From positions 186,001-250,000 of the forward strand of contig CALSNJ010000003.1 of NCBI GenBank assembly GCA_943787745.1: 64,000 bases of DNA. Reading direction: 5' to 3'. The position numbers and the translations under genes were made by a program. This document shows positions 1 to 64,000 of the stretch, one piece after another. The stretch comes from an uncultured Alphaproteobacteria bacterium (GTDB lineage Bacteria > Pseudomonadota > Alphaproteobacteria > UBA6615). Numbering within the stretch: the stretch's first letter is position 1; each line of letters begins with the position of its first letter. Below the pieces are notes generated by a model. That model worked only from the letters and a program-made list of their open reading frames with translations, searched no databases and was not told where the DNA came from.

Positions 1-474
1 CCGGGTTTGCTTGTCTACAAGGCCGTTAACACGATGGATTCGATGATCGGTTATCGAACTCCACGCCACGATGCCTTCGGACGAACTGCGGCGCGGCTTG
101 ATGATGTGATGAATTATGTTCCCGCACGTATTGCTGCGGCATTGATTGTCCTGGCCAGTGTATTTGTGCCCCGTGGGCGGCCGGCATCTGCGTTTCGGGT
201 GATGGCGCGCGACGGCGGTCAGCATCGCTCCCCGAATGCGGGCTGGCCGGAAGCCGCCATGGCAGGCGCACTGGGCGTCGCCCTGTCGGGCCCGCGAAGC
301 TATCAGGGAAAAATGACCGCCCAACCTTGGGTGGGTGGCGAGTTTTCCGCCCAGATCGGCACCGGCGAGATTCGACGCGGGCTCTATCTATTTGTTGTGG
401 CGTGTCTGCTCGAAGCTGTAATCGTGGCGCTGTTGGCGAGCATGACTCTGGCTGGTGGTTTCAGTTTCGGCTGA
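1..474 (+). CDS. cobD: Adenosylcobinamide-phosphate synthase CobD/CbiB, C-terminal part
   Basis: Membrane protein of late cobalamin synthesis that attaches the aminopropanol arm to adenosylcobyric acid, giving adenosylcobinamide (phosphate). The reading frame is open from base 1, so the 5' end lies outside the window and only about 157 C-terminal residues are seen. The family signature is clear: a D-x-x-M-N-Y-V-P-A-R-I motif opening a membrane segment, then R-D-G-x-x-H-x-S-P-N-A-G-W-P-E-A-A-M-A-G-A-L-G, and a final hydrophobic helix. It converges with the minus-strand hydrolase at 477-1181, with only two bases between the stop codons. Together with cobQ, cobS and cobT it belongs to the window's cobalamin set. 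The call is firm; the start cannot be judged. Confidence 0.93.
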   Translation, partial: PGLLVYKAVNTMDSMIGYRTPRHDAFGRTAARLDDVMNYVPARIAAALIVLASVFVPRGRPASAFRVMARDGGQHRSPNAGWPEAAMAGALGVALSGPRSYQGKMTAQPWVGGEFSAQIGTGEIRRGLYLFVVACLLEAVIVALLASMTLAGGFSFG

Positions 475-476
475 TG

Positions 477-1181
477 TTATTGATTTGGGGCCGTGGCCCA
501 GGCTGCAACCTTGTCGATCCAGATCTTGCGCGGCGAATAGAACGTGCCGTGTCCCGCACCGACGTTGAGAACCTCTTCTTTGAACACCAGTTGAGCTGAT
601 TTCGCCTTTGCGTCCTTGCAGGTTCCGCCGATCTGATCCTTTGAATCGTAAAGCGAAAGCATCCGGCCCTGCATCTTGCTGGCATCGTCGGTCAGGAAGT
701 TGTCGTAGGACTTTCGGAACTGGCCCCGGCCGCAACCTGCCATGTTGACCAGGTTTAGACCGGGTTGTTTGGCCATTGATGCCACCAGCAGGCTCATCGC
801 CCCGCCTTTGGAAAATCCGGCCACCGTGATCCGGTTTGCCGGAACGCCCTTTTCGATAAGGGCATTGATCTGCGGCAGAATCCGGGTCCGCGCATAGCGA
901 CGAGGATTGGCCTTCTCCCGGCGGTGTTCAGAGATCACCTCAAACCCGCGCGCGGCGAGGGCATTCACGATCTTCTCATATTCGAAAAGCCCGTGTTTGG
1001 GGTGAGGGTCCGACAAGGACCGTATTTCGGGCCAGCCTCCGTGTAGATAGATCATGTAGCGCGCTTCAGGGTTTACACTTTCCGGGACGTCGCTGTGGAC
1101 GGTCCCCGCCTGTGCCATGCCCGACAGGGACACGGCGAGGGCTGCTGAGAGTATGAGGCTTTGTAAAACACGGATCATCAT
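477..1181 (-). CDS. Exported alpha/beta hydrolase (serine hydrolase)
   Basis: A 234-residue protein with an N-terminal signal peptide (about residues 1-25, ending A-Q-A), so it is probably periplasmic. An early H-G-G segment can serve as oxyanion hole, and G-F-S-K-G-G about two thirds along is a nucleophile elbow. Both are typical of alpha/beta hydrolases of the dienelactone-hydrolase/esterase type. A late G-H-G-T offers the catalytic histidine. The substrate is unknown. It lies between cobD (opposite strand) and cobQ (same strand, 18 bp upstream), so it could be the last cistron of the cobalamin operon, but nothing in the protein links it to corrinoids. Confidence 0.75.
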   Translation of the reverse strand: MMIRVLQSLILSAALAVSLSGMAQAGTVHSDVPESVNPEARYMIYLHGGWPEIRSLSDPHPKHGLFEYEKIVNALAARGFEVISEHRREKANPRRYARTRILPQINALIEKGVPANRITVAGFSKGGAMSLLVASMAKQPGLNLVNMAGCGRGQFRKSYDNFLTDDASKMQGRMLSLYDSKDQIGGTCKDAKAKSAQLVFKEEVLNVGAGHGTFYSPRKIWIDKVAAWATAPNQ

Positions 1182-1199
1182 AGGGTCCCGTTTCTGTGG

Positions 1200-2687
1200 C
1201 TAAGAACCACGCGCTATCTCAATAATTTTCTTGGTGTTGAGGCAGGATTGTATGTGGTCCGCCAAACGGTCCAACGCTTCATCCAGACTTTTATTCCATG
1301 AGAATGTGTTCGAATGACGGTGATCGATGCGCTTGAGGAAGCCGTGACGGAAGTCGTCAGAAGCGAACAGGCCATGGATGTAAGTGCCGCTGACACGCCC
1401 GCCATGTGATGTCGCGCCGTCTGTGTGTCCGTCCGACAGATGGATGACAGGGGATGCGGTGTCCATGCCTGTGGTGCGTCCCATATGCATTTCGAAGCCC
1501 GTAATATCCGATCCGTCGGTCACGGCATGACCGGTTGTTGGAGAAAGTCGCTTCTCTTCCGTGATGGTGGTTTCGATGTTGAGCAACCCCAGACCTTCGG
1601 TCGCGCCGGGTGCGCCTTCAATCCCGTCCGGGTCGGCGACGGATCGCCCGAGCATCTGGTAGCCCCCGCAGATGCCCATGATGTGGGCGCCACGGGCGCA
1701 GGCCGCCTGAATATCCTCTGCCCAGCGGTTTTGCCGCAAATCTTCGAGGTCGCCGCGTGTGGACTTGGACCCGGCCAGCAATATGAGATCGGCGTCCTCC
1801 GGCAGGTTCTCGCCCGGGTGGACGAGCCGGACCGCCACGCCAGGTTCCGCTGCGAGGGGATCAAGGTCGTCAAAGTTCGCAATTCGGGGAAGCCGCGGCA
1901 CGGCGATGCGGATTGTCGCTGTCGACCAGTCCTGCCCCCTGTAGCGATCATCCAGCGAGGCTGTGTCTTCGGCTGGCAGTGCACGGGCACTTTCGAACCA
2001 TGGAACAATGCCCAGCGAATCGAGCCCGGTGCGTGCCGCAATGATCGGAAGCGCGTCATCGAACAGGGAGACGTCCCCGCGAAACCGGTTGATGATGTAA
2101 CCCGAGAGCCGAACCTGTTCGCCTGGTGTGAGCAGGGCATGGGTTCCCACAAGAGAGGCGATCACGCCACCGCGCTCGATATCGCCGATCAGAACAACGG
2201 GTATATCGGCGGCTTCGGCGAAACCCATATTGGCGATATCACCGGCCCGCAGATTGACCTCGGCCGGGCTGCCCGCACCTTCCACAAGGATGAGATCAGC
2301 GCCCTCGGACAGGCGATCGAAGGCTGCGAGCACGGGTGGCAGAAGGTCGGGCTTCATCGCGTGGTAGGCGCGCGCTTCGGCGTTGCCGATCACACGGCCG
2401 TCGACGATGACCTGTGCGCCGATATCAGTTTGGGGCTTCAGCAGAACCGGGTTCATGTCCGTTGTCGGATCGAGCCCCGCAGCGCGCGCCTGCAGGGCCT
2501 GGGCGCGACCGATCTCACCATAGAACCCGTCCGGCGCGATGGCCGGTGCGGCGTTGTTGGACATGTTTTGTGGTTTGAAGGGCCGGACAACCAAACCCTG
2601 TCGCGCAAACAACCGGGCAAGCCCGGTCACGATCAGCGACTTGCCGACATCCGATCCGGTGCCCTGAAACATGATGGCGGCGGTCAT
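1200..2687 (-). CDS. cobQ: Cobyric acid synthase CobQ
   Basis: Cytoplasmic glutamine-dependent amidotransferase that amidates side chains b, d, e and g of adenosylcobyrinic acid a,c-diamide to give adenosylcobyric acid. The 495-residue length is normal. The N-terminal ATP-binding domain has the G-T-G-S-D-V-G-K-S loop (about residues 9-17) followed by the P-Q-N-M-S-N-N-A segment. The C-terminal class I glutaminase-like domain has G-I-C-G-G-Y-Q-M-L with the nucleophilic cysteine, and a late Y-I-H-G-L-F histidine motif. The stop of upstream cobO lies 11 bp before its ATG, so it is co-transcribed at the end of the riboswitch-controlled operon. Confidence 0.97.
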   Translation of the reverse strand: MTAAIMFQGTGSDVGKSLIVTGLARLFARQGLVVRPFKPQNMSNNAAPAIAPDGFYGEIGRAQALQARAAGLDPTTDMNPVLLKPQTDIGAQVIVDGRVIGNAEARAYHAMKPDLLPPVLAAFDRLSEGADLILVEGAGSPAEVNLRAGDIANMGFAEAADIPVVLIGDIERGGVIASLVGTHALLTPGEQVRLSGYIINRFRGDVSLFDDALPIIAARTGLDSLGIVPWFESARALPAEDTASLDDRYRGQDWSTATIRIAVPRLPRIANFDDLDPLAAEPGVAVRLVHPGENLPEDADLILLAGSKSTRGDLEDLRQNRWAEDIQAACARGAHIMGICGGYQMLGRSVADPDGIEGAPGATEGLGLLNIETTITEEKRLSPTTGHAVTDGSDITGFEMHMGRTTGMDTASPVIHLSDGHTDGATSHGGRVSGTYIHGLFASDDFRHGFLKRIDHRHSNTFSWNKSLDEALDRLADHIQSCLNTKKIIEIARGS

Positions 2688-2697
2688 GATCGAAGCC

Positions 2698-3336
2698 TCA
2701 GAACTCGATCCCTTTCTGGGCTTTCACGTCGTCGCGGAAATGGTGCTTCACCATGGTCATATCGGTCACCATGTCGGCGGCTTCAATCAGCTCATCCTTG
2801 GCGTTACGTCCGGTGACAACCACGTGCAGATCTTCGCGTTTGGCCAGCAGTCCAGCCACCACCTCGTTGATGTCGAGGTGGTCGTAACGCAGCGGGATAT
2901 TCAGTTCGTCGAGGACCACCAGGCCGAAATCTGGATCGGCGATCATCTCTTTGGCCATCTCCCAGGCCGCGCTGGCGGCCGCGATGTCCCGTTGGCGATC
3001 CTGAGAATCCCAGGAGAAGCCTTCCCCCATGACCTTGATCTCGATCTGTTCGGGAAAGGCTTCAAGGACCTGACGTTCGCCGGTCTCCCATTTTCCTTTG
3101 ACGAATTGCACGATGCCGACCTTCATGCCGTTGCCGATCGCCCGCATGGCCAACCCCATGGCGGCGGTCGTCTTGCCTTTGCCCTTGCCGGTGTGGACCA
3201 TAAGCAGGCCTTTCTCCCGGGTTTTCTTGGCGAGCATCCGGTCGCGCGCGGCCTTCTGCTTGCGCTTTTTATCGGCCCAGCGCGCATCGTCTGCGTCCTG
3301 GGTCTCCGTCGCTTGGTTTTCCGGACTGTCACTCAT
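2698..3336 (-). CDS. cobO: Cob(I)yrinic acid a,c-diamide adenosyltransferase CobO
   Basis: Transfers the 5'-deoxyadenosyl group of ATP to the cobalt of cob(I)yrinic acid a,c-diamide. The P-loop H-T-G-K-G-K-G-K-T-T-A and the downstream V-V-L-D-E-L segment are those of the CobA/CobO family. I chose the ATG at 3336 because it overlaps the cobN stop as ATGA, as in the other junctions of this operon. An in-frame upstream start at 3423 would run far into cobN. From 3336 the protein has about 212 residues, normal for the family. The N-terminus is charged and low in complexity, as often in CobO. Confidence 0.96.
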   Translation of the reverse strand: MSDSPENQATETQDADDARWADKKRKQKAARDRMLAKKTREKGLLMVHTGKGKGKTTAAMGLAMRAIGNGMKVGIVQFVKGKWETGERQVLEAFPEQIEIKVMGEGFSWDSQDRQRDIAAASAAWEMAKEMIADPDFGLVVLDELNIPLRYDHLDINEVVAGLLAKREDLHVVVTGRNAKDELIEAADMVTDMTMVKHHFRDDVKAQKGIEF

Positions 3337-6300
3337 GCGGGGTTCTCCGTGGGCCTGAGGGCGGTTTTTCTGTCGGCCAGTTCGCTCAGGCGAGCATAGG
3401 CCGAGTTGGAGCGTGCCTGCCACAGGCCACGGTCAATCGCTTCAAGAAACTTATCTGCCATCTCCTTGAGGGCAGCGGGATTGTGTTCGGCGAGAAATGC
3501 ACGAACGGCGTCATCTTCCAAAAAAGCCCGGTGGACGGCATCAAACTGGTCGTCCCGTACCGCGCCCGTGGTGGCAGAGAAGGCAAACAGGTAGTCCACA
3601 GTCGCGGCCATCTCGAAGGCACCTTTGTAGCCGTGGCGCATCACCCCGGAAATCCATTTTGGATTGGTCACGCGCGCACGTACGACGCGGGAAATCTCGT
3701 CTTCGAGTGTACGTATTTGTGGGGCAAAGGGACGCGAGTGGTCGTTGTGATAGACGACTGGCCGTTTTCCGGATTCGGCCTGAACGGCCGCGCTCAGACC
3801 GCCCTCAAACTGGTAGTAGTCATCGCTGTCGAGCAGGTCATGCTCACGATTGTCCTGATTGTGCAGCACGGCTTCCACGGCCGAGAGGCGCTCTGCAAAA
3901 GTTTCATGGGCAGGTACGCCGTACGCGTGTGCCGCACCGGTCCCTGTTCCCGACCCATAGGCCCAGCCGCCCCAGGCGATATAGGCCCGGGCGAGATCGT
4001 CGGCTGTGTCCCAACCTTTCTCGTCGATCAGTGCCTGCAGACCCGCGCCATAGGCACCCGGCTGGGACCCAAAAATGCGGTAGCTCGCACGTCGGCGTGC
4101 CGTGTCTTGATTGATACCTTCGGCCATCATTTTTTCAGTTTCAGCCAAAACATGAGCAGAAAGCGGGTTTTCACGCTCATTTTCGTCATTTAGGGCTGAA
4201 ATTGCGCAAACAGCGCTGTCGAACAGGTCGATCAGACCCGGAAAAGCATCCCGGAAGAACCCCGAGACACGCAGGGTGACATCCACCCGGGGTCTGTCGA
4301 GGACAGAAACGGGCATTATTTCGAACCCGGTGACCCGTCTTGAGGCCGAATCCCAAGTCGGTTTGGCCCCGATAAGCGCCAAAGCCTGCGCGATGTCATC
4401 CCCGCCGGTGCGCATATTGCTGGTGCCCCAGGCCGAAAGGGCCACGGTTTTGGGCCAGTCACCGTGTTCCTGTGCGTGGGTTTCCAGAAGCAGTTGCGCT
4501 GACTTCCAGCCCAGATGCCATGCTGCAGGGGTTGGGACCGTGCGTGTGTCGACCGAATAGAAGTTTCGCCCGGTTGGCAGCACATCGGGACGCCCGCGTG
4601 TGGGGGCCCCTGAGGGACCCGGAGCAACGAAACGTCCTGCAAGCCCGGTGAGCAGGCCTTTGAGTTCTGCTGTGCCACAGGCATCCACATTCGGGGCGAG
4701 GCTTGTTCGGATTTCGTCGAGCACAGCCTGTGTTCGGGACCAGTTCGGATCTACCGGTTGTTTGTCTGCGATCAGCCGTGTGGAGAGTTCTTCGAGCTGT
4801 TCCACCATGTCGCCGGTGGAGCGCAGGGGTTCGCCGCCGCGCAAAACATCGGGACGCAACCCGCTCCACGGTGCTGCGAAGTCGCAGTCGAGGGGATCGA
4901 AGTCTAGTCCCAGGTCTGCAGCCAAGGCGCGGTGCAGCGAGGCATTCGCGCCTTCACCATCACCGCGCGGCATTCGCGCGAGCGCGGCGAGCAAACCGGT
5001 TCTGAGGCTGTCTTTCGGGGATTGGCCAAACACATGCAGGCCGTCACGTATTTGCATCTCCTTGAGTTCACAGAGATAGCCGTCGAGCCGGTTTAATGCA
5101 TCGACATCAGTCAGATCGGCGTCAGCGCCAAAGCCCAGATCACGGTCGAGACCCGTTTCGCGCACCAGCTCGACGATCTGTTTGCCCAGCACGGCAAGCC
5201 GCCGCGGATCGACATTGGCGGCTTCATAATATTCATCCACGAGCGCCTCGAGATCGCGGAGCGGGCCATAGGTTTCCGCGCGCGCGAGTGGCGGGGTGAG
5301 GTGATCGATGATGACCGCGCTGGCACGGCGCTTGGCCTGGGTGCCTTCGCCGGGGTCGTTGACGATAAAGGGATAGATATGGGGGATCGCGCCAAGCGCG
5401 GCTTCGGGAAAGCATTCGCTGGAAAGCGCGACGGATTTGCCCGGCAGCCATTCAAGGTTTCCATGTTTGCCAAAATGCACCACCGCCTGCGCGCCGAAAC
5501 TCTCACGAACCCACGCGTAGAAGGCGAGGTAGTTGTGGGGTGGCACCAGATCAGGATCGTGATAGGTGGCGCTGGGGTCGATGTTGTATCCGCGCGCGGG
5601 CTGCAGCCCGATTGCGACATGGCCGCAGCGGAAGGCCGGAATCGCGAAGGCCCCACAATCGGTGTGACCGGCCAGAAACAACGGGTCCTGCTCGGGCGGC
5701 GCCCCAGCGTTCGATGACGGCGTCCCGGACATTACGTGGAAGGGCTGCGAAGAAAATCTCGTAGCTGGGCAGCGGCAGGCTCTCTTCGATCTTGCGCGCG
5801 ACGGCTCCGGCATTGGTCGGCCCGTCCTGCAGGCGTCGCACCAGAGCGTCGCCATCTTCGGGCGCACCGTCGATACGATAGCCCGCTTGTGCCATCGCCG
5901 TGAGTGCGGTGACGACCCCGGCGGGGGTATCCAGTCCAACGCCGTTGCCGATCCGTCCGTCCCGATTGGGATAGTTCGCCAGAATGATCGCAACGCGTTG
6001 ATCTGCAATGGCGGTTTGTCTGAGGCGGGCCCATGATTTTGCGAGATCGGCTGTGAAATCAATCCGGTCCGGGACGGGTTCATAGGCGACCACGTCGGTT
6101 TCAGTGGCCGCATCGCGCTGGGCGGCGCCTTTGAAGGAGACCGCGCGCGCGAGAATTCGACCGTCGACTTCGGGCAGTGCGACATTCATTGCGATGTCCC
6201 GGGCGGACAGCCCGTTCGCACCGGTCTTCCAGGTGTCGTGATCTGAACCCGCGAAGACGACCTGAAGCATCGGGGCATCAGTCTCTGTGAAGGGCCCCCG

Positions 6301-7143
6301 CTGGGTTGTCGCGCCGGGCGCGGACAATGCAAAACCTGTCGCGTTCAGGATCACATCCGGGGGCGCTGCATCGAATGTCTCGGATATGATTGCGGCGGCG
6401 ACCGGGTCCTTGAGGCTGGCGGCATGGACGGGAAGCGGATTGATTCCACGTTCTTGAAGCGCGGCGATCAGGGCATCCACGGGCGCGAGGTTGGCGGCCT
6501 GCATCAGCGCCCGATAGAAGACCAGTGCTGCGGTGGGCGCGCCGTCGATCCATGCGGCGCGCAGATCTTCGAGGGTAACGTCACCTGCGCCAGGCCAGTA
6601 GAGGCCGGCACGCAGAAGCGGTGCGGGTTCGTGCCAGTCGCTGGCATGTCCGACCAAAGATCCGGCGAAACCGAGGAAGCCGGCGGCGTTGGCAACGCCA
6701 CCATGCACAAGATACTGCCAGAGCCGGTGGGCAGCGCCCGCATCCAGCGTGGTCATGCTGGCCAGCTCCGCATCGGGTTGATCATCACCGGGCAGAAAGG
6801 CGACCGGGATATCGGATCGTCGGCAGGCGGCCGCGATTTCGTCGACCCCATAGGACCAGTAGCCGCGACCACCGAGCAGGCGACAGATCACCAGTTTCGC
6901 GTGTTGGACGACCTCGTCGATATAAAGATCAACGGACATGTTGTGTCCAAGGCGCAGGTAGTTTGCCAGACGCAGGCTGGGCGCGGCGGGGTCATCGGCG
7001 AGACGATGCCGGTTGGCGGTCGCCAGCGCGGCGATCTCCGTGTCGGCGGCGGTCAGGACAATGATGTCGCCCGGAGTTTGGCCGAGGTCTACGGCCTCCG
7101 ATCCGTCATCTACCGCCCCGGGCGCTGCGGCGAGAAGATGCAT
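3333..7143 (-). CDS. cobN: Cobaltochelatase subunit CobN, interrupted by a +1 frameshift near 5697
   Basis: Large subunit of the ATP-dependent aerobic cobaltochelatase that inserts cobalt into hydrogenobyrinic acid a,c-diamide together with its CobS/CobT chelatase partners, which are not in this window. The first frame (7143 to about 5698) gives roughly 482 N-terminal residues, ending at the R-W-G-A motif. Homology continues in the next frame from P-E-Q-D-P (about 5696) to the stop at 3333. Skipping one base in the GC-rich stretch 5694-5703 restores a protein of about 1269 residues, the normal CobN length. Both halves are otherwise well conserved, including the H-F-G-K-H-G-N-L-E-W motif. The gene overlaps cobW (ATGA) and cobO (ATGA). 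It is either a recent mutation or a sequencing error. Confidence 0.93.
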
Positions 7144-8162
7144 CAGGCGATCATCGCCTCGATCGCGGCGCGGTCCATGCCGGATTTGCCGATGACAACG
7201 AGCTCCGTGCGCGGGGTTTCGGTCGTGGCCCAGTCGCGGTCGAAGTAGCGCTGGAAGCGCGTCCCGACACCCTGCAACACAAGACGGCGCGCCTTGCCGG
7301 GGACGTTCACGAAACCCTTGATGCGATAGATATCGTGGGCGTTGACTGCGCCCACCAAACGGGCTTCGAGCGCGTCGGGGTCCGCGACGTCACCCAGCGC
7401 CACGACGAAGCTGTCGAAATCATCATGGTCGTGTTCGTCTTCGCCATCATGAACGCTGGGACGTGTCTCGAGATCATCTTCGGCACCGGCGTCCAGCCCC
7501 AGAAGGATCGCCGGATCGATTCGGCCATGGGTTGCGCGCACGGCTTTCACGCCCGGGCGGCGATGGGGTGCGAGGGCGGCGTCTATATCAGCGCCGTCGC
7601 CGGTCACGAGGTCAGCTTTGTTGACGATGATGAGATCGGCGCAGCTCACCTGATCGACAAACAATTCCTCGAGCGGATTGTCATGATCCAGCGAGGGGTC
7701 GGCGGCCTGTGCCGCGGCGATCGCTTCGGGATCATCGGCAAAGCGGCCATCCGTAACGGCGGCGGCATCGATGACGGTGACCACGCCGTCTACGGTGACC
7801 CGGGCGCGCACCTCGGGCCAGGCGAAAGCTTTGACCAGCGGTTTGGGCAGCGCCAATCCGGATGTCTCGATAACGATATGATCGGGCGGGTTTTCGCGAT
7901 CGAGCAAAGCTGTGATCGTTGGCAGGAAGTCATCTGCGACGGTGCAGCAAATGCAGCCATTGGCCAGCTCGACCACGTCGTCTTCCGCGCAACCGGGGAT
8001 GGCACATCCATCGACAATGCCGCGATCCACACCGAGATCGCCAAATTCATTGATGATCAGCGCGATGCGCCGCCCGTCTGCATTTTCCAGCAGATGACGG
8101 ATCAGGCTGGTTTTTCCGGCACCCAGAAAGCCGGTGATCACGGTGGCAGGAATGCGGTTCAT
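7143..8162 (-). CDS. cobW: CobW, COG0523 metal-chaperone GTPase
   Basis: P-loop GTPase thought to supply Co2+ to the CobN chelatase. It has G-F-L-G-A-G-K-T (about residues 10-17), the metal-binding G-C-I-C-C motif in the A-N-G-C-I-C-C-T segment, an E-T-S-G-L-A switch region, an N-K-A-D guanine-specificity motif and a C-terminal CobW_C domain preceded by a Asp/His-rich linker that may bind metal. The open frame extends upstream to 8429, but the ATG at 8162 (M-N-R-I-P-A) begins directly before the P-loop and overlaps the cobU stop as ATGA. This gives 339 residues. Its place directly upstream of cobN fits a cobalt-delivery role. Confidence 0.94.
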   Translation of the reverse strand: MNRIPATVITGFLGAGKTSLIRHLLENADGRRIALIINEFGDLGVDRGIVDGCAIPGCAEDDVVELANGCICCTVADDFLPTITALLDRENPPDHIVIETSGLALPKPLVKAFAWPEVRARVTVDGVVTVIDAAAVTDGRFADDPEAIAAAQAADPSLDHDNPLEELFVDQVSCADLIIVNKADLVTGDGADIDAALAPHRRPGVKAVRATHGRIDPAILLGLDAGAEDDLETRPSVHDGEDEHDHDDFDSFVVALGDVADPDALEARLVGAVNAHDIYRIKGFVNVPGKARRLVLQGVGTRFQRYFDRDWATTETPRTELVVIGKSGMDRAAIEAMIA

Positions 8163-8749
8163 GATGTCTCGTTTTTCAGAGTGAGAGGGAGCCCGGCGGC
8201 GACGAAGTCGACCCGGTCGGCCTGGGCGGCGATGTGTTGATTCAATCGTCCGGCGGCATCGCGGAAATCGCGGCCCAGTTTGGTTGCGGGCACGATGCCA
8301 AGACCGACTTCGTTGGAGACGCAGACCACCGGGCCTTGTGCCCGGTCTAGCGCGTCTCGCAAAGAGGCTGTTTCCGCGTTCACGTCGAGCCCGGCATGCA
8401 TCACGTTTGACAGCCACAAGGTCAGGCAATCGACCAGAACCGGTTCGCCGCGTTTGGTGCCATCCACGATGGCGTCACCAAGCGCGAGCAGGGTCTCTGT
8501 CGTGCGCCATTGGTCGCCGCGACGCGCACGATGATCAGCGATCCGTTGCGCCATTTCGCCGTCACCGGATGCCGCCGTGGCGATATAGGTGGCGCGATGG
8601 GTCGCGGTGTCGGCGTCCAGATGACTGGCGATCAGGGTTTCAGCATGGACGCTTTTGCCCGACCGTGCGCCGCCGAGGACGAGGGTGAGGTCAGGCAAGC
8701 GCGCATCCGGGCGTGCGTTGTCGTTCGAGCTGGGACTCTTGTCGTTCAT
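8159..8749 (-). CDS. cobU: Adenosylcobinamide kinase / guanylyltransferase CobU (CobP)
   Basis: Bifunctional enzyme that phosphorylates adenosylcobinamide and then transfers GMP to give AdoCbi-GDP. The L-V-L-G-G-A-R-S-G-K-S P-loop near residue 25 and the later V-L-V-D-C-L-T-L-W-L-S-N segment are diagnostic, and V-S-N-E-V-G-L-G-I-V-P is the conserved C-terminal motif. I chose the ATG at 8749 because a GGAGGA Shine-Dalgarno lies about nine bases upstream; the open frame extends to 8917 but would then enter the riboswitch. It is the first gene of the minus-strand cob operon, directly behind the cobalamin riboswitch. Confidence 0.94.
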   Translation of the reverse strand: MNDKSPSSNDNARPDARLPDLTLVLGGARSGKSVHAETLIASHLDADTATHRATYIATAASGDGEMAQRIADHRARRGDQWRTTETLLALGDAIVDGTKRGEPVLVDCLTLWLSNVMHAGLDVNAETASLRDALDRAQGPVVCVSNEVGLGIVPATKLGRDFRDAAGRLNQHIAAQADRVDFVAAGLPLTLKNETS

Positions 8750-8791
8750 GGCGCTTGTCCTCCTCCCGAGGGTCATGGGCGCAAATTTCGC

Positions 8792-8985
8792 ACGCTGAAG
8801 AGGTTTCCTGGCTCCGGGTCTTTGGCCTTGCACACCCTTCCCGGCAGACATTGCCAGTGGGACTTTGTGCGCGGCCTCTCCGTTACAGTTGCGGGGGCAG
8901 CACCGGCCTTGGAACACCCCATGTGTCGAGGTGGTTCCGCACCGGACTTCCCTGTTTCAGCGCAGGGGCAAGCTAGCAGGTTGGG
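8792..8985 (-). promoter_or_regulatory. Cobalamin (B12) riboswitch
   Basis: On the minus strand the stretch holds the conserved parts of the cobalamin aptamer in order: CAGGGAA followed by the GGTGCGGAACC region, GCTGCCCCCGCAACTGTAA, CCCACTGGCAATG followed by CTGCCGGGAAGG, and the B12 box GAGCCAGGAAACC at about 8801-8813. It ends about 45 bases before the cobU start. Coenzyme B12 binding is expected to lower expression of cobU-cobW-cobN-cobO-cobQ, probably by hiding the cobU ribosome binding site, since no U-run terminator is seen between the aptamer and the gene. Confidence 0.95.
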
Positions 8986-9009
8986 GTCAGGTTTTCCATG
9001 GCCGGATAA

Positions 9010-9687
9010 CTAGCGCTGTACTTGCGCCAGCATTGCGGTCGGGTCGGGTGCGAGAACCGAATCCAGGGTCGGAATCTGGTTCATGTGGAACATGGCCCAC
9101 GCGCCGTCGGGGTGGCTTTCGGTGGGGCCGAACCGATCAATCCGTGTGACCGAGCAATTATCGATCTGGCAGGTCAGGGAGGCTTCGGCATCAAGTCCCA
9201 GTGCATGTCCGATGGCCGCGCGGATCGTGCCGCCATGGGTCACGGCAATAATGTCGCGACCCTCATGTTCGGCGGTTAGGCGGTCGATCACGCTGGTGAC
9301 ACGGTTCGTCAGGTCGACAAAGCTTTCGCCACCCGGAGCCCGGCTATGGGCCGGGGTCAGCCAGAAGGTGTGTTTGGCGTCGAGCTTGGCGTAGACCTCT
9401 TCACGTTTCTGACCCTGCCAGTCCCCGAAATTCTGCTCGGCGAAATCTTCCTCGATATGGGGCTCGGGCATCACGAGGCCGGCCTCGCGGATCGCATTGG
9501 CGGTCTGGTGGGTGCGTTGCAGGTGGGAGGTCACCAGAAGCGCGTCGGTCGGCAGGAACCGCGCCAGGGCTTCATAGGTCGGTGGGTCGTTGACGTCAGC
9601 CAGCGGGTCGGAATTTCCATAGATGCGACCCCCGGTGGAGCGAACAGGAGCGTGGCGAACCCACCACCAGCGTGTACGTGACGTCAT
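9010..9687 (-). CDS. Histidine phosphatase family protein, probable alpha-ribazole phosphatase (CobC-like)
   Basis: A 225-residue member of the histidine phosphatase (phosphoglycerate mutase) superfamily. The N-terminal W-W-V-R-H-A-P motif carries the phospho-accepting histidine, and the later V-T-H-G-G-T-I-R carries the second one. Its start codon overlaps the cobS stop (ATGA), so it is translationally coupled to cobS. This context supports dephosphorylation of alpha-ribazole phosphate or adenosylcobalamin 5'-phosphate, as in CobC. The family covers many substrates, so the exact reaction is inferred from position. Confidence 0.85.
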   Translation of the reverse strand: MTSRTRWWWVRHAPVRSTGGRIYGNSDPLADVNDPPTYEALARFLPTDALLVTSHLQRTHQTANAIREAGLVMPEPHIEEDFAEQNFGDWQGQKREEVYAKLDAKHTFWLTPAHSRAPGGESFVDLTNRVTSVIDRLTAEHEGRDIIAVTHGGTIRAAIGHALGLDAEASLTCQIDNCSVTRIDRFGPTESHPDGAWAMFHMNQIPTLDSVLAPDPTAMLAQVQR

Positions 9688-10532
9688 GCGAGTTGTCCCA
9701 AAATAATGGCGCTGGCCGCGACAAGGGTTGCGGCCTCTGAGAGTTGTTGTCCGGCTCCGAGAACGTCCCCGGTATAGCCACCGATTTGCTTCAGCGCGAT
9801 CCAGCCGACCACAAAGGCGGCCAGACCACCAGCCGCCAGAATGGGCACAACCCCGAACCCGGCGGGGGTGAGCAGGACCAGAACGGAAAGCGCGATGGCG
9901 AGGCCGAGACCCAGCCAGCTTGTGCCTTCTCCCGGCGTGCCGGCGTCTGCGCCCAGCCCGTCACTGCGGGCGGGAGACAGCCAGCGCATGGTGGGGGCAA
10001 AAAGCGCACGGCTCCAGGTGGTGGCCGCGATCAGGGCCGCGGCAGCGGCACCGACGTCCCATTCAGCGATGGCCGACAGAGCGGTGATCTTGGCAATCAG
10101 CACGATCGCCACGGCGACAACGCCATAGGTCCCGATGCGGCTGTCGCGCATGATCCGCAGTTTGCTGGCCTTGTCCTTGCCGCCGCCAAACCCGTCGGCG
10201 ATATCGGCCAGCCCGTCTTCGTGCAGGGCGCCGGTCAGCAGAATCATCGTGCCCACCGCCAATGTCGCGGCAACGGCTGTGGGGGTGCCGATCCATGTCA
10301 GCAGACCGAGGACAATTGCCCCGGTGCCGCCGATCCCAAAACCCACGAGCGGGAAGAGCCACATCGCCGATGCGAGATGCCCGTGCGCCGCCATCGGATC
10401 GGGGGATGTGTCCGCGTCAAACGCGTCCTCGTCGGTGAGAATTTTTTCCGCCGGGAGGCGGGTCAGAAACGCGGTCGCCAGACGAAATTGTGCCAGACGT
10501 GAGGGTTTGCTGGTTTCGGTGTTTGCATCCAT
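9684..10532 (-). CDS. cobS: Adenosylcobinamide-GDP ribazoletransferase CobS (CobV)
   Basis: Integral membrane enzyme that joins AdoCbi-GDP with alpha-ribazole (phosphate) to complete cobalamin. The 282-residue chain has the F-x-L-A-T-A-F-L-T-R-L-P opening, the H-E-D-G-L-A-D-I-A-D-G-F-G-G-G metal-binding motif, the R-I-G-T-Y-G segment and about six hydrophobic helices. The ATG at 10532 gives the normal length; a longer frame to 10787 would cross the cobT start on the other strand. It is divergent from cobT, with only 34 bp between the starts, and so probably shares a promoter region with it. Confidence 0.95.
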   Translation of the reverse strand: MDANTETSKPSRLAQFRLATAFLTRLPAEKILTDEDAFDADTSPDPMAAHGHLASAMWLFPLVGFGIGGTGAIVLGLLTWIGTPTAVAATLAVGTMILLTGALHEDGLADIADGFGGGKDKASKLRIMRDSRIGTYGVVAVAIVLIAKITALSAIAEWDVGAAAAALIAATTWSRALFAPTMRWLSPARSDGLGADAGTPGEGTSWLGLGLAIALSVLVLLTPAGFGVVPILAAGGLAAFVVGWIALKQIGGYTGDVLGAGQQLSEAATLVAASAIILGQLA

Positions 10533-10566
10533 GGCCGACTTATAGGACAACGCCCGTCTTTCGGAA

Positions 10567-11646
10567 ATGGATTGTGCGGGTCTTGAGATGAGTGATGCAG
10601 GCGGAAATGGTGCAAACGGTGCGGGGCGGGCCCAGGGTCCGGACTTTGCCGAGATACGGAAGATCATCGCTGATTTCCGGGCCCCCGACATTGATGCGGT
10701 GCTGGCAACCCGGGAACGGGACGCCAGTCTGACCAAGCCGCCGGGCTCACTGGGCCGTCTGGAGGAAATCGCCGAATGGGTTGCCATGTGGCAGGAACGT
10801 CATCCGCCCAACGTGACCCATGCACGTGTCGCGGTGTTTGCGGGTAATCACGGCGTCGCCGCGCGTGGCGTCTCGGCCTTTCCGCCCGAGGTTACTGCGC
10901 AAATGGTGCAGAACTTTGTGTCCGGTGGGGCGGCTGTGAACCAGCTCACCGAACTGGCCGATGCCGATCTGCGCGTCTACGAAATGGCGCTGGAATCTCC
11001 GACAGCCGATTTTACCGAGGGCCCGGCGCTCAGCGAAGATGACTGCGCCAAGGCTGTCGCCTACGGGATGATGTCTGTTGAAGCCGGTGTGGAATTGCTG
11101 GCTGTGGGCGAAATGGGAATCGGCAACACAACTTCGGCTGCCGCGATCTGTCACGGGCTTTATGGCGGGGACGCACAGGACTGGGTTGGCCCCGGAACTG
11201 GCGTGTCGGGTGATGCCTATGCTGCGAAAGTCGCCGCCGTGGAGGCGGGTGTCGCGGTGAATGCCGACCTGATGGGCGATCCTTTGAGTGTCTTGCGCGC
11301 GGTTGGTGGGCATGAGATTGCCGCCATGGCCGGCGCAATTATCGCGGCCCGGCTGGCTGGTGTCCCGGTTTTGCTGGACGGCTATACGAGCACGACGGCT
11401 GCGGCCGTGCTGCACGCCATTGATGAACACGCCATCGATCATTGTCTGGTCGGGCATCTCTCGGCCGAACCCGCGCACCGGATGCTGTGCGAGAAGATCG
11501 GTCAGGTGCCGCTGCTTGCGCTCGCCATGCGTCTGGGCGAAGGCTCGGGTGCCGCGCTGGCCATTCAAATCGTGCGCGCGGCGCTGGCCTGTCACAACGG
11601 TATGGCGACCTTTGAGAGCGCTGGGGTGTCGGGGAAAGCCAACTAG
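10567..11646 (+). CDS. cobT: Nicotinate-nucleotide--dimethylbenzimidazole phosphoribosyltransferase CobT
   Basis: Makes alpha-ribazole 5'-phosphate from nicotinate mononucleotide and dimethylbenzimidazole for the lower cobalamin ligand. Conserved stretches are the K-P-P-G-S-L-G-R-L-E start of the domain, A-G-N-H-G-V-A, G-E-M-G-I-G-N-T-T-S-A-A and the C-terminal R-L-G-E-G-S-G-A-A-L-A, which holds the catalytic glutamate. The protein is up to 359 residues; an alternative ATG lies at 10588. The first ~25 residues are Gly/Ala-rich and not part of the fold. It stands alone on the plus strand, divergent from cobS. Confidence 0.95.
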   Translation: MDCAGLEMSDAGGNGANGAGRAQGPDFAEIRKIIADFRAPDIDAVLATRERDASLTKPPGSLGRLEEIAEWVAMWQERHPPNVTHARVAVFAGNHGVAARGVSAFPPEVTAQMVQNFVSGGAAVNQLTELADADLRVYEMALESPTADFTEGPALSEDDCAKAVAYGMMSVEAGVELLAVGEMGIGNTTSAAAICHGLYGGDAQDWVGPGTGVSGDAYAAKVAAVEAGVAVNADLMGDPLSVLRAVGGHEIAAMAGAIIAARLAGVPVLLDGYTSTTAAAVLHAIDEHAIDHCLVGHLSAEPAHRMLCEKIGQVPLLALAMRLGEGSGAALAIQIVRAALACHNGMATFESAGVSGKAN

Positions 11647-11654
11647 CGTTCAGC

Positions 11655-12182
11655 TCAGCCGTCACAGCTTCGTGTCGGCAGGCCCGGTCCGCCGGTGCGT
11701 GTGCTCCGACGTTCGAGCAAGACGACGTCGTGCCAGACGTCATCGAGATGTCCATAGCGTTCGCGGATGCCGACCTCGCGAAAGCCGTTTTGGCCGAGAA
11801 GCGCGCGGCTGGGGGCGTTTGCGGCAATCACCTGTCCTTGCAGCATCCAGTATTCTTCGGCCTCAGACAGTTCTATCAGACGCGCCAGCAGGGCGGACCC
11901 GACCCCCTGTCGTTGTGCGTCGGCGGTGACGTAGACGCTGACCTCAGCGACCCCGGCAGCGCCTCAGGTGTCGGGAACCGGTGACAGCGCGGCAAAGCCA
12001 AGAATTTCCCCGTTCGCGCGCCGGGCGACAAGCCGTCCGAATTCCAGATGATCCGCGTTCCATGACTCCCATTTTGGCGGGCTGCTCATGAACGCGGCCA
12101 GCCCGGTCGCCAATCCCGCGCCATAGATCGAGCGGACCTGGGTCCAGTCGTTGCGGTGCATTGGTTCGATGGCGAGTGTCAT
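11655..12182 (-). pseudogene. GNAT N-acetyltransferase (phosphinothricin acetyltransferase-like), interrupted by a TGA codon
   Basis: Read from the ATG at 12182, one frame gives a complete acetyltransferase of about 175 codons, except for an in-frame TGA at 11964-11966 (codon 73). Before it come I-Y-G-A-G-L-A-T-G-x-A, W, and the G-F-A-A-L-S-P-V strand. After it the same frame resumes with A-G-V-A-E-V-S-V-Y-V and the acetyl-CoA loop Q-R-Q-G-V-G-S-A-L-L, ending with G-F-R-E-V-G. These are the motifs of the phosphinothricin/methionine sulfoximine acetyltransferase group. A CGA-to-TGA change would explain the lesion. It converges with cobT and lies downstream of the EncFtn gene on the same strand. 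Confidence 0.82.
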
Positions 12183-12277
12183 AAGCAGATTCAGCGAATT
12201 TCGCGTGGGGGGTCTCCGGTTTCCTCTGCAAATTAGCACAGCGGAGAAAAAACTATGGCAACACCAGTCGTGACCGG

Positions 12278-12583
12278 TCAGGAGGTGGCCTTGTCCTCCA
12301 GGGCAGCGATGTCGCCCTCGGTGAACAGGTATTCCTTGAGCTCCTTGTTGAAGTCATCGCTGTTGCGGCGCAGCCATTCGAGCACCATTGCGGCGTGTTC
12401 GATTTCTTCGCGCATATTGTGCAGCAGGATCGCCTTCAGCGCTTCGTCCTCGCAGTCGTCTGCGCGCTGCTGATACCAGTCCGCGGCCTCAAGCTCTTCC
12501 ATAAGCGAAACGATGGCGTGATGCTTGGACAGGGTGCTCTTGCTGAGGCGCTCGCGGGGCGCATGCAGGTTTTCACTTCCCAT
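12278..12583 (-). CDS. Encapsulated-ferritin-like protein (EncFtn), without cargo tail
   Basis: A 101-residue two-helix ferritin half closely resembling the EncFtn of Rhodospirillum rubrum as I recall it: A-I-V-S-L-M-E-E-L-E-A-A-D-W-Y-Q-Q-R-A, then A-I-L-L-H-N-M-R-E-E-I-E-H-A-A-M-V-L-E-W, then E-Y-L-F-T-E-G. E32, W36, Y37 and the E-E-x-E-H cluster (59-63) supply the ferroxidase ligands, formed between two subunits. Classical EncFtn is a decameric ferroxidase kept inside an encapsulin shell by a C-terminal targeting peptide. Here the chain ends about ten residues after the fold and no encapsulin gene is adjacent. The ATG at 12583 has an AAGGAA seven bases upstream. It lies 31 bp behind the ABC permease, so the three genes are probably one operon. 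Confidence 0.9.
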   Translation of the reverse strand: MGSENLHAPRERLSKSTLSKHHAIVSLMEELEAADWYQQRADDCEDEALKAILLHNMREEIEHAAMVLEWLRRNSDDFNKELKEYLFTEGDIAALEDKATS

Positions 12584-12614
12584 GTTCATTTCCTTTTCGG
12601 ATGGGGTGGGGGGA

Positions 12615-13439
12615 TTATTCGCCGCCCGCCAGAAGCAATCCGCGTTTGCGGGCGACGTGGAAACTCCAGAGGAACATTGCCGCGCCAAGGCCGAGATAGG
12701 CGATGTTGAGTCCGACGGCAGCTGCGAAATAGTCCCAGCGGAAAATACCGTCGAACAGCACCGCGCGCATGCCTTCGAACACGTAGACCGGTGGCATGGA
12801 GAAAGCGACCCATTGCAGCCAGACCGGCAGGACATCGACGGGGTAGTAAACAGCGCTGACCGGGATCAGAAGAAAGATGATGAACCAGGCGAGGCTTTCA
12901 CCGCCCAGACCGACGCGCAGCAGCAGCGCGGTCACGATCATTCCAACAGCCCAGCCCATCACCAGGAGCAGGAAGAAGAAGGCGAGCAAGGGCAATCCGA
13001 TGCTGAAGACGTTCCACGCGAACATGGGAATGGCGAGAAGGGCGGCCGGCAGAATGCCGATCAGCGTGCGCAGCAACGAGATCGTCATCAGGGCCGCGAC
13101 CATCTCGATGGGGCGCAAGGGACTGACGAACAATTGCCCGAGATTTCGGGAATACATTTCTTCAAGGAAGGAGAGCGTATAGCCGAGCTGGCCGCGAAAC
13201 AGGATGTCCCAGAGCAACACCCCGGTGAGCAGCACACCTGCCGCTTCGGCAACCCAGGTCGAGGTGTCGCGCAAATGGAGCGTGATGAAACCCCACATGA
13301 TCATCTGGATCGTCGGCCAGTACATCAGCTCGATGATGCGGGGCCAGGACCCGCGCAGCAGGTACCAGTAGCGGCGGACCATGGCGAAGACGCGGCGCAG
13401 TGAAAATGCCTTGATCGGAACGGGAGTTGTCACGCTCAC
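12615..13439 (-). CDS. ABC-2 type transporter permease
   Basis: A 274-residue membrane protein with about six hydrophobic segments and the ABC-2 permease layout: R-R-Y-W-Y-L-L near the N-terminus, I-I-E-L-M-Y-W-P, a cytoplasmic segment with F-L-E-E-M-Y-S-R-N-L-G-Q-L-F-V-S-P-L-R, and a late pair of helices around Y-Y-P-V-D-V-L-P. This subfamily exports drugs, lipids or polysaccharides; the substrate here is unknown. Its start overlaps the stop of the ATPase gene by four bases (ATGA), showing translational coupling. The EncFtn gene follows directly. Confidence 0.88.
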   Translation of the reverse strand: MSVTTPVPIKAFSLRRVFAMVRRYWYLLRGSWPRIIELMYWPTIQMIMWGFITLHLRDTSTWVAEAAGVLLTGVLLWDILFRGQLGYTLSFLEEMYSRNLGQLFVSPLRPIEMVAALMTISLLRTLIGILPAALLAIPMFAWNVFSIGLPLLAFFFLLLVMGWAVGMIVTALLLRVGLGGESLAWFIIFLLIPVSAVYYPVDVLPVWLQWVAFSMPPVYVFEGMRAVLFDGIFRWDYFAAAVGLNIAYLGLGAAMFLWSFHVARKRGLLLAGGE

Positions 13440-14203
13440 TGGGCGGCCTCCGCCGGAGGGGCGTTCTCGCCACCCGGTGTCCGTGCAATATCGAGGAACA
13501 CCTCTTCCAGCGTGTCCCGGCCGTAGCGACCGATCAGTTCAGCGGGCGCGCCGCGGTCGACGATCTCTCCCGCGCGCATCATCAGGACATCGTCACACAG
13601 GCGTTCGACTTCGGCCATGTTATGGCTGGCGAGCAGGATGCTGGCGCCGGTCTCGGTTCGGTAATTGTCGAGATAGCCCCGGATCCGGTCGGCCGTATCG
13701 GGGTCGAGGCTGGCGGTGGGTTCGTCCAATGCCAGGAATTCAGGATTGTTGAGCAGAGATTTGGCCAGTCCGACACGGGTTTTCTGGCCGGCCGAAAGTT
13801 TGCCCGAGGGGCGCGTGAGAAGTGGCACGAGGTCGAGGGTTTCCGCGATCTCGGCGATGCGTGTCTTTGGGTCAGGGATCTCGTAAAGCTCGGCATAGAT
13901 CGCCAGGTTTTCGGCAATCGTCAGACGGTGGGGCAGTTCCATATAGGGTGAAGAGAAGTTGATCCGCGAGAGAACACGGAACCGGTGGGCCAGCATGTCC
14001 TCGCCAAGCACCGAGATTCGGCCTGCTGTGGGCAGCAAAAGCCCCATGATCATGGCGATGGAGGTGGTTTTTCCCGCGCCATTGCCACCCAGCAATCCGA
14101 CACAGCTTCCCCGGGCAATCTCGAAGGAGATGTCATCAACCGCAGAGACCTGTCCGAAACGCTTGGTCAGATGCTCGACTTTGACGGCAGGGGTCCGCAA
14201 CAT
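13436..14203 (-). CDS. ABC transporter ATP-binding protein (ABC-2 exporter partner)
   Basis: A 255-residue nucleotide-binding subunit. It has Walker A G-G-N-G-A-G-K-T-T near residue 40, signature K-L-S-A-G-Q-K-T-R, Walker B F-L-A-L-D-E-P-T-A-S-L-D-P-D and the switch histidine in L-A-S-H-N-M. The signature has A in place of the second G (LSAGQ), common in this group. It pairs with the permease at 12615-13439. It is divergent from regB: the two starts are 37 bp apart, so redox regulation from this interval is possible but not shown. Confidence 0.92.
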   Translation of the reverse strand: MLRTPAVKVEHLTKRFGQVSAVDDISFEIARGSCVGLLGGNGAGKTTSIAMIMGLLLPTAGRISVLGEDMLAHRFRVLSRINFSSPYMELPHRLTIAENLAIYAELYEIPDPKTRIAEIAETLDLVPLLTRPSGKLSAGQKTRVGLAKSLLNNPEFLALDEPTASLDPDTADRIRGYLDNYRTETGASILLASHNMAEVERLCDDVLMMRAGEIVDRGAPAELIGRYGRDTLEEVFLDIARTPGGENAPPAEAAQ

Positions 14204-14240
14204 GGGGTTTCCATTTACAGGGTTTCATGAGACCAGATAG

Positions 14241-15584
14241 ATGATGTCCCAGACCGAACATAGGAACGGCCCCCTGCAAACTAGGCAGTCAGCCACCGCC
14301 GGACAACCGGGCTTCACGCGCCAGGTTCGGTTGCGCACGATTATCTGGATTCGATGGGTCGCGATCGCAGGGCAGTTGGCCGCTCTTCTGATCGTCCAGT
14401 TTGGGCTGGGCTGGTCGCTGCCGACCGATGCCGCGCTGAGTGCGGTGGCCGCCTCGGTCCTCATCAATGTTGTGATGATGTTTCGGCGGCCCTCTCAGGG
14501 GCGGATCGGAGAGCTGGAAGCCGCGTGTTACCTCGCTTTTGACATCCTGCAGCTTGCGGTGCTGCTCTATTTCACGGGCGGTCTGGAAAACCCCTTTGCC
14601 TTGCTCTTTCTTGGCCCCGTCACGGTTTCGGCGACGATCCTGAGCCGTGCTGCGACGGGATTGCTGAGCGCCCTTGTCGTGGTCGTGGCCACGTTTCTTG
14701 CATACGAGCATCTCCCGCTTCCCTGGTCTGATCCGGGATTGCGCTTGCCGGATTTGTATATTCTGGGACTGTGGATCGCGGTGGTTGTCGGAACGCTGTT
14801 CATAACCGGCTATATCGGCAGTGTTGCTGGTGAAGGTCGGCGGATGTCTGACGCGTTGACGGCGACCCAGCTGGCGCTTGCGCGAGAGCAACAGCTTTCG
14901 GCCGTCGGCGGTCTTGCGGCTGCGGCCGCCCATGAACTTGGCAGCCCACTCGCGACGATTGCCGTGACGGTCAAGGAGTTATCCCGGGAAATGCCGCCTG
15001 ATAACCCATTCACGGATGACATTCGTATTCTGCAGCAGGAGGTTGATCGCTGCCGGGATATCCTGACCGAAATCGGCCGTGCGCCCGAGCAGTCCGACCC
15101 CGATGATCCCTTTAACACCGGTTTGTTGTCAGATGTGGTTGCGGCGGCGGCAACACGCTACCGCAGCGAAGATATCGCGCTGGATGTTGTGGTGGCGGCC
15201 CTTGATGACAGTCCGGAGCCGGTTGTGCCGCGAAGCCCTGAATTTTTGCACGGGCTGGGAAATGTGATCCAAAACGCGGTTCAGTTCGGACAAAGTGTAG
15301 TTTCAGTTGAAGTGTCCTGGGATGAGAATGAAGCCCGGGTCGAAGTTCGCGATGATGGTCGGGGTTTTCCGCCGGGGGTTTTGGACCGGGTTGGCGAACC
15401 CTATATCTCCAACAGAGGAGATGGACATCTCGGGCTCGGGATTTTCATCGCACAGACGCTGCTGGAACGAACTGGTGCGCGGATTCGATTCTCGAATATT
15501 CGTGAGGCCGGACGTGCTACGGGTGCCGAGGTGGTGATTGTCTGGCGCCGAGATATGCTTGAGGTTACGCGTGGGAAAGGTTAG
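14241..15584 (+). CDS. regB: Redox sensor histidine kinase RegB/PrrB/ActS
   Basis: Membrane kinase of the global redox two-component system that controls respiration, cytochrome oxidases, carbon and nitrogen fixation in alphaproteobacteria. It has about six transmembrane helices (residues 35-195) with the ubiquinone-linked G-G-L-E-N-P-F motif (113-119), an A-A-A-H-E-L-G-S-P-L-A-T-I H-box with H231, the redox-active cysteine C271 in the D-R-C-R-D-I-L segment and a C-terminal HATPase domain (G-L-G-I-F-I-A near the end). Two ATGs in tandem (14241 and 14244) could start it. regA follows directly; senC, often next to regA in Rhodobacter, lies elsewhere here (46592-47215). Confidence 0.96.
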   Translation: MMSQTEHRNGPLQTRQSATAGQPGFTRQVRLRTIIWIRWVAIAGQLAALLIVQFGLGWSLPTDAALSAVAASVLINVVMMFRRPSQGRIGELEAACYLAFDILQLAVLLYFTGGLENPFALLFLGPVTVSATILSRAATGLLSALVVVVATFLAYEHLPLPWSDPGLRLPDLYILGLWIAVVVGTLFITGYIGSVAGEGRRMSDALTATQLALAREQQLSAVGGLAAAAAHELGSPLATIAVTVKELSREMPPDNPFTDDIRILQQEVDRCRDILTEIGRAPEQSDPDDPFNTGLLSDVVAAAATRYRSEDIALDVVVAALDDSPEPVVPRSPEFLHGLGNVIQNAVQFGQSVVSVEVSWDENEARVEVRDDGRGFPPGVLDRVGEPYISNRGDGHLGLGIFIAQTLLERTGARIRFSNIREAGRATGAEVVIVWRRDMLEVTRGKG

Positions 15585-15593
15585 TTGAAAACC

Positions 15594-16157
15594 ATGACGC
15601 AAGTGGAAGAACAGGGTGCCCTCGTATCCGGCGAAACGTCGCTGTTGATCGTCGATGACGAGGCAAATCTCCGCAATCAGCTCGCCAAGGCGATGGAGCG
15701 GCGCGGCTTTACGACCGAAGTTGCCGAGACCGTTGCGGAGGGCAAGCGTTCCGTGAGCGCCAATCCGCCCAAATACGCGGTGATCGATCTTCGTCTGGAT
15801 GACGGAAGCGGTCTCGAGGTGGTGGAGGCGTTGCGTGAAGCGCGCCCGGATGCACGCATCATTGTGCTCACGGGCTATGGAAACATCGCGACCGCTGTGG
15901 CGGCCGTGAAAGCCGGTGCGCTGGACTATCTGCCCAAACCCGCAGACGCCGATCAGGTTGCTGCAGCCCTTCTCTCGGACGGCGAATCCATGCCGCCGCC
16001 GCCTGAGCGGCCGATGTCGGCAGACCGGGTACGCTGGGAACATATCCAGCGTGTATATGAACAGTGTGATCGCAACGTCTCGGAGACCGCTCGCCGTTTG
16101 AACATGCATCGCCGCACCTTGCAGCGCATTCTGGCAAAGCACGCACCGCGCGAGTGA
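15594..16157 (+). CDS. regA: Redox response regulator RegA/PrrA/ActR
   Basis: Partner of RegB. The receiver domain has L-L-I-V-D-D-E near the N-terminus and the phospho-acceptor aspartate in Y-A-V-I-D-L-R-L-D-D-G (about D66), and a lysine in P-K-P-A-D-A. A short proline-rich linker (P-P-P-P) leads to a Fis-type helix-turn-helix ending N-V-S-E-T-A-R-R-L-N-M-H-R-R-T-L-Q-R-I, essentially invariant in RegA proteins. The ATG at 15594 is preferred; an in-frame TTG at 15585 directly after the regB stop is possible. The two genes are surely co-transcribed. Confidence 0.96.
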   Translation: MTQVEEQGALVSGETSLLIVDDEANLRNQLAKAMERRGFTTEVAETVAEGKRSVSANPPKYAVIDLRLDDGSGLEVVEALREARPDARIIVLTGYGNIATAVAAVKAGALDYLPKPADADQVAAALLSDGESMPPPPERPMSADRVRWEHIQRVYEQCDRNVSETARRLNMHRRTLQRILAKHAPRE

Positions 16158-16189
16158 CACCGAATCCCAACACCAAAGCTGATGGATCC

Positions 16190-17230
16190 CTGTGCCTGGC
16201 TTTCCCCGGGCGTGGTCGGGACTTGCACGTCTGGCTGGCGCCGGGTGCGGGTCCGGATAAACGGCATCGGGGTGTCTAGACTCCTCCAAGCTCTGGGCCA
16301 TTTGGCGCGACGTTTCTGGATCCGTAGCTGCGCCGCATGTTGAGGGCCTGTGTCGGCGGATGTGATTGTCAACTGTCATGCGCCACTGAAGTCGATGACG
16401 ACTGGCCTGACTTTGTTGTGGTGAACCATTCGGCGTTGAGCACTCGCGGCGCATAGTTCCGTTAAATCGTTCTTGTATCCATTCTCCCAGGGTGACCCGG
16501 GATAGATCCGGATAGGCTTGATACCGACCCTTGCCAGCCAGTCCTGCATCGCTTCCGCGACGAACGCGGGGCCATTGTCGGAACGGATATATTCTGGAGT
16601 GCCGTGGCGCAGGAGTAGCGGGTACAGGCCTCAAGGACATCTCAGCTCCCATCCTGGTGGAACCGGTTCGGCCGCTAGATGTTCGCTGCGGAGATGTACT
16701 CGTCGAGAACTGTCCGGGTCTCGTAACTCCGTCCGTCTGTCGAGCTTGGCGCTGGACACCGTCGATGCTCCAGACGTGGTTCGGATGGTCGGCCGCATGG
16801 CGTATGATCGCATTACCTTGTGGTAGAGCCGTCGGCGCTTCTTGATCACGTTGCGGCGAGGTGCTCGAAGGCCTTCTTCGCGCCAGATCCGCTCGGGACC
16901 TTCGTAGGTGCAGCTCTTCCAGCCTTCTGATGCGCGCGATGTTGCGGCTATCTTGCGACAGCCGTAGCGTCCGTATCGCTTGGCCAGCGGATCAGGGCCA
17001 ATCGCAGAGCATCGTCATCTCGCCGGGCCGGCGGTATGCACGTGAACTCGCGACAGTGCCGCTCACCCGGCTGTGTGGCCGTCTGGCGTGAACGAGCTTC
17101 TGCGCGGATGGACTCACGGCCTGACAGCCTGTTGTCGTCGAAGGCCCGGGGCTTGAGGTGGGTCGAAGCTTTCCTTGAGGATCAGCTCATCGACGCTTCA
17201 GAAGTTTGCCGCCGTCGCATCGTCTTCAGT
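16190..17230 (-). mobile_element. Degenerate IS3-family transposase remnant
   Basis: Conceptual minus-strand translation in shifting frames shows an IS3-family (IS407-like) transposase: a D-D-A-L-R-L-A-L-I-R segment and G-R-Y-G-C-R-K-I-A-A near 16930-17010, G-P-E-R-I-W-R-E-E-G-L near 16880, a H-x-N-H-V-W-S-like stretch near 16780, then T-P-E-Y-I-R-S-D-N-G-P-A-F-V near 16560-16600, P-G-S-P-W-E-N-G-Y near 16490, and E-R-F-N-G-T-M-R-R-E-C and H-x-R-P-H-like pieces near 16450-16350. Frameshifts and stops interrupt all of these, so no active enzyme is made. The ends cannot be fixed from sequence alone. It fills the gap between regA and galE, a stretch that otherwise holds no gene. Confidence 0.8.
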
Positions 17231-17261
17231 CCGCAATCATTCTCTTTCTCAAGAGCGCGTC

Positions 17262-17283
17262 AGTCTCAACGACCGTTGAGACT
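17262..17283. repeat. Perfect 9-bp inverted repeat
   Basis: AGTCTCAAC and its exact complement GTTGAGACT face each other across a GACC spacer, just beyond the upstream edge of the IS3 remnant. It could be a protein binding site, a small hairpin or debris of another element. No U-run follows, so it is not a good terminator. The rest of 17230-17540 shows no gene that I can support. Confidence 0.5.
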
Positions 17284-17543
17284 TTCCCGCAGCACCGCTC
17301 AGCCGCGCTTGCGCCGAGTGGTGCCAAATTGCAGCGCTGAGACCTGCACGCTACGGAATTCAGGCAGACTGGCTCGCATTAGCCATCGACAGCACCCTTG
17401 GCAGAGTTCTGTGCCCTTGTGCTGATCCTCATCCGAATCACAGTCTTCTCGTGCCATCAGCGATCCGCGCCGTTCGTTGCGCGGTCTAATAGTAGCGACC
17501 GCCCACGGATGTTTTGGGGGGAAGGACTGTTTCGGCGCGCACG

Positions 17544-18524
17544 CTAGGCTTCGGTTTGGCTTTGGTGCCAATCCCATGCCGTCTGGATGACGGTCTCAAG
17601 ATCGGAGTTGCGTGCCTCCCAACCGAGCCGTTCCTGGACCAGATCAGGCGCGGCCACGAGTTGCGCTGGGTCCCCGGCACGCCGAGGGGCGTCCCGATGG
17701 GGAATTGGATGGCCTGTGACTTTGCGACAGGCTGAAATGATCTCACGGACCGAATAGCCCGTCCCGGTTCCCAGATTGGCCACGAGCGATCCGGGATTGG
17801 TCTCCAGTTGGCGCAGTGCGGCGATATGGGCGTCAGCAAGATCGCAGACATGTACGTAGTCGCGAACAGCTGTGCCATCGGGTGTGTCGTAGTCATTCCC
17901 GAATACGAGGATTTCGTCACGTTGTCCGAGTGCGACCTGAAGCACCAGCGGTATCAGATGAGTCTCCGGATTATGGCGTTCTCCCAGTTCACTTGCCGGG
18001 TCTGCGCCGGCAGCGTTGAAGTATCGCAGCGCCACGTAAGCCAGGCCGCGCTGTGCCGCGCTTTCCGCAAGCATCCCTTCGATGGCAAGTTTCGTTTCGC
18101 CATAGGGATTCACGGGGGTCGTGGCGGCACTTTCAGAAATGGGGACAGTATCCGGGGTCCCGTAGACGGCGGCCGTGCTGGAGAAAACGATCTTGTCCAC
18201 CCCGGCGTTCTCCATGGTGGAGAGAAGAATCCGTGTGCCCTCGACGTTGTTGTCCCAGAAGGATTGCGGGTTGGACATCGAGCGGCTGACTTCGATCAGT
18301 CCGGCAAAATGTATGACCGCGTCGGGCTTGTGGGTTGCGAAAATCTCGTCCATGCGGCTGATGTCACGGATATCGCCTTCTTCAAAAGGCCCCCACCGCA
18401 CGGCGTCGCGGTGCCCGTTCCCCAGATTGTCGACGACAATGGGTATATGTCCGGCTGCATGCAGAGCCTTGCAGGTGTGGCTGCCGATATAGCCGGCACC
18501 GCCCGTTACCAGAATATTTGCCAT
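17544..18524 (-). CDS. galE: UDP-glucose 4-epimerase GalE
   Basis: Interconverts UDP-glucose and UDP-galactose for surface polysaccharide synthesis. The 326-residue extended SDR has the T-G-G-A-G-Y-I-G-S-H NAD-binding loop at the N-terminus, the S-S-T-A-A-V-Y-G catalytic serine segment, the N-P-Y-G-E-T-K tyrosine/lysine pair and the R-Y-F-N-A-A-G-A-D strand typical of GalE. Its start lies five bases after the stop of the glycosyltransferase gene, so the two form a minus-strand operon. Confidence 0.95.
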   Translation of the reverse strand: MANILVTGGAGYIGSHTCKALHAAGHIPIVVDNLGNGHRDAVRWGPFEEGDIRDISRMDEIFATHKPDAVIHFAGLIEVSRSMSNPQSFWDNNVEGTRILLSTMENAGVDKIVFSSTAAVYGTPDTVPISESAATTPVNPYGETKLAIEGMLAESAAQRGLAYVALRYFNAAGADPASELGERHNPETHLIPLVLQVALGQRDEILVFGNDYDTPDGTAVRDYVHVCDLADAHIAALRQLETNPGSLVANLGTGTGYSVREIISACRKVTGHPIPHRDAPRRAGDPAQLVAAPDLVQERLGWEARNSDLETVIQTAWDWHQSQTEA

Positions 18525-18529
18525 CTGCG

Positions 18530-19690
18530 TCAGCGTGGCCTGGCGAGCAGGTTCTCATAGACCTGGACCATTTCATTTCCGTAGCGGTCGATGCCACTCA
18601 TGGCCTGGGCGCTGGCAATCGCAGGCGCCCGCATCTCACACGCCGCTTCCCGGTTCTCGGCGAACCAGACCAGCTTCTCGGCCAGCGCGTCAACGTCGCG
18701 AGGGGGCACAACAAATCCGTTCTTGCCCTCCTCGATACAGTCCGGTCCGCCACTGTTTTCGGTTGCGATGATAGGGCTTCCGCAAGCCATCGCCTGAAGC
18801 AGAACAATGGCAAAACCATCTTCAACCGAAGGAAGCACGGTGACATTCGCGCGCGAGTACCAGGCCGACAGCTCGGGCTGCGGAATATGTCCGGTGACTC
18901 TGACATTCAGGCCTTTCGCGGGTTCCAGCAATTGTTCGGTTTCGGGTTGCTGGGAGCCGATCAGGATCAGTTCACTGTTGGGGATATTTGCGCGGGCGAA
19001 GGCTTCGGCCAGATAGGTCACGCCCTTGCGCAGGGACAGGGCCCCGACAAAAACAATGCGGAACACACCGTCATCCTCGACGGGCTGACGGACAAACTGT
19101 GATGTGTCGACGCCGTAGCGGACAAGCGCGAGTTTGTCTTCAGGGATGCCGTGGGACAGGAAGCTCTTGTAGGAAAAGATCGAGGGCACCGTGATGATTT
19201 CGGCCTCCTGATATTCCTCGAGCTCCCGTTCGATGCCGCTCGGGTGAATCCGGTCGATCTCGATCCCGAACCGTTCGGATTCATCACCCACCAGTTTGTC
19301 GAAGGTCAGAACATGAGAGGATCCGACATCGAGCGCAAACCGGATGCCGCGCTTCTTGGCCGCACGCCCGGACCGCAACGCATAGCGGGAGAGGGAATGA
19401 AAAATGTCACACTCGGGAAGGGTGCGGGCGACATGGCGGTCGAATGTCAGATGGGCGATATTGCTCATCATGGCTCGTCGTTTGCCGTGCATGGCCCCGA
19501 GTTGGCTCAAACCCATAAAGGGTGTCACAACCCAGGGGTAGGATTTGATCAGTTCCCGGGGCAGTCGCTCGTTCTTTAACTTGAAATGTGGATAGCCAGT
19601 GTAGATTTGATCCAGAACGCCATGCTGGTGGAGCTGACGCGCGAGGTCAAAGCTGTGAAATCGACCAATGGTGGAAAGGACAACGCGCAT
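18530..19690 (-). CDS. Glycosyltransferase family 4 protein
   Basis: A 386-residue GT-B fold enzyme (GT4 type). The C-terminal half shows I-V-F-V-G-A-L-S-L-R-K-G-V, then V-L-P-S-V-E-D-G-F-A-I-V-L-L-Q-A-M-A-C-G-S-P-I-I, the E-x7-E-like nucleotide-sugar binding region (E-D-G-F ... Q-A-M). The N-terminal half begins like retaining glycosyltransferases (V-V-L-S-T-I-G-R-F-H-S-F). Donor and acceptor are unknown; galE downstream suggests a galactose-containing surface glycan. Its start is 168 bp from the divergent polymerase-like gene. Confidence 0.88.
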   Translation of the reverse strand: MRVVLSTIGRFHSFDLARQLHQHGVLDQIYTGYPHFKLKNERLPRELIKSYPWVVTPFMGLSQLGAMHGKRRAMMSNIAHLTFDRHVARTLPECDIFHSLSRYALRSGRAAKKRGIRFALDVGSSHVLTFDKLVGDESERFGIEIDRIHPSGIERELEEYQEAEIITVPSIFSYKSFLSHGIPEDKLALVRYGVDTSQFVRQPVEDDGVFRIVFVGALSLRKGVTYLAEAFARANIPNSELILIGSQQPETEQLLEPAKGLNVRVTGHIPQPELSAWYSRANVTVLPSVEDGFAIVLLQAMACGSPIIATENSGGPDCIEEGKNGFVVPPRDVDALAEKLVWFAENREAACEMRAPAIASAQAMSGIDRYGNEMVQVYENLLARPR

Positions 19691-19856
19691 ATTCAGAAAA
19701 CCCGAAAAGATCGATCTGGAAGGAAGCGATTCTGTATAACACGAGACATCGCAATTTTCTCAAGCGGCCATGCACGCAGCACGGTCGCATTGTGTTGGTG
19801 ACGGTCCTCTTGCCAAGATACTGGCCGTAGACGTGCCAATCGGATACTTGAACTTC

Positions 19857-20096
19857 GCATGACCAACGCTGCCTATACCACTCACGGACAATTCCGTCCT
19901 GCCGGACCGCAAAGCCCGGATCAGGCAGGTATGCCGAACACGCCGGTTTTGGCGCTGATTGCGCTGATCACACCGACCGCGTTGTGGATGGAGTTCAATC
20001 TGATTGGCCGCATTTTTGCGCCTGAGCTGATCCTGATTGGCCTACTGCCCTTCCTGCTGCTCGCGCGAGGCCGGATGCTGATGTCCCCTCTGCCGC
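19857..20096 (+). repeat. 240-bp direct repeat, copy 1 (start of the polymerase-like gene)
   Basis: Bases 19857-20096 and 21526-21765 are identical over 240 bp by direct comparison, offset by 1669 bp. This copy includes the ATG and first 78 or so codons of the polymerase-like gene, and so is presumably the original. Confidence 0.95.
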
Positions 20097-21382
20097 GCAC
20101 GTTTCTGATTTTGGCGGGGCTTTGGTTTGTTTCGCAGGTCCTGACGGATCTGATTCGTGACACCCCGTTCGGAGACTACAGTCGCGGTTGGTCGAAGATC
20201 ATTTTTTTCACAATGAACTTTTGCACGCTCTACATACTGCTTTACGGAAGCCGCCAGCGGCTTGTCCTGTTCGGGATGGGCATTACGTTCGGGGGCTTCC
20301 TGACCTTTCTTCTCAACCCGCCGGAGTTTGCGCTACGTCAGCCGTGGAAGTTCGGCCTCGGTTTCGCAACGATCTTTTCCGTGATCATCGTTTCGCAGTG
20401 GCGCCCGCTGTTCCGTATCTGGTTTGTCCCGCCAGCCATGATTACCTTCGTCGCCATTTATAGCCTCGCGGTCGGGTCACGAAGTTTGGCCGGGATTACA
20501 ATTCTCGTGGCGCTTTACGTCCTGATTCAGCAGATAGTCGGCCGTCGAAACAAGGCGCCGGCAGGGTTCTCGGCTGTCCGGACATTTCTGTTCTTGGTCG
20601 GCGGCGTCGGCTTTGCTGCCCTGATGTTCAACACCTATCAGTTTGCTGCCTCGCAGGGGCATCTGGGTGAATTTGCGCAGGACGTCTATGCCTCCCAGGG
20701 TTCTGGGTCTTATGGCGTTCTGCTGGGCGGGCGATCGGAAATCTTTGTGTCCAGTCAGGCGGTCGCGGACAGTCCGTTTATTGGTCATGGTTCTTGGGCC
20801 AAGAACCCCAAATATGCGCAGCGCATTCTTGAGCTTGAAAAATTCGGCTATGAAGTGAATTACATTGCTGCCGAAAACCAATTGATCCCGACCCATAGCC
20901 ACATCATGGGAGCATGGGTGGAGGCCGGGTTCCTCGGAATGGTCTTCTGGTTTTGGGTGTTGATGCTCGTTTTTCGGGTGCTTTCCAACCTATACATGGT
21001 CCGTGAGCCACTCGCGCCGATGATCACCTTTGTCGGGTTCCTCATGCTTTGGGATATTTTGTTTTCGCCCTTCGGGGCCGCGCGGCGCGTGACTGTACCG
21101 TTCAATATCGTCCTGATGATGTTCGCCTGGGATATGCTTAAAGCAAGCGTGCCGAGCGATATGATCGGCAACCTGCAATTGCGTCGGAACCGACGCCCGC
21201 GTGGCCCCAATGGTTCCAATGGCTCACCACAGCCCGGTCAGCGCCCGCGCCAACAGATCAACCGTCCGCTGCCACCGGGTGTTCGTCCGGGACCACGCGG
21301 AACAGCAGCCCCGCCGCGTGGTATCGCGCGCCGACCGGGCACTCTATGGCCGTCACCCGACAAAATGGGTTGTTTTGCATGA
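19859..21382 (+). CDS. O-antigen polymerase/ligase-like membrane protein
   Basis: A 507-residue integral membrane protein with about ten to twelve hydrophobic helices between residues 25 and 430, and a long periplasmic loop around residues 260-345 with H-S-H-I-M-G-A-W-V-E-A-G-F-L-G, which matches the Wzy/WaaL 'O-antigen ligase' pattern. The last ~70 residues are rich in Arg, Pro, Gly and Asn and look disordered. The final ~15-30 residues may not be native: the sequence from about 21325 belongs to an FkbM gene in another frame, so the true C-terminus may have been lost at the junction. Its first 240 bp are duplicated at 21526. It probably polymerises or ligates the glycan made by the neighbours. 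Confidence 0.78.
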   Translation: MTNAAYTTHGQFRPAGPQSPDQAGMPNTPVLALIALITPTALWMEFNLIGRIFAPELILIGLLPFLLLARGRMLMSPLPRTFLILAGLWFVSQVLTDLIRDTPFGDYSRGWSKIIFFTMNFCTLYILLYGSRQRLVLFGMGITFGGFLTFLLNPPEFALRQPWKFGLGFATIFSVIIVSQWRPLFRIWFVPPAMITFVAIYSLAVGSRSLAGITILVALYVLIQQIVGRRNKAPAGFSAVRTFLFLVGGVGFAALMFNTYQFAASQGHLGEFAQDVYASQGSGSYGVLLGGRSEIFVSSQAVADSPFIGHGSWAKNPKYAQRILELEKFGYEVNYIAAENQLIPTHSHIMGAWVEAGFLGMVFWFWVLMLVFRVLSNLYMVREPLAPMITFVGFLMLWDILFSPFGAARRVTVPFNIVLMMFAWDMLKASVPSDMIGNLQLRRNRRPRGPNGSNGSPQPGQRPRQQINRPLPPGVRPGPRGTAAPPRGIARRPGTLWPSPDKMGCFA

Positions 21383-22064
21383 GGCCGCGGTGTCCCCCGA
21401 ACGGGGGACCGCCACCATGCATATCAGCGCATCTGCGGACAGTTCCTCGTTACTGCCGATCTCCGACCGTCAGTCTGAACTTTTTCCCGGAACCGAGGAG
21501 GTGGGCACTGCCGATGTTGAAGTGGGCATGACCAACGCTGCCTATACCACTCACGGACAATTCCGTCCTGCCGGACCGCAAAGCCCGGATCAGGCAGGTA
21601 TGCCGAACACGCCGGTTTTGGCGCTGATTGCGCTGATCACACCGACCGCGTTGTGGATGGAGTTCAATCTGATTGGCCGCATTTTTGCGCCTGAGCTGAT
21701 CCTGATTGGCCTACTGCCCTTCCTGCTGCTCGCGCGAGGCCGGATGCTGATGTCCCCTCTGCCGCTTGATGCGTTCGTCGCAGGTGAGCTTGTGACCGCG
21801 CCTGCCATGCTCAAGATCGATGTTCAGGGGTTTGAACTCGAGGTCTTGCGGGGCTCTGTTTCGCTACTTGCGGCATTTGATTATGTCTATGTCGAAGCCT
21901 CATTTGAGGCGTTGTACGAAGATCAGGCGCTGTTTGATGATGTCGCGGCGTTCCTGAAAGAACAGGGCTTTGTGGAGGAGGGGCGCTACAATGTCGCGCA
22001 TACCGCCGAAGGTACGCCGATCCAGGCGGATTTTCTCTTTCATCGGAACCACGCAGTCGGATGA
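21325..22064 (+). pseudogene. FkbM-family methyltransferase, 5'-truncated and carrying an in-frame 240-bp insertion
   Basis: Pieces of an FkbM SAM-dependent methyltransferase are visible in one frame: W-V-V-L-H-E-A-A-V-S-P-E-R-G and D-S-S-S-L-L-P-I, then F-P-G-T-E-E-V-G-T-A-D-V-E-V (to 21525). After the insertion come L-D-A-F-V and M-L-K-I-D-V-Q-G-F-E-L-E-V-L-R-G, E-A-S-F-E-A-L-Y, and a C-terminal Q-A-D-F-L-F. The N-terminal SAM-binding part (V-F-D-V-G-A-N type motif) is absent upstream. Between V-E-V and L-D-A-F lies the 240-bp duplicate of the polymerase gene start, exactly 80 codons, so the frame stays open. An ATG at 21528 could start a 178-residue chimera. Confidence 0.8.
21526..21765 (+). 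repeat. 240-bp direct repeat, copy 2 (inside the FkbM remnant)
   Basis: This is an exact copy of 19857-20096. The flanks differ on both sides: GTGG before and TTGATGCG after, against CTTC and GCACGTTT for copy 1. It encodes the signal-anchor-like first helices of the polymerase-like protein fused to the FkbM C-terminal half. Confidence 0.95.
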
Positions 22065-22098
22065 CGATGGGCCCTGAGACCTGCTATTTGGGGATGTG

Positions 22099-23559
22099 AT
22101 GAACAAGACTCCACGATTGATCGAATGGTTGCCACGGCTGCGCGATGCCAAGGTGCTTTGTGTTGGTGATGTGATGCTGGATCGTTTTGTCTATGGCGAT
22201 GTGGAGCGAATTTCGCCTGAAGCCCCAATCCCGGTTTTGCGGATTTCGCGCGAAGTTGTGACGGTTGGGGGTGCGGGCAACGTCGCGCGTAATCTCTCGG
22301 CACTGGGAACCCATGTGCAACTTTTCGGTGCGGTTGGAGATGATGCCGTCGGTGCTGAAGCTGTCGAGGTTCTTTCCGGCGATAACGGCGTGACGTTGTC
22401 TTTGGTCAAGGACACAACCCGTCCGACAACTGTCAAAACACGCTTTATTGCCGGTGTTCAGCAGCTCTTGCGGACCGACGAAGAAGACCTTCGGCCATTG
22501 TCGCAAACGCTCCTGGGTGAACTCTCCGCGTCCTTGTCTCAGGCCGTTTCAGGTGGCGGGTGTGGGGCACTGATTTTGTCGGACTACGGCAAGGGTGTTC
22601 TGACCGATGCTGTGATCGCTGAGGCAATATCGACTGCGAAAGCTGCCGGGATACCTGTGATCGTTGACCCGAAGGGCACAGACTTTGCGCGCTATCGCGG
22701 CGCGAGCCTCGTGACACCCAATCGCAATGAGCTCGCCGAGGCCACACGCCGACCCGTTGAAACGGATAACGACGTGGCTGCAGCTGCACAATCCCTGGTG
22801 ACACAATGTGGCATCGACGCGGTGATCGCGACACGTGGCCCACAGGGGATGTCAGTGGTGACAGCGGATGAATGCGTTCATTTGCCCGCACTGGCACGTG
22901 AGGTTTTCGACGTTTCAGGTGCAGGTGATACCGTGGTTGCCACACTGGCTGCCGGACTTGCCGCCGGCTTGCCGCTGACCGAGGCGGCGCAGCTTGCCAA
23001 TGTCGCCGCAGGTATTGTGGTGGCAAAAGTCGGCACGGCAATCGTGCGGCCCGGCGAATTGAGTGATGCGCTTGGCGGCGCCCCGGGACTTGGGTCGAAG
23101 TTTCTTGGTCGCGACGAGCTGGTTGACCGGGTCGCCCAATGGCGCGCGCGCGGATTGTCGGTGGGTTTCACCAATGGGTGTTTTGATCTCGTGCATCCCG
23201 GGCATATCTCTTTGATTGAACAGGCCAGTGCCGCCTGTGAACGGCTGGTTGTGGCGTTGAATGATGATGCTTCGGTGGGTCGTCTCAAGGGCGCAGACCG
23301 CCCCGTTCAGCCGGAGCAGGCCCGCGGGCGTGTGATCGCCTCGCTGTCCGGTGTGGATGCCGTCGTTCTGTTTTCCGAAGACACACCGCGCGAGCTGATC
23401 GAACAGGTGCGCCCGGATGTTCTGGTCAAGGGGGCGGATTACGCTGCTGATGAAGTCGTTGGTGGAGAATTCGTCATCGACTATGGCGGGCGTGTGGTGC
23501 TCGCTGATCTCGTCGATGGTTTTTCGACCACCGATACGATTTCGCGGATTTCAAACTAG
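22099..23559 (+). CDS. hldE: Bifunctional heptose 7-phosphate kinase / heptose 1-phosphate adenylyltransferase HldE
   Basis: Makes ADP-D-glycero-D-manno-heptose for the lipopolysaccharide core. The N-terminal kinase domain (residues 1-320) is a PfkB-type fold with V-G-D-V-M-L-D-R-F-V-Y-G and D-V-S-G-A-G-D-T-V-V. The C-terminal adenylyltransferase domain (about 345-486) has F-T-N-G-C-F-D-L-V-H-P-G-H and ends D-G-F-S-T-T. The ATG at 22099 has a GGGGA four bases upstream; GTG at 22096 is the alternative. It follows the FkbM remnant on the same strand in the polysaccharide locus. Confidence 0.95.
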   Translation: MNKTPRLIEWLPRLRDAKVLCVGDVMLDRFVYGDVERISPEAPIPVLRISREVVTVGGAGNVARNLSALGTHVQLFGAVGDDAVGAEAVEVLSGDNGVTLSLVKDTTRPTTVKTRFIAGVQQLLRTDEEDLRPLSQTLLGELSASLSQAVSGGGCGALILSDYGKGVLTDAVIAEAISTAKAAGIPVIVDPKGTDFARYRGASLVTPNRNELAEATRRPVETDNDVAAAAQSLVTQCGIDAVIATRGPQGMSVVTADECVHLPALAREVFDVSGAGDTVVATLAAGLAAGLPLTEAAQLANVAAGIVVAKVGTAIVRPGELSDALGGAPGLGSKFLGRDELVDRVAQWRARGLSVGFTNGCFDLVHPGHISLIEQASAACERLVVALNDDASVGRLKGADRPVQPEQARGRVIASLSGVDAVVLFSEDTPRELIEQVRPDVLVKGADYAADEVVGGEFVIDYGGRVVLADLVDGFSTTDTISRISN

Positions 23560-23563
23560 AATT

Positions 23564-24028
23564 CTAGATGCGCGGATCCACAAGTCGTTGGTGACGTCTG
23601 GCGGCTGCGCGTGCAAATCGCAGGGTCAGCGCTTTGCGACGGCTGGCGTGCAGACCGGTATCGGGAGCCGCCCGCAACTCTTCTGCGCCCCAGGAATCTG
23701 AGACAATCAGACCGGTGCGATCCGGGATCAGTTCGTCGGGAAACTCCGGCGGCACAGCAAAAAAGAGGCGATCACAAAAATCTTCGTATTCGGGCCATTT
23801 GGTGTCGCCCCGAAAGTCGGCAACGCTGACTTTGACCTCCACGATCACGAACTCCCCGTTTTCATGGAGTCCGATAACGTCGGCGCGCCGGTGATTGGCC
23901 AGACGAAACTCCGTCAATACGGCATAGCCGAGGCTGACCAGATATCGACAGACTCCTCGCGTGGTTTCGATGGTGCGTGCTGACGCATCGATCGTGTCGT
24001 TGTCCGGTGAGGTTTCATTATCCGACAT
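23564..24028 (-). CDS. mmcB: MmcB-like DNA repair protein (PD-(D/E)XK nuclease fold)
   Basis: A 154-residue protein of the MmcB family (COG5321), found in alphaproteobacteria; in Caulobacter it is part of the mitomycin C damage response. The fold's catalytic motif is visible as R-R-A-D-V-I-G-L followed by F-V-I-V-E-V-K-V-S, then F-R-G-D-T-K-W-P-E-Y. It converges with hldE, with four bases between the stops. No LexA box is obvious to me in the upstream bases. Confidence 0.85.
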   Translation of the reverse strand: MSDNETSPDNDTIDASARTIETTRGVCRYLVSLGYAVLTEFRLANHRRADVIGLHENGEFVIVEVKVSVADFRGDTKWPEYEDFCDRLFFAVPPEFPDELIPDRTGLIVSDSWGAEELRAAPDTGLHASRRKALTLRFARAAARRHQRLVDPRI

Positions 24029-24171
24029 GTCTGTAACGTATTGTTAAAAAAGAAAAGTTCATAATATCTTTTGTTGCACGACGGTTCCCGACACATATAA
24101 TGTCCCAGTATCGATCGGGGGAGGATCGTTCGCGACCTTGTGGCTTTTGCCACGGGCAGAAAAGGTAAGAC

Positions 24172-24384
24172 ATGGAAGATCAATCCACCGAAGACATCCG
24201 TAAATCTCCGGAATCCTCTCCGGCATTGAACCGTCGCAAGGCACTGGCGCGTCTTGGCCTTGCCGCCGGTGTTGCCTATGCCGCGCCGACAATTGTTCGC
24301 CTTGATCGTAGCGCAAATGCCAAGGTCCTGCCGTCACCATGTGCACCGCCAGGTGGCAGGTGGCAAGGGCGGCAAGTGGTGTAA
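24172..24384 (+). CDS. Small protein with a twin-arginine-like leader
   Basis: A 70-residue protein. Residues 22-45 read N-R-R-K-A-L-A-R-L-G-L-A-A-G-V-A-Y-A-A-P, a short RR-containing signal resembling small Tat-type proteins common in alphaproteobacteria, followed by P-T-I-V-R-L-D-R-S-A-N-A. The mature part is very short and Pro/Cys-bearing. At the 3' end another frame would read G-G-K-G-G-K-W-C-K before a stop, a more typical tail, so a one-base error near 24353 is possible. AAAGG lies seven bases before the ATG. Function unknown. Confidence 0.6.
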   Translation: MEDQSTEDIRKSPESSPALNRRKALARLGLAAGVAYAAPTIVRLDRSANAKVLPSPCAPPGGRWQGRQVV

Positions 24385-24499
24385 GTAGGCCGCTTTACCC
24401 CATTCATTCGAGCACACCGTTGGTTCGTCGAGACACCGAAAGCAATTCATATATTGAATTGCACAATTCCAGTGTGCACGACCTTTCAGATTTCCGCAT

Positions 24500-25576
24500 A
24501 TGAGTACGCAGGCATATTTTCGTGCTGAACGGTTCGCGCGTGAAGGCGATCTGCCAGCCGCGGTGGACGCGTTTCGCGTGCTTCTGGAAGAATCACCTGA
24601 ACATCTCGCAGGCTGGCGTTCTTTGTCAGACCTGCTGGCGCAACTCGGCGACACCCAACAATCCGAAGATGCGGCCCACCGGGCGAATGTGATCGAGGCT
24701 GATCATATTACCGATGTTGGCAAGTCGTTGCTGTTTCATGGGGACTATGAGCGCGCCGAATCCTTTTTTGCGCGCGCGCTTGCGATCAATGATGAATGTC
24801 TGAATGCGCACTGGCTTCTTGGGGAGTGTCACTCCCATGGCGGCTCGCGTGAAAAGGCGCTGATGCACTATGCGCGTTGTCTGGAGATCGAGCCCGATCA
24901 TCAGGGGCCGGCCTTCATGATCGCAGCTCTGGGAGAGGCGGAATCGCCCGCGCGTGCGCCCGATGACTATGTGAGCTCGTTCTTCGACTGGTATGCCGAT
25001 CACTTTGATGAGCACCTTACCAAGAACCTGAAATATGTCGGGCCGCAACGCGTTGCCGCCGCCTTGCGTGACGCGCGTCCGCAGGGGGTTGAATGCGCGC
25101 TCGATCTGGGCTGTGGGACCGGGATGGCCGGTGTCGCGGCCAGAGATTCTGCGGCACGATTTATCGGTGTGGACCTGTCACCGGAAATGCTCAGACGGGC
25201 GGAGGAGACCGGGGTCTATGCGCAGCTGATAGAAGCTGATCTGATCGCAGCACTGCAGGGTCTTCCCGAAGGCAGTGTCGATGCGGCCATTGCTGCCGAT
25301 GTCCTTGTTTATGTTGGTGCTCTCGAAGAGCTCTTTGCGGAATTGACGCGGGTGATGGGACCGGACGGGGTTTTTATCGCGACCTTTGAGACGAACCCGG
25401 CGGGCGAAAGCTGGGAACTTTCCGAGTCCGGCCGCTACCGGCATTCGGATGCCTACTTGCGGCAGGTCTCCGCAGAATATGGTCTGGGCCAATATGCGAT
25501 GTCGGAACTGGTGCTCCGCGAAGAGTATGGCGAGCCGGTCAAAAGCATGATTGTGACCTTCGGGCGATCCTCATAA
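24500..25576 (+). CDS. TPR-domain SAM-dependent methyltransferase
   Basis: A 358-residue fusion. Residues 1-145 form about four tetratricopeptide repeats (for example G-D-Y-E-R-A-E-S-F-F-A-R-A-L and A-L-M-H-Y-A-R-C-L-E-I-E-P). Residues 165-358 form a class I methyltransferase with A-L-D-L-G-C-G-T-G-M-A-G, the acidic strand F-I-G-V-D-L-S, and D-A-A-I-A-A-D-V-L-V-Y. The D-Y-V-S-S-F-F-D-W-Y-A-D-H-F-D linker is typical of this family. The substrate is unknown. A GC hairpin follows at 25581, although its U-run faces the other strand. Confidence 0.85.
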   Translation: MSTQAYFRAERFAREGDLPAAVDAFRVLLEESPEHLAGWRSLSDLLAQLGDTQQSEDAAHRANVIEADHITDVGKSLLFHGDYERAESFFARALAINDECLNAHWLLGECHSHGGSREKALMHYARCLEIEPDHQGPAFMIAALGEAESPARAPDDYVSSFFDWYADHFDEHLTKNLKYVGPQRVAAALRDARPQGVECALDLGCGTGMAGVAARDSAARFIGVDLSPEMLRRAEETGVYAQLIEADLIAALQGLPEGSVDAAIAADVLVYVGALEELFAELTRVMGPDGVFIATFETNPAGESWELSESGRYRHSDAYLRQVSAEYGLGQYAMSELVLREEYGEPVKSMIVTFGRSS

Positions 25577-25580
25577 AAAA

Positions 25581-25602
25581 ACGCCCGGCCGAAGCCGGGC
25601 GT
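25581..25602 (-). terminator. Rho-independent terminator for the DJ-1/PfpI gene
   Basis: On the minus strand ACGCCCGGC-TTCG-GCCGGGCGT forms a nine-pair stem with a UUCG tetraloop, followed directly by a run of Ts. It lies 30 bases after the stop at 25632. The other strand has no U-run but the same stem may also stop transcripts of the methyltransferase gene. Confidence 0.9.
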
Positions 25603-25631
25603 CTCTAAAGATGTTCTCAGAAAGCCTGAGC

Positions 25632-26189
25632 TTAGGCGGCTTGCTGGACGGATTGTGCTTCAATCAGGCCAAGGAAAGCTTCGAGGCGCGCGGCCCCTGA
25701 AGAGTCGCTTGTCGCTGTAATCAGGTTGCCGTCGGTCACCAGGTTCTGATCGGTCACCAGATCGGCGCCCGCGCGTGCGACTTCTTCGTCAACTTCTGCC
25801 GTCCCGGCAATGCGGCGTGCTGCGGCAACGCCGGCTGGAACCAGCAGGCGGAACGCATCACCGACAGCCAGAACAGGCTGTTCGGCGTCCATGAAGGCCG
25901 CGATCAGGCGCTTGGTGTGGACGTTCTCAATGAGCGTGTCGGCGCTGTTTTTCCCGTCGGGAAGAATCAGCCCGTCATAATCTGCAGCGAGAGCGTTTGC
26001 GATGTCTTCATCGGCCATGAAATGATGGCCCCAGGCGCCGTCATGCCAGCCCTGTACAAGTCCGCCATCAGGGGAAATAACTTTGAATTTACGCCCACGG
26101 GCGAGCAGGGTTTTCTGGGTGTCGGTAAATGTGGTCTCGGCAAATCCAGCGGCAGCAAGTATTGCAATCGGTAGTTTTTCTTCGGCCAT
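25632..26189 (-). CDS. DJ-1/PfpI family protein lacking the nucleophilic cysteine
   Basis: A 185-residue class I glutaminase-like protein from the ATG at 26189. It begins I-A-I-L-A-A-A-G-F-A-E and carries G-L-I-L-P-D-G, where active members have L-P-G-G. At the nucleophile elbow it reads V-L-A-V-G-D-A-F-R-L-L, with D111 where proteases, deglycases and chaperones of the family have cysteine. It is therefore probably not a cysteine hydrolase and may bind a ligand or protein instead. It is a single gene with its own terminator. Confidence 0.82.
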   Translation of the reverse strand: MAEEKLPIAILAAAGFAETTFTDTQKTLLARGRKFKVISPDGGLVQGWHDGAWGHHFMADEDIANALAADYDGLILPDGKNSADTLIENVHTKRLIAAFMDAEQPVLAVGDAFRLLVPAGVAAARRIAGTAEVDEEVARAGADLVTDQNLVTDGNLITATSDSSGAARLEAFLGLIEAQSVQQAA

Positions 26190-26446
26190 TTTAAGCACTC
26201 CATAGTTGTGGCGCCGGCGCCCGGCAGAATTCAGCTGGGCAGTGCGGCTTGGCGATCTCGAGTAACAAAATTTGGCGCGCTCGTATGCGCGCAATCCATT
26301 TTGGTTTGCTCGTTCGGAAGCGGTCACGCGTAGCGCGCGACGACCGTTACCGGGATGTTGTGATGACCGGAATGTAGGAATCAGATCGGCACAAGTCAAT
26401 CTGCCGGTCTTGAAATGTGCGGTTTCGCCGCAGACAGTCGGCCCGA

Positions 26447-27037
26447 TTAAGCGCCCGAGGTGGCTCTGGCAGCTTCGCGCGGTCCAGTAATCGGCCGGTT
26501 TCCCAAGGTTTTTGTCGCCTGGATCCCGCTTTCTTCGCGTGTCACCGTGCCTGCGATTTCGCCCCCGGATTCAACTTCTATCCGCCCATACTTGATGGTG
26601 CCGGTCACATGGCCCGTGCTGCGGATCTGCAAAACGCCCGTCACCGTCAATTCACCTTCGAACTGACCGTGAATTTCCGCGTCTGTTACGGTGGCTGTCC
26701 CGTTGTAGGTGCCGCCTTCGGCAACTTCGAGGACTTCGCTGACCAGCGTGGCTTCGACTGTTCCTTCGACCACCAGCGTATCGCAGTCCGAAACTTCGCC
26801 CTTGAGCTTGATTCCCGGACCAACGGTCATCCTTGCGCCGACACTGCGGGTCGGGCGATTGGGCTCGGTGTTTCGTCGGGGTGCGCTGGCCGTGGGGGCT
26901 GGCGGGACTTCATCGAGGCTGCGTGCCGGTGTGGCGGATGTCTGGTCCACGTCATTCATGCTGGTTTTCCCGTGCGGGTCAGTTGCGGCAGGTATCGGTT
27001 CGCCGGTGGAGCCCGTCTGTCGTCGTTTCAAGAACAC
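26447..27037 (-). CDS. Bactofilin (polymer-forming cytoskeletal protein)
   Basis: A 196-residue protein with a disordered Pro/Ala-rich N-terminus (1-70), a central beta-helix domain (about 72-170) built of short Gly- and Val-rich turns (V-G-P-G-I-K-L-K-G, V-V-E-G-T-V-E-A, G-T-I-K-Y-G-R-I-E-V), and a short tail. Bactofilins form nucleotide-free filaments that scaffold cell-wall enzymes or stalk/polar structures. No M23 peptidase or other usual partner lies adjacent. The start M-F-L-K-R-R is usual for the family. Confidence 0.9.
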   Translation of the reverse strand: MFLKRRQTGSTGEPIPAATDPHGKTSMNDVDQTSATPARSLDEVPPAPTASAPRRNTEPNRPTRSVGARMTVGPGIKLKGEVSDCDTLVVEGTVEATLVSEVLEVAEGGTYNGTATVTDAEIHGQFEGELTVTGVLQIRSTGHVTGTIKYGRIEVESGGEIAGTVTREESGIQATKTLGNRPITGPREAARATSGA

Positions 27038-27202
27038 TTTATCTCAACTTGCTGTTGGAGCGTATGCCATTTCGCATTTTGTAGACGCGCTTGGCATCTC
27101 GATATTCCAACTCTCGCCGTGCAATGGCGCGATGGCGTGGCGCGGACATGGCGATTTCTGGATTTTGCCGCGTTCTTGGGCGTGAAACCCAGACACATCA
27201 AA

Positions 27203-27226
27203 CCCCGGCTTCGAATGAAACCGGGG
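27203..27226 (-). terminator. Hairpin downstream of the broken exported-protein gene
   Basis: On the minus strand CCCCGG and CCGGGG enclose a 12-base interior and are followed by TTTGATGT. It sits 45 bases after the TAA at 27271 and could stop transcripts before the bactofilin gene. The T-run is short. Confidence 0.5.
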
Positions 27227-27270
27227 ATGACGTTCAGGTACTCGAAATGCGACTGAGTAGGCGCGATCTT

Positions 27271-27657
27271 TTAGCGGTTCGTCTGAATGACGCGAATATG
27301 CCACGGACCGCTTGCAACAACGCCCAATTTGAACGTGCCCGGGCCCTCAAATGCCAAATTGCCAGTCATGGGCGGATCGTCGGCGTCTTTGCGCTCCTGC
27401 GGTGGGCTCGAGACCAAAGAGGAGTCCTTTTCATCAAGTACTTTGACAAGGAACTCGCCGCCAGTGGCGCTCCAGCGAATTTCGAAGGGTCCATTTTGTG
27501 CTTCAAATACAGCAGTGGTCTTGCTGTCAGCGTCGCGTCCTTCGAACAGAAGGGTGACGACCTATGCGAAAACAGAGTTCGAAGCGAAGGAGACTGCGGC
27601 TACGGAAATCGCTGCAATCAGAAGAAATGCGTGAATTTTACGGGAAACTAAGTTCAT
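27271..27657 (-). pseudogene. Small exported protein, interrupted by TAG just after the signal peptide
   Basis: On the minus strand the ATG at 27657 opens a frame that encodes a signal peptide (31 codons, ending S-N-S-V-F-A), then a TAG at 27562-27564, then 96 more codons in the same frame to the TAA at 27271. The second part reads L-L-F-E-G-R-D-A-D-S-K-T-T, F-E-I-R-W-S-A-T-G-G, F-L-V-K-V-L-D, and ends G-P-W-H-I-R-V-I-Q-T-N-R, a coherent secreted beta-rich domain. A CAG-to-TAG change would restore a protein of about 128 residues. I do not recognise the family. Confidence 0.7.
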
Positions 27658-27841
27658 GGGCTCAACTCGTCGGTTGTTTGCGTTCTTTAAGTCTCATTTC
27701 GAAACGGTTGTGTTCAATTTGAACAACACCCCCTTGAGGTGCATATCATACTACCTATTTCGAGCCTGCCAACTTGGTTAACGGTCAAATTGCGACAGGA
27801 TTGTTTAGTTAGCCTCAAGAAACGCAATTTGTGTGCCAAAG

Positions 27842-27918
27842 TGGCGCGCCCGACAGGATTCGAACCTGTGACCTTCGGCTTCGGAGGCCGACACTCTATC
27901 CAGCTGAGCTACGGGCGC
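27842..27918 (-). tRNA. tRNA-Arg (anticodon CCG)
   Basis: A 77-base cloverleaf on the minus strand: acceptor GCGCCCG pairing with CGGGCGC, D-arm GCTC...GAGT region, anticodon stem TCGGC/GCCGA with loop CTCCGAA (anticodon CCG, reads CGG), T-loop TTCGAAT, discriminator G and an encoded CCA at 27842-27844. It stands between the broken exported-protein gene and msrB. Confidence 0.97.
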
Positions 27919-28042
27919 TCACGGCGCGGACAATTGCGCCATTACTTCCCGACGTCAAGCATACGTTGATGAAACTCATCATTGTCGCCATATAGTGTGG
28001 AACGCGACCAGTTCGGCTCGCAGTGCTTGAATGGAGAATTTC

Positions 28043-28456
28043 ATGTCTGACGATGACAGCAAAAAGATCGAAAAGTCGGATGAAGAATGGCGTGCGCAGC
28101 TGACGCCCGAGCAGTACCAGATTGCCCGACAGGCAGGGACGGAGCCTGCGTTCAGTGGGAAGTACAATGACAGCAAGGAACCTGGAATGTTCCACTGTGT
28201 GTGTTGCGATGCGCCGCTGTTCAATTCCGATGAAAAGTTTGATTCGGGAACGGGCTGGCCAAGTTTCTGGACGCCGGTATCAGAGGATGCCGTCGAAACA
28301 AAAGTGGATCGTGCCTACGGCATGGTGCGAAATGAAGTTGTGTGTAAGCGCTGCGATGCACATCTTGGTCATGTGTTTCCCGATGGTCCGCCGCCAACGG
28401 GATTACGCTTCTGTATGAATTCCGCCTCGCTCGATCTGAAGCCGAAATCCGAATAG
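28043..28456 (+). CDS. msrB: Peptide-methionine (R)-S-oxide reductase MsrB
   Basis: Repairs methionine-R-sulfoxide in proteins. The 137-residue chain has both zinc-binding pairs (C52/C55 in H-C-V-C-C and C101/C104 in C-K-R-C), the S-G-T-G-W-P-S-F-W substrate motif, G-H-V-F-P-D-G and the catalytic C124 in R-F-C-M-N-S-A-S-L. The ATG at 28043 has a GGAG six bases upstream; an earlier in-frame ATG at 28031 overlaps that site. Confidence 0.96.
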
Positions 28457-28465
28457 GCAAGCAGC

Positions 28466-28777
28466 TTAGAAGTGGTCAGACCGGATCACTTCGACATCTG
28501 ATACCGACACAATCCCGATCTGACGTTCCACGACGGCGTATATCGCATCGAGTACTGGTTCGAGATTCGTGGCGTCGAGAATACAGATGATCGCGACCAT
28601 GGCGCCTGCAGCACTTACCAGTCCGTCACGTTCCCACGCGCCGTCCTGACCGCTGCCCCCATGGGCGGGAAGTATGGTGTACCCGTGGACCCCGGAGGTA
28701 TCTAGCGCATCTGTCATGCGCCGGAGAATCGGTCGTTCTATGATGATCTCGATGCGCTTTTTCTTGTGGAGCTGCAT
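28466..28777 (-). CDS. PII-like protein, SbtB type
   Basis: A 103-residue PII-fold protein: K-K-R-I-E-I-I-I-E-R-P at the N-terminus, the G-V-H-G-Y-T-I-L-P-A-H-G-G-S-G T-loop region, and I-V-S-V-S-D-V-E-V-I at the C-terminus. It differs from GlnB/GlnK (no uridylylated tyrosine) and matches the SbtB group, which binds cyclic and adenine nucleotides and regulates SbtA. It follows sbtA by 27 bp on the same strand and converges with msrB. Confidence 0.85.
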   Translation of the reverse strand: MQLHKKKRIEIIIERPILRRMTDALDTSGVHGYTILPAHGGSGQDGAWERDGLVSAAGAMVAIICILDATNLEPVLDAIYAVVERQIGIVSVSDVEVIRSDHF

Positions 28778-28804
28778 GGTTCTCCGGCCTTTTTGTCTGT
28801 TCGC

Positions 28805-29803
28805 TTAGGTCACTGCCGCGGCGAGCGCGGCGTAGAGCGGGATGCCAATAGCGAGATTGAATGGAAAGGTGATCCCCAGGGACATTGTGGCGTAGATCGC
28901 TGGCTTGGCTTCCGGGAGCGCGATTCGCATGGCGGCCGGGACTGCGATGTAGGAGGCGCTGGCGGCCAACGTGATCAACAGGGCGCCGCTGCCTGTCGAA
29001 AGGTCCAGCAACATCACCACGCCAGTGGCGATCACAGCTGAGATTAGGGGCATGTAGATGCCAAACAGGATTGTGCGCAGACCCATCATGCGAAGGCTCG
29101 AGCGAAGGCCACGGCCCGCAATCAATCCCATATCGAGCAGGAACAACGCCAGCACACCCTTGAACGGGTCCACAACGAAAGGCGCCATTGTCTCGAGGCC
29201 CTCATCGCCGGTGATCCAGCCTATAATGAAGGCGCCTACCAGCATGACGATTGAGCCGTTGAACAGGATCTCGCGCATGGATGGCATCCTGCGCTCTCTG
29301 CCCTGGGTGTCGGAATTTGCCTTGCGGCCGCGCTGGGCAAGCCAGATGCCGGTGAGGATCGCAGGTGCCTCCATGGCCGCGGCGACGGCGACGAGATAGC
29401 CTTCGAAAGCGATGGCCTGACTCTGTAAAAATTCACTGGCTGCGATAAAGGTGACGATGCTGATCGACCCGTAATGCGCAGCGACGGCCGCGGCATCGAT
29501 CCGCGGCAGCGGGCTGGCGACGCGCAGAATCGAAAACGCGATGGCCGGAATCACGAAACTGAGTGCGATCCCTGCCAAAATAAGCAGCAACAGGGCTGAA
29601 TCCAGTCCAGCCCGCGCCACCTCCGCGCCGCCTTTGAAGCCGATGGCAAGCATCAGGTAGAGCGAAAGGGCTTTGGCGAAAGGCTCGGGAATGTTGAGGT
29701 CTGAGCGTGCGATTGCCGCAGCGAGTCCCAGCACAAAAAACAGGACGATGGGTGACAGAAGGTTCGCTGTCAGAATATTGAGGATGACGTCCACTGCGAA
29801 CAA
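28805..29803 (-). CDS. Sodium-dependent bicarbonate transporter SbtA family
   Basis: A 332-residue membrane protein with about ten helices in two inverted halves. Typical stretches are L-S-P-I-V-L-F-F-V-L-G, the G-F-K-G-G-A-E crossover in the first half, A-A-H-Y-G-S-I-S-I-V-T-F near residue 110 and A-S-A-S-Y-I-A-V-P-A-A-M-R in the second half. In cyanobacteria SbtA imports HCO3- with Na+. In heterotrophs the family may feed carboxylases. The PII-like gene downstream supports a regulated SbtA/SbtB pair. Confidence 0.88.
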   Translation of the reverse strand: MFAVDVILNILTANLLSPIVLFFVLGLAAAIARSDLNIPEPFAKALSLYLMLAIGFKGGAEVARAGLDSALLLLILAGIALSFVIPAIAFSILRVASPLPRIDAAAVAAHYGSISIVTFIAASEFLQSQAIAFEGYLVAVAAAMEAPAILTGIWLAQRGRKANSDTQGRERRMPSMREILFNGSIVMLVGAFIIGWITGDEGLETMAPFVVDPFKGVLALFLLDMGLIAGRGLRSSLRMMGLRTILFGIYMPLISAVIATGVVMLLDLSTGSGALLITLAASASYIAVPAAMRIALPEAKPAIYATMSLGITFPFNLAIGIPLYAALAAAVT

Positions 29804-29913
29804 TTCCCTGTCGGACGGGGTTTATCTCGACGGTACAGACACAGTTCTGAATGTCCGCTTCATATGACAATACGCGACAAGGTGATTGGGTGAAAGCAGC
29901 GTCGCGTGCTGAC

Positions 29914-30909
29914 CTAGTGGTCGGACAATTTTGCCTTCGGGTCTCCGATATCTGCGCCCGATGCCAGCGGGGAATTCGGGTTTCGGATCCAATCGAGTAT
30001 GTCTTTCCAGACGGTCTCGCCCTGCAGGTCCCGCAAAAGCATGTGGTAGCCGTCGTCGTAGACGGCGATCCGGCGCTTGCCGTCTGGCGCGTCCGGCAGG
30101 GCGTCGAGCATGCGTCGCGATGCTGCCGGCGGAACAATGTCGTCATTGGCCCCGAACAAAAGCAGGGCGGGTGATTCAAATCGTCCGGCGGCGGCCTGAG
30201 CGGCGTCCATGAGATTGACGATTCCCCACATGGAATCCACCCGGGTGTCCTTGATCACGAGAGGATCACGTCCAAGCGCTCGCAACATTTCGATATTGTC
30301 GGACGGATGTCGTTTGATGCCTTTCCCCGATAGTGAGAGCCAGGGCACCGTGTGAGCGAAAAGCCAGAGGGTTGCTGTCTGGTATGCCGGGATCGTGTCA
30401 CGTCCCCAGACGGCGGGTGCAACGAGAACAATGCCGTCGAGGTCCAGCGTTGCGCGATCATTTGCAGTCAGAAGAATGGCGCCGCCCATGCTTTCGCCCA
30501 GCGCAAACACCGGAACGCCGGGATAGGCGTCCGCAATCGCAGTCACGGCATCTCTGGCGTCATCAGCAAGTAGGTCGTGCCCCGGCCACAGTCCTTTTTG
30601 CGGCGCGGCGCCGAACCCACGCTGATCATAAGCGATAACTGCGATGCCGTTTTGTGCCATCCATGGCCCAAAGCCTGAGAATGCATCGCTGTAGTCGTTG
30701 AAACCATGCAGCGCGAGGACGACGCCACGCGGCGTGGTGTCGGGCTCCCAGCGGCGCAGCGGAAGCTGGGTGCCGTCGGTGGTGACGTAGTGGGTTTCGG
30801 TCAGATTGGGGCGCATCGGGTTTTGGGCAAAGGGGCCGGGGTCCTGAATTCGTGGGGTGCAGGCGACGAGCGCAGACAGTGTCAGAATGATCAGGAGGGG
30901 CAGCCGCAT
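29914..30909 (-). CDS. Alpha/beta hydrolase lipoprotein (monoacylglycerol-lipase-like)
   Basis: A 331-residue protein with a lipoprotein signal (L-S-A-L-V-A-C, cysteine at about residue 17), so it is probably membrane-anchored. The fold shows V-L-A-L-H-G-F-N-D, A-Y-D-Q-R-G-F-G, the nucleophile elbow L-G-E-S-M-G-G, the acid in F-G-A-N-D-D-I-V-P-P and the histidine in D-G-Y-H-M-L-L. This is the monoglyceride lipase / lysophospholipase pattern. Its start overlaps the stop of the ABC ATPase gene (ATGA), so the two are translated together. Confidence 0.87.
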   Translation of the reverse strand: MRLPLLIILTLSALVACTPRIQDPGPFAQNPMRPNLTETHYVTTDGTQLPLRRWEPDTTPRGVVLALHGFNDYSDAFSGFGPWMAQNGIAVIAYDQRGFGAAPQKGLWPGHDLLADDARDAVTAIADAYPGVPVFALGESMGGAILLTANDRATLDLDGIVLVAPAVWGRDTIPAYQTATLWLFAHTVPWLSLSGKGIKRHPSDNIEMLRALGRDPLVIKDTRVDSMWGIVNLMDAAQAAAGRFESPALLLFGANDDIVPPAASRRMLDALPDAPDGKRRIAVYDDGYHMLLRDLQGETVWKDILDWIRNPNSPLASGADIGDPKAKLSDH

Positions 30910-31892
30910 CAGACGTCGCCCGATGCCTCGCGGGTCAGCTCAAGGAAGACATCTTCGAGATCGGGCTCTTCGGTTGAGAGGTCTGCAATGCGCAATCCGG
31001 CATCCGAGATTGCGGCAAGGATGTCACGTATTTCGGTTTCGCCGGTCCGGTAGCGGAAGACCAAATTTTGGTCGTCGGGCAGTTCGACGGTAAACCGGCT
31101 CAACCCACCCGGGAGCGCGGTGAGCGGTTCCGTGACGGTGATCCGCAACTCCTTCTTGTCGAGGCGGGCCACCAAAGCTCGGGTGTCATCACAGGCAATA
31201 ACCTGGCCGCGGTTGATGATTGCGATCCGGTCGCAAAGCTCCTCGGCCTCTTCAAGATAGTGCGTGGTCAGGACCACGGTGGTGCCGTTGGTGTTGAGTT
31301 CCTTGACGAATTCCCAAAGGGAGCGGCGCAGTTCGATGTCGACACCGGCGGTGGGCTCATCGAGAATCAGAACCGGCGGGTTGTGGACGAGGGCTTTGGC
31401 GACCAGAAGCCGGCGACGCATGCCGCCCGAAAGTGAACGAGAATAGGCCTGTGCCTTGTCCGCGAGGCCGACCCGGTCGAGGATTTCCATGGTCCGCCGT
31501 TCGGACGGTGGAACGCCATAGAATCCGGCCTGAACTTCCAGCATTTCATAGGGGCTGAAGAACGCGTCCAGATTGAGCTCCTGCGGGACGACACCGATTG
31601 CCGCGCGCGCATGGCGGGGTTCGCGGTCAATATCCAGTCCCCAGATGGATGCAGTGCCCGAACTTTTGACGACCAGCCCGGCAAGTATATTGATGAAGGT
31701 CGATTTTCCGGCGCCATTGGGGCCGAGCAATCCGAAGATGCCGCCGCGTGGTATGTCGAGGTCGATCCCGCGAAGCGCATGGACCTGGCCCCCGCCATCC
31801 CCGCGATACACCTTGTCCAGGCCGCGCGCCGAAATAGCCTGATCGGGCAAATCGTTAATGTGCTGTGGCTTGCGGGGCGCGGTCTTGTTCAT
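30909..31892 (-). CDS. ABC transporter ATP-binding protein (ABC-2/NodI type) without adjacent permease
   Basis: A 327-residue ATPase with Walker A G-P-N-G-A-G-K-S-T, signature S-L-S-G-G-M-R-R-R, Walker B V-L-I-L-D-E-P-T-A-G-V-D and T-T-H-Y-L-E-E-A-E. The last ~80 residues form the extra C-terminal domain (L-E-D-V-F-L-E-L-T near the end) of ABC-2 exporters. No permease gene is next to it; the only partner in the operon is the lipoprotein hydrolase. The permease must lie elsewhere, or the operon lost it. Confidence 0.9.
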   Translation of the reverse strand: MNKTAPRKPQHINDLPDQAISARGLDKVYRGDGGGQVHALRGIDLDIPRGGIFGLLGPNGAGKSTFINILAGLVVKSSGTASIWGLDIDREPRHARAAIGVVPQELNLDAFFSPYEMLEVQAGFYGVPPSERRTMEILDRVGLADKAQAYSRSLSGGMRRRLLVAKALVHNPPVLILDEPTAGVDIELRRSLWEFVKELNTNGTTVVLTTHYLEEAEELCDRIAIINRGQVIACDDTRALVARLDKKELRITVTEPLTALPGGLSRFTVELPDDQNLVFRYRTGETEIRDILAAISDAGLRIADLSTEEPDLEDVFLELTREASGDV

Positions 31893-32028
31893 ATGATATG
31901 CCGAATTGGGGACTGAAAGCGTTCGGGAAGATATTGTCGCGCGAAAGCGCTTCGCCTATGTATGGCGTCTACGCCAAAGGCACAACCGCCCGCGGTGCCC
32001 GAAAGCAGATCGCAGGAGTTCGCTCGCC

Positions 32029-32205
32029 ATGCAGCCGCCCGAAACGATTGAAGCCAACAGCCGCGAACTCGCCTGTGACGGCGGGGGCGCATTGGGACAT
32101 CCACGGGTGTTTCTCAACATGGGTGAGAAGACAGAAATCGACTGCCCCTATTGCGGTCGCCATTTTGTGCTGTCGGCTGATGCGCCGGCTTCCTCCGGGC
32201 ATTGA
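32029..32205 (+). CDS. Small zinc-finger protein (NDUFS6-like, COG4391)
   Basis: A 58-residue protein. C16, H24, C39 and C42 (A-C-D-G, G-H-P-R-V-F, D-C-P-Y-C-G) form the zinc site of the bacterial relatives of the complex I subunit NDUFS6. An AGGAG lies about nine bases upstream of the ATG at 32029. The stop overlaps the TTG start of the next gene, so the two are coupled. Confidence 0.88.
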   Translation: MQPPETIEANSRELACDGGGALGHPRVFLNMGEKTEIDCPYCGRHFVLSADAPASSGH

Positions 32206-32765
32206 CGTCCCCGTCCGCTGCACTTCCCCAGCCAATCACAACCCCGCGCATGCAGTTGATGCCTGTCGGGCGTGAGCTTGCGCGTGCTTTGCTCACCGAT
32301 CGAAAGGGCGCGGCTGCGCTGGCGGATGGCCTGATTCATCGGGACTTCCCCGATGCCGAGCTGGCAACCAAGCTGCCCGCCTTTGCCCAGCGCCTGGATG
32401 ATGCCGCCAATCCGGCGCTTGGGCATACAGCCCCGCGCGATCCGGCGGGCTGGGGTCTCTGGCTGTTTCGATATGATGCCGAGCGGATGGTTGTCGGTGC
32501 GGCGTCTTTCACAGGGCCGCCCAATGCGGCGGGTGAAGTTGAGCTTGGCTATCAGATCGTGCCAGCCCATCGCCGTCGGGGCCTCACCGTGGAAGGTTGT
32601 CGTGCCTTGATCGAATGGGCCTTCCATGACACCGCAACCAGTGCCGTCATCGCCGATTGCACGGCGGACAATACGGCCTCGATCCGGACGCTTGAGAAAC
32701 TGGGCTTTGTCCATGACCGTACGACCCGCGAACGGCTTTATTGGCGGCGTGGCCGCATAAATTAG
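32202..32765 (+). CDS. GNAT family N-acetyltransferase
   Basis: A 187-residue acetyltransferase. The I-T-T-P-R-M-Q-L-M-P start, E-V-E-L-G-Y-Q-I-V-P-A-H-R-R-R-G-L-T acetyl-CoA loop and the D-N-T-A-S-I-R-T-L-E-K-L-G-F C-terminal motif resemble the RimJ/RimL group. I accept the TTG at 32202, which overlaps the previous stop, because the first beta-strand starts before the first ATG (32250). The substrate is unknown. Confidence 0.82.
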   Translation: MTSPSAALPQPITTPRMQLMPVGRELARALLTDRKGAAALADGLIHRDFPDAELATKLPAFAQRLDDAANPALGHTAPRDPAGWGLWLFRYDAERMVVGAASFTGPPNAAGEVELGYQIVPAHRRRGLTVEGCRALIEWAFHDTATSAVIADCTADNTASIRTLEKLGFVHDRTTRERLYWRRGRIN

Positions 32766-33193
32766 TTGGGCAGCGTCACATTCCCGGCTTCGTCGATGGC
32801 AAAGCCCGGATTCCACGCGACCTCCCAGAGATGCCCATCGGGATCTGCGAAATAGCCTGAGTAACCGCCCCAAAATGCATCTTCGGCCGGTTTTGCTATT
32901 TTGGCACCGATGGTTTCGGCGTGCGCCAGCACGGCATCAACTTCGTCTTTGGAGCGCGTGTTGTAGGCAAGTGTGACACCCCGAAATCCGCTCCCTTCGG
33001 CATTGTCCAGCGCGGCGTCTTCAGCCAGCGCGTCACGCCCGTATAGCCCGAACACCACACCAGGGCATTGGAAGAAGACGATGTTCTCGTTGCTGAGTTC
33101 AGACGGGGTCCAGCCCATCCCATCGGCATAGAAAGCACGACTGCGTGCCAGGTCACGCACGCCCAGCGTGATGAGGCTCAAACGTTGTTCCAT
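32762..33193 (-). CDS. VOC (glyoxalase/bleomycin resistance) family protein
   Basis: A 143-residue vicinal-oxygen-chelate protein with two beta-alpha-beta modules. It begins L-S-L-I-T-L-G-V-R-D-L-A-R-S-R-A-F-Y and ends G-Y-F-A-D-P-D-G-H-L-W-E-V-A-W-N, the usual metal-binding C-terminal strand. The ATG at 33193 begins just before the first strand; the longer frame to 33271 would overlap the leader of the GST gene. Enzyme activity not assigned. Confidence 0.85.
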   Translation of the reverse strand: MEQRLSLITLGVRDLARSRAFYADGMGWTPSELSNENIVFFQCPGVVFGLYGRDALAEDAALDNAEGSGFRGVTLAYNTRSKDEVDAVLAHAETIGAKIAKPAEDAFWGGYSGYFADPDGHLWEVAWNPGFAIDEAGNVTLPN

Positions 33194-33285
33194 GAAACGG
33201 CTCCTTCCGGGTGCAGGTGCAACCCTAGGGCCGCAGGTTCGACATGTCTGGTCTATACTGCAGGTCTTCAAAGAAGGGGAAGCTC

Positions 33286-33915
33286 ATGGCTGACTACACA
33301 CTTTATGCTCATCCGCGTTCCGGGAACTCCTATCGGGTGGCGCTGATGCTGGCCCTGACCGGCACACAATATGATTTTGAACTTGTGGATCTGATGGATG
33401 GGAGCAATCTGGCCCCGGACTTCCTGAAGGTGAATCCACTCGGCAAGGTGCCCGCGTTGCGCCACGGTGATCTGGTTTTGCGGCAAAGCCATGATTGTCT
33501 GCGCTACCTGACAGAGCAGACGGGCCAGTTTGGTCCGAAGGGCTGGGACGAGGAAGCCCGGGTCGGAGACTGGATCGGCTTTGCCATCGACTTTTTCGGC
33601 TATGGCGTTGCGCGCATGCGCTTTGAAATGAATTTCGGGGCGGGCCCGGGACCGGTCTATGATTTCTTCAAGAAAGTTGGGGACCGGGGCCTTGGCGTCA
33701 TGGAGACCCATCTGGCCGACCACGAATGGCTGGCCTGTGGTCGACCGACGATCGGCGATATTGCGTGTTTTCCGGTCTCTACTTTTATGTCCGATGCGGG
33801 CTACGACGTGACCAAGTATCCCAACATCGCGGCTTGGCAGGATCGGTTCCGCGCACTGCCGGGATTTGGCTCCCAGCTCGACCTTATGCCGCACGACAAC
33901 TGGCCGCCGAAATAG
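33286..33915 (+). CDS. Glutathione S-transferase family protein
   Basis: A 209-residue GST. The thioredoxin-like N-terminal domain has Y-A-H-P-R-S-G-N-S-Y-R-V and the cis-proline glutathione site N-P-L-G-K-V-P-A-L (about residues 50-58), followed by L-R-Q-S-H-D-C-L-R-Y-L. The C-terminal helical domain has the P-T-I-G-D-I-A-C-F-P capping motif. A GGGGAAG lies four bases upstream of the ATG at 33286. The substrate is unknown. Confidence 0.88.
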   Translation: MADYTLYAHPRSGNSYRVALMLALTGTQYDFELVDLMDGSNLAPDFLKVNPLGKVPALRHGDLVLRQSHDCLRYLTEQTGQFGPKGWDEEARVGDWIGFAIDFFGYGVARMRFEMNFGAGPGPVYDFFKKVGDRGLGVMETHLADHEWLACGRPTIGDIACFPVSTFMSDAGYDVTKYPNIAAWQDRFRALPGFGSQLDLMPHDNWPPK

Positions 33916-33962
33916 GGTGTTTGTAGGAATTCGTTAACGTCCGGCATGGCACATTGTCATGC

Positions 33963-34415
33963 ATGAACATGCAGCAGAAATTCAGGGGTGATCCCGCGGG
34001 TGGCGACCCTTTTCTGGAGGACTTCTTTCGGGATTTGTCGCCTGCACTCGCGCGCAGTTTTACCGATGAGCAGTTGCGTGCGATCAAGATGAGTTTCGGG
34101 GCGCGTGAGCGCGGTGCCCATACGGTCGATCTTCGTTTCTCGATACCGCTTTTGCGCCGCTATGTGGTGCTGCTGATGGGGCGCGAACGCCGGACGGCAA
34201 AACGTCGCCGGAACGACCGCAAATTCCATCCTGTCGCGACCCTCAGCAATGCGATTGCGATGTCCGCGGTGGTCATCGTGGTGGCCGTGCCGGTGTTCCT
34301 GGTTGGTTACGGCGTGAAGTCCTTTCTGGGGATCAACATCATGGAAGCCGGGGGCGCCCATGCGGTCGTTGAGGAACTGCGTCAGAACCTCGTTATCGCC
34401 ATCAAAGGCAACTAG
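33963..34415 (+). CDS. Conserved hypothetical protein with one membrane segment
   Basis: About 150 residues. The soluble N-terminal part (D-P-F-L-E-D-F-F-R, S-F-T-D-E-Q-L-R-A-I-K, H-T-V-D-L-R-F-S-I-P) leads to a basic stretch (R-R-T-A-K-R-R-R-N-D-R-K) and one hydrophobic helix (about residues 102-122) close to the C-terminus. The positively charged side predicts a cytoplasmic N-terminus. I know similar uncharacterised proteins in alphaproteobacteria but no function. A TTG at 33954 is a possible earlier start. Confidence 0.65.
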   Translation: MNMQQKFRGDPAGGDPFLEDFFRDLSPALARSFTDEQLRAIKMSFGARERGAHTVDLRFSIPLLRRYVVLLMGRERRTAKRRRNDRKFHPVATLSNAIAMSAVVIVVAVPVFLVGYGVKSFLGINIMEAGGAHAVVEELRQNLVIAIKGN

Positions 34416-34433
34416 GCGTTACCTCGCCCGCAA

Positions 34434-35162
34434 CTAGAATTTTTCTGCCCAGGGGCGCAAATCCATTTCGAAGGTCCAGGCATCGCGCGGCTGGACATGC
34501 AATTGCCAGAAGGCTTCGGCGATGGAATCCGGGTCCAGCATCCCGTCTTCTCCGCGCCTATCCGCAGCCTCGGGGAATGCGCCTCTGATCTTGTCACCGT
34601 CGATCAGTCCATCAACGATCACATGACCCACATGCACGCCTTGCGGCCCGTATTCGCGGGCGGTGGATTCGGCCACCATGCGCAGGCCGGCCTTGGCTGC
34701 TGCGAATGCCGCATGGCCTTCCGCACCACGCAGGGAGCCCGTCGCGCCGCTGAATATTAGTGAACCGCCACCATTCGCTGTCAGACGGGGCGTGGCGGCC
34801 CGGGCGACCAGAAATCCGCCGAAACAAGATACCCGCCAAAGATGCTCGAACAGCCAGGCCTCGGTTTCGGCGAGCGGGTGTTTGACGTTTGCCCCCGGAT
34901 TGAAGGCCACGGCGCGCAATGTGCCTTCCATGGCGTCGATATCCGTGAAGACCTGTTCAACCTCGTCTTCTTTGCGCACATCGAGTTGTGCGATGGACAC
35001 GATTCCGCCCGCAGCCTGAATTTCGGCGGCCCGTTCTTCAAGCCGTTCGACGGTGCGTCCGGCGATCACCACATGCAGCCCACCCGCCGCGTAACGCCGG
35101 GCGATGGCAGCGCCAAGGCCGCGTTCGGGCCCGACACCGATCACAAGGGCTATATCTGGCAT
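34434..35162 (-). CDS. Short-chain dehydrogenase/reductase-like protein with altered active site
   Basis: A 242-residue SDR fold. The Rossmann loop is V-I-G-V-G-P-E-R-G-L-G-A-A-I-A instead of the usual T-G-x-x-x-G-I-G. The catalytic region reads F-S-G-A-T-G-S-L-R-G, then H-A-A-F-A-A-A-K: the serine position is changed and the essential tyrosine of Y-x-x-x-K is phenylalanine. Such 'divergent' SDRs may lack ordinary oxidoreductase activity. The ATG at 35162 lies directly before the first strand. It is divergent from polA. Confidence 0.85.
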   Translation of the reverse strand: MPDIALVIGVGPERGLGAAIARRYAAGGLHVVIAGRTVERLEERAAEIQAAGGIVSIAQLDVRKEDEVEQVFTDIDAMEGTLRAVAFNPGANVKHPLAETEAWLFEHLWRVSCFGGFLVARAATPRLTANGGGSLIFSGATGSLRGAEGHAAFAAAKAGLRMVAESTAREYGPQGVHVGHVIVDGLIDGDKIRGAFPEAADRRGEDGMLDPDSIAEAFWQLHVQPRDAWTFEMDLRPWAEKF

Positions 35163-35242
35163 CGGAGTTTCCTTTTTCTTGTGCACGTTCTTGTACACAG
35201 GGACGGCTGTTTGGCGTGGGCGATTTGCGCTAAACCTAGGAT

Positions 35243-38113
35243 ATGGCTGCACCAAAGAAAACCAATGGCGGAACCGGTGACGATGTCCCCGCGCGCCTTT
35301 ATCTGATCGACGGCTCGGGCTTCATTTTCCGTGCCTTTCACTCAAGCCCGCTGGATGCGTTTCGCCGCTCGGATGGTGTCTACACCAACGCCGTGAATGG
35401 TTACTGCGCGTTGCTGATGAAGATGATCGACCGGGCACGTGACGATGGCGCCTATGACTATATGGCGGTGATCTTTGACGCTTCGCGAAAGAATTTTCGC
35501 AACGATATCTATCCCGAATACAAGGCCAACCGGGACGCCCCGCCCGAGGAGCTGCGCCCGCAATTCGCGCTGATTCGCGAAGCAACGGTGGCCTTTGGTC
35601 TGCCCTCGATTGAGCTGGAAGGCTATGAGGCCGACGATCTGATTGCGACCTATGCCCGGGAAGCCGAGGCCCAAGGCATCGAGACTATCGTGGTGTCCTC
35701 CGACAAGGATCTGATGCAGCTCGTCCGCGAGCATGTGTACATGTTTGATCCGATGAAGGATCTCGTGATCGGGCCCGATGAGGTGATGGACAAGTTCGGG
35801 GTGACCCCTGACAAGGTTGTCGATGTGCAGTCGCTCGCCGGGGATTCCACCGACAACGTGCCCGGTGTGCCGGGGATCGGTGTGAAGACCGCAGCCTTGC
35901 TGCTCGATGAATATGGTGATCTCGACACGCTTCTTGAGCGCGCCGGGGAGATCAAGCAGAACAAGCGTCGCGAGAACCTGATTGAGTTTGCCGATCTGGC
36001 CCGGGTCAGCCGCGAATTGGTGCGCCTGAAAGACGATGTGGAAACCGACCACAAGATTGAAGACTTCGCGCTGAAAGACCCCGACCCGGCAACGGTTGTG
36101 GAATTTCTCAAGGCGATGGAGTTCCGCACGCTGACCCAGCGGGTCGAAAGCCGGTTCGTCGCCGAAGGCCTGATGGAAGAGAGCGCGACAACGGCTGCCG
36201 CCCCCATCGCAGCGCCGGTGGATGCGACCTATGAATTGGTGCAGGACGAGGCCGCGCTGCAAGCCTGGGTCGACACCGCCCGGAACGCAGGCTTCGTGGC
36301 CTTTGATACGGAGACGACCTCGCTCAATGCCATGCGGGCGCAGCTGGTCGGGTTCTCGCTTTCGACGGTGCCCGGGCAGGCGTGCTACGTGCCGGTCGGT
36401 CATGTGGAGGCGGTGTCTGACGAGCTGGACCTTGGCGGCGATCAGGGTGGCGGCGACGACGGAGCGCTCAAGCAGATCGACATGGTGGCCGGACTGCGGG
36501 TGCTCAAGGACCTGATCGAGGATCCCTCGATCCTTAAAGTTGCCCAGAACGCCAAATACGATTTGCTGGTACTGCGCCGGGCAATGGAGAAATACCTGCC
36601 CGATGAATCTCCGCTCGCACCTGTCGCCATCGATGATTCGATGTTGATGTCCTATGTGCTTGATGCCGGTCGAAACAAGCACGGACTTGATGATCTGTCT
36701 TTCCGCCATCTCGATCACGAGAACATCAAATACGAAGCCGTGGTCGGGAAGGGCAAGAAGCAGATTTCCTTTGCGGAAGTCCCGCTGGAGGCCGCACTGG
36801 ATTACGCCGCCGAAGACGCGGACATGACCGGGCGGCTCCACGCCAATTTCAAGCGCCGCCTTGTGGGTGAGCGCATGGCGACCGTCTACGAAACCATCGA
36901 ACGCCCGTTGGTGCCGGTGATCGTTGAGATGGAGCGCGCGGGCATTCGCGCGGATGCCGAAACCCTGAAAGACCTCTCGAAGGATTTCGCCAAACGCATG
37001 GCGGAGCTGGAGATCAAGGCCTACGAGCTGGCCGGTGAGGAATTCAATGTCGGCTCTCCCAAGCAGCTCGGTGAGATTCTGTTCGACAAGATGGGTCTTG
37101 AGGGCGGCAAAAAGGGCAAGACCGGTGCCTATACCACCTCGGCAGATGTGCTCGATGAACTGGCCGCACAGGGCCATGAACTGCCACAGAAAATCCTCGA
37201 GTGGCGGCAGATGCAGAAGCTCAAATCGACCTATGCCGACGCGCTTGTGGAGCAGATCAACCCGGACACCGGGCGGGTGCACACCTCCTACGGCATGGCG
37301 ATCGCCCAGACCGGGCGATTGTCTTCAAATGATCCCAACCTGCAGAACATTCCGGTGCGCACAGAGGAAGGCCGCAAAATTCGCGCCGCCTTCATGGCCG
37401 ACAAGGGCAACAAGCTGGTCAGCCTTGATTATTCACAGATTGAGCTGCGCGTGGTGGCCCATGTCGCCGGTGAAGAAGCTCTGATCGAGGCCTTCCGCGA
37501 TGGGCAGGACATTCACGCGATGACCGCCAGTCAGGTCTTCAATGTGCCGATCGAGGGCATGGACCCGATGATGCGGCGCAACGCCAAGGCGATCAATTTC
37601 GGGATCATCTATGGCATTTCGGCCTTTGGTCTTGCCAACAATCTGAACATCGGCCGGGACGAAGCCCGGGATTACATTGCCGCCTATTTCGAACGCTACC
37701 CGGCGATCAAGCGCTACATGGAAGACACCCGCGAGGAGGCCAAGGAGGCCGGCCATGTGGACACGATCTTCGGGCGCCGCATTCATTTGCGTGGCATCAA
37801 GGACAAGAATCAGGCCGTTCGCGGCTTTGCCGAACGTCAGGCGATCAACGCGCCCATACAGGGGGCGGCTGCCGACATCATCAAACGCGCCATGATCCGC
37901 GTGCCCGACGCGCTGGCCAAGCACGACTTCCAATCAAAGATGCTGCTCCAGGTCCATGACGAATTGCTGTTCGAAGCGCCCGAGGGCGAGGTCGACAACC
38001 TGATCGAAGTCATGCGCGACGTCATGGAAAACGCCGCCGCCCCGGCCGTGAACATGTCTGTGCCGCTGGTCGCCGATGCGGGTGTGGGCGACACCTGGAA
38101 CGAGGCGCATTAG
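35243..38113 (+). CDS. polA: DNA polymerase I
   Basis: A 956-residue three-domain enzyme for repair and Okazaki-fragment processing. Residues 1-310 are the 5'-3' exonuclease (E-Y-K-A-N-R, Y-E-A-D-D-L-I-A-T, S-S-D-K-D-L-M-Q-L, G-D-S-T-D-N-V-P-G-V-P-G-I-G). About 330-540 is the 3'-5' proofreading domain, with an intact D-T-E-T motif. About 570-956 is the polymerase, with S-L-D-Y-S-Q-I-E-L-R, R-R-N-A-K-A-I-N-F-G-I-I-Y-G and Q-V-H-D-E-L-L-F-E. It is a single gene, divergent from the SDR-like gene. Confidence 0.98.
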   Translation: MAAPKKTNGGTGDDVPARLYLIDGSGFIFRAFHSSPLDAFRRSDGVYTNAVNGYCALLMKMIDRARDDGAYDYMAVIFDASRKNFRNDIYPEYKANRDAPPEELRPQFALIREATVAFGLPSIELEGYEADDLIATYAREAEAQGIETIVVSSDKDLMQLVREHVYMFDPMKDLVIGPDEVMDKFGVTPDKVVDVQSLAGDSTDNVPGVPGIGVKTAALLLDEYGDLDTLLERAGEIKQNKRRENLIEFADLARVSRELVRLKDDVETDHKIEDFALKDPDPATVVEFLKAMEFRTLTQRVESRFVAEGLMEESATTAAAPIAAPVDATYELVQDEAALQAWVDTARNAGFVAFDTETTSLNAMRAQLVGFSLSTVPGQACYVPVGHVEAVSDELDLGGDQGGGDDGALKQIDMVAGLRVLKDLIEDPSILKVAQNAKYDLLVLRRAMEKYLPDESPLAPVAIDDSMLMSYVLDAGRNKHGLDDLSFRHLDHENIKYEAVVGKGKKQISFAEVPLEAALDYAAEDADMTGRLHANFKRRLVGERMATVYETIERPLVPVIVEMERAGIRADAETLKDLSKDFAKRMAELEIKAYELAGEEFNVGSPKQLGEILFDKMGLEGGKKGKTGAYTTSADVLDELAAQGHELPQKILEWRQMQKLKSTYADALVEQINPDTGRVHTSYGMAIAQTGRLSSNDPNLQNIPVRTEEGRKIRAAFMADKGNKLVSLDYSQIELRVVAHVAGEEALIEAFRDGQDIHAMTASQVFNVPIEGMDPMMRRNAKAINFGIIYGISAFGLANNLNIGRDEARDYIAAYFERYPAIKRYMEDTREEAKEAGHVDTIFGRRIHLRGIKDKNQAVRGFAERQAINAPIQGAAADIIKRAMIRVPDALAKHDFQSKMLLQVHDELLFEAPEGEVDNLIEVMRDVMENAAAPAVNMSVPLVADAGVGDTWNEAH

Positions 38114-38286
38114 GCGTCAGTTCACGTTTGCGGGGTCTCATTTTTGCGGGAATGGCGAGCCTGATTTTGGTTGTAGGTTCTTAATTCTTGAAAGCGTTGT
38201 GCCGCCTGGACGGGTGCACAGCCCCTTTTTGCGCGCTAGGATGACCCCAACAATATTGGTCAAAATATTCATGGGGAGGACGTGCC

Positions 38287-38976
38287 ATGGCGCGCGAACA
38301 GAAACGAGTTCAGACGATCGAGCCGGAAGCAATCGACGGCCAGTTCGAGGATTTTTATGGGGCTGTGACCCGACTACTGGGGCGGGTGCCGCATTTCTAC
38401 CGCACGATCTCCAACGCACCGTTTCTGGCGATGCTGTTCCTGCCGATCAATGCGAGCGCCCAGCGCGAATGGCCGGGCACCCGGATCAGCGGCAAGATCA
38501 AGGAAATGGTGGTCATCAAGACCAGCCATGTGAACGAGTGCGAGTATTGCTACGCGCACAACACCTCATTGGGTCAGGCGGCCGGCATCACCCATGAGCA
38601 GATTATCGAGATGTCGTCCGACGATTACCTGACGTCAAATCTGTTCAACGAGCGCGAGAAGGCCGCGATCCTTTGGGCCGAGAACGTGACCCGCAATACG
38701 GCCCAGAAAAACGAAGACGCCTATACCCGCCTGAAAGCAAATTTCAGCGAGGGTGAGATTGTGGAGATGACCATGCTCTGTGGCATGTTCAATATGATCA
38801 ACCGGATCAATGATTCGCTTGATGTTGCCATCGAGGCCCAGCCCGAGATCGACAAGATTCAGGGCTCGCTGCATATGGATCCCGCGAAAATGGGCGAGTA
38901 TCTGCGCTGGCTTGGGGACAACTGGCCGGACGAATTCGAGACCATGAACAAGCAGGCCGAAGATGCAGCCGCCTGA
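38287..38976 (+). CDS. Carboxymuconolactone decarboxylase / AhpD-like protein
   Basis: A 229-residue all-helical CMD-family protein. The C85-x-x-C88-x-x-H91 motif (E-C-E-Y-C-Y-A-H-N-T) is that of AhpD-type thiol reductases, where the two cysteines cycle in peroxide reduction. It is longer than AhpD and carries extra terminal helices. A paralogue with the same layout lies at 53119-53784 in the catabolic block. GGGGAGG lies upstream of the ATG. Its substrate is unknown. Confidence 0.83.
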   Translation: MAREQKRVQTIEPEAIDGQFEDFYGAVTRLLGRVPHFYRTISNAPFLAMLFLPINASAQREWPGTRISGKIKEMVVIKTSHVNECEYCYAHNTSLGQAAGITHEQIIEMSSDDYLTSNLFNEREKAAILWAENVTRNTAQKNEDAYTRLKANFSEGEIVEMTMLCGMFNMINRINDSLDVAIEAQPEIDKIQGSLHMDPAKMGEYLRWLGDNWPDEFETMNKQAEDAAA

Positions 38977-39201
38977 TCTGCGCGGGAGAGCCTCAAGGTT
39001 TTACCGGGCTTATCAACAGGCTCATCCACAATTCACCTGTTGCTGTTCATTAGGGGTTGCTGACATTCACGCCAGCCTGCGTTAGTTTTTTGTGTGTCGG
39101 GGGGCGAACCACTAGCATTTTCAGAACACGCTCACACCGTGCCTGAAAATCATCTTCTTTCGGGCAAAGTTTGAACATCAACCAGGCGGCATATCGGGCG
39201 C

Positions 39202-39792
39202 ATGGCCATTACGTCGAAAAATGAGATTGCTGACTTTGAGGGACCGGATCGGGACCCAAAGGATTCTGACGCGATGTCCAATGTGGTGCGGGCGCCAGAA
39301 CCTATTGCAGCTTCTCAGGCCGAGGCCTCCGAGACGTCCGGTGATGTTGCCGATTTGGCAGTACCGGGTGTTTGGGTGTTGTGCCGCAAACAGGCGAGCG
39401 GTGATGTTGAGGCCGTTCGTGCTTTTGACGATGAGGCACGCGCGCGTGCGGACCTTGAGCTCGCCGCCAGTGTTTCTAATGACGAATTCTGGGTCGCGAC
39501 GGTCCCGCTGATTGCGGCGGCCCCGGAAGGTGAGAACGGTCCGAACGGGATCAGCCGGGTTCAGGCGCTTGCGCTGAGCTGGCTGGCTCAGGGTGCGCTT
39601 GCCGAAGTGTCGGTTCCGCTCGATGGGCCGGTGGTTGTCAGTCCCCGTCACGTGCGCGGTTTCGTATCTGTACCGACCCATGAGTGGCAGGATATGGAGG
39701 ACCGCGGTTGGGTGCGCGATGGACTGATCACCCCCAGTGGTGCTGACCAGGTCGGGCTTGTCCGCAAGATGTCGGACCACGACATCGGCTGA
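39202..39792 (+). CDS. Hypothetical acidic protein
   Basis: About 196 residues, rich in Ala, Asp and Glu in the first 50, with a later compact part (G-V-W-V-L-C-R-K, D-E-F-W-V-A-T-V-P-L) and a C-terminal segment V-P-T-H-E-W-Q-D-M-E-D-R-G-W-V. No signal peptide, membrane helix or known motif. The plus frame is preferred to the long minus-strand frame covering the same bases, because its codons and composition resemble real genes. The ribosome binding site is weak. Function unknown. Confidence 0.55.
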   Translation: MAITSKNEIADFEGPDRDPKDSDAMSNVVRAPEPIAASQAEASETSGDVADLAVPGVWVLCRKQASGDVEAVRAFDDEARARADLELAASVSNDEFWVATVPLIAAAPEGENGPNGISRVQALALSWLAQGALAEVSVPLDGPVVVSPRHVRGFVSVPTHEWQDMEDRGWVRDGLITPSGADQVGLVRKMSDHDIG

Positions 39793-39848
39793 TACCGGGG
39801 CTTGGTTTCGTCCCCGTTCCTGCAGAGTGACTTTTGAAAAACTAGGGT

Positions 39849-41534
39849 TCAGACGTCGAGCTGTTGTACCGGCTCGAGTGCGACTTGCTCCCAAAGGCGG
39901 AGCGCCAGCGTGAAGCGTGAACCGTTGCCTATCTCACTTTCCAGAGTGATGTCACCGCCCATCAGCTGGGCGAGGTTGCGCGCTACGTGCAGGCCGATGC
40001 CGACCCCTTCGGTATTCGTGGTGAAGGTGTCGTCGCGAACCCGGTGGAACCTGTCGAATACAGCCTGTTGCTGTTCGATCGGGATGCCGAGACCTGTGTC
40101 CCAGACAGTGATGTAGAGCAAGTCTGCCTTGCCAGGGACAATATCTATCCCGACGTTTCCGCCCTCGCTCGTGAACTTTATTGCGTTGGTCAGCAGATTG
40201 ATCAGGATCTGACGTGCCGAAGTGCGATCGGCGAGAATTGTCAGGTCTTCAGGGATTTTCGGAATGGAGAGTGCGATGTCACACATTTCAGCGCGCACCT
40301 CGACCATCGAGATCGTGTCGCGGATCAAGTCCGCCACACTGGTTTCGATAAGAGCCATATCTGCGGTTTCGTTTTCAATCCGGACCGTGTCGAGCAGGTT
40401 GTCGATGATCTGTACCAGGTGACCTGATGCAGAGAGGATGTTGTCCAAATAGGAGGGCAACCGCTCGGGGACCGTGTCGTCGATCATGCGTCGGCTCAGT
40501 TCTGCAAACCCGATGATCGCGTTCAAGGGCGTGCGCAATTCGTGGCTGGTCAGAGCCAGGAAGTCGCTCTTTGCTTCTGATGCGGATTGTGATTTTTCGA
40601 GTGCTTCGCGAAGATGCTCGTTACTGACCTCCAGTGCATCCATGGCTTCTTCAAGTTTTTCACGGGCCACGACCGCGTCACGCTCGGCCTCGAGCGCGCG
40701 CGTGACGTCGGTGCCAGTCCCGCGATATCCCAGGAACCGACCTGTGTCAGAATCAAAGAACGGGGTTGCACTCAGATGGATGCGGCGTGCCTGCCCTGTC
40801 TCGTCGCGCATCAGGAACAAGCGGTTCCGGAACGGTCGACGATCGGCCATCAGGCGGTTGAGGTCGGGAATTCCGGGCATCGGATCCGGCAGGGTGCCCA
40901 GCGACAACATGGCCTTGCCAAGATGTGCGTCCGGGGGCGCGCCGGTGATGGCCGCAATCCGCGCCGAGACTTCCGTCAGACGCATTTCGGTGTCTGTTTC
41001 CCAAACCCAGTCAGAGGTTGACCGGATAACGTCGGTCAGCTTGTCATCGAGTGCCGTTAGCCGTCGTTCGGCTGCTATACGTTGGGTGATGTCTTCGAAA
41101 TAGCCATAGACGACGGGCGCGCCGTTCTGCTGGCTAAGAAAGTGGCGACCGCGGAAGACGCGTTCTACGCCGCCAGCTTCGCTGTAAATACGGCCCGGCT
41201 CAAAATGTCCTGTTTCGACGAGCGTATTGATCATCTGCTGCAGGGCTGGTGGCGCGGTTACGAGCTTGCTGTCGGTCTCCGAGATGTCCCAGACCGCGCG
41301 TGCAAAATAGATGAATGTGTCGTTGTGCCAGAGAATTTCTCCCTCCGGCGTTGCCATATAGGCGGGGCCCAGATGTTCCAGAAGGCCCGGATGTGGGCCG
41401 TCATTCTCCGGCCGTTCCGCTGACGGGACGCCTGTTGGCTCGCCCTTGGAGAGCGCTGCTGCACCACGGCGCGCACGCCGTGAATACACTCTGCCTTTTT
41501 CGCCTGCCGATTTGTGGCGAACTACCTGTGTCAC
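39849..41534 (-). CDS. PAS-domain sensor histidine kinase
   Basis: A 561-residue soluble kinase. A basic N-terminus (1-45) is followed by two PAS domains (about 50-155 and 160-290; the second has the usual F-L-G-Y-R-G-T-G-T-D-V-T end), a coiled linker, a HisKA domain with F-L-A-L-T-S-H-E-L-R-T-P-L-N-A-I-I (H about 325) and a HATPase domain with N-A-I-K-F-T, D-T-G-L-G-I-P and G-V-G-I-G-L-H. No membrane segment is seen, so it senses an internal signal. No response regulator gene is adjacent. Confidence 0.92.
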   Translation of the reverse strand: MTQVVRHKSAGEKGRVYSRRARRGAAALSKGEPTGVPSAERPENDGPHPGLLEHLGPAYMATPEGEILWHNDTFIYFARAVWDISETDSKLVTAPPALQQMINTLVETGHFEPGRIYSEAGGVERVFRGRHFLSQQNGAPVVYGYFEDITQRIAAERRLTALDDKLTDVIRSTSDWVWETDTEMRLTEVSARIAAITGAPPDAHLGKAMLSLGTLPDPMPGIPDLNRLMADRRPFRNRLFLMRDETGQARRIHLSATPFFDSDTGRFLGYRGTGTDVTRALEAERDAVVAREKLEEAMDALEVSNEHLREALEKSQSASEAKSDFLALTSHELRTPLNAIIGFAELSRRMIDDTVPERLPSYLDNILSASGHLVQIIDNLLDTVRIENETADMALIETSVADLIRDTISMVEVRAEMCDIALSIPKIPEDLTILADRTSARQILINLLTNAIKFTSEGGNVGIDIVPGKADLLYITVWDTGLGIPIEQQQAVFDRFHRVRDDTFTTNTEGVGIGLHVARNLAQLMGGDITLESEIGNGSRFTLALRLWEQVALEPVQQLDV

Positions 41535-41788
41535 GATCGTTGTCCCTCCCCCGAAAGACTCTGAAGCGTCGTTACTGTTGGTTAACCAATTTAAGTCGGA
41601 AACGTTTATAAAGTGTTAGCGAAAACGTAAAGTATTTTTGTTATATTTCAATGACTTTACAAATTTTGTTGATGCGTCAACTTTAACTACACCACATTGT
41701 ATGTACGCTTGTGCATTAATCCCGCATTAATTCGCCTCCGTCATTATGTCGCCACCACTGCTTGGTGTGATGATGAAGGAGAAAGTGC

Positions 41789-43093
41789 GTGGGTAATTTG
41801 GGATCGGCGGAACAGATCGATCAGGCAACGCCGACGGTATCGCCGAGTGTGGGCGGCCTCCGGAGTCTGACCCAATCGGAGGTCGACGCGCTGATCAAGT
41901 TGCACGCACGCTTTTACGCCGGGTTGCCGGGCGGCAGACGCGCTGATTTCGGGTTTTGCGATCTGAGTGAACTTTCACTGGTCGACGCGGATCTGGGTGA
42001 CGCGAATTTTTCCGGTGCACGTATGGTCCGCACTGATCTTTCCGGTGCCCGGGCAGAGAATGCTGTATTTTTCTGCTGCGATATGCGTGATGCGGTTCTT
42101 GGCAAGGCCAATCTTCGGCGCACCGACTTGCGTGGTGCGAGCTTGCGTGGCGCCAACCTGACCGGGGCGGATCTATTTGAGGCGGATTTGCGTGAAGGCG
42201 TGATTGCCGAGACCGATGCTCTTGGAAATCTTCGATACCGCAATCATGAACAGGAACCCAACCAGTCAGATGTCGGTGAGGCGGTGTTCGCCAACGCAAA
42301 CCTGGAGGGTGCAAACCTGTCCGGCATGCTGGCCATCCGCACGGACTTCTCTGGTGCGGTGATGAAGAACTGCAAAATGATCCGAGCGAATCTCAAGCAG
42401 GCGGATTTTACCGGTGCCAATCTTGAAGGTTCTGATTTGTCGGGCGCAGATTTGACCGATGCGAACCTGACCGATTCCGTTCTGGCGGGTGTTGATCTGA
42501 CAATGGCGACCCTTCATCAGGCGCGGTTGGACAATGCCCTGACGGATGCGCCCGTTGGTACGCCGATGGCGGATCTTGACCCGCCGGTGCTCGATCAGAT
42601 TGAAGACCATATCCGGTTCATTGAATCTGGTGGCGCGGAAGGAAATGCAGCCAATCTGTCGGGTGTGGACATGCGGCCAATCAAGCTGATGGCCAACCTC
42701 AATTTGGCGGCGCTCAGTGCACGCGGAACAACATTCTATGCCCTCGATATGAGCAGTGTGAAGTTTCAGGGCGCGCATCTCGAGGGCGCGGATTTTCGTT
42801 CTGCGAACCTTGAGGGGGCTGATTTGCGCGGGGCGAATCTCACCGGTGCAGATTTTTCTGGGGCTGTTCTTCGCGACTGCAATATGGGTCCGTTGATCAT
42901 TAGTGCGAAGCGGCGACTCCCCACGCAACTGGTTGAAGCGAAACTCCGTAACGTAGACCTCAGGGGCGCAGATCTGGCGCAGGCTGTGCTCGACAGGGCA
43001 GATATTACCGGAGCGCGGCTCGATGGTGCCAAAACAGAAAGCGCATCCATGAACGGTGTTCGTGACGACGAGGCTGACACTGGCGCTCCCTGA
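41789..43093 (+). CDS. Pentapeptide-repeat protein
   Basis: A 434-residue protein made largely of A(D/N)LXX pentapeptides, which fold into a right-handed quadrilateral beta-helix. Repeat blocks span about residues 50-140, 165-250 and 310-430, separated by non-repeat segments, one with D-H-I-R-F-I-E-S-G-G. The GTG start at 41789 has an AAGGAG eight bases upstream; no ATG lies near. The 254-bp upstream gap is AT-rich, in contrast to the window, and probably holds the promoter. Function unknown; some relatives bind DNA gyrase. Confidence 0.88.
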   Translation: MGNLGSAEQIDQATPTVSPSVGGLRSLTQSEVDALIKLHARFYAGLPGGRRADFGFCDLSELSLVDADLGDANFSGARMVRTDLSGARAENAVFFCCDMRDAVLGKANLRRTDLRGASLRGANLTGADLFEADLREGVIAETDALGNLRYRNHEQEPNQSDVGEAVFANANLEGANLSGMLAIRTDFSGAVMKNCKMIRANLKQADFTGANLEGSDLSGADLTDANLTDSVLAGVDLTMATLHQARLDNALTDAPVGTPMADLDPPVLDQIEDHIRFIESGGAEGNAANLSGVDMRPIKLMANLNLAALSARGTTFYALDMSSVKFQGAHLEGADFRSANLEGADLRGANLTGADFSGAVLRDCNMGPLIISAKRRLPTQLVEAKLRNVDLRGADLAQAVLDRADITGARLDGAKTESASMNGVRDDEADTGAP

Positions 43094-43257
43094 ATATTGC
43101 GGTGCAGCAAATTTGTCCCAAATTCTGACTCGCTATGGGACAGGAATCCTGTGCTAGGATTTTGCCATTAGCGTGCACCGCGGGGACGGGCTCACGCTCA
43201 GGAAGAGCAGATCCTTGATTGGTACCGCGGCGCCGAGTGCGTCAGGATTTACCGGTT

Positions 43258-43755
43258 ATGAGTGATTCAGAGGTGACAGACGGCGGAGGGGAACGGATTT
43301 CCGCCACCGTCAAATGGTTTAATCCGATCAAGGGTTACGGCTTTGTTCAACCATCAAATGGTCTGGGCGATGCGTTTATCCATGTATCTGTTCTAGAGGC
43401 AGCCGGGCAGAAAGATCTGCAGGACGGTGCCGAGCTCGAATGCGAGATTGAACAGGGCCCGCGCGGTCCGATGGTTTCCGTTATTTTTAGCGTCACCGGT
43501 GGTGCCCCCGAAGTGGTGGTCGCCAGCGATCCGGATGCTCCGGCGATCGAAGGGGTGGTCAAGTTTTTTGATCCCAACAAGGGATATGGCTTCATCATGC
43601 CTGACGATGAAGGGCAGGATATTTTTGTGTCCGGCCGGGTAGTCGCGCAATCGGGGCTGCGGATGCTGGATGCGGATTCGCGTGTGCGTGTGACAACGCG
43701 TTCGGGGGAGAAAGGTCCTCTTGCTGTGACCGTTGAGCTGATTGAAGACGCCTGA
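43258..43755 (+). CDS. Protein with two cold-shock domains
   Basis: A 165-residue protein with two CSD OB-folds in tandem. The first (about 15-75) has V-K-W-F-N-P-I-K-G-Y-G-F-V and the second (about 95-160) V-K-F-F-D-P-N-K-G-Y-G-F-I: RNP1-type motifs, K-G-Y-G-F. The second lacks the usual RNP2 sequence (D-I-F-V-S). It should bind single-stranded RNA or DNA. The ATG at 43258 has an AGGA ten bases upstream, and the 164-bp leader could carry cold-responsive structure. Confidence 0.92.
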   Translation: MSDSEVTDGGGERISATVKWFNPIKGYGFVQPSNGLGDAFIHVSVLEAAGQKDLQDGAELECEIEQGPRGPMVSVIFSVTGGAPEVVVASDPDAPAIEGVVKFFDPNKGYGFIMPDDEGQDIFVSGRVVAQSGLRMLDADSRVRVTTRSGEKGPLAVTVELIEDA

Positions 43756-43775
43756 TCCGTTATCGGGCTTTGTGC

Positions 43776-44555
43776 CTACCAGACAGCGTTTTCGGACATC
43801 CAGTTTCTAATAGTTTCGTTGAACGCATCGGGTGATTCCCAATACGGGGAGTGGCCAACATCGGGCATATCGATCACGGTGGCGCCGGGCACCCAGGCTG
43901 CGATTTCATGCACGAAGTTTGGTGGGAAAAACTGATCATGTTCGCCGACCACGAACGTGGTTGGAACAGCATAGTCGGTGAAGTCTTTCGCTCCGAAACT
44001 CTGGTCGGGTCCTGCGATACGTGCGCGCCAGCCCGGGTCAAAGGCCGTGTTGAACGAGAGTATCTGTTTGTAGAGCTCATAGAGAGCAGGCTCACGATCA
44101 TTGTACCCCGGGGCAAATGCCCGATCCGGGAGGGTGACGGTGTTGGCCCGTTCCAGTTCGGCAAGCCGACGCCGGATATCCATGGGGACGATCCCGGCCA
44201 TGGAGGAGCTTACGATCAGCCCAGCCAAACGCTCTGGACAATCCCGCGCGAAACGCATTGCCGAGATACCTCCCATGGACTGCGAGACCAGTACGGACCG
44301 GGTCACGCCAGCAGCATCCAGTACGGCGGCGACATCACCCGATAATGCGTCAGCTCGAAAGTCATCACGCATGCAGGGGGAGCGCCCAAACCCGCGCTGG
44401 TCGAAAACGGTCACGGTATGTGTTTTTGAAAAATGTGCGACTTGTCGCCACCAGCTGGCTGCGTTTCCGGCGCGCCCATGCAGGAAGGTGATCGCGGGTC
44501 CCTGTCCGCAGGTCTCGTACCAGATATCGACGCCGTCGTTTCGGGTGTAGGGCAT
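43776..44555 (-). CDS. Alpha/beta hydrolase
   Basis: A 259-residue soluble hydrolase. F-L-H-G-R-A-G provides the oxyanion hole, S-Q-S-M-G-G the nucleophile, V-G-E-H-D-Q-F-F-P-P the acid and V-G-H-S-P-Y-W-E the histidine. The pattern is that of esterases, C-C hydrolases and 3-oxoadipate enol-lactonases; the substrate is not known. It converges with the cold-shock gene. Confidence 0.87.
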   Translation of the reverse strand: MPYTRNDGVDIWYETCGQGPAITFLHGRAGNAASWWRQVAHFSKTHTVTVFDQRGFGRSPCMRDDFRADALSGDVAAVLDAAGVTRSVLVSQSMGGISAMRFARDCPERLAGLIVSSSMAGIVPMDIRRRLAELERANTVTLPDRAFAPGYNDREPALYELYKQILSFNTAFDPGWRARIAGPDQSFGAKDFTDYAVPTTFVVGEHDQFFPPNFVHEIAAWVPGATVIDMPDVGHSPYWESPDAFNETIRNWMSENAVW

Positions 44556-44621
44556 TTGTACATTCTCTCGGTTGGCGCGTTGGTTCGAATTTTCCCTGTT
44601 ACAGTATCCCGCCCACGACCG

Positions 44622-45113
44622 TCAGTGAACGGCGTGAATGGCCTGCACCGCAACATCCGAGTGTCGGGTCGGTTGTTGACGAATGTTGAGGATATAGCCG
44701 GCGTCGTAGAGGCTGCGAGCCAGGATATCGATCTCGGTTTCAAGTGCTGAAGCGGCCTGGGGCGACACAAGCCAATTTATCAGAGACTTCGCATGCAATG
44801 CCGACTGGGATTGATGTGCTGCGATAACATTTAGAACACAAAGTTCGTCCTGACTGACGCTGCAACACAACAGGGGATGCAAGCGCACATGGCGTCGCGC
44901 GTGCAGGCCCAATGTGCGGAAGGCGGCTTCGAGAGATTCGCACATCCGCGTGGCCGCCCGCGGTCCGCATGTGCGGTTGAATTCGAGCACCACTTCCGGC
45001 CAGCGGGTCCGGTCGCTTACCCATTGGCGCAGCGCATGGAGCAGCAGTCGTTCGACGTAGGAGAGGTCGCCGGCAGAAATTGATTCCGGCGTCGGCTGGT
45101 TCATTTTGTTCAT
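44622..45113 (-). CDS. Hypothetical protein preceded by a Fur box
   Basis: A 163-residue soluble protein: Y-V-E-R-L-L-L-H-A-L-R-Q-W, then R-W-P-E-V-V-L-E-F-N-R-T-C-G-P-R-A-A, a cysteine pair in H-P-L-L-C-C-S-V-S, and a helical end. No signal peptide or membrane segment. I do not recognise the family. The ATG at 45113 is preferred to 45158 because the latter lies inside the Fur palindrome at 45154-45174. The HugZ-like heme protein gene upstream makes a role in iron or heme use likely. Confidence 0.72.
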   Translation of the reverse strand: MNKMNQPTPESISAGDLSYVERLLLHALRQWVSDRTRWPEVVLEFNRTCGPRAATRMCESLEAAFRTLGLHARRHVRLHPLLCCSVSQDELCVLNVIAAHQSQSALHAKSLINWLVSPQAASALETEIDILARSLYDAGYILNIRQQPTRHSDVAVQAIHAVH

Positions 45114-45153
45114 GTTGATTCCGTTGGGTCGATGATTGGCGAATAGCATTATA

Positions 45154-45174
45154 TGCAAATGATAATCATTCGCA
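45154..45174. promoter_or_regulatory. Fur box
   Basis: TGCAAATGAT-A-ATCATTCGCA is a 21-bp palindrome with nine of ten arm positions matching, and its core AATGAT-A-ATCATT is the classical 6-1-6 Fur site. It lies 40 bases upstream of the gene starting at 45113 (minus strand) and downstream of the hugZ-like stop. Fur or a Fur-family regulator should repress that gene when iron is plentiful. Confidence 0.88.
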
Positions 45175-45221
45175 ATTACTAATTGCCGTTCATGCAGTCC
45201 AGATTCTCGGAAGTCTTGAAA

Positions 45222-45950
45222 TCAGATTTCGTGGCGGGCTTCTTTTGCCAGGCGGACGAGTTCTGCGCGGGCACCCGCGGCATCTTCGACGATGGTACTA
45301 AAATCAACCCTGGCATCGGCATCGTTGCGGGCCAAATCACAACCTTCGGGATCAATGCCTGTCATGCGCCAGTCCAAACCTGGTCGATCAGCATGGCTGT
45401 GCGCATAGGCCCGTATGGCGGCAGTGTGGTCCAGATTCATATGCTCAACGATATCCGCTTCTGCTTCAGTGAGGACTTCGACACGGGCTTTCCCTAGAAC
45501 GACGTCCCCGGCATCGAGGGTTTCAATGCGACCAAACCCTCCGATGAAATGAACACTTTCGGGTACGAGTTGGTAGAGATGAAAATCAGCGAACGCCATA
45601 TGATTGCGCGCGCCGTGGTGACGCCGAAGAAATCGGTCGTGCAATCGTGCGTCGTCACACGGCTCCATCTTTCCGATGATGGTTGCCCTGGACATGTTGA
45701 TCGCTTCCACACCCGGGCTGGCAAATACCATCGATACACGATTGTCTGTTTTGAAGTTGCGGGTATGGCGCGCGAGATCTGACAGCAGGACGAGCGGCGT
45801 GGCGTCCAGTGCACAGGCTGCCAGGACCAGACTGCCATAGGGGCTGCCGCCTGTTTCGGTGTCCAGAGTGGACAGGGTCGCCGTCCGGTTTTTGCGGAGG
45901 AGCCGACGCGCCAACACGTCGCTCGGCTTTTCTCGATCATCAATGGTCAT
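45222..45950 (-). CDS. HugZ-type heme-utilization protein (pyridoxamine 5'-phosphate oxidase fold)
   Basis: A 242-residue protein. The N-terminal FMN-binding split-barrel (1-150) begins A-R-R-L-L-R-K-N-R-T-A-T-L-S-T-L, with L-V-L-A-A-C and L-S-D-L-A-R-H-T-R-N. The C-terminal DUF2470-type domain (about 165-240) has the H-M-N-L-D-H histidine cluster. The arrangement matches HugZ-like proteins involved in heme use in bacteria. The Fur-regulated gene lies downstream on the same strand. Confidence 0.86.
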   Translation of the reverse strand: MTIDDREKPSDVLARRLLRKNRTATLSTLDTETGGSPYGSLVLAACALDATPLVLLSDLARHTRNFKTDNRVSMVFASPGVEAINMSRATIIGKMEPCDDARLHDRFLRRHHGARNHMAFADFHLYQLVPESVHFIGGFGRIETLDAGDVVLGKARVEVLTEAEADIVEHMNLDHTAAIRAYAHSHADRPGLDWRMTGIDPEGCDLARNDADARVDFSTIVEDAAGARAELVRLAKEARHEI

Positions 45951-46000
45951 AGCGGCGCAAAGATTAGCGAACCACGCGCCGCCCGCAAGAGTTTCATGCG

Positions 46001-46558
46001 TTATTTCGCAGAACCGGTTTTGTGATCCTGACCATGTTGGCCCTCATGCTCCATTGCACCTTCCTTCATCATGATGTCCTTGGTTTTCATTTTCATGGGT
46101 GCAGATGTGGCGGTGCGGGCGCCGGCAGCCTCGATAACGGCTTCAATTTCCACGTCTCCGGCATTTTTGAAGGTCAGTGTGAGGGGAACGACTGTCTCTT
46201 CGAACAGAGGAGCCTTCAATCCCATGAGCATTACATGAAACCCGCCGGGAGCCAGTTCTACCGAACCGTTTGCGGGTATCTCCACGCTTTCGACACGACG
46301 CATGCGCATCACATTTCCATCTTTGATGTGGTTGTGGATTTCTACTTTCGCTGCATCAGGCGTTGAGCCCCCGATCAGGTGATCGGTAACATCGGTTTTG
46401 TTGCGGATTTTCATGAAGACGGCACCCACTTTTTGATTGGGTGCAGTTGCGCGTGACCATGGGTGGGAGATCACGAGGTTCTCGGACTCCTCCTCATGTG
46501 CCGCAGCAGGAAGGTTTGTTGTGAACACCAACGTGGCAGCAAGTAGAATCTTGAGCAT
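46001..46558 (-). CDS. Periplasmic copper chaperone PCu(A)C
   Basis: A 185-residue exported protein with a signal peptide (1-20, ending A-A-A). The copper site H-x10-M-x21-H-x-M is seen as the H-N-H stretch, the M-R-M stretch and G-G-F-H-V-M-L-M-G-L. The C-terminal 30 residues are rich in Met, His and Lys and may bind more copper. PCuAC delivers Cu(I) to cytochrome oxidase with SCO, whose gene lies 33 bp upstream on the same strand. Confidence 0.93.
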   Translation of the reverse strand: MLKILLAATLVFTTNLPAAAHEEESENLVISHPWSRATAPNQKVGAVFMKIRNKTDVTDHLIGGSTPDAAKVEIHNHIKDGNVMRMRRVESVEIPANGSVELAPGGFHVMLMGLKAPLFEETVVPLTLTFKNAGDVEIEAVIEAAGARTATSAPMKMKTKDIMMKEGAMEHEGQHGQDHKTGSAK

Positions 46559-46591
46559 CGGTTTTGAGCCCTCGGCATGGGTTTTGTGAAA

Positions 46592-47215
46592 TCAGCCCTT
46601 CGATTGGCTGCGCATATGTTGGCGGATTGTTGCCGCCATTTCTTCGGGCGGCGTCTGATATCGGAACATGGAGGCGATTTCGCCTGTCGGTGACAACAAA
46701 TAGACGAAGGATGTGTGATCCATCAGGTAGTAGGTGTAACTCGGGTCTTCGAAACGCCGGTAGAAGACCCGGTACTTCGTGGCCACATCGCGCACCTCTT
46801 GCTCGGTCCCTGTCAGCCCGACCAGGCGTTCATGAAACAACGGCACGTATTCGGACAGCACGTCTGGTGTGTCGCGTTCGGGGTCGATGGTGATCATGAC
46901 GGGTCGAACACGTTCGCCGTCACCTTCCAGAAGGTCGATGGCTTCGGCCATCAGGCCGAGTTCGGTCGGGCAGACATCCGGACAAAAGGTGTAGCCGAAA
47001 TAGATGAGGGCATAGTCGCCCGCAAGATCATCGCGCGTGAATTGCGCGCCGGTATGATCGGTCAGTTCAAACGGTCCGCCAATATCGACATTGACCACCA
47101 TACCGCCGACAGCCGCGTTCTCGGGGGGATCGTCATGACGGAGGTTGAGCCATGCTCCGAATGCAAAGACCACAACAACAAGTGCGACGATGGCAATGTG
47201 CAGCTTTCTATTCAT
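46592..47215 (-). CDS. SCO1/SenC family copper/thiol protein
   Basis: A 207-residue membrane-anchored thioredoxin-like protein. The N-terminal helix (6-24) is the anchor. C78-P-D-V-C82 in G-Y-T-F-C-P-D-V-C-P and H167 in M-D-H-T-S-F bind copper. SCO proteins assemble the CuA site of cytochrome c oxidase. The gene forms a short operon with PCuAC. In Rhodobacter the homologue senC lies next to regA, here 31 kb away. Confidence 0.95.
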   Translation of the reverse strand: MNRKLHIAIVALVVVVFAFGAWLNLRHDDPPENAAVGGMVVNVDIGGPFELTDHTGAQFTRDDLAGDYALIYFGYTFCPDVCPTELGLMAEAIDLLEGDGERVRPVMITIDPERDTPDVLSEYVPLFHERLVGLTGTEQEVRDVATKYRVFYRRFEDPSYTYYLMDHTSFVYLLSPTGEIASMFRYQTPPEEMAATIRQHMRSQSKG

Positions 47216-47463
47216 AGGGTGCGTTTAATTCCGATGACGGCCGTGTGCAATGTGGCCCGCCGTCGCATGTGTCCACCGGTCGCACGTTCTTCACGTTTCC
47301 GTTTGTGTCAACAAAATGGCCCCGCCAGCAAAAACCCTTTATATCCGGGCCGATTGACGAACAAACTTCACCGCAAATGCGCCATAATGAAACACGAAAG
47401 TGATTGAAGGCGGCATTCGACGTCGGAACTCTCGTTCGATCACAAATAGGGGACCCCTAAACT

Positions 47464-48162
47464 ATGGCCCAGACAATCGCGTTGGTCGATGACGACCGGA
47501 ATATTCTCACATCGGTCACAATGGCTCTTGAAGCTGAGGGCTATCACGTCAGCACCTATGCCGACGGCGACGAGGCCTTGACCGGGTTGACCCAGACGCC
47601 GGTTGATCTTGCGGTCCTCGATATCAAGATGCCGCGTATGGATGGCATGGAACTACTTGGGAAGCTTCGCAATTCCTCCCAAATGCCGGTTATCTTTCTG
47701 ACCTCCAAAGATGATGAGATTGATGAAGTTCTGGGCCTGCGCATGGGCGCAGACGATTACATCACCAAGCCGTTTTCGCAGCGTCTTCTGATTGAGCGTA
47801 TCCGCGCCATTCTTCGGCGCTCGGAAGCCGAGCAGTTGTCACAGGATGGCGAGAGTGATTCTGTGGTTCGGCGCGGTGATCTCGTTCTCGACCCAATCCG
47901 ACATTTGTGCACATGGCTCGATCATGAAGTGACTCTGACTGTGACCGAGTTTCTTATTCTTGAGGCTCTTGCGCAGCGTCCCGGTCATGTCAAAAGTCGC
48001 GATCAGCTCATGGATGCCGCCTATGGCGAAAACATCTATGTGGATGACCGCACCATCGACAGCCACATCAAGCGATTGCGCAAAAAGTTCCGTGACGCCG
48101 ATGACAATTTCAGCCAGATCGAAACCCTGTATGGCATCGGCTATCGCTACAAAGACAATTGA
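47464..48162 (+). CDS. chvI: Response regulator ChvI
   Basis: A 232-residue OmpR-type regulator. The receiver has A-L-V-D-D-D-R-N, D53 in [11 protein letters not shown] and T-K-P-F-S. The C-terminal winged helix has L-T-V-T-E-F-L-I-L and [13 protein letters not shown]. In alphaproteobacteria ChvI with ChvG controls envelope, acid response and host-related genes and lies in front of the HprK/PTS genes. Here ChvG follows after 57 bp. Confidence 0.93.
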
Positions 48163-48219
48163 TCTTTGCAGCACGCGGCCTGGGCTGCGTGCTGGACGTC
48201 ACCGGGGGAGGGGATGACG

Positions 48220-49968
48220 ATGGATGCGCGCCAATCAGACTATGCGACGGGCCATCCCGATCACGCGTCGGGAAAGGTGCGCAGTCGATCTGATTCTGAA
48301 GGCGGCCTGCCGGCATCTTCGCGCTGGCGTGCGCCCATCATCGCCGTTTTTTCATGGTTGTTGCGTCGTCGTCCTTCCTCTTCACTAACCCGACGTATCC
48401 TCGCCATAAATTTGCTGGTGCTTGCTGTGCCGGTCGGCGGGTTCTTTTTTCTCGACCAGTATCAGGAAAGCCTGATCGACGCGGAAATCGAAGCCCTGCG
48501 TGTGCAAGGGGAGGTTTTTGCTGGTGCACTAGGTGCCGGTGCCGTTGTGATTGCGCCGGGTGTTGGGCAACTGGTCGACCCTGTCCGTGCAAGCCTGATG
48601 CTGCGTCGTCTGACGGCCCCCACCCAGACCCGGGCGCGATTGTTCTCGGAGAATGGGGCCCTTGTGACCGACACCCAGGCCTTGATCGACCCGCGTGGGT
48701 TGGTGCGTGTGCGCGAACTGCCCCCAACAGACGGGTTTGCGCCCTGGACATGGTTGCGCGATCGTTTTGAGGCGGTTCTGAACTGGTCACCCAATCAGGG
48801 CGAATTGCCGATCTATCAGGAACGTGTGCCGCAGCGTGCCAGTGATTACCGGGAGGCCATCTCCGCACTTACCGATGAGGCGGGCGCGACCGTGCGCCGT
48901 CACGAATCCGGCGGCATGGTGATTTCTGTTTCCATTCCGGTGAAGCGTTACAAGCAAGTCGTTGGGGCGCTGATGCTGTCCCACGGCAGCGGTGAAATCG
49001 AGCGTGCCATGCGTGCCATTCGCATCGACATTCTGCAGGTCTTCGGTGTGGCTTTGGCCGTGACCATTCTGCTCTCGGTTTATCTGGCCGCCACGATTGC
49101 GCGTCCGCTCAAACGGCTTGCTGCGGCGGCTGAACGCGTGCGATCGGGATCGGGCCGATACACCTCTATTCCCGACTTTGCCGGACGACGGGATGAGATC
49201 GGTGATCTGGGGCGGGATTTACGCGCCATGACCGAGGCCCTGTGGCAGCGCATGGATGCGATTGAGCGGTTCGCCGCTGACGTTTCTCACGAGATCAAGA
49301 ACCCGCTGACATCCCTGCGCAGTGCTGTCGAAACTGTCGCCCGCGTTGAAGACCCCGCACAACAGAAAAAGTTGATGTCGATCATTCTCGATGATGTGGC
49401 GCGGCTCGACAGGCTGATCAGCGATATCTCTGATGCGTCCCGTCTGGATGCTGAGCTCAGTCGGGATCCGCCGTCTGAGTTGGATCTGCGCGATGTGCTG
49501 AGTGCGCTGGTGGATATTCATGCTGCGACATCGGAAGTGAATATCGTGATGGATGTACAGCCCGGCAGCGACCTGACGATCTGCGCCTTTGAGGACCGTT
49601 TGGGGCAGGTGTTCCGCAATATCATCACCAACGCCCAGTCCTTCAGCCCTGCCGATGGCCGTATTGTGGTCGCGGCATCGCGATCTAACCGGCGCGATGG
49701 GGATGTCGTCATGGTGACTGTTGATGATGAAGGTCCGGGTATTCCAGAGGCAAACCTCGAATCGATTTTCCGACGTTTCTACTCTGATCGTCCGACCACG
49801 GGTCCGGACGGAAAGGCCGAACGGCTTGGTACCCATTCGGGCCTCGGTCTTTCGATATCACGGCAGATTGTCGAGGCTGCAGGTGGCGAACTCTGGGCTG
49901 AAAACCGCCGCGATGCGGATGGACGGATCGAGGGTGCGCGATTCACGGTTCTGTTTCCCGCCGTGTAG
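48220..49968 (+). CDS. chvG: Sensor histidine kinase ChvG
   Basis: A 582-residue membrane kinase. After a cytoplasmic leader, helix 1 (I-L-A-I-N-L-L-V-L-A-V-P) and helix 2 (F-G-V-A-L-A-V-T-I-L-L-S-V) enclose a periplasmic domain of about 250 residues, followed by HAMP, a HisKA domain with F-A-A-D-V-S-H-E-I-K-N-P-L-T-S-L, and HATPase (V-D-D-E-G-P-G-I-P, G-L-G-L-S-I-S). The ATG at 48220 is chosen for the GGAGG eight bases upstream. In the usual layout hprK comes next; here the AEC gene follows on the other strand. Confidence 0.92.
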   Translation: MDARQSDYATGHPDHASGKVRSRSDSEGGLPASSRWRAPIIAVFSWLLRRRPSSSLTRRILAINLLVLAVPVGGFFFLDQYQESLIDAEIEALRVQGEVFAGALGAGAVVIAPGVGQLVDPVRASLMLRRLTAPTQTRARLFSENGALVTDTQALIDPRGLVRVRELPPTDGFAPWTWLRDRFEAVLNWSPNQGELPIYQERVPQRASDYREAISALTDEAGATVRRHESGGMVISVSIPVKRYKQVVGALMLSHGSGEIERAMRAIRIDILQVFGVALAVTILLSVYLAATIARPLKRLAAAAERVRSGSGRYTSIPDFAGRRDEIGDLGRDLRAMTEALWQRMDAIERFAADVSHEIKNPLTSLRSAVETVARVEDPAQQKKLMSIILDDVARLDRLISDISDASRLDAELSRDPPSELDLRDVLSALVDIHAATSEVNIVMDVQPGSDLTICAFEDRLGQVFRNIITNAQSFSPADGRIVVAASRSNRRDGDVVMVTVDDEGPGIPEANLESIFRRFYSDRPTTGPDGKAERLGTHSGLGLSISRQIVEAAGGELWAENRRDADGRIEGARFTVLFPAV

Positions 49969-49971
49969 TTC

Positions 49972-50847
49972 CTAAAGAACGATCAGCAGCAGAAGTGGAA
50001 GCGTTGCCAGCGAGAACAGGGTTGAAACCATGATGACGCCGGCCACCTGCTCGGCGCTGTTGTCGTACAGTTGCGCCCATAGATAAGAGAACAATGCCGC
50101 CGGTCCGGCCGATTGCAGGATTACGACACCACGTGTGACGGGATCCAGATCAAGAAACTCCGTGATCACAAGCGCGGCAACGAGCCCGAGACCGATCCGC
50201 AGAACCGAGACATAGATGCTGTTTTGCAGGCTCAGAACGTTCAGGCGCGCCAGTGCGACGCCCAGCGCCAGGAGGTTCAACGGAATAGCCGCGCCGCCGA
50301 TCAGCTTGGTTGTGTTCAGGGCCCAGGCGGGAGGTGTGGTGGCGGTGAACAGAAAGATCATCGAGAGGATGGCGGAGTAGATCAGTGGCTGGCGCAGAAC
50401 GAGTTTGTAGGAAAGTTTTCCGGCCGCGATAAGCTGACACACAGTGTACTGGACCAGCGCGTAGATCGTGTAACTGGCGATTGCGAGCGCCAATCCCGCC
50501 TCGCCAAAGGCAAACAGGCCCAGCGGCAGGCCCAAATTGCCGGAGTTTGGGACCAGGATGGGGGGCAGGAAGGCGCGCAGGGGAAGGCCTTTGAGCTTGA
50601 GCGCCAACGCTCCGATGGTGGCAACACTTAGCATCACAAGAATTGTGGCGATGGCCACCTGACCATAGGCGGTGAGCGAGATGTCCAGCCCGGTCATGGT
50701 CGCAAAAACCAGGCAGGGGGTCAGCACATAGACCGTGGACCGGGTGACGAACTCGGTTGGAAAATCCACACCACTGCGCTGCCAGCCATAGCCGATGGCC
50801 ACAGTGACAAATATCGGTATCAGAATAGCGGCAAATTCAGAGAACAC
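49972..50847 (-). CDS. AEC (auxin efflux carrier) family transporter
   Basis: A 291-residue carrier with ten helices in two five-helix halves. It begins F-A-A-I-L-I-P-I-F-V-T-V-A-I-G-Y and has N-S-G-N-L-G-L-P in the fourth helix, the crossover of the family, and the P-L-N-L-L-A-L-G second half. AEC members export or import organic acids and amino acids. It faces chvG (four bases between the stops) and is divergent from the Gfo/Idh gene at 51090, so it is at one edge of the inserted block. Confidence 0.88.
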   Translation of the reverse strand: MFSEFAAILIPIFVTVAIGYGWQRSGVDFPTEFVTRSTVYVLTPCLVFATMTGLDISLTAYGQVAIATILVMLSVATIGALALKLKGLPLRAFLPPILVPNSGNLGLPLGLFAFGEAGLALAIASYTIYALVQYTVCQLIAAGKLSYKLVLRQPLIYSAILSMIFLFTATTPPAWALNTTKLIGGAAIPLNLLALGVALARLNVLSLQNSIYVSVLRIGLGLVAALVITEFLDLDPVTRGVVILQSAGPAALFSYLWAQLYDNSAEQVAGVIMVSTLFSLATLPLLLLIVL

Positions 50848-51001
50848 GGATAGCGTCCGAGTGGCGGGGCGGGGAATGTATTCGACTTAGCACGCAGTCC
50901 GGGGAAGTGTCGCGGTCATCATCGGGCAGGACAGCCATATGAGGAGCAGTCTATGATCATCGCGACTTGCACATCGGCAGGCGCGAGAATAGTGTGCGTG
51001 C

Positions 51002-51015
51002 GTCTTATATAAGAC
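51002..51015. promoter_or_regulatory. 14-bp perfect palindrome, putative operator
   Basis: GTCTTATATAAGAC is fully self-complementary. It lies between the divergent AEC and Gfo/Idh genes, 74 bases upstream of the latter. HutC-subfamily GntR proteins often bind GT...TATA...AC palindromes, and one such regulator is encoded at 57405. The link is inference. Confidence 0.5.
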
Positions 51016-51089
51016 CGGTTTGCACAAGAATCGAAAACTAAAACGCGGAAATTCGCCGCGGTGAACCAGGAAAAGAGTGGGGATTTAAA

Positions 51090-52148
51090 ATGAAGCAGAT
51101 CAATGTTGGTGTAATCGGGCCGGGCTGGTGTGGCGGAATTCGTGCAAATGCGTGCGCAATTCACCCTCTGGTGGATGAGCTGCATCTGGCAGAAATCAAT
51201 GCCGAGCGGCTCGCGGTTGTGAAGGGCGAGACCAACCCGACGTCAACCACGGATGATTACCACCAGATTCTGCGCAATCCCGACGTCGATGCCATGTTCA
51301 TCTCGGCCACGCCGGAATCAACGCACTACCCGATGATCCGGGATTGCCTGGAAGCCGGGAAGCACGTGTTTGTGGAAAAGCCCGTATCTTCGACGATGGA
51401 AGAGGCCGATGAGGTCATCGCGCTGGCGGAGAAGAAGAACCTGAAGTTCACCGTTGGTTATTCGCAGCGCTTCAAGCCGAAATTCGCCTTTGTGCACAAA
51501 GCGATCAAGGACGGGACGATCGGTGAACCGGTGACCTGTCTGGTCAGCCGGAACGTGACCCGCGAGCTTGGTGACAAAATCACCGGGCGCACGAAGATGT
51601 CGCCGGCGGCCATGGAGGCGACCCACGATCTTGATTTCCTGCTCTGGTGTCTGCGGCCCCGAAAGCCAATCCGGGTCTATTCACAACAATCGGGCAAGCT
51701 GTTCGCACGTGACAGCGATACGCCCGACCATCAGTGGATCATGGTGACCATGGATGACGGCACCACTATCACGGTGGGCGCGGGTTGGATTTTGCCCCTG
51801 GGTTACAAAAACTATTCGCAGTGCTGGATTGAAGTCATCGGTACAGATGGTGCGCTCACCATCGACGATACCCATAAGGAAGTTCAGATCAACACGGTCA
51901 AAGACGGCATCCAGTATCCGATGTCGACCATGCCAGGCGAACCGGTCGATCATGTCTTTGCCGGCCCCATGAAGGCGGAGACAGATCATTTCATTGAAGC
52001 GGTCGCACTGGACCGTCCGGTCATGGTTCTGCCGTCGGAAGCGCGTGAAGTGATGGATGTCTATGCCGCGGCTGATCTTTCAGCCGAGCGCGGGGAGCCG
52101 GTCCTGCTGCCGCGCAATGACACATCTGGGTCCATGGCCGCCGAATAG
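51090..52148 (+). CDS. Gfo/Idh/MocA family oxidoreductase
   Basis: A 352-residue NAD(P)-dependent dehydrogenase. The Rossmann domain starts V-G-V-I-G-P-G-W-C-G-G; the family motif E-K-P appears in H-V-F-V-E-K-P-V (about residues 96-98). The C-terminal domain begins near residue 125 (Y-S-Q-R-F-K-P) and has H-D-L-D-F-L-L-W. Members oxidise inositols, sugars or their derivatives. It starts the plus-strand run 51090-54719. An eight-base inverted repeat follows at 52173-52199. Confidence 0.9.
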   Translation: MKQINVGVIGPGWCGGIRANACAIHPLVDELHLAEINAERLAVVKGETNPTSTTDDYHQILRNPDVDAMFISATPESTHYPMIRDCLEAGKHVFVEKPVSSTMEEADEVIALAEKKNLKFTVGYSQRFKPKFAFVHKAIKDGTIGEPVTCLVSRNVTRELGDKITGRTKMSPAAMEATHDLDFLLWCLRPRKPIRVYSQQSGKLFARDSDTPDHQWIMVTMDDGTTITVGAGWILPLGYKNYSQCWIEVIGTDGALTIDDTHKEVQINTVKDGIQYPMSTMPGEPVDHVFAGPMKAETDHFIEAVALDRPVMVLPSEAREVMDVYAAADLSAERGEPVLLPRNDTSGSMAAE

Positions 52149-52172
52149 GCAGTGCATGAGCCTGGCGCCGGG

Positions 52173-52199
52173 AGGCCGGTGTTTTTCTGCAACCGGCCT
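52173..52199 (+). terminator. Intercistronic hairpin
   Basis: AGGCCGGT and ACCGGCCT form a perfect eight-pair stem around an 11-base loop between the Gfo/Idh gene and the next gene. No U-run follows, so it may adjust expression of the downstream genes rather than end transcription. Confidence 0.4.
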
Positions 52200-52344
52200 T
52201 CCAACGCATGCCCGGTCTGCATGTGACCATACAGTTCCTGTGCTTGACCTTTTGGGAAGGGACACGAGCTGACCATGCGTCAGTGTGATCGGGGCATCGC
52301 CTCCTTATTGCCAGGGTGATGTTGTACCTCAGGGGGAGAAAGTA

Positions 52345-53088
52345 ATGGACAATGGAATTTGGGCAACCTGGTACGATCTGCCGGAAGATGGGCGTGACGA
52401 ATATCTGGACTGGTTGCACAGCGACTATTTGCCGTCGATCCAGTCCCGCCCGGGTGTCGCGTGGGCCGCACATTACCGCAGCGATGGTGGCGGGCCGGAT
52501 ATGCAGAAGGTGCGCGACGTCTTTCCCGAAACACAGAACACCAAGGACCTTGGCACCGGAACCCAGTTCCTGATGCTCGTGGGTGCGCCCGAGCCATGGA
52601 CATTGCTGGCCCCAAGCGTGATGGATGAACAGGCAGCTCTGACCGGTGAGGCCCGAAAGATGCTCGACCTGCGCGAAGGTGTCCGGCCCTGTATCTTCAC
52701 AACCTTCGCCCGCGTCGATGGCCCGGACATGCAAGAGCGCCCGGCCGGGACGACCCCGGGCCCGGCGATCCAGATGGGCAGTTTCCGTATTGGCGACTTG
52801 AAGAACGAGTTCGATGTCGGTGCCTGGTACGCCCAGTATCGTCTGCCCCATATGGCGCAAATGAAGGGCTGTATCGCTGCCCGGGTGATGGTTTCGGTTG
52901 CCGGGTGGGCGAAGTATTCGGTGATGTACGAGTTTACGTCTCTGCAGGCGCGGATGGATAGTTTCGAGCTGCCCCATGAAGCGCTGGCGCTGGACGAAGA
53001 GGAATGGACGGGCCGGGTCGTGCGTTACACCCAGCACACGCCGGGTTCACCGACGGTGGGTGAGCGCATCTGGCCACCGGTCGAATAG
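52345..53088 (+). CDS. Dimeric alpha/beta-barrel (EthD-like) protein of unknown function
   Basis: A 247-residue soluble protein with two similar halves. Each begins with a strand and a tyrosine/leucine-proline pattern: G-I-W-A-T-W-Y-D-L-P, D-Y-L-P-S in the first half, and W-Y-A-Q-Y-R-L-P-H-M in the second. This suits ferredoxin-like barrels of the EthD/ABM type. AGGGGGAG lies seven bases before the ATG at 52345. I cannot name its reaction; similar proteins act as auxiliary or degradative enzymes. Confidence 0.65.
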   Translation: MDNGIWATWYDLPEDGRDEYLDWLHSDYLPSIQSRPGVAWAAHYRSDGGGPDMQKVRDVFPETQNTKDLGTGTQFLMLVGAPEPWTLLAPSVMDEQAALTGEARKMLDLREGVRPCIFTTFARVDGPDMQERPAGTTPGPAIQMGSFRIGDLKNEFDVGAWYAQYRLPHMAQMKGCIAARVMVSVAGWAKYSVMYEFTSLQARMDSFELPHEALALDEEEWTGRVVRYTQHTPGSPTVGERIWPPVE

Positions 53089-53118
53089 AACTGCTTTAGA
53101 ACTGAAGGAGAATATCTG

Positions 53119-53784
53119 ATGGCTGTACTGCCCCTGATCACCGATGAAGATGCCACGCCGGAACAGAAGGCAATCTTTGACGGTTCAACAGCGCTTCTCG
53201 GCCGGGTGTCCAATTCGACTCGTCTGGCCGCCGCCTCACCGAAACTTATGCAGCCCTTGATGGGTTTCTTTATCGCCGCTTTGCGGCAGGAAATCACGGG
53301 TGAACTCGATGTCTGGACCAAGATGTTGGTTATCGTAAAAACATCAATGCTCAATGGCTGCGCTTATTGCATTGGCCATAACACAACGCTGGGGCGCGCG
53401 CTCGGGATGACGGATGAACAGACCCAAGCGCTGGAAGGGGATTACAAGAACTCTGATCTTTTCAGTGAGGCTGACAAGGCTGCGATCGCGTGGGCCGAAT
53501 GTCTGACGGAGCGTCACTATCACCGCGACAAGACCGCGATGGCTGAACTCAAGACTCACTTCAACGATGTGCAGGTGCTTGAGATCACCATGGTGTCGGG
53601 TTTCTTCAATTTCTGGAACCGCTTCAACGATGCGATGGAACTGGATATCGAGGATTCCGACAATATGAACCGCTTCAAGAAGTCGACGGTTCTCGATCCC
53701 GAAGATTACGTCGCCTATATGCGGTCCTGCTGGTGGAATGCCGAGGACGCGATGGACGATTATCAGGCCAAGGCCGCAGAATAG
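53119..53784 (+). CDS. Carboxymuconolactone decarboxylase / AhpD-like protein
   Basis: A 221-residue CMD-family protein with C81-x-x-C84-x-x-H87 in L-N-G-C-A-Y-C-I-G-H-N-T. It parallels the protein at 38287-38976 throughout: same length, E-K-A-A or D-K-A-A before I-x-W-A-E, and M-x-G-F-F-N or M-C-G-M-F-N, then a W-W/W-L C-terminus. It follows the EthD-like gene by 30 bp and precedes the DctP-like gene by 11 bp, so it belongs to one operon. It could be a thiol-dependent peroxidase or a lactone decarboxylase. Confidence 0.84.
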   Translation: MAVLPLITDEDATPEQKAIFDGSTALLGRVSNSTRLAAASPKLMQPLMGFFIAALRQEITGELDVWTKMLVIVKTSMLNGCAYCIGHNTTLGRALGMTDEQTQALEGDYKNSDLFSEADKAAIAWAECLTERHYHRDKTAMAELKTHFNDVQVLEITMVSGFFNFWNRFNDAMELDIEDSDNMNRFKKSTVLDPEDYVAYMRSCWWNAEDAMDDYQAKAAE

Positions 53785-53795
53785 GATTCAGACCC

Positions 53796-54719
53796 ATGGC
53801 AGAGTTCGATATCAAGTTCAGCGGCTATCAGGGCCCGCGTTCGATCCACAATCGCGCCGTGCAGGTGTTTGGTGATTCTCTTGCCAACAGTCTTGGTGAC
53901 CGGGTGGGATTCGAGCATGTGCTCAATGTGACAGAGGCGGGCCGCAAGGCTGCCGATCTCCTGACCATGGTGGCATCGGGTGAGACGACCCTGTGCTATT
54001 TTTCCTCCAGTTATCTCGCAGACAAAGTTCCCGAGATCGCATTGTTCGACCTTCCGTTCCTGATTCGGGATCGGGCGCAGGCCTATGCGATGTTGGACGG
54101 GCCACTTGGCCAGCTGGTTGTCGACAAGATGGCCGAGGCTGCCGATTTCAGGATTGTCGCCTGGTGGGACAATGGCTTTCGGCATTTTTCCAACGGTGTT
54201 CGCCCGATCCGGACCCCCGCGGATTGCGAAGGCCTGAAAATCCGGACCTTGTTCAGTGAGCTCCAGCAGCAAAGTTTTGCCGCGATGGGATTTGAGCCGG
54301 TGCCGCTCGACGTTGCCGAATTGCCCGGCGCGTGTGCGGACGGAACTGTTGATGCGCAGGAAAACCCGCTGACCAACACGTTCAATTTTGGGATCAACGA
54401 ACACCATCGCTGGATCACCATGAGCGGGCATTTCTTTGGCCCATGTGTGGTGTTGGCCCACAAGAAGACATGGGATGCCTGGCCCGAAGATGTCCGGAAT
54501 GCCGTTCAGGCCGCGCTGGCCGAGGCGACACCCGCGCAACGTGGATTTGCAGCTGCCGAAGATGAGGCGATCAAGTCCCGGATGGACCCGGGTCAGAATG
54601 AATTGATCGAACTCTCCGAAGACGAGCGCGCGGCCTTTGTTTCCGCGGTCGCCCCGGTGGTCGAGAGGACCATGAGCCAATTCAGGGATGAGTTGTTCGA
54701 GTATCTGCCGCGCGGCTAG
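53796..54719 (+). CDS. TRAP-type (DctP) binding protein without signal peptide
   Basis: A 307-residue DctP-fold protein. Motifs: E-I-A-L-F-D-L-P-F-L-I-R, the W-W-D-N-G-F-R-H-F-S-N stretch, L-K-I-R-T-L and D-A-Q-E-N-P-L-T-N-T. All known TRAP binding proteins are exported, but here the chain begins M-A-E-F-D-I-K-F-S-G-Y, the first strand of the mature fold; neither this nor an upstream in-frame start gives a leader. No DctQ or DctM gene is near. It may be a cytoplasmic ligand-binding protein, or the leader was lost. Confidence 0.85.
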   Translation: MAEFDIKFSGYQGPRSIHNRAVQVFGDSLANSLGDRVGFEHVLNVTEAGRKAADLLTMVASGETTLCYFSSSYLADKVPEIALFDLPFLIRDRAQAYAMLDGPLGQLVVDKMAEAADFRIVAWWDNGFRHFSNGVRPIRTPADCEGLKIRTLFSELQQQSFAAMGFEPVPLDVAELPGACADGTVDAQENPLTNTFNFGINEHHRWITMSGHFFGPCVVLAHKKTWDAWPEDVRNAVQAALAEATPAQRGFAAAEDEAIKSRMDPGQNELIELSEDERAAFVSAVAPVVERTMSQFRDELFEYLPRG

Positions 54720-55067
54720 ATGGTTTCACGTTGGAAGTCGTCAGATGCAGGCCTGGGATGCTCAAAACCTCCGTTTCGGGGGAAGCAGCGTGGTTTTGAG
54801 GGAATCGAATGGGCCGCAGGATTTCTTTTGATTTTTATCCTGTCTTCTTCGCTGTTGTGTTGTTTGCAGCGCCGGCGGCGTAGGCGAACTTTTCCAGAAG
54901 GGGCCAACCCGAATTTTGAGTATGAGTTCGGCGTGACTCCTTTGATGAACGCAGCTCTGCGCGGAAATTTGCGCTCGGCCGTTCTGCTGCGGGTGCTTCA
55001 GTCTAATTGGAAAGAAATGCCTGAACTTCATGCAGGGCACGTTTCCATGCGCTTTCCTGCTCCATGA
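54720..55067 (+). other. Possible small ORF with one ankyrin-like repeat
   Basis: Directly after the DctP-like stop an open frame of 115 codons contains a hydrophobic helix (about 33-50), a poly-Arg stretch, and residues 61-90 G-A-N-P-N-F-E-Y-E-F-G-V-T-P-L-M-N-A-A-L then R-G-N-L, a recognisable ankyrin unit (54900-54989). Nothing else of an ankyrin protein surrounds it, and the 3' end overlaps the gene on the other strand by 65 bp. Probably a remnant. Confidence 0.3.
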
Positions 55068-56184
55068 CCAGGTGGTTTGCACTGTCGAGCGAGACGAATC
55101 TGGCATGGGGTATGCGCGCGGCCATGAACCGGGCTTCGCTGACGGGTGAGACAAGCTCCCGTTCGGAATGAAGTACCAATGTTGGCATACCGATTTTCTT
55201 GAGCAGGTGAGAGACGTCGATGTTATCGATTGCTTCTCGCATGAGCACGGCATTGTCCGGTGAGGTGCCTGTTCGTTGTATCTCGGTCCACCAGCGGATT
55301 TGTTCCGAACTGGCTTCGGGCAGGTATAGCGCGGCAAACATGTCACGGAAGGGTGACGTTTCCTTGCCCCAACCCTGCCGCATCAAGGTTACAAATGCCT
55401 TGCTTTCCGCTCGGTTGTCTTCGTTTCCACGCATACGGCGACCGCGTGCGAACCCGCCCCAAAGTATCAGGTGGGTCACCCGATCGGGGTTTCGGGCAGC
55501 ATAGTCGATCGCAATCGCGGCCCCCTGGGATATGCCCAGCAACGCAAACTTCGCTTGATTGTTTGCTTCGATGAAGGTTTCGAGATCCGTTACAAAATCT
55601 TCAAATCCGATGTCGCCAACCTCCCAGTTGGCAAGTCCCACGCCGCGCGAATCATATCGGAGCAAGCTGCTGTCGCGCGAGAGCGTCTGAAACAGGGGCC
55701 CCCACATAGGGCTCGCCCAGTCATGCTCGAGATGGTTGAGCCAGTTTGCGACCTTGATCAGGGTGGGGCCCTGTCCGGAGATGGCGTATGGCAGGTCTAT
55801 GCCGTCGGGTGTCGAACAGTAACGTATTTGGGGGGACGAGGTCTCCGGTTCGATCTCACCGAGCGAAGACGGAGTTTGACCATCGATCTGTGCGATGAAT
55901 TGAAACCCGCGCCGTGAAACGGTTCGGATAACGGTTTGCCGGGAGCCGGAGTCACCGACGGCCTGACGGGCTGCGCTGATGCGGCTGCTGAGCGTGGCAT
56001 CGGAGACAATCCGGCCGTCCCATATGGCCTCGATGACCTCGTCTTTCGAAACAACACGATCATGGTTTTTGATCAGAAATTCCAGCAGTGCGAAGACCTG
56101 AGGTTCTGTCGGCACAACTTCGCTTCCGCGTGCCAGTTCATAGCGTTCCGGATCGAGCGTGTAGGGGCCGAATTCGTATGTCAC
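55003..56184 (-). CDS. Winged-helix / alpha/beta-hydrolase fusion protein
   Basis: A 393-residue fusion. Residues 1-100 are an OmpR/CadC-type DNA-binding winged helix (F-G-P-Y-T-L-D-P-E-R-Y-E-L, E-P-Q-V-F-A-L-L-E, V-S-D-A-T-L-S-S-R-I-S-A-A-R, T-V-S-R-R-G-F-Q-F). Residues 120-393 are an alpha/beta hydrolase with S219 in L-L-G-I-S-Q-G-A and H in D-S-A-N-H-L-V. The acid position reads L-H-S-E-R-E-L-V, with Glu for the usual Asp. No membrane helix separates the parts, so it could be a regulator whose hydrolase domain binds or cleaves a ligand. Confidence 0.87.
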   Translation of the reverse strand: MTYEFGPYTLDPERYELARGSEVVPTEPQVFALLEFLIKNHDRVVSKDEVIEAIWDGRIVSDATLSSRISAARQAVGDSGSRQTVIRTVSRRGFQFIAQIDGQTPSSLGEIEPETSSPQIRYCSTPDGIDLPYAISGQGPTLIKVANWLNHLEHDWASPMWGPLFQTLSRDSSLLRYDSRGVGLANWEVGDIGFEDFVTDLETFIEANNQAKFALLGISQGAAIAIDYAARNPDRVTHLILWGGFARGRRMRGNEDNRAESKAFVTLMRQGWGKETSPFRDMFAALYLPEASSEQIRWWTEIQRTGTSPDNAVLMREAIDNIDVSHLLKKIGMPTLVLHSERELVSPVSEARFMAARIPHARFVSLDSANHLVMEQESAWKRALHEVQAFLSN

Positions 56185-56305
56185 CGGTCAGATGCCCTCG
56201 AAAAATGAATATCCAGAAAATCTCAAGCGTAAATCAAGGAAACCTTCAAGCACCCCCCATTCTCGCAACCTAGTCTGCACCTGTCATTCAATGAGGAGAC
56301 AGATC

Positions 56306-56527
56306 ATGACGAATACCACAGACATTCGACAATTGCCCGATGGTTCAATCGACTACCTGTACTATCAGCGCTTGGGGCGCGGCTTGCATGGACAAGCGGT
56401 GCGAAGGGCGGGATGTAGGATCGCCGTCGTTCCAGGGAATATCCTCACGCGGGCAACGCGATGGCTGTTCCGGGCTTGGGCCCCGAGCGTCTACCCGTCC
56501 TCGCGGATGTCGTCGAAGACCTTGTAG
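56306..56527 (+). CDS. Small hypothetical protein, probably truncated
   Basis: The ATG at 56306 is preceded by a good GAGGAG. The first 34 residues (D-I-R-Q-L-P-D-G-S-I-D-Y-L-Y-Y-Q-R-L) resemble small alphaproteobacterial proteins with a helical start. The rest does not look natural and overlaps the end of the dehydrogenase gene on the other strand. The gene was probably cut off when the neighbouring block arrived. Function unknown. Confidence 0.4.
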   Translation: MTNTTDIRQLPDGSIDYLYYQRLGRGLHGQAVRRAGCRIAVVPGNILTRATRWLFRAWAPSVYPSSRMSSKTL

Positions 56528-57378
56528 AGCAGGCTGTAGTCATCTTCGGCCATGCCGCGGTCGATGGCCTTGTTGAGGAAGGTGCTGGTTTCCTTGGCGT
56601 AGCGTGCATCCATACCCATGCCTTCGGCCATGCGCACGACCATGCCCAGATCCTTGTTCAGATTGTAGACCCGCGAGCGGGCGTCCCAGGTTTCTGAAAG
56701 AATATGACGCGGGAAACGCGCTTCACTGGAATAGGAACGCGCGTTGGACGTGTTGAAGACGTCGATCATGTCCGACAGCTTCAACCCCGCGCGTTCGGCC
56801 ATCCGACCGGCTTCGCAGGTGGTCAGGAAGATGGAGTGTGTGACCATGTTGTGGATCAGCTTCATGGCATGCCCGGCCCCGACATCGCCGAGGAAATACA
56901 TATTGTCCGCAATCGCCTCGAGCTTTGAACGACAGGTTTCGAAGGTCGCCTGATCACCGCCAATCATCAGGGTCAGGGTGCCGGCATCCGCACCGGTCGC
57001 ACCACCACTCATGGCGGCGTCGAGATACTGGATGCCCGCTTCAGCAGCGCGTGCGGCAATCCGTTTGGTGTCCTCGGGAAAAGATGTGGTCAGGTCGTAG
57101 ATCACAGTTCCCGGCGCGGCCTGAGCCAGAACGCCACCCTCACCTTCGAACGAAGCTTCGATCTCAGGTGTGGCGGGGACCACGTAAACCATCATCGCAC
57201 CGGCGGCAGCCATCTCACCGGGAGGGGCCACCATGATGTTGTCTTGCGCGGCAAGATTGTTGCGTGCGCCCTCGCTGATGTCCCAGACCGCTGTCAGATG
57301 GCCAGCCTTGGCGAAATTGGTCGCGATGCCCCGGCCCATATTGCCAAGCCCGATGACCCCGATTGTCGGTTTCGTCAT
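56491..57378 (-). CDS. Beta-hydroxyacid dehydrogenase (3-hydroxyisobutyrate dehydrogenase family)
   Basis: A 295-residue enzyme. The NAD-binding loop is I-G-V-I-G-L-G-N-M-G-R-G-I. The substrate-binding motif D-A-A-M-S-G-G-A-T-G-A follows at about 117-127 and the catalytic lysine lies in G-H-A-M-K-L-I-H-N. Family members oxidise 3-hydroxyisobutyrate, tartronate semialdehyde and related acids. It lies 26 bp downstream of the GntR gene on the same strand. With the Gfo/Idh proteins it points to a polyol or sugar-acid pathway. Confidence 0.92.
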   Translation of the reverse strand: MTKPTIGVIGLGNMGRGIATNFAKAGHLTAVWDISEGARNNLAAQDNIMVAPPGEMAAAGAMMVYVVPATPEIEASFEGEGGVLAQAAPGTVIYDLTTSFPEDTKRIAARAAEAGIQYLDAAMSGGATGADAGTLTLMIGGDQATFETCRSKLEAIADNMYFLGDVGAGHAMKLIHNMVTHSIFLTTCEAGRMAERAGLKLSDMIDVFNTSNARSYSSEARFPRHILSETWDARSRVYNLNKDLGMVVRMAEGMGMDARYAKETSTFLNKAIDRGMAEDDYSLLYKVFDDIREDG

Positions 57379-57404
57379 GGTTCTTCTCCCCTTGTGCCGA
57401 CGGG

Positions 57405-58172
57405 TTAACCTCGTTCGGCGACGTAAGTGTAGTCAGATGTATTGCAGCGGCTGACCCGCCATTCGACAGGGCGACCGTCAATCGTGATCGCGACCCGGTC
57501 GATTTCGAGCAGAGGTGCGTCGGGCATGATGCCTAGCAGCTGCGCCTCCAGTGCTTCTGCCGGAACGGCAGATACGGATTCCGATGCCTTGGCGACGGTG
57601 ATGCCGTATTCGCCCTGATAAAACCTGTAGAGGTTTTCGGGCAGTTTCAGATCGCCCCCCAGCCCCGGGAACAAATCGCGCGGCAGGGTCAATCGTTCGA
57701 CAATCACCGGGCGTTCGCGCAATTCGCGTACCCGATGCATGGCAACCACATATGCACCTTCGCCAAGTTCGAGCCTGTCTCTTTCGGTCTCGGTGGCCGG
57801 GCGTTGCTCGCAGGCCAATGTTCGGCTGGACGGCATGGTCTGATCGCCGTCCCGGCTTTTCAGGTTGAAGTACAGGAACAGCGCTCGTCGCTCGGTGTAT
57901 TCGGACACAAAGGTCCCGCGGCCCTGTCGGCGTTCGAGCAAATTCTCGGCGACCATGTCGTTGAGCGCCTTGCGCACAGTGCCCTGGCTGACGGAGAGCT
58001 CCTCGGCGAGCTCAAACTCGCTTGGCAGGGCTTCACCGGGCTTCCAGTAATTGTCGATCAGCCGCTTGCGGATGATCTCCTCGACCTGCGCATAAAGCGG
58101 TTTTCCCGGCGCGCGTTTGAGCTGCGCTGGTTTTGACGATTTACGTTTTGCGGTTTTGGGTTTTGACGCCAT
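57405..58172 (-). CDS. GntR-family transcriptional regulator (HutC/UTRA type)
   Basis: A 255-residue repressor. The winged-helix domain (about 25-95) has L-Y-A-Q-V-E-E-I-I, P-S-E-F-E-L-A-E-E-L-S-V-S-Q-G-T-V-R-K-A-L and R-R-Q-G-R-G-T-F-V. The UTRA ligand domain (about 100-255) has E-R-L-T-L-P-R-D-L-F-P and V-E-W-R-V-S-R-C. The ATG at 58172 is preferred; 58184 is an alternative. Its ligand is probably a metabolite of the block. The palindrome at 51002 is a candidate operator. Confidence 0.9.
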   Translation of the reverse strand: MASKPKTAKRKSSKPAQLKRAPGKPLYAQVEEIIRKRLIDNYWKPGEALPSEFELAEELSVSQGTVRKALNDMVAENLLERRQGRGTFVSEYTERRALFLYFNLKSRDGDQTMPSSRTLACEQRPATETERDRLELGEGAYVVAMHRVRELRERPVIVERLTLPRDLFPGLGGDLKLPENLYRFYQGEYGITVAKASESVSAVPAEALEAQLLGIMPDAPLLEIDRVAITIDGRPVEWRVSRCNTSDYTYVAERG

Positions 58173-58273
58173 GAACCGACCCATCTCCCTGACAGCGCCG
58201 CGCCGGTCGGCGCGGTGACCAAGAGATTTAATACGTGCTCGGGCGCAAAGGCGTCAATGCAGCCGACCGCCGG

Positions 58274-58669
58274 TTAGATCAGCTCGCGGCTGCCCGAGGC
58301 AAAGCCAACCTTCACGGTCATGGTCCCTTCGTTCACAATCCAGGGACGCACCATATATTTGCGGGCACCTGCTGCATGCATCGGATCTGCTGCCGCAATG
58401 GCTTTGGCGTCTTCAAGAGATTCCGCCCGGATGACGACCATGCCGTCGCCAGACCACGTTTCGCCGTTCATATCGGCCATGGGGCCGGCGGCGAACATAA
58501 CGCCGGTGTCTTCAAGCATACGCTGATAGGCGAGGTGTTCCTTGATGTTGGCCTGAATGGGCTCCATGCCGTTTTCGGGCATTGTGAAGACCACAAACAA
58601 CTGTTTTCCCAGCAAGCTGTTGGTGCGCGCTCGCTCGAGCATGTGTTCCCAGGGAAATGTGTCAGACAT
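58274..58669 (-). CDS. YciI-like protein
   Basis: A 131-residue small alpha/beta protein related to the YCII family: F-V-V-F-T-M-P, H-L-A-Y-Q-R-M-L-E-D-T-G, F-A-A-G-P-M, and D-A-K-A-I-A-A-A-D-P-M-H-A-A-G with the conserved His-Asp pair. Family members act as lyases or dehydrochlorinases or have unknown roles. It lies between the GntR gene and the second Gfo/Idh gene on the same strand. Confidence 0.82.
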   Translation of the reverse strand: MSDTFPWEHMLERARTNSLLGKQLFVVFTMPENGMEPIQANIKEHLAYQRMLEDTGVMFAAGPMADMNGETWSGDGMVVIRAESLEDAKAIAAADPMHAAGARKYMVRPWIVNEGTMTVKVGFASGSRELI

Positions 58670-58698
58670 ATCCGGTCCTTTGCGGTGTTTTGGTCGGT

Positions 58699-59820
58699 CT
58701 ATTCGTAGAAGACGTCGAGATTGAGCGGCAAGTCCAGGCGTTCATTTCGCTTGGACGCCAGATCCATTGCCATCGTCATGATCAGATTGCGGTGCCCGTC
58801 TTGCGCCGTCGCGTGGGGTGTTTCCATGCCGGTGTAGAGGCGCTGGTACCAGGATACGGTTTCTTCGCGCATCGGTCCCCAGAGCTGGCCGTTATACATA
58901 TCGCCGGGCGGGTAGCTGGTCATGAAGTCCACATGGCGCTGATACTCGGGTGTGAATCCATCGGGTGCATATCCGGCGCCCTGGGGAATTTCGCTGGCGA
59001 TGACCAGATCGCGATGGGTGTCCTCGATATCGATCACTCCCTTGTCGCCGATGATCCCGATTTCGAGTCCGTAGACCGCACCTGGCCAGACGACGGGGGC
59101 TGCCCAGGATATGTTCATGGAGAACATCGTGCCGTCATCCATGGTGAAGATGCCGAAGGTTGAGTCTTTCGTGCCGTATTGCGAAAGCGCTTTGTCATTG
59201 GACTGTGCGTAGACCGAAACAGGGGTCTTTCCTTCCATCAGCCACATGCACATATCGAGCGCATGGGTGCCTGACACGACCATGGGCGTCAGGTTTTGAC
59301 GCTGATTGGTGCGCTGGACCGTGGCGATGGGCACCATACGGTTCATCAGGGCCCGGGTGATCACGCCGGTCACTTCGCCGATTTGGCCGGTTTGCAGGCG
59401 TTCTTTCACGGTCAGGAAGCGCCGGCGAAAACGCTGGGTATAGCCAATCACAGCGTCAACATTGTTGGTCTCGATGGCATCCAGAACACGACGGGATTCG
59501 CGGGCGTCCGTGGCCAGGGGTTTCTCAATGAAAAGCGCATGACCGGCATCGGCCGCCGCGATCGTCGGGGCCATGTGATGGTTTTCGTCGGTGGCGATGA
59601 TCACCGCATCGACTTCCGGCCGGGCAATCAGATCTTCAAAGTTTGAAGTCTTGAAATCGGCATCCACGTCGTCGGCCAATCGGTCGAGCAGGTCCTCTTT
59701 GATGTCGCAAAGGCCGATCCAGCCAATCCCGGGATAGTCTCGCGCGAACTCGGCACGGATACGTCCAATGGTGCCGCAGCCAATGACGGCCAGGCCGAGG
59801 GGTTTCTTGTTTTCTCTCAT
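58699..59820 (-). CDS. Gfo/Idh/MocA family oxidoreductase
   Basis: A 373-residue dehydrogenase. V-I-G-C-G-T-I-G-R-I-R is the dinucleotide loop and L-F-I-E-K-P-L (about 96-102) the E-K-P motif, followed by G-Y-T-Q-R-F-R-R and G-T-H-A-L-D-M-C-M-W. It resembles inositol 2-dehydrogenases. It is first in the minus-strand run dehydrogenase-YciI-GntR-hydroxyacid dehydrogenase. It is only distantly similar to the Gfo/Idh protein at 51090. Confidence 0.9.
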   Translation of the reverse strand: MRENKKPLGLAVIGCGTIGRIRAEFARDYPGIGWIGLCDIKEDLLDRLADDVDADFKTSNFEDLIARPEVDAVIIATDENHHMAPTIAAADAGHALFIEKPLATDARESRRVLDAIETNNVDAVIGYTQRFRRRFLTVKERLQTGQIGEVTGVITRALMNRMVPIATVQRTNQRQNLTPMVVSGTHALDMCMWLMEGKTPVSVYAQSNDKALSQYGTKDSTFGIFTMDDGTMFSMNISWAAPVVWPGAVYGLEIGIIGDKGVIDIEDTHRDLVIASEIPQGAGYAPDGFTPEYQRHVDFMTSYPPGDMYNGQLWGPMREETVSWYQRLYTGMETPHATAQDGHRNLIMTMAMDLASKRNERLDLPLNLDVFYE

Positions 59821-60035
59821 GGTTCACGCTCTCCCTGTTACGTGTTCTTGGTTCGCGGTTTGCCACATCTGTTGCGACACCACGATTGTAAGGAGGTATA
59901 TCACGGCAACACACGGGAGCACTGTTCCGATGCGTCAAAACAGCCGCGCATCTGAGGATGGTGGTGAAGTCATGGCATTGGGTTTTCCAGTCGGGCAAAC
60001 TCATTCATCAGGAATTTGCAAGGACACAAACGGCA

Positions 60036-60485
60036 ATGATTCGCGTGCACGGGACGAGCGTCGCGTTTTTACTGGGGGACCAATGGTTCGCGGTTCTGCT
60101 GCGTGGCTCCTCGGGCTCGGGTAAGTCGGATCTTGCCTTGCGATTGATTGAATCAGGCGCGCGCCTTGTCGCCGATGACCAGACCGAATTGCAGCTTCAG
60201 GACGGCGGCATTATGGCGTCTGTGCCGGAGCGACTGGCGGGTCGTATCGAGGTCCGTGGTGTCGGAATTGTGGAAATCGAACATCTGGCATCGGCCCGGC
60301 TGGTTTTGGTTTGCGACTTGTGCGCGTCGGAAGATGTTCCGCGCATGCCTGAGGAAGAATGTGTCCAACTTCTCGACCATAAGGTCGGCTTGCTGCGTGT
60401 TGCACCCTTTGAATTTTCAGCGCCGATCAAGGTTCGCCTTGGCGTTGAGGCAGCGCGGCGCGGTATACTGGGGCGAAACTTCTAA
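60036..60485 (+). CDS. hprK: HPr kinase/phosphorylase HprK, short alphaproteobacterial form
   Basis: A 149-residue protein consisting only of the catalytic domain, as usual in alphaproteobacteria, where HprK of Gram-positives is about 310 residues. The P-loop is R-G-S-S-G-S-G-K-S (24-31 for the core), followed by A-D-D-Q-T-E and E-V-R-G-V-G-I-V. It phosphorylates a serine of HPr in response to metabolites. An AAGGA lies 11 bases before the ATG; the frame is open to 59958. It normally follows chvG, from which it is separated by 10 kb here. Confidence 0.93.
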   Translation: MIRVHGTSVAFLLGDQWFAVLLRGSSGSGKSDLALRLIESGARLVADDQTELQLQDGGIMASVPERLAGRIEVRGVGIVEIEHLASARLVLVCDLCASEDVPRMPEEECVQLLDHKVGLLRVAPFEFSAPIKVRLGVEAARRGILGRNF

Positions 60486-60495
60486 ACGGTTGTTG

Positions 60496-61431
60496 ATGAT
60501 GTCAGGACAGATGAAACCCCAAACTGCTTCAGATGGCACTCAATCGTCACTCGCCGGTCGTGTGTTGGTGGTGACAGGGTTATCGGGTGCGGGGCGTTCA
60601 ACGGCGCTGAAGGCGCTCGAAGATATGAATTGTGAGGCTGTCGACAATCTGCCCATTCGATTGATGTCCACTTTGATTCAGCAGGGGCCGGCTGCGGGAC
60701 GGGGCTTGGCGATTGGCGTGGATGTGCGGACACGCGATTTCGCTGCGGAAGCCTTTGCTCAGGAAATCGAGGCTTTACGGGCGCGTGTCTCGACACCGAT
60801 CGAATTGGTGTTCCTGGATTGTGCCAATGATGTGATTGCCCGCCGCTATACTGAAACACGCCGCACGCATCCGATGGCAAGTGATCGCCCATTGGCTGAC
60901 GGTATTGCGGCCGAGCGTCGTTTGCTTTCGCCATTGCTTGATGGTGCGGATGTCGTGATCGATACGAGCCACACCAATATCCACGAATTTGGCCGTCTTC
61001 TGCGGGACAGACTTGTTGGCGTGTCTGCCGGTGAAGCAAATGTACTCGTCACCTCCTTTGCCTATCGCAACGGTGTGCCCCGTGATGCTGATCTGGTGAT
61101 CGACGTGCGGTTCCTTCGCAATCCGCATTACGATCCGGAGTTGCGACCCAAGACCGGGCGGGATGCCGATGTTGGCGCCTATATTTCCGAGGACCCGGAT
61201 TTCGAGACATTTTTCGAACGTTTGACCGATTTGCTGGCGCTCTTGCTGCCGCGTTTCAACGAAGAGGGTAAGAGTTATCTGACGATTGCGATCGGCTGTA
61301 CGGGCGGACAGCACCGCTCGGTCTATGTCGCCGAGAAACTGAAGGACTGGATTGCGGCGCGCACGACCCAGGTGGATGTGCGCCATCGGGAACTTTTGTT
61401 CGAGGCAGAAACCAAGGGGATGGCATCATGA
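60496..61431 (+). CDS. rapZ: RNase adapter protein RapZ (YvcJ family)
   Basis: About 311 residues. The N-terminal P-loop domain has V-V-T-G-L-S-G-A-G-R-S-T-A and C-E-A-V-D-N-L-P; the C-terminal domain has D-V-R-F-L-R-N-P, G-C-T-G-G-Q-H-R-S-V-Y. In enterobacteria RapZ senses glucosamine-6-phosphate and guides RNase E to small RNA; its alphaproteobacterial role is less known. Starts at 60496, 60499 and 60511 are all possible; an AGGA lies before the last. Its stop overlaps the next gene (ATGA). Confidence 0.93.
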   Translation: MMSGQMKPQTASDGTQSSLAGRVLVVTGLSGAGRSTALKALEDMNCEAVDNLPIRLMSTLIQQGPAAGRGLAIGVDVRTRDFAAEAFAQEIEALRARVSTPIELVFLDCANDVIARRYTETRRTHPMASDRPLADGIAAERRLLSPLLDGADVVIDTSHTNIHEFGRLLRDRLVGVSAGEANVLVTSFAYRNGVPRDADLVIDVRFLRNPHYDPELRPKTGRDADVGAYISEDPDFETFFERLTDLLALLLPRFNEEGKSYLTIAIGCTGGQHRSVYVAEKLKDWIAARTTQVDVRHRELLFEAETKGMAS

Positions 61432-61847
61432 TCGGATTGGTACTCGTGACCCATGGCCGGCTTGCCAATGAATTTCTGGCGGCACTTGAGCATGTCGTGG
61501 GGAAGCAGGAAAACATCGAAGCGATTTCCATCGGCGCTGACGATGATATGGAAGTGCGGCGGGGTGACATTGTTGAGGCACTGGCACGCGTGGGGTCACC
61601 TGACGGTGTCGTTGTGCTGACCGATATGTTCGGCGGCACACCATCGAATCTGGCGATATCGATTATGGATGCGCCGGGAGGGAATGTGCCGGTTGAAGTG
61701 ATTGCCGGGGTTAATTTGCCAATGCTGATTCGGTTGGCAAGTGCGCGTGAAACGACACCACTGGCTGCGCTCGTCCTGGATGCTCAGGAGGCGGGGCGCA
61801 AATACATCAACGTGGCCTCGGCGCTGCTTGAAAAGCAGGGCGAATAG
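61428..61847 (+). CDS. PTS EIIA component, mannose family (ManX-like)
   Basis: A 139-residue EIIA-Man domain. It begins G-L-V-L-V-T-H-G-R-L-A with the phosphorylated H9, and has V-V-L-T-D-M-F-G-G-T-P-S-N and G-V-N-L-P-M-L. No EIIB, EIIC or EIID sugar transporter is present, so this belongs to the regulatory 'incomplete PTS' of alphaproteobacteria. Confidence 0.94.
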   Translation: MIGLVLVTHGRLANEFLAALEHVVGKQENIEAISIGADDDMEVRRGDIVEALARVGSPDGVVVLTDMFGGTPSNLAISIMDAPGGNVPVEVIAGVNLPMLIRLASARETTPLAALVLDAQEAGRKYINVASALLEKQGE

Positions 61848-61852
61848 ACGTC

Positions 61853-62134
61853 TTGGGCGAATCTTCCGAACCAAGCCGAGTTGTGGCGATCACAAATAAA
61901 CGCGGGCTTCACGCGCGCGCATCCGCCCGCTTCGTCAAGCTGACAGAGACTTTTGATGCGGCAGTTGAGGTGCAGAAGGACGGCGCTGTGGTACCGGGAA
62001 CTTCCATCATGGGTTTGATGATGCTTGCGGCCGGGCCGGGATCTGAGATCGAGATCCGCGCATCGGGTCCTGAAGCTGCCGCCGCCATGGACGCGCTTTG
62101 CACACTGGTGGAAGAGAAGTTCGGAGAAGAATAA
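61853..62134 (+). CDS. ptsH: HPr phosphocarrier protein
   Basis: A 93-residue HPr. R-G-L-H-A-R-A-S contains the histidine phosphorylated by EI (H20), and G-T-S-I-M-G the serine phosphorylated by HprK (S51). The start at 61853 is TTG, five bases after the EIIA stop; the next ATG lies after the active site, so TTG is needed. The gene for EI (ptsP) is not in the window. Confidence 0.94.
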   Translation: MGESSEPSRVVAITNKRGLHARASARFVKLTETFDAAVEVQKDGAVVPGTSIMGLMMLAAGPGSEIEIRASGPEAAAAMDALCTLVEEKFGEE

Positions 62135-62141
62135 ACGAAAA

Positions 62142-62169
62142 CGGCGCCCGCTCATGAGAGCGGACGCCG
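62142..62169 (-). terminator. Terminator for porin 1 (possibly bidirectional)
   Basis: CGGCG-CCGCTC and GAGCGG-CGCCG form an eleven-pair stem with one bulged pair and loop ATGA. On the minus strand it is followed by TTTTCGTTT, 27 bases after the porin stop. ptsH ends on the other side, so it may serve both. Confidence 0.85.
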
Positions 62170-62195
62170 CGTTCAATGCGTCGTTTACCGTATGA

Positions 62196-63332
62196 TCAGA
62201 ACGTGAACTGGTTCGAGATCAGGAAGACGGTACCTTCGTTGTTCACGGGAACAGCGGTGGCGTTAATGTTGTCCGCTTCAATCAGATGCAAAGCAGCCTG
62301 AAGATCCCAGCCCGGTGCAACGCTATAGGCTGCATCAAGTGAGATGATCTCGATATCGGTATCTGAGACCCCGGTCGTGTTGCCCTTGGAGCTTTCGAAC
62401 CAGTTAAGGCTCACACCCCACGGACCGGTCGTGTAAGACCCACCAACAGTCCAGTAGGACCCGGCATCTGCGCCGGCAGTCTGCTGTGCCTGTGTCTGAC
62501 TGGCTTCAGCGAAGTCAACATAACCTGCACCGAAAGCAAAGCCGGCAAAATCGATTTTGCCGCCGACCGAGATGGTCTCAACGTCACCGATATTGTCGGC
62601 GCCCGAAGCTGTTTCGGCATCGCCGAATTCGCCGGTCAGACTGAGGACGATTCCGACCTCATCGAACTTGCCTTCCCAGTTGGCACCAAGACCAATGACG
62701 TTCTCGAAGCTGCCATTGTTGTCAGCCTGAAGAAGACCGCCCGTGCCCGAAGCAACACCGGTGTCTGGCGTCAGCGACGCGCCAGCCTGGAAACCGCCGA
62801 AGCGCGGTGTGAAGTAGATCGCCTTGGTTGCGTCACCCGTGATCGAGTTGCCCGTGGCAGCAATGCCACCGCCCGTACCGAACTGGAAGAAATCCGTGGC
62901 GTCGCCATCGGGTCCCAGACGGCCGACCAGCGCGTCATCACTTTCGACATACATCCGGTCCGTGGCGTCATCATTGTCGCCCAGTTCCAGGCGACCCCAG
63001 ACGTCACTGTCGATGAAGGCATAGGCTTCATCGGCCGCAGAAGTGTCAGCAGCACCGGCGTTGAGTTCGATGCTCACACCATAGAGGATGCCGTTGTCCG
63101 CTGTGTTGGACGCTTCGACCCAGACTTCTGATTCGTCCACATTCAGGCTGTAGCCGCGGCCACGACCAGCCGATACGTCCTGATCTGCGACGCCGGCATA
63201 AAAGCGGAATTCGCCGCCCAGGGTGACGCTCATTGCGTCCTTGGATCCGACAGTCCCAGCCTGAGCTGCTGTGCCGATAACTAATGCTGTTGCGAGCGCG
63301 CTCGTGCCCAGCAGAAGGGTTTTCATTTTCAT
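62196..63332 (-). CDS. Outer-membrane porin
   Basis: A 378-residue porin with a signal peptide (1-23, ending A-Q-A) and a 16-stranded beta-barrel pattern of alternating aromatic strands. It starts V-T-L-G-G-E-F-R-F-Y-A-G, has G-R-L-E-L-G-D-N-D and Y-F-T-P-R-F-G-G-F, and ends F-L-I-S-N-Q-F-T-F with the C-terminal aromatic needed for BAM. The loops are acidic and rich in Ala, Gly and Thr, which suggests cation or general small-solute passage. The start M-K-M-K-T-L-L at 63332 is chosen over 63362; it has a GGAG eleven bases upstream. A second similar porin lies upstream. Confidence 0.93.
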   Translation of the reverse strand: MKMKTLLLGTSALATALVIGTAAQAGTVGSKDAMSVTLGGEFRFYAGVADQDVSAGRGRGYSLNVDESEVWVEASNTADNGILYGVSIELNAGAADTSAADEAYAFIDSDVWGRLELGDNDDATDRMYVESDDALVGRLGPDGDATDFFQFGTGGGIAATGNSITGDATKAIYFTPRFGGFQAGASLTPDTGVASGTGGLLQADNNGSFENVIGLGANWEGKFDEVGIVLSLTGEFGDAETASGADNIGDVETISVGGKIDFAGFAFGAGYVDFAEASQTQAQQTAGADAGSYWTVGGSYTTGPWGVSLNWFESSKGNTTGVSDTDIEIISLDAAYSVAPGWDLQAALHLIEADNINATAVPVNNEGTVFLISNQFTF

Positions 63333-63670
63333 TTTGGATACATCTCCAACAAGTGGGCCCACGCTTGGCGCGTGAAAAAATACTTAGACACATAGTTCAC
63401 CTTAAGAACCTGTTAACGAGGTCCTTCAAAAGGCGTTTGCGTCCTCCACTATGTTGCATTTTTGTTTATATTTTTTTTGAAGAGGAACAAGCCGCATCCT
63501 AATGAGGACCGGTCCCTTGGCAATTGCGAAGTGTGAATCCCCGGCGTTATTTTTCAGTTATGTTGCAGAAATAACGCAATGATATGAATATGTTGCTTAA
63601 TATGTGACCGTGTAGCCACAAATTGTGCACTGCAACAGGTGTAGTTTGTGCAACAGGTGTAGGTACAAAC
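63333..63670. other. AT-rich intergenic region upstream of porin 1
   Basis: This 338-bp gap holds no gene. It is clearly AT-richer than the genes around it and probably contains the porin promoter and leader. A 14-base direct repeat, TGCAACAGGTGTAG, occurs at 63631-63644 and 63649-63662, and could bind a regulator. Confidence 0.6.
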
Positions 63671-63692
63671 GCGGCGCCCCGAAGGGCGCCGC
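63671..63692 (-). terminator. Terminator for porin 2
   Basis: GCGGCGCCC and GGGCGCCGC form a nine-pair stem with a UUCG loop (minus strand), followed by GTTTGT. It lies 34 bases after the stop of the upstream porin. The stem-loop type is like the terminator at 25581. Confidence 0.8.
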
Positions 63693-63725
63693 GCCAAACT
63701 TCCGGATCGATACGGTGTGTATCGA

Positions 63726-64000
63726 CTAGAACTTGAAAGTGTTGTTGATGATCAGCGCCGTGGCGTCGTTGTTCACAGCTACCGCAGAGCCATTGATATT
63801 GTCGGCTTCGGCGAAATGCAATGATCCGGTGAGTTCCCAACCCGGGGCCACGTCATAGGCGGCGTCGAGCGAGATGATTTCGACATCGCTGTCAGCGCGG
63901 CCGGTGGCGTTGCTGACCGTGCTCGAGAAGTAGCCGAGGCTGACGCCCCAGGGGCCGGTGGAATAGGACACGCCGAGGTCATAATAGGACCCCGCATCCC
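63726..64000 (-). CDS. Outer-membrane porin, C-terminal part
   Basis: The frame is open to the window edge, so only the last 91 residues or so are seen. They closely parallel porin 1: G-P-W-G-V-S-L, I-I-S-L-D-A-A-Y, V-A-P-G-W-E-L, A-E-A-D-N-I-N-G-S-A-V and a terminal N-T-F-K-F. The two are likely tandem duplicates that have diverged. A terminator follows at 63671, so they have separate transcripts. Confidence 0.92.
   Translation of the reverse strand, partial: DAGSYYDLGVSYSTGPWGVSLGYFSSTVSNATGRADSDVEIISLDAAYDVAPGWELTGSLHFAEADNINGSAVAVNNDATALIINNTFKF

Follow-up and report, generated by a model that had tools for sequence, protein, structure and literature searches.

A conserved, probable catabolic module with a leaderless DctP-like protein between chvG and hprK in an alphaproteobacterial clade

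The interrupted chvIG–hprK cluster

The chvIG–PTS cluster of Alphaproteobacteria has the gene order chvI–chvG–hprK–ptsM (manX)–ptsO (ptsH)–sahH (ahcY) (PMC2937029, PMC9491525) and is co-transcribed in Brucella as the bvrRS operon (PMC2937029). The window analyzed here—the whole 64-kb stretch of DNA from an uncultured alphaproteobacterium—keeps this gene content and order on either side of the locus. However, chvG is not directly followed by hprK: about 10 kb of catabolic genes lie between the two, as a sequence-only reading of the window had claimed and as the gene calls bear out, with every gene named by that reading found where it had been placed. The locus features:

49972–50847, minus strand: AEC (auxin efflux carrier family) transporter (PF03547)
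51002–51015, no strand assigned: palindrome GTCTTATATAAGAC, proposed GntR operator, conserved upstream of Gfo1
51090–52148, plus strand: Gfo1, Gfo/Idh/MocA-family dehydrogenase, core (PF01408 and PF02894)
52345–53088, plus strand: EthD-like protein with two ferredoxin-like repeats, near-constant (AF2 model, Foldseek)
53119–53784, plus strand: CMD/AhpD-like protein, genus-specific accessory (PF02627)
53796–54719, plus strand: leaderless DctP-like protein, core (PF03480, 199 bits)
54720–55067, plus strand: ORF with a sub-threshold ankyrin match at the convergent junction, outside the module (Ank_5, E 0.0087)
55003–56184, minus strand: fusion of a winged helix (Trans_reg_C) and an alpha/beta-hydrolase, junction passenger (PF00486 and PF00561)
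56306–56527, plus strand: small ORF divergent from the hydrolase gene (70-aa homologue in L068)
56491–57378, minus strand: HIBADH/L-threonate-dehydrogenase-like oxidoreductase, core (PF03446 and PF14833)
57405–58184, minus strand: GntR–UTRA (HutC-type) regulator (PF00392 and PF07702)
58274–58669, minus strand: YciI-like protein (NCBIfam YciI models, best E 1e-8, below cut-off)
58699–59820, minus strand: Gfo2, Gfo/Idh/MocA-family dehydrogenase, core, divergent from hprK
60036–60485, plus strand: hprK, right flank of the block, lost in g2 and g7 relatives

The block contains two converging operons, Gfo1–EthD-like–CMD–DctP-like and Gfo2–YciI–GntR–HIBADH; promoter and terminator scans stay at chance level. 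Because the insertion carries Gfo2 divergent from hprK, hprK must have its own promoter. Subsequent to the insertion, hprK and manX were lost in two lineages.

A leaderless member of the DctP family

The closest described relatives of the DctP-like protein are the TRAP binding proteins of the DctP family (PF03480; e.g., PDB 4nq8, 4ovs, and SiaP), with which it has the fold and the carboxylate arginine in common. The AF2 model (pLDDT 94.2) features the TRAP substrate-binding-protein fold with a TM of about 0.9. R151 is invariant in 72 leaderless sequences and aligns with the arginine of classical DctP members; a carboxylate-binding role is described for this conserved residue of TRAP proteins (PMC4646407). 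In contrast to TRAP DctP, the leaderless protein has neither a signal peptide nor an adjacent permease, falls into a separate clade, and carries invariant residues of its own, namely Y12, Y69, N127, H205, and Q249. The ORF starts at the ATG at 53796, 11 bp past the CMD stop, and no export signal is found in this protein or in relatives whose start is readable, as judged by a simple hydrophobicity reading. The leaderless proteins form a monophyletic, well-conserved clade (support 99); three proteins with Tat signals and one wrongly oriented row, falsely labelled leaderless by the simple hydrophobicity threshold, all fall outside it. A TRAP large permease (DctM) adjoins the gene at 0/46 leaderless-DctP loci and occurs within 10 kb at eight of them, nowhere nearer than about 3 kb.

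Most likely, the protein would be an enzyme that descends from a binding protein, a carrier or sensor being the less likely role. A cytoplasmic role in sensing a ligand or carrying a metabolite, instead of catalysis, is possible, though we lean against it: the binding-pocket arginine and asparagine are kept, and operons are often shared with a transporter and regulators, but the protein has no partner domain and no DNA-binding part, and the clade-specific invariant residues suggest an altered function—although these may serve binding only. The reading as a normal TRAP binding protein with a misread start or a lost signal, i.e., a decaying gene, draws on the good Pfam match and the retained ligand arginine and is very unlikely, given upstream reading frames that hold no convincing signal peptide at readable loci, a monophyletic and conserved clade, and the lack of adjacent large permeases. 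The literature searched contains nothing relevant on cytoplasmic DctP proteins.

Composition and age of the block

Gfo1, the leaderless DctP-like protein, the HIBADH-family dehydrogenase, and Gfo2 are constant across the blocks of the different genera, with Gfo1 present wherever the contig extends over its position in the block. The EthD-like gene is nearly constant: G022 lacks it, and it is not observed in G002. GntR, YciI, CMD, and TctABC, among others, vary between lineages: GntR is present in the blocks of g1, g5, g7, and g9 and absent from those of g2, and CMD occurs among the chvG–hprK blocks in genus g1 only. The variable stretches are the intervals Gfo1–EthD and DctP-like–HIBADH, which take up a metallo-beta-lactamase (MBL) pair, TctABC, a catalase, or the hydrolase fusion; in addition, the g7 and g2 blocks carry a VOC protein, an acyl-CoA-dehydrogenase-like protein, and an amidohydrolase. 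The block of the window contains neither TctABC nor metallo-beta-lactamase genes. Since the accessory enzymes vary by genus, the chemistry may vary too.

The same set recurs away from chvG. The Gfo/DctP/TctABC set is found in Roseibium, Nitratireductor, and Phaeobacter, with Roseibium album CECT 5095 and Nitratireductor sp. XY-223 as carriers that can be cultured, and the module occurs in other gene orders; of 46 loci at which the leaderless DctP gene has sufficient sequence on either side, 25 have Gfo2 nearby, 24 have TctA, and 19 have Gfo1. Clusters in Rhodobacterales and Rhizobiales encode a Gfo2 of about 72% identity, clusters elsewhere include a distant CMD, and YciI adjoins Gfo2 also at another locus in G012. 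Among plasmid records, the sole close relative of Gfo2 is that of Parasedimentitalea, accompanied by TctC- and TctA-type genes, with no DctP-like gene annotated beside it. The relatives' modules resemble TctABC-linked catabolic clusters for organic acids, where a tripartite tricarboxylate transporter stands beside dehydrogenases, whereas the block of the window is without TctABC. The literature searched does not describe a combination of TctABC with a leaderless DctP and two Gfo/Idh proteins, and the sequence-only reading, which knew of no described pathway with this set of genes, is borne out within that literature. A chance collection of independent insertions at a hot spot, forming no single pathway, could account for the variable contents of the Gfo1–EthD and DctP-like–HIBADH intervals; it is improbable in view of the invariable four core genes, their joint occurrence in unrelated loci and genomes, and the conserved palindrome that they share.

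The sequence-only reading had named a block shared by close relatives as their ancestral state as evidence against insertion. This was found in part: genomes of the same genus and of the same family carry the block, but in outgroups chvG is adjacent to hprK, as judged by gene-order comparison—the split is, therefore, derived. In the chvG tree, the block is confined to one supported clade of 18 genomes (branch support 99/98), outside which the block-less members of the same family fall; a single acquisition is thereby implied. On these comparisons, the block is ancestral for its clade and derived relative to the class. Its GC content equals that of its surroundings (0.578 against 0.588 ± 0.018 in windows of block size), so that base composition does not hint at a recent arrival.

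The proposal that the block was put together by recent insertions that left fragments is rejected on the strength of the relatives' blocks, the chvG tree, the junction comparison, and the GC content. The two supposed fragments at the internal edges both sit mid-block, at the convergent junction. The "truncated ORF" at 56306 is no truncated gene, as a homologous 70-aa ORF occupies the same place in L068; the "ankyrin-like piece" matches Ank_5 below the Pfam cut-off, and no counterpart of ORF 54720–55067 is seen in L068. At the position of the hydrolase fusion, G004 has a catalase and genomes of g5, G009 and G021 for example, have nothing. As judged by these comparisons, the winged-helix/hydrolase gene and the small ORFs are passengers: the junction at which they sit is variable, and they are no scars of an insertion.

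The AEC transporter and the hydrolase fusion are outside the module. The AEC gene groups with AEC genes that lie between chvG and hprK in the block-less genomes G007, G008, and G012 and does not group with AECs of clusters elsewhere, which places it as older than the block. A role as the pathway's transporter is not supported, as AEC predates the block; it could, though older, have been recruited to the pathway.

Enzymes, regulator, and proposed pathway

Gfo1 and Gfo2 belong to the family of IolG/DgpA-type sugar and cyclitol dehydrogenases and have the same domain order, with DgpA1 and DgpA as the nearest solved relatives of Gfo2. However, both lie far under every curated model's cut-off: for the IolG NCBIfam equivalog, they score 132.6 and 134.2 bits against a cut-off of 355. 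The partner genes of inositol and C-glycoside pathways are absent from the block, and these pathways are rejected on both grounds. The HIBADH-family enzyme reaches 153.4 bits with the 3-hydroxyisobutyrate dehydrogenase model (cut-off 291.6) and 174.5 bits with the L-threonate dehydrogenase model (cut-off 350). The EthD-like protein has no Pfam match, EthD included, at E 0.01; its AF2 model features a double ferredoxin-like barrel at moderate confidence (pLDDT 61.7), for which Foldseek returns proteins of the alpha/beta-barrel type (best E 1.6e-5). Dehydrogenases of the Gfo/Idh family, LigC among them, act in aromatic pathways of the 4,5-protocatechuate or phthalate type. A 4,5-protocatechuate/phthalate-type aromatic pathway, suggested by the additional genes of the g7 and g2 blocks, was not adopted because those genes are missing from this block.

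The palindrome GTCTTATATAAGAC lies upstream of Gfo1 with zero to two mismatches in 15/15 readable genomes of genera g1, g5, g7, and g9 and in 0/3 genomes of g2, whose blocks are without GntR. The 3.27 Mb genome matches it exactly at this one place only, and its reversed control pattern has no match in 40 genomes. In G012 and G022, exact matches away from chvG lie inside second Gfo1/TctABC/HIBADH modules, that of G012 also with GntR, EthD, and DctP-like genes; one exact match, in G009:C2, has no module around it. Classical HutC-family sites, including those of the NagR type, are shorter than this GTCT-N6-AGAC site. The regulator has both the GntR and the UTRA domain, and a palindrome upstream of a catabolic operon is likewise known for GntR/HutC regulators such as NagR (PMC4333415). 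The palindrome supports control of the block by one regulator and is a putative GntR operator, though another regulator could use the site. Through its conservation, its co-occurrence with GntR, and the second modules, the earlier suggestion of one module with its own regulator is probably right. An assignment of the palindrome to ChvI or to a different regulator, with the block under ChvI control through its location, would fit the position beside chvIG; this is highly improbable, since in G012 and G022 this 14-mer also accompanies modules that lie apart from chvG, and it is missing along with GntR.

Taken as a whole, the block is probably a vertically inherited catabolic module, acquired once, under its own GntR control, and directed at a carboxylate substrate. 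It would have entered in the ancestor of a clade within an alphaproteobacterial family, between an existing chvG–AEC pair and hprK. GntR would repress the Gfo1 operon via the palindrome until a pathway compound binds the UTRA domain. A polyol or sugar acid, as the sequence-only reading had it, is a conceivable substrate; the TctABC genes found in relatives, together with the pocket of the DctP-like protein, speak for a carboxylate, which linked TctABC may import in many relatives and which both Gfo/Idh dehydrogenases and the enzyme of the HIBADH family would oxidize; the EthD-like barrel may handle a reactive intermediate, and the DctP-like protein may act on a carboxylate intermediate in the cytoplasm. 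More tentatively, we propose that leaderless DctPs are cytoplasmic enzymes (or intracellular carriers) that arose from periplasmic TRAP binding proteins and serve a hitherto undescribed pathway of carboxylate breakdown with two Gfo/Idh dehydrogenases at its centre, and that the insertion uncoupled ChvIG from the HprK–EIIA–HPr branch, losses of which followed on at least two occasions.

The module recurs in mostly marine Alphaproteobacteria, with no pathway found for it in the literature searched, and its predicted operator makes the inducer testable. A distinct clade of relatives of TRAP binding proteins, apparently cytoplasmic, also emerges from the analysis; annotation pipelines would call its members transporters—misleading the inference of substrate uptake. 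In addition, the locus is a natural case in which the ChvGI–PTS linkage is broken and parts of the PTS branch are later gone, which bears on whether this linkage is functionally needed.

Gene order and age of the chvG–hprK split

The chvG gene extends to 49968, and hprK begins at 60036. All genes named for the space between them in the sequence-only reading are found, and the block itself is real. It consists of two converging operons, and its GC content shows no difference from that of its surroundings. The features are as follows.

Between chvG and the rightward operon, (-): auxin efflux carrier family (AEC) transporter
51002-51015: palindrome GTCTTATATAAGAC, upstream of Gfo1
51090-54719, rightward operon: Gfo/Idh/MocA-family dehydrogenase (Gfo1), EthD-like protein, CMD, leaderless DctP-like protein (DctPlike)
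54720-56490, junction: winged-helix/hydrolase fusion and small ORFs; 55003-56184 is a CadC-like winged helix fused to an alpha/beta hydrolase, with a small divergent ORF alongside that is conserved in the region L068
59820-56491, leftward operon: second Gfo/Idh/MocA-family dehydrogenase (Gfo2), YciI, GntR-UTRA regulator (GntR), HIBADH/L-threonate-dehydrogenase-like oxidoreductase (HIBADH)

The published order in Alphaproteobacteria is chvI-chvG-hprK-ptsM-ptsO-sahH; neighbouring pairs of this cluster are co-transcribed in Brucella melitensis (PMC2937029), and a 16-gene operon is described for B. abortus (PMC9491525). In six class outgroups (L029, L030, L033-L036), hprK directly follows chvG, and this adjacency shows the split to be real. 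A gap of 0.9 kb lies between the two genes in outgroup L032; in L037, the gene after chvG is rapZ, with no hprK detected.

The chvG–hprK region was compared with that of 20 relatives of the same family. Block genes occupy this place in 17 genomes including that of the window (genera g1, g2, g5, and g7, the window belonging to g1), and the block lies on contigs reaching PTS genes or rapZ in G013 (g9) and G002 (g1). The block-less G007, G008, and G012 have the order chvG-AEC-hprK, and block-less G010 has a gap of only ~0.8 kb. In the chvG tree, all block genomes included, with G013, group in a single 18-row clade (starred support 99/98), outside of which the block-less family members fall—implying a single acquisition. 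The AEC gene clusters with the same-place AEC genes of block-less genomes, apart from those of similar clusters elsewhere, and was thus present before the block. The sequence-only reading had held that an ancestral block in close relatives would speak against insertion; tree and outgroup order bear this out by half, the block being ancestral inside the clade and derived relative to the class. The recent patchwork is not borne out: the block is an old, conserved module.

Insertion was followed by losses in the PTS branch. Genus g7 (G011 = L055, G017 = L074) lacks hprK and manX and keeps rapZ, and g2 (G006, G014, G018 = L056, L058, L059) lacks hprK, rapZ, and manX; at the sites inspected, ptsH was detected in neither genus. 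These genomes are 92–100% complete. The branch genes are retained in block-less G007, G008, and G012. Since G013, sister to g7, retains hprK, rapZ, manX, and ptsH, the g7 and g2 losses look independent. Being only two events, the losses suggest, without proving, that the branch became dispensable once hprK was separated from chvIG.

Members of the module and its predicted chemistry and regulation

Wherever the contig extends over the relevant position, a block has Gfo1, DctPlike, HIBADH, and Gfo2; the EthD-like gene is just as constant, bar G022 and perhaps G002. GntR occurs in g1, g5, g7, and g9 blocks and is absent from g2, YciI occurs in g1 and g5, and CMD in g1 only. Some lineages carry extras: two metallo-beta-lactamase-fold proteins, TctABC, a VOC protein, an acyl-CoA-dehydrogenase-like protein, and an amidohydrolase. 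In L052 (G001), AEC, CMD, DctPlike, and HIBADH are among block genes broken across frames, which looks like a MAG assembly error. At an unrelated locus of G012 (C25:332580, L186), a Gfo2 of 79% identity adjoins a YciI-like gene, which suggests that the two may form a functional pair.

In g5 genomes, among them G009 and G021, the junction contains almost nothing. G004 has a catalase gene at this position, G001 has a catalase with a hydrolase remnant, and the window and L068 carry the hydrolase fusion together with a small divergent ORF. By this comparison, the ORF at 56306, previously taken for a truncated fragment, is a small gene. Like the ankyrin-like piece, it does not indicate the edge of an insertion.

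Gfo1 and Gfo2 are IolG-like with scores well under curated cut-offs; among solved structures, Gfo2 is closest to DgpA. HIBADH resembles L-threonate and 2-hydroxymethylglutarate dehydrogenases, and the EthD-like protein is modeled with moderate confidence as a double ferredoxin-like barrel. These likenesses, together with TctABC in relatives, make a polyhydroxylated or cyclic carboxylate the most likely candidate class of substrate.

The palindrome recurs with 0–2 mismatches ~60–115 bp before the Gfo1 start in 15/15 readable g1, g5, g7, and g9 genomes, among which much of the remaining intergenic sequence has diverged. All three g2 genomes, whose blocks are without GntR, lack the palindrome; from this co-occurrence, we infer that GntR would be the protein binding it. 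The window's genome (3.27 Mb) contains one exact match, and two-mismatch matches are no commoner there than those of the reversed control. A search of 40 genomes for the exact 14-mer gives 11 matches, spread over ten genomes (control 0); eight are at the promoter of Gfo1 in the block. Of the remaining three matches, two lie inside second modules: in G012, block-less at chvG, the site is directly upstream of TctB in a module of Gfo1, GntR, HIBADH, DctPlike, EthD, and TctABC, and in G022, the module, on a short contig, comprises Gfo1, TctABC, and HIBADH. No module surrounds the third match (G009:C2). The distribution of the site supports one putative regulon, and the module probably has its own predicted operator.

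Recurrence and the leaderless DctP clade

A DctPlike profile scan of 84,980 species genomes yielded 410 relatives, the best 80 of which were read. In the 46 loci that extend 5 kb or more to each side, DctPlike has Gfo2 relatives (25/46), TctA (24/46), Gfo1 (19/46), and CMD (19/46) near it. The arrangement CMD-TctCBA-Gfo2-DctPlike occurs, whole or in part, in Roseibium, Nitratireductor, Hoeflea, Phaeobacter, and others, often with a second TctBAC and Gfo1 close by. DctPlike is not common: of 144 Alphaproteobacteria drawn evenly, only members of the window's family reached a strict score. Another recurring context of leaderless DctPs pairs HIBADH-family dehydrogenases with a polysaccharide-deacetylase-like protein (L083, L084, L099, L119; MAGs labelled Rhodospirillaceae or Rhodospirillales).

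The start of DctPlike (53796..54719, +) comes directly after the stop of the gene before it. Upstream of this start, the reading frame showed no signal in the window, in its relatives, or in readable loci of Alpha- and Betaproteobacteria, Rokubacteria, and Nitrospinota. Leaderless DctPs form one clade against classical DctP (99*; tree built quickly, with long branches). Of the 46 loci, 8 have a TRAP large permease less than 10 kb from DctPlike, and 0 have one adjacent. The structure is modeled with high confidence (pLDDT 94.2) and matches those of solved TRAP binding proteins. R151 and N191 are invariant in leaderless DctPs; R151 occupies the alignment position of the classical arginine, which in SiaP binds the ligand carboxylate (PMC4646407). 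Y12, Y69, N127, H205, and Q249 are near-invariant in leaderless DctPs and not in classical members. The window's genome encodes a second leaderless DctP (C2:1351392; L064:8387-9304) from another branch of the clade, at 38% identity. The minimal reading is that DctPlike may be a cytoplasmic carboxylate-binding protein. A putative enzyme activity is the preferred reading because binding-protein folds have turned into enzymes in other cases, such as MqnA and THI5. The leaderless DctP clade is the block's most unusual component.
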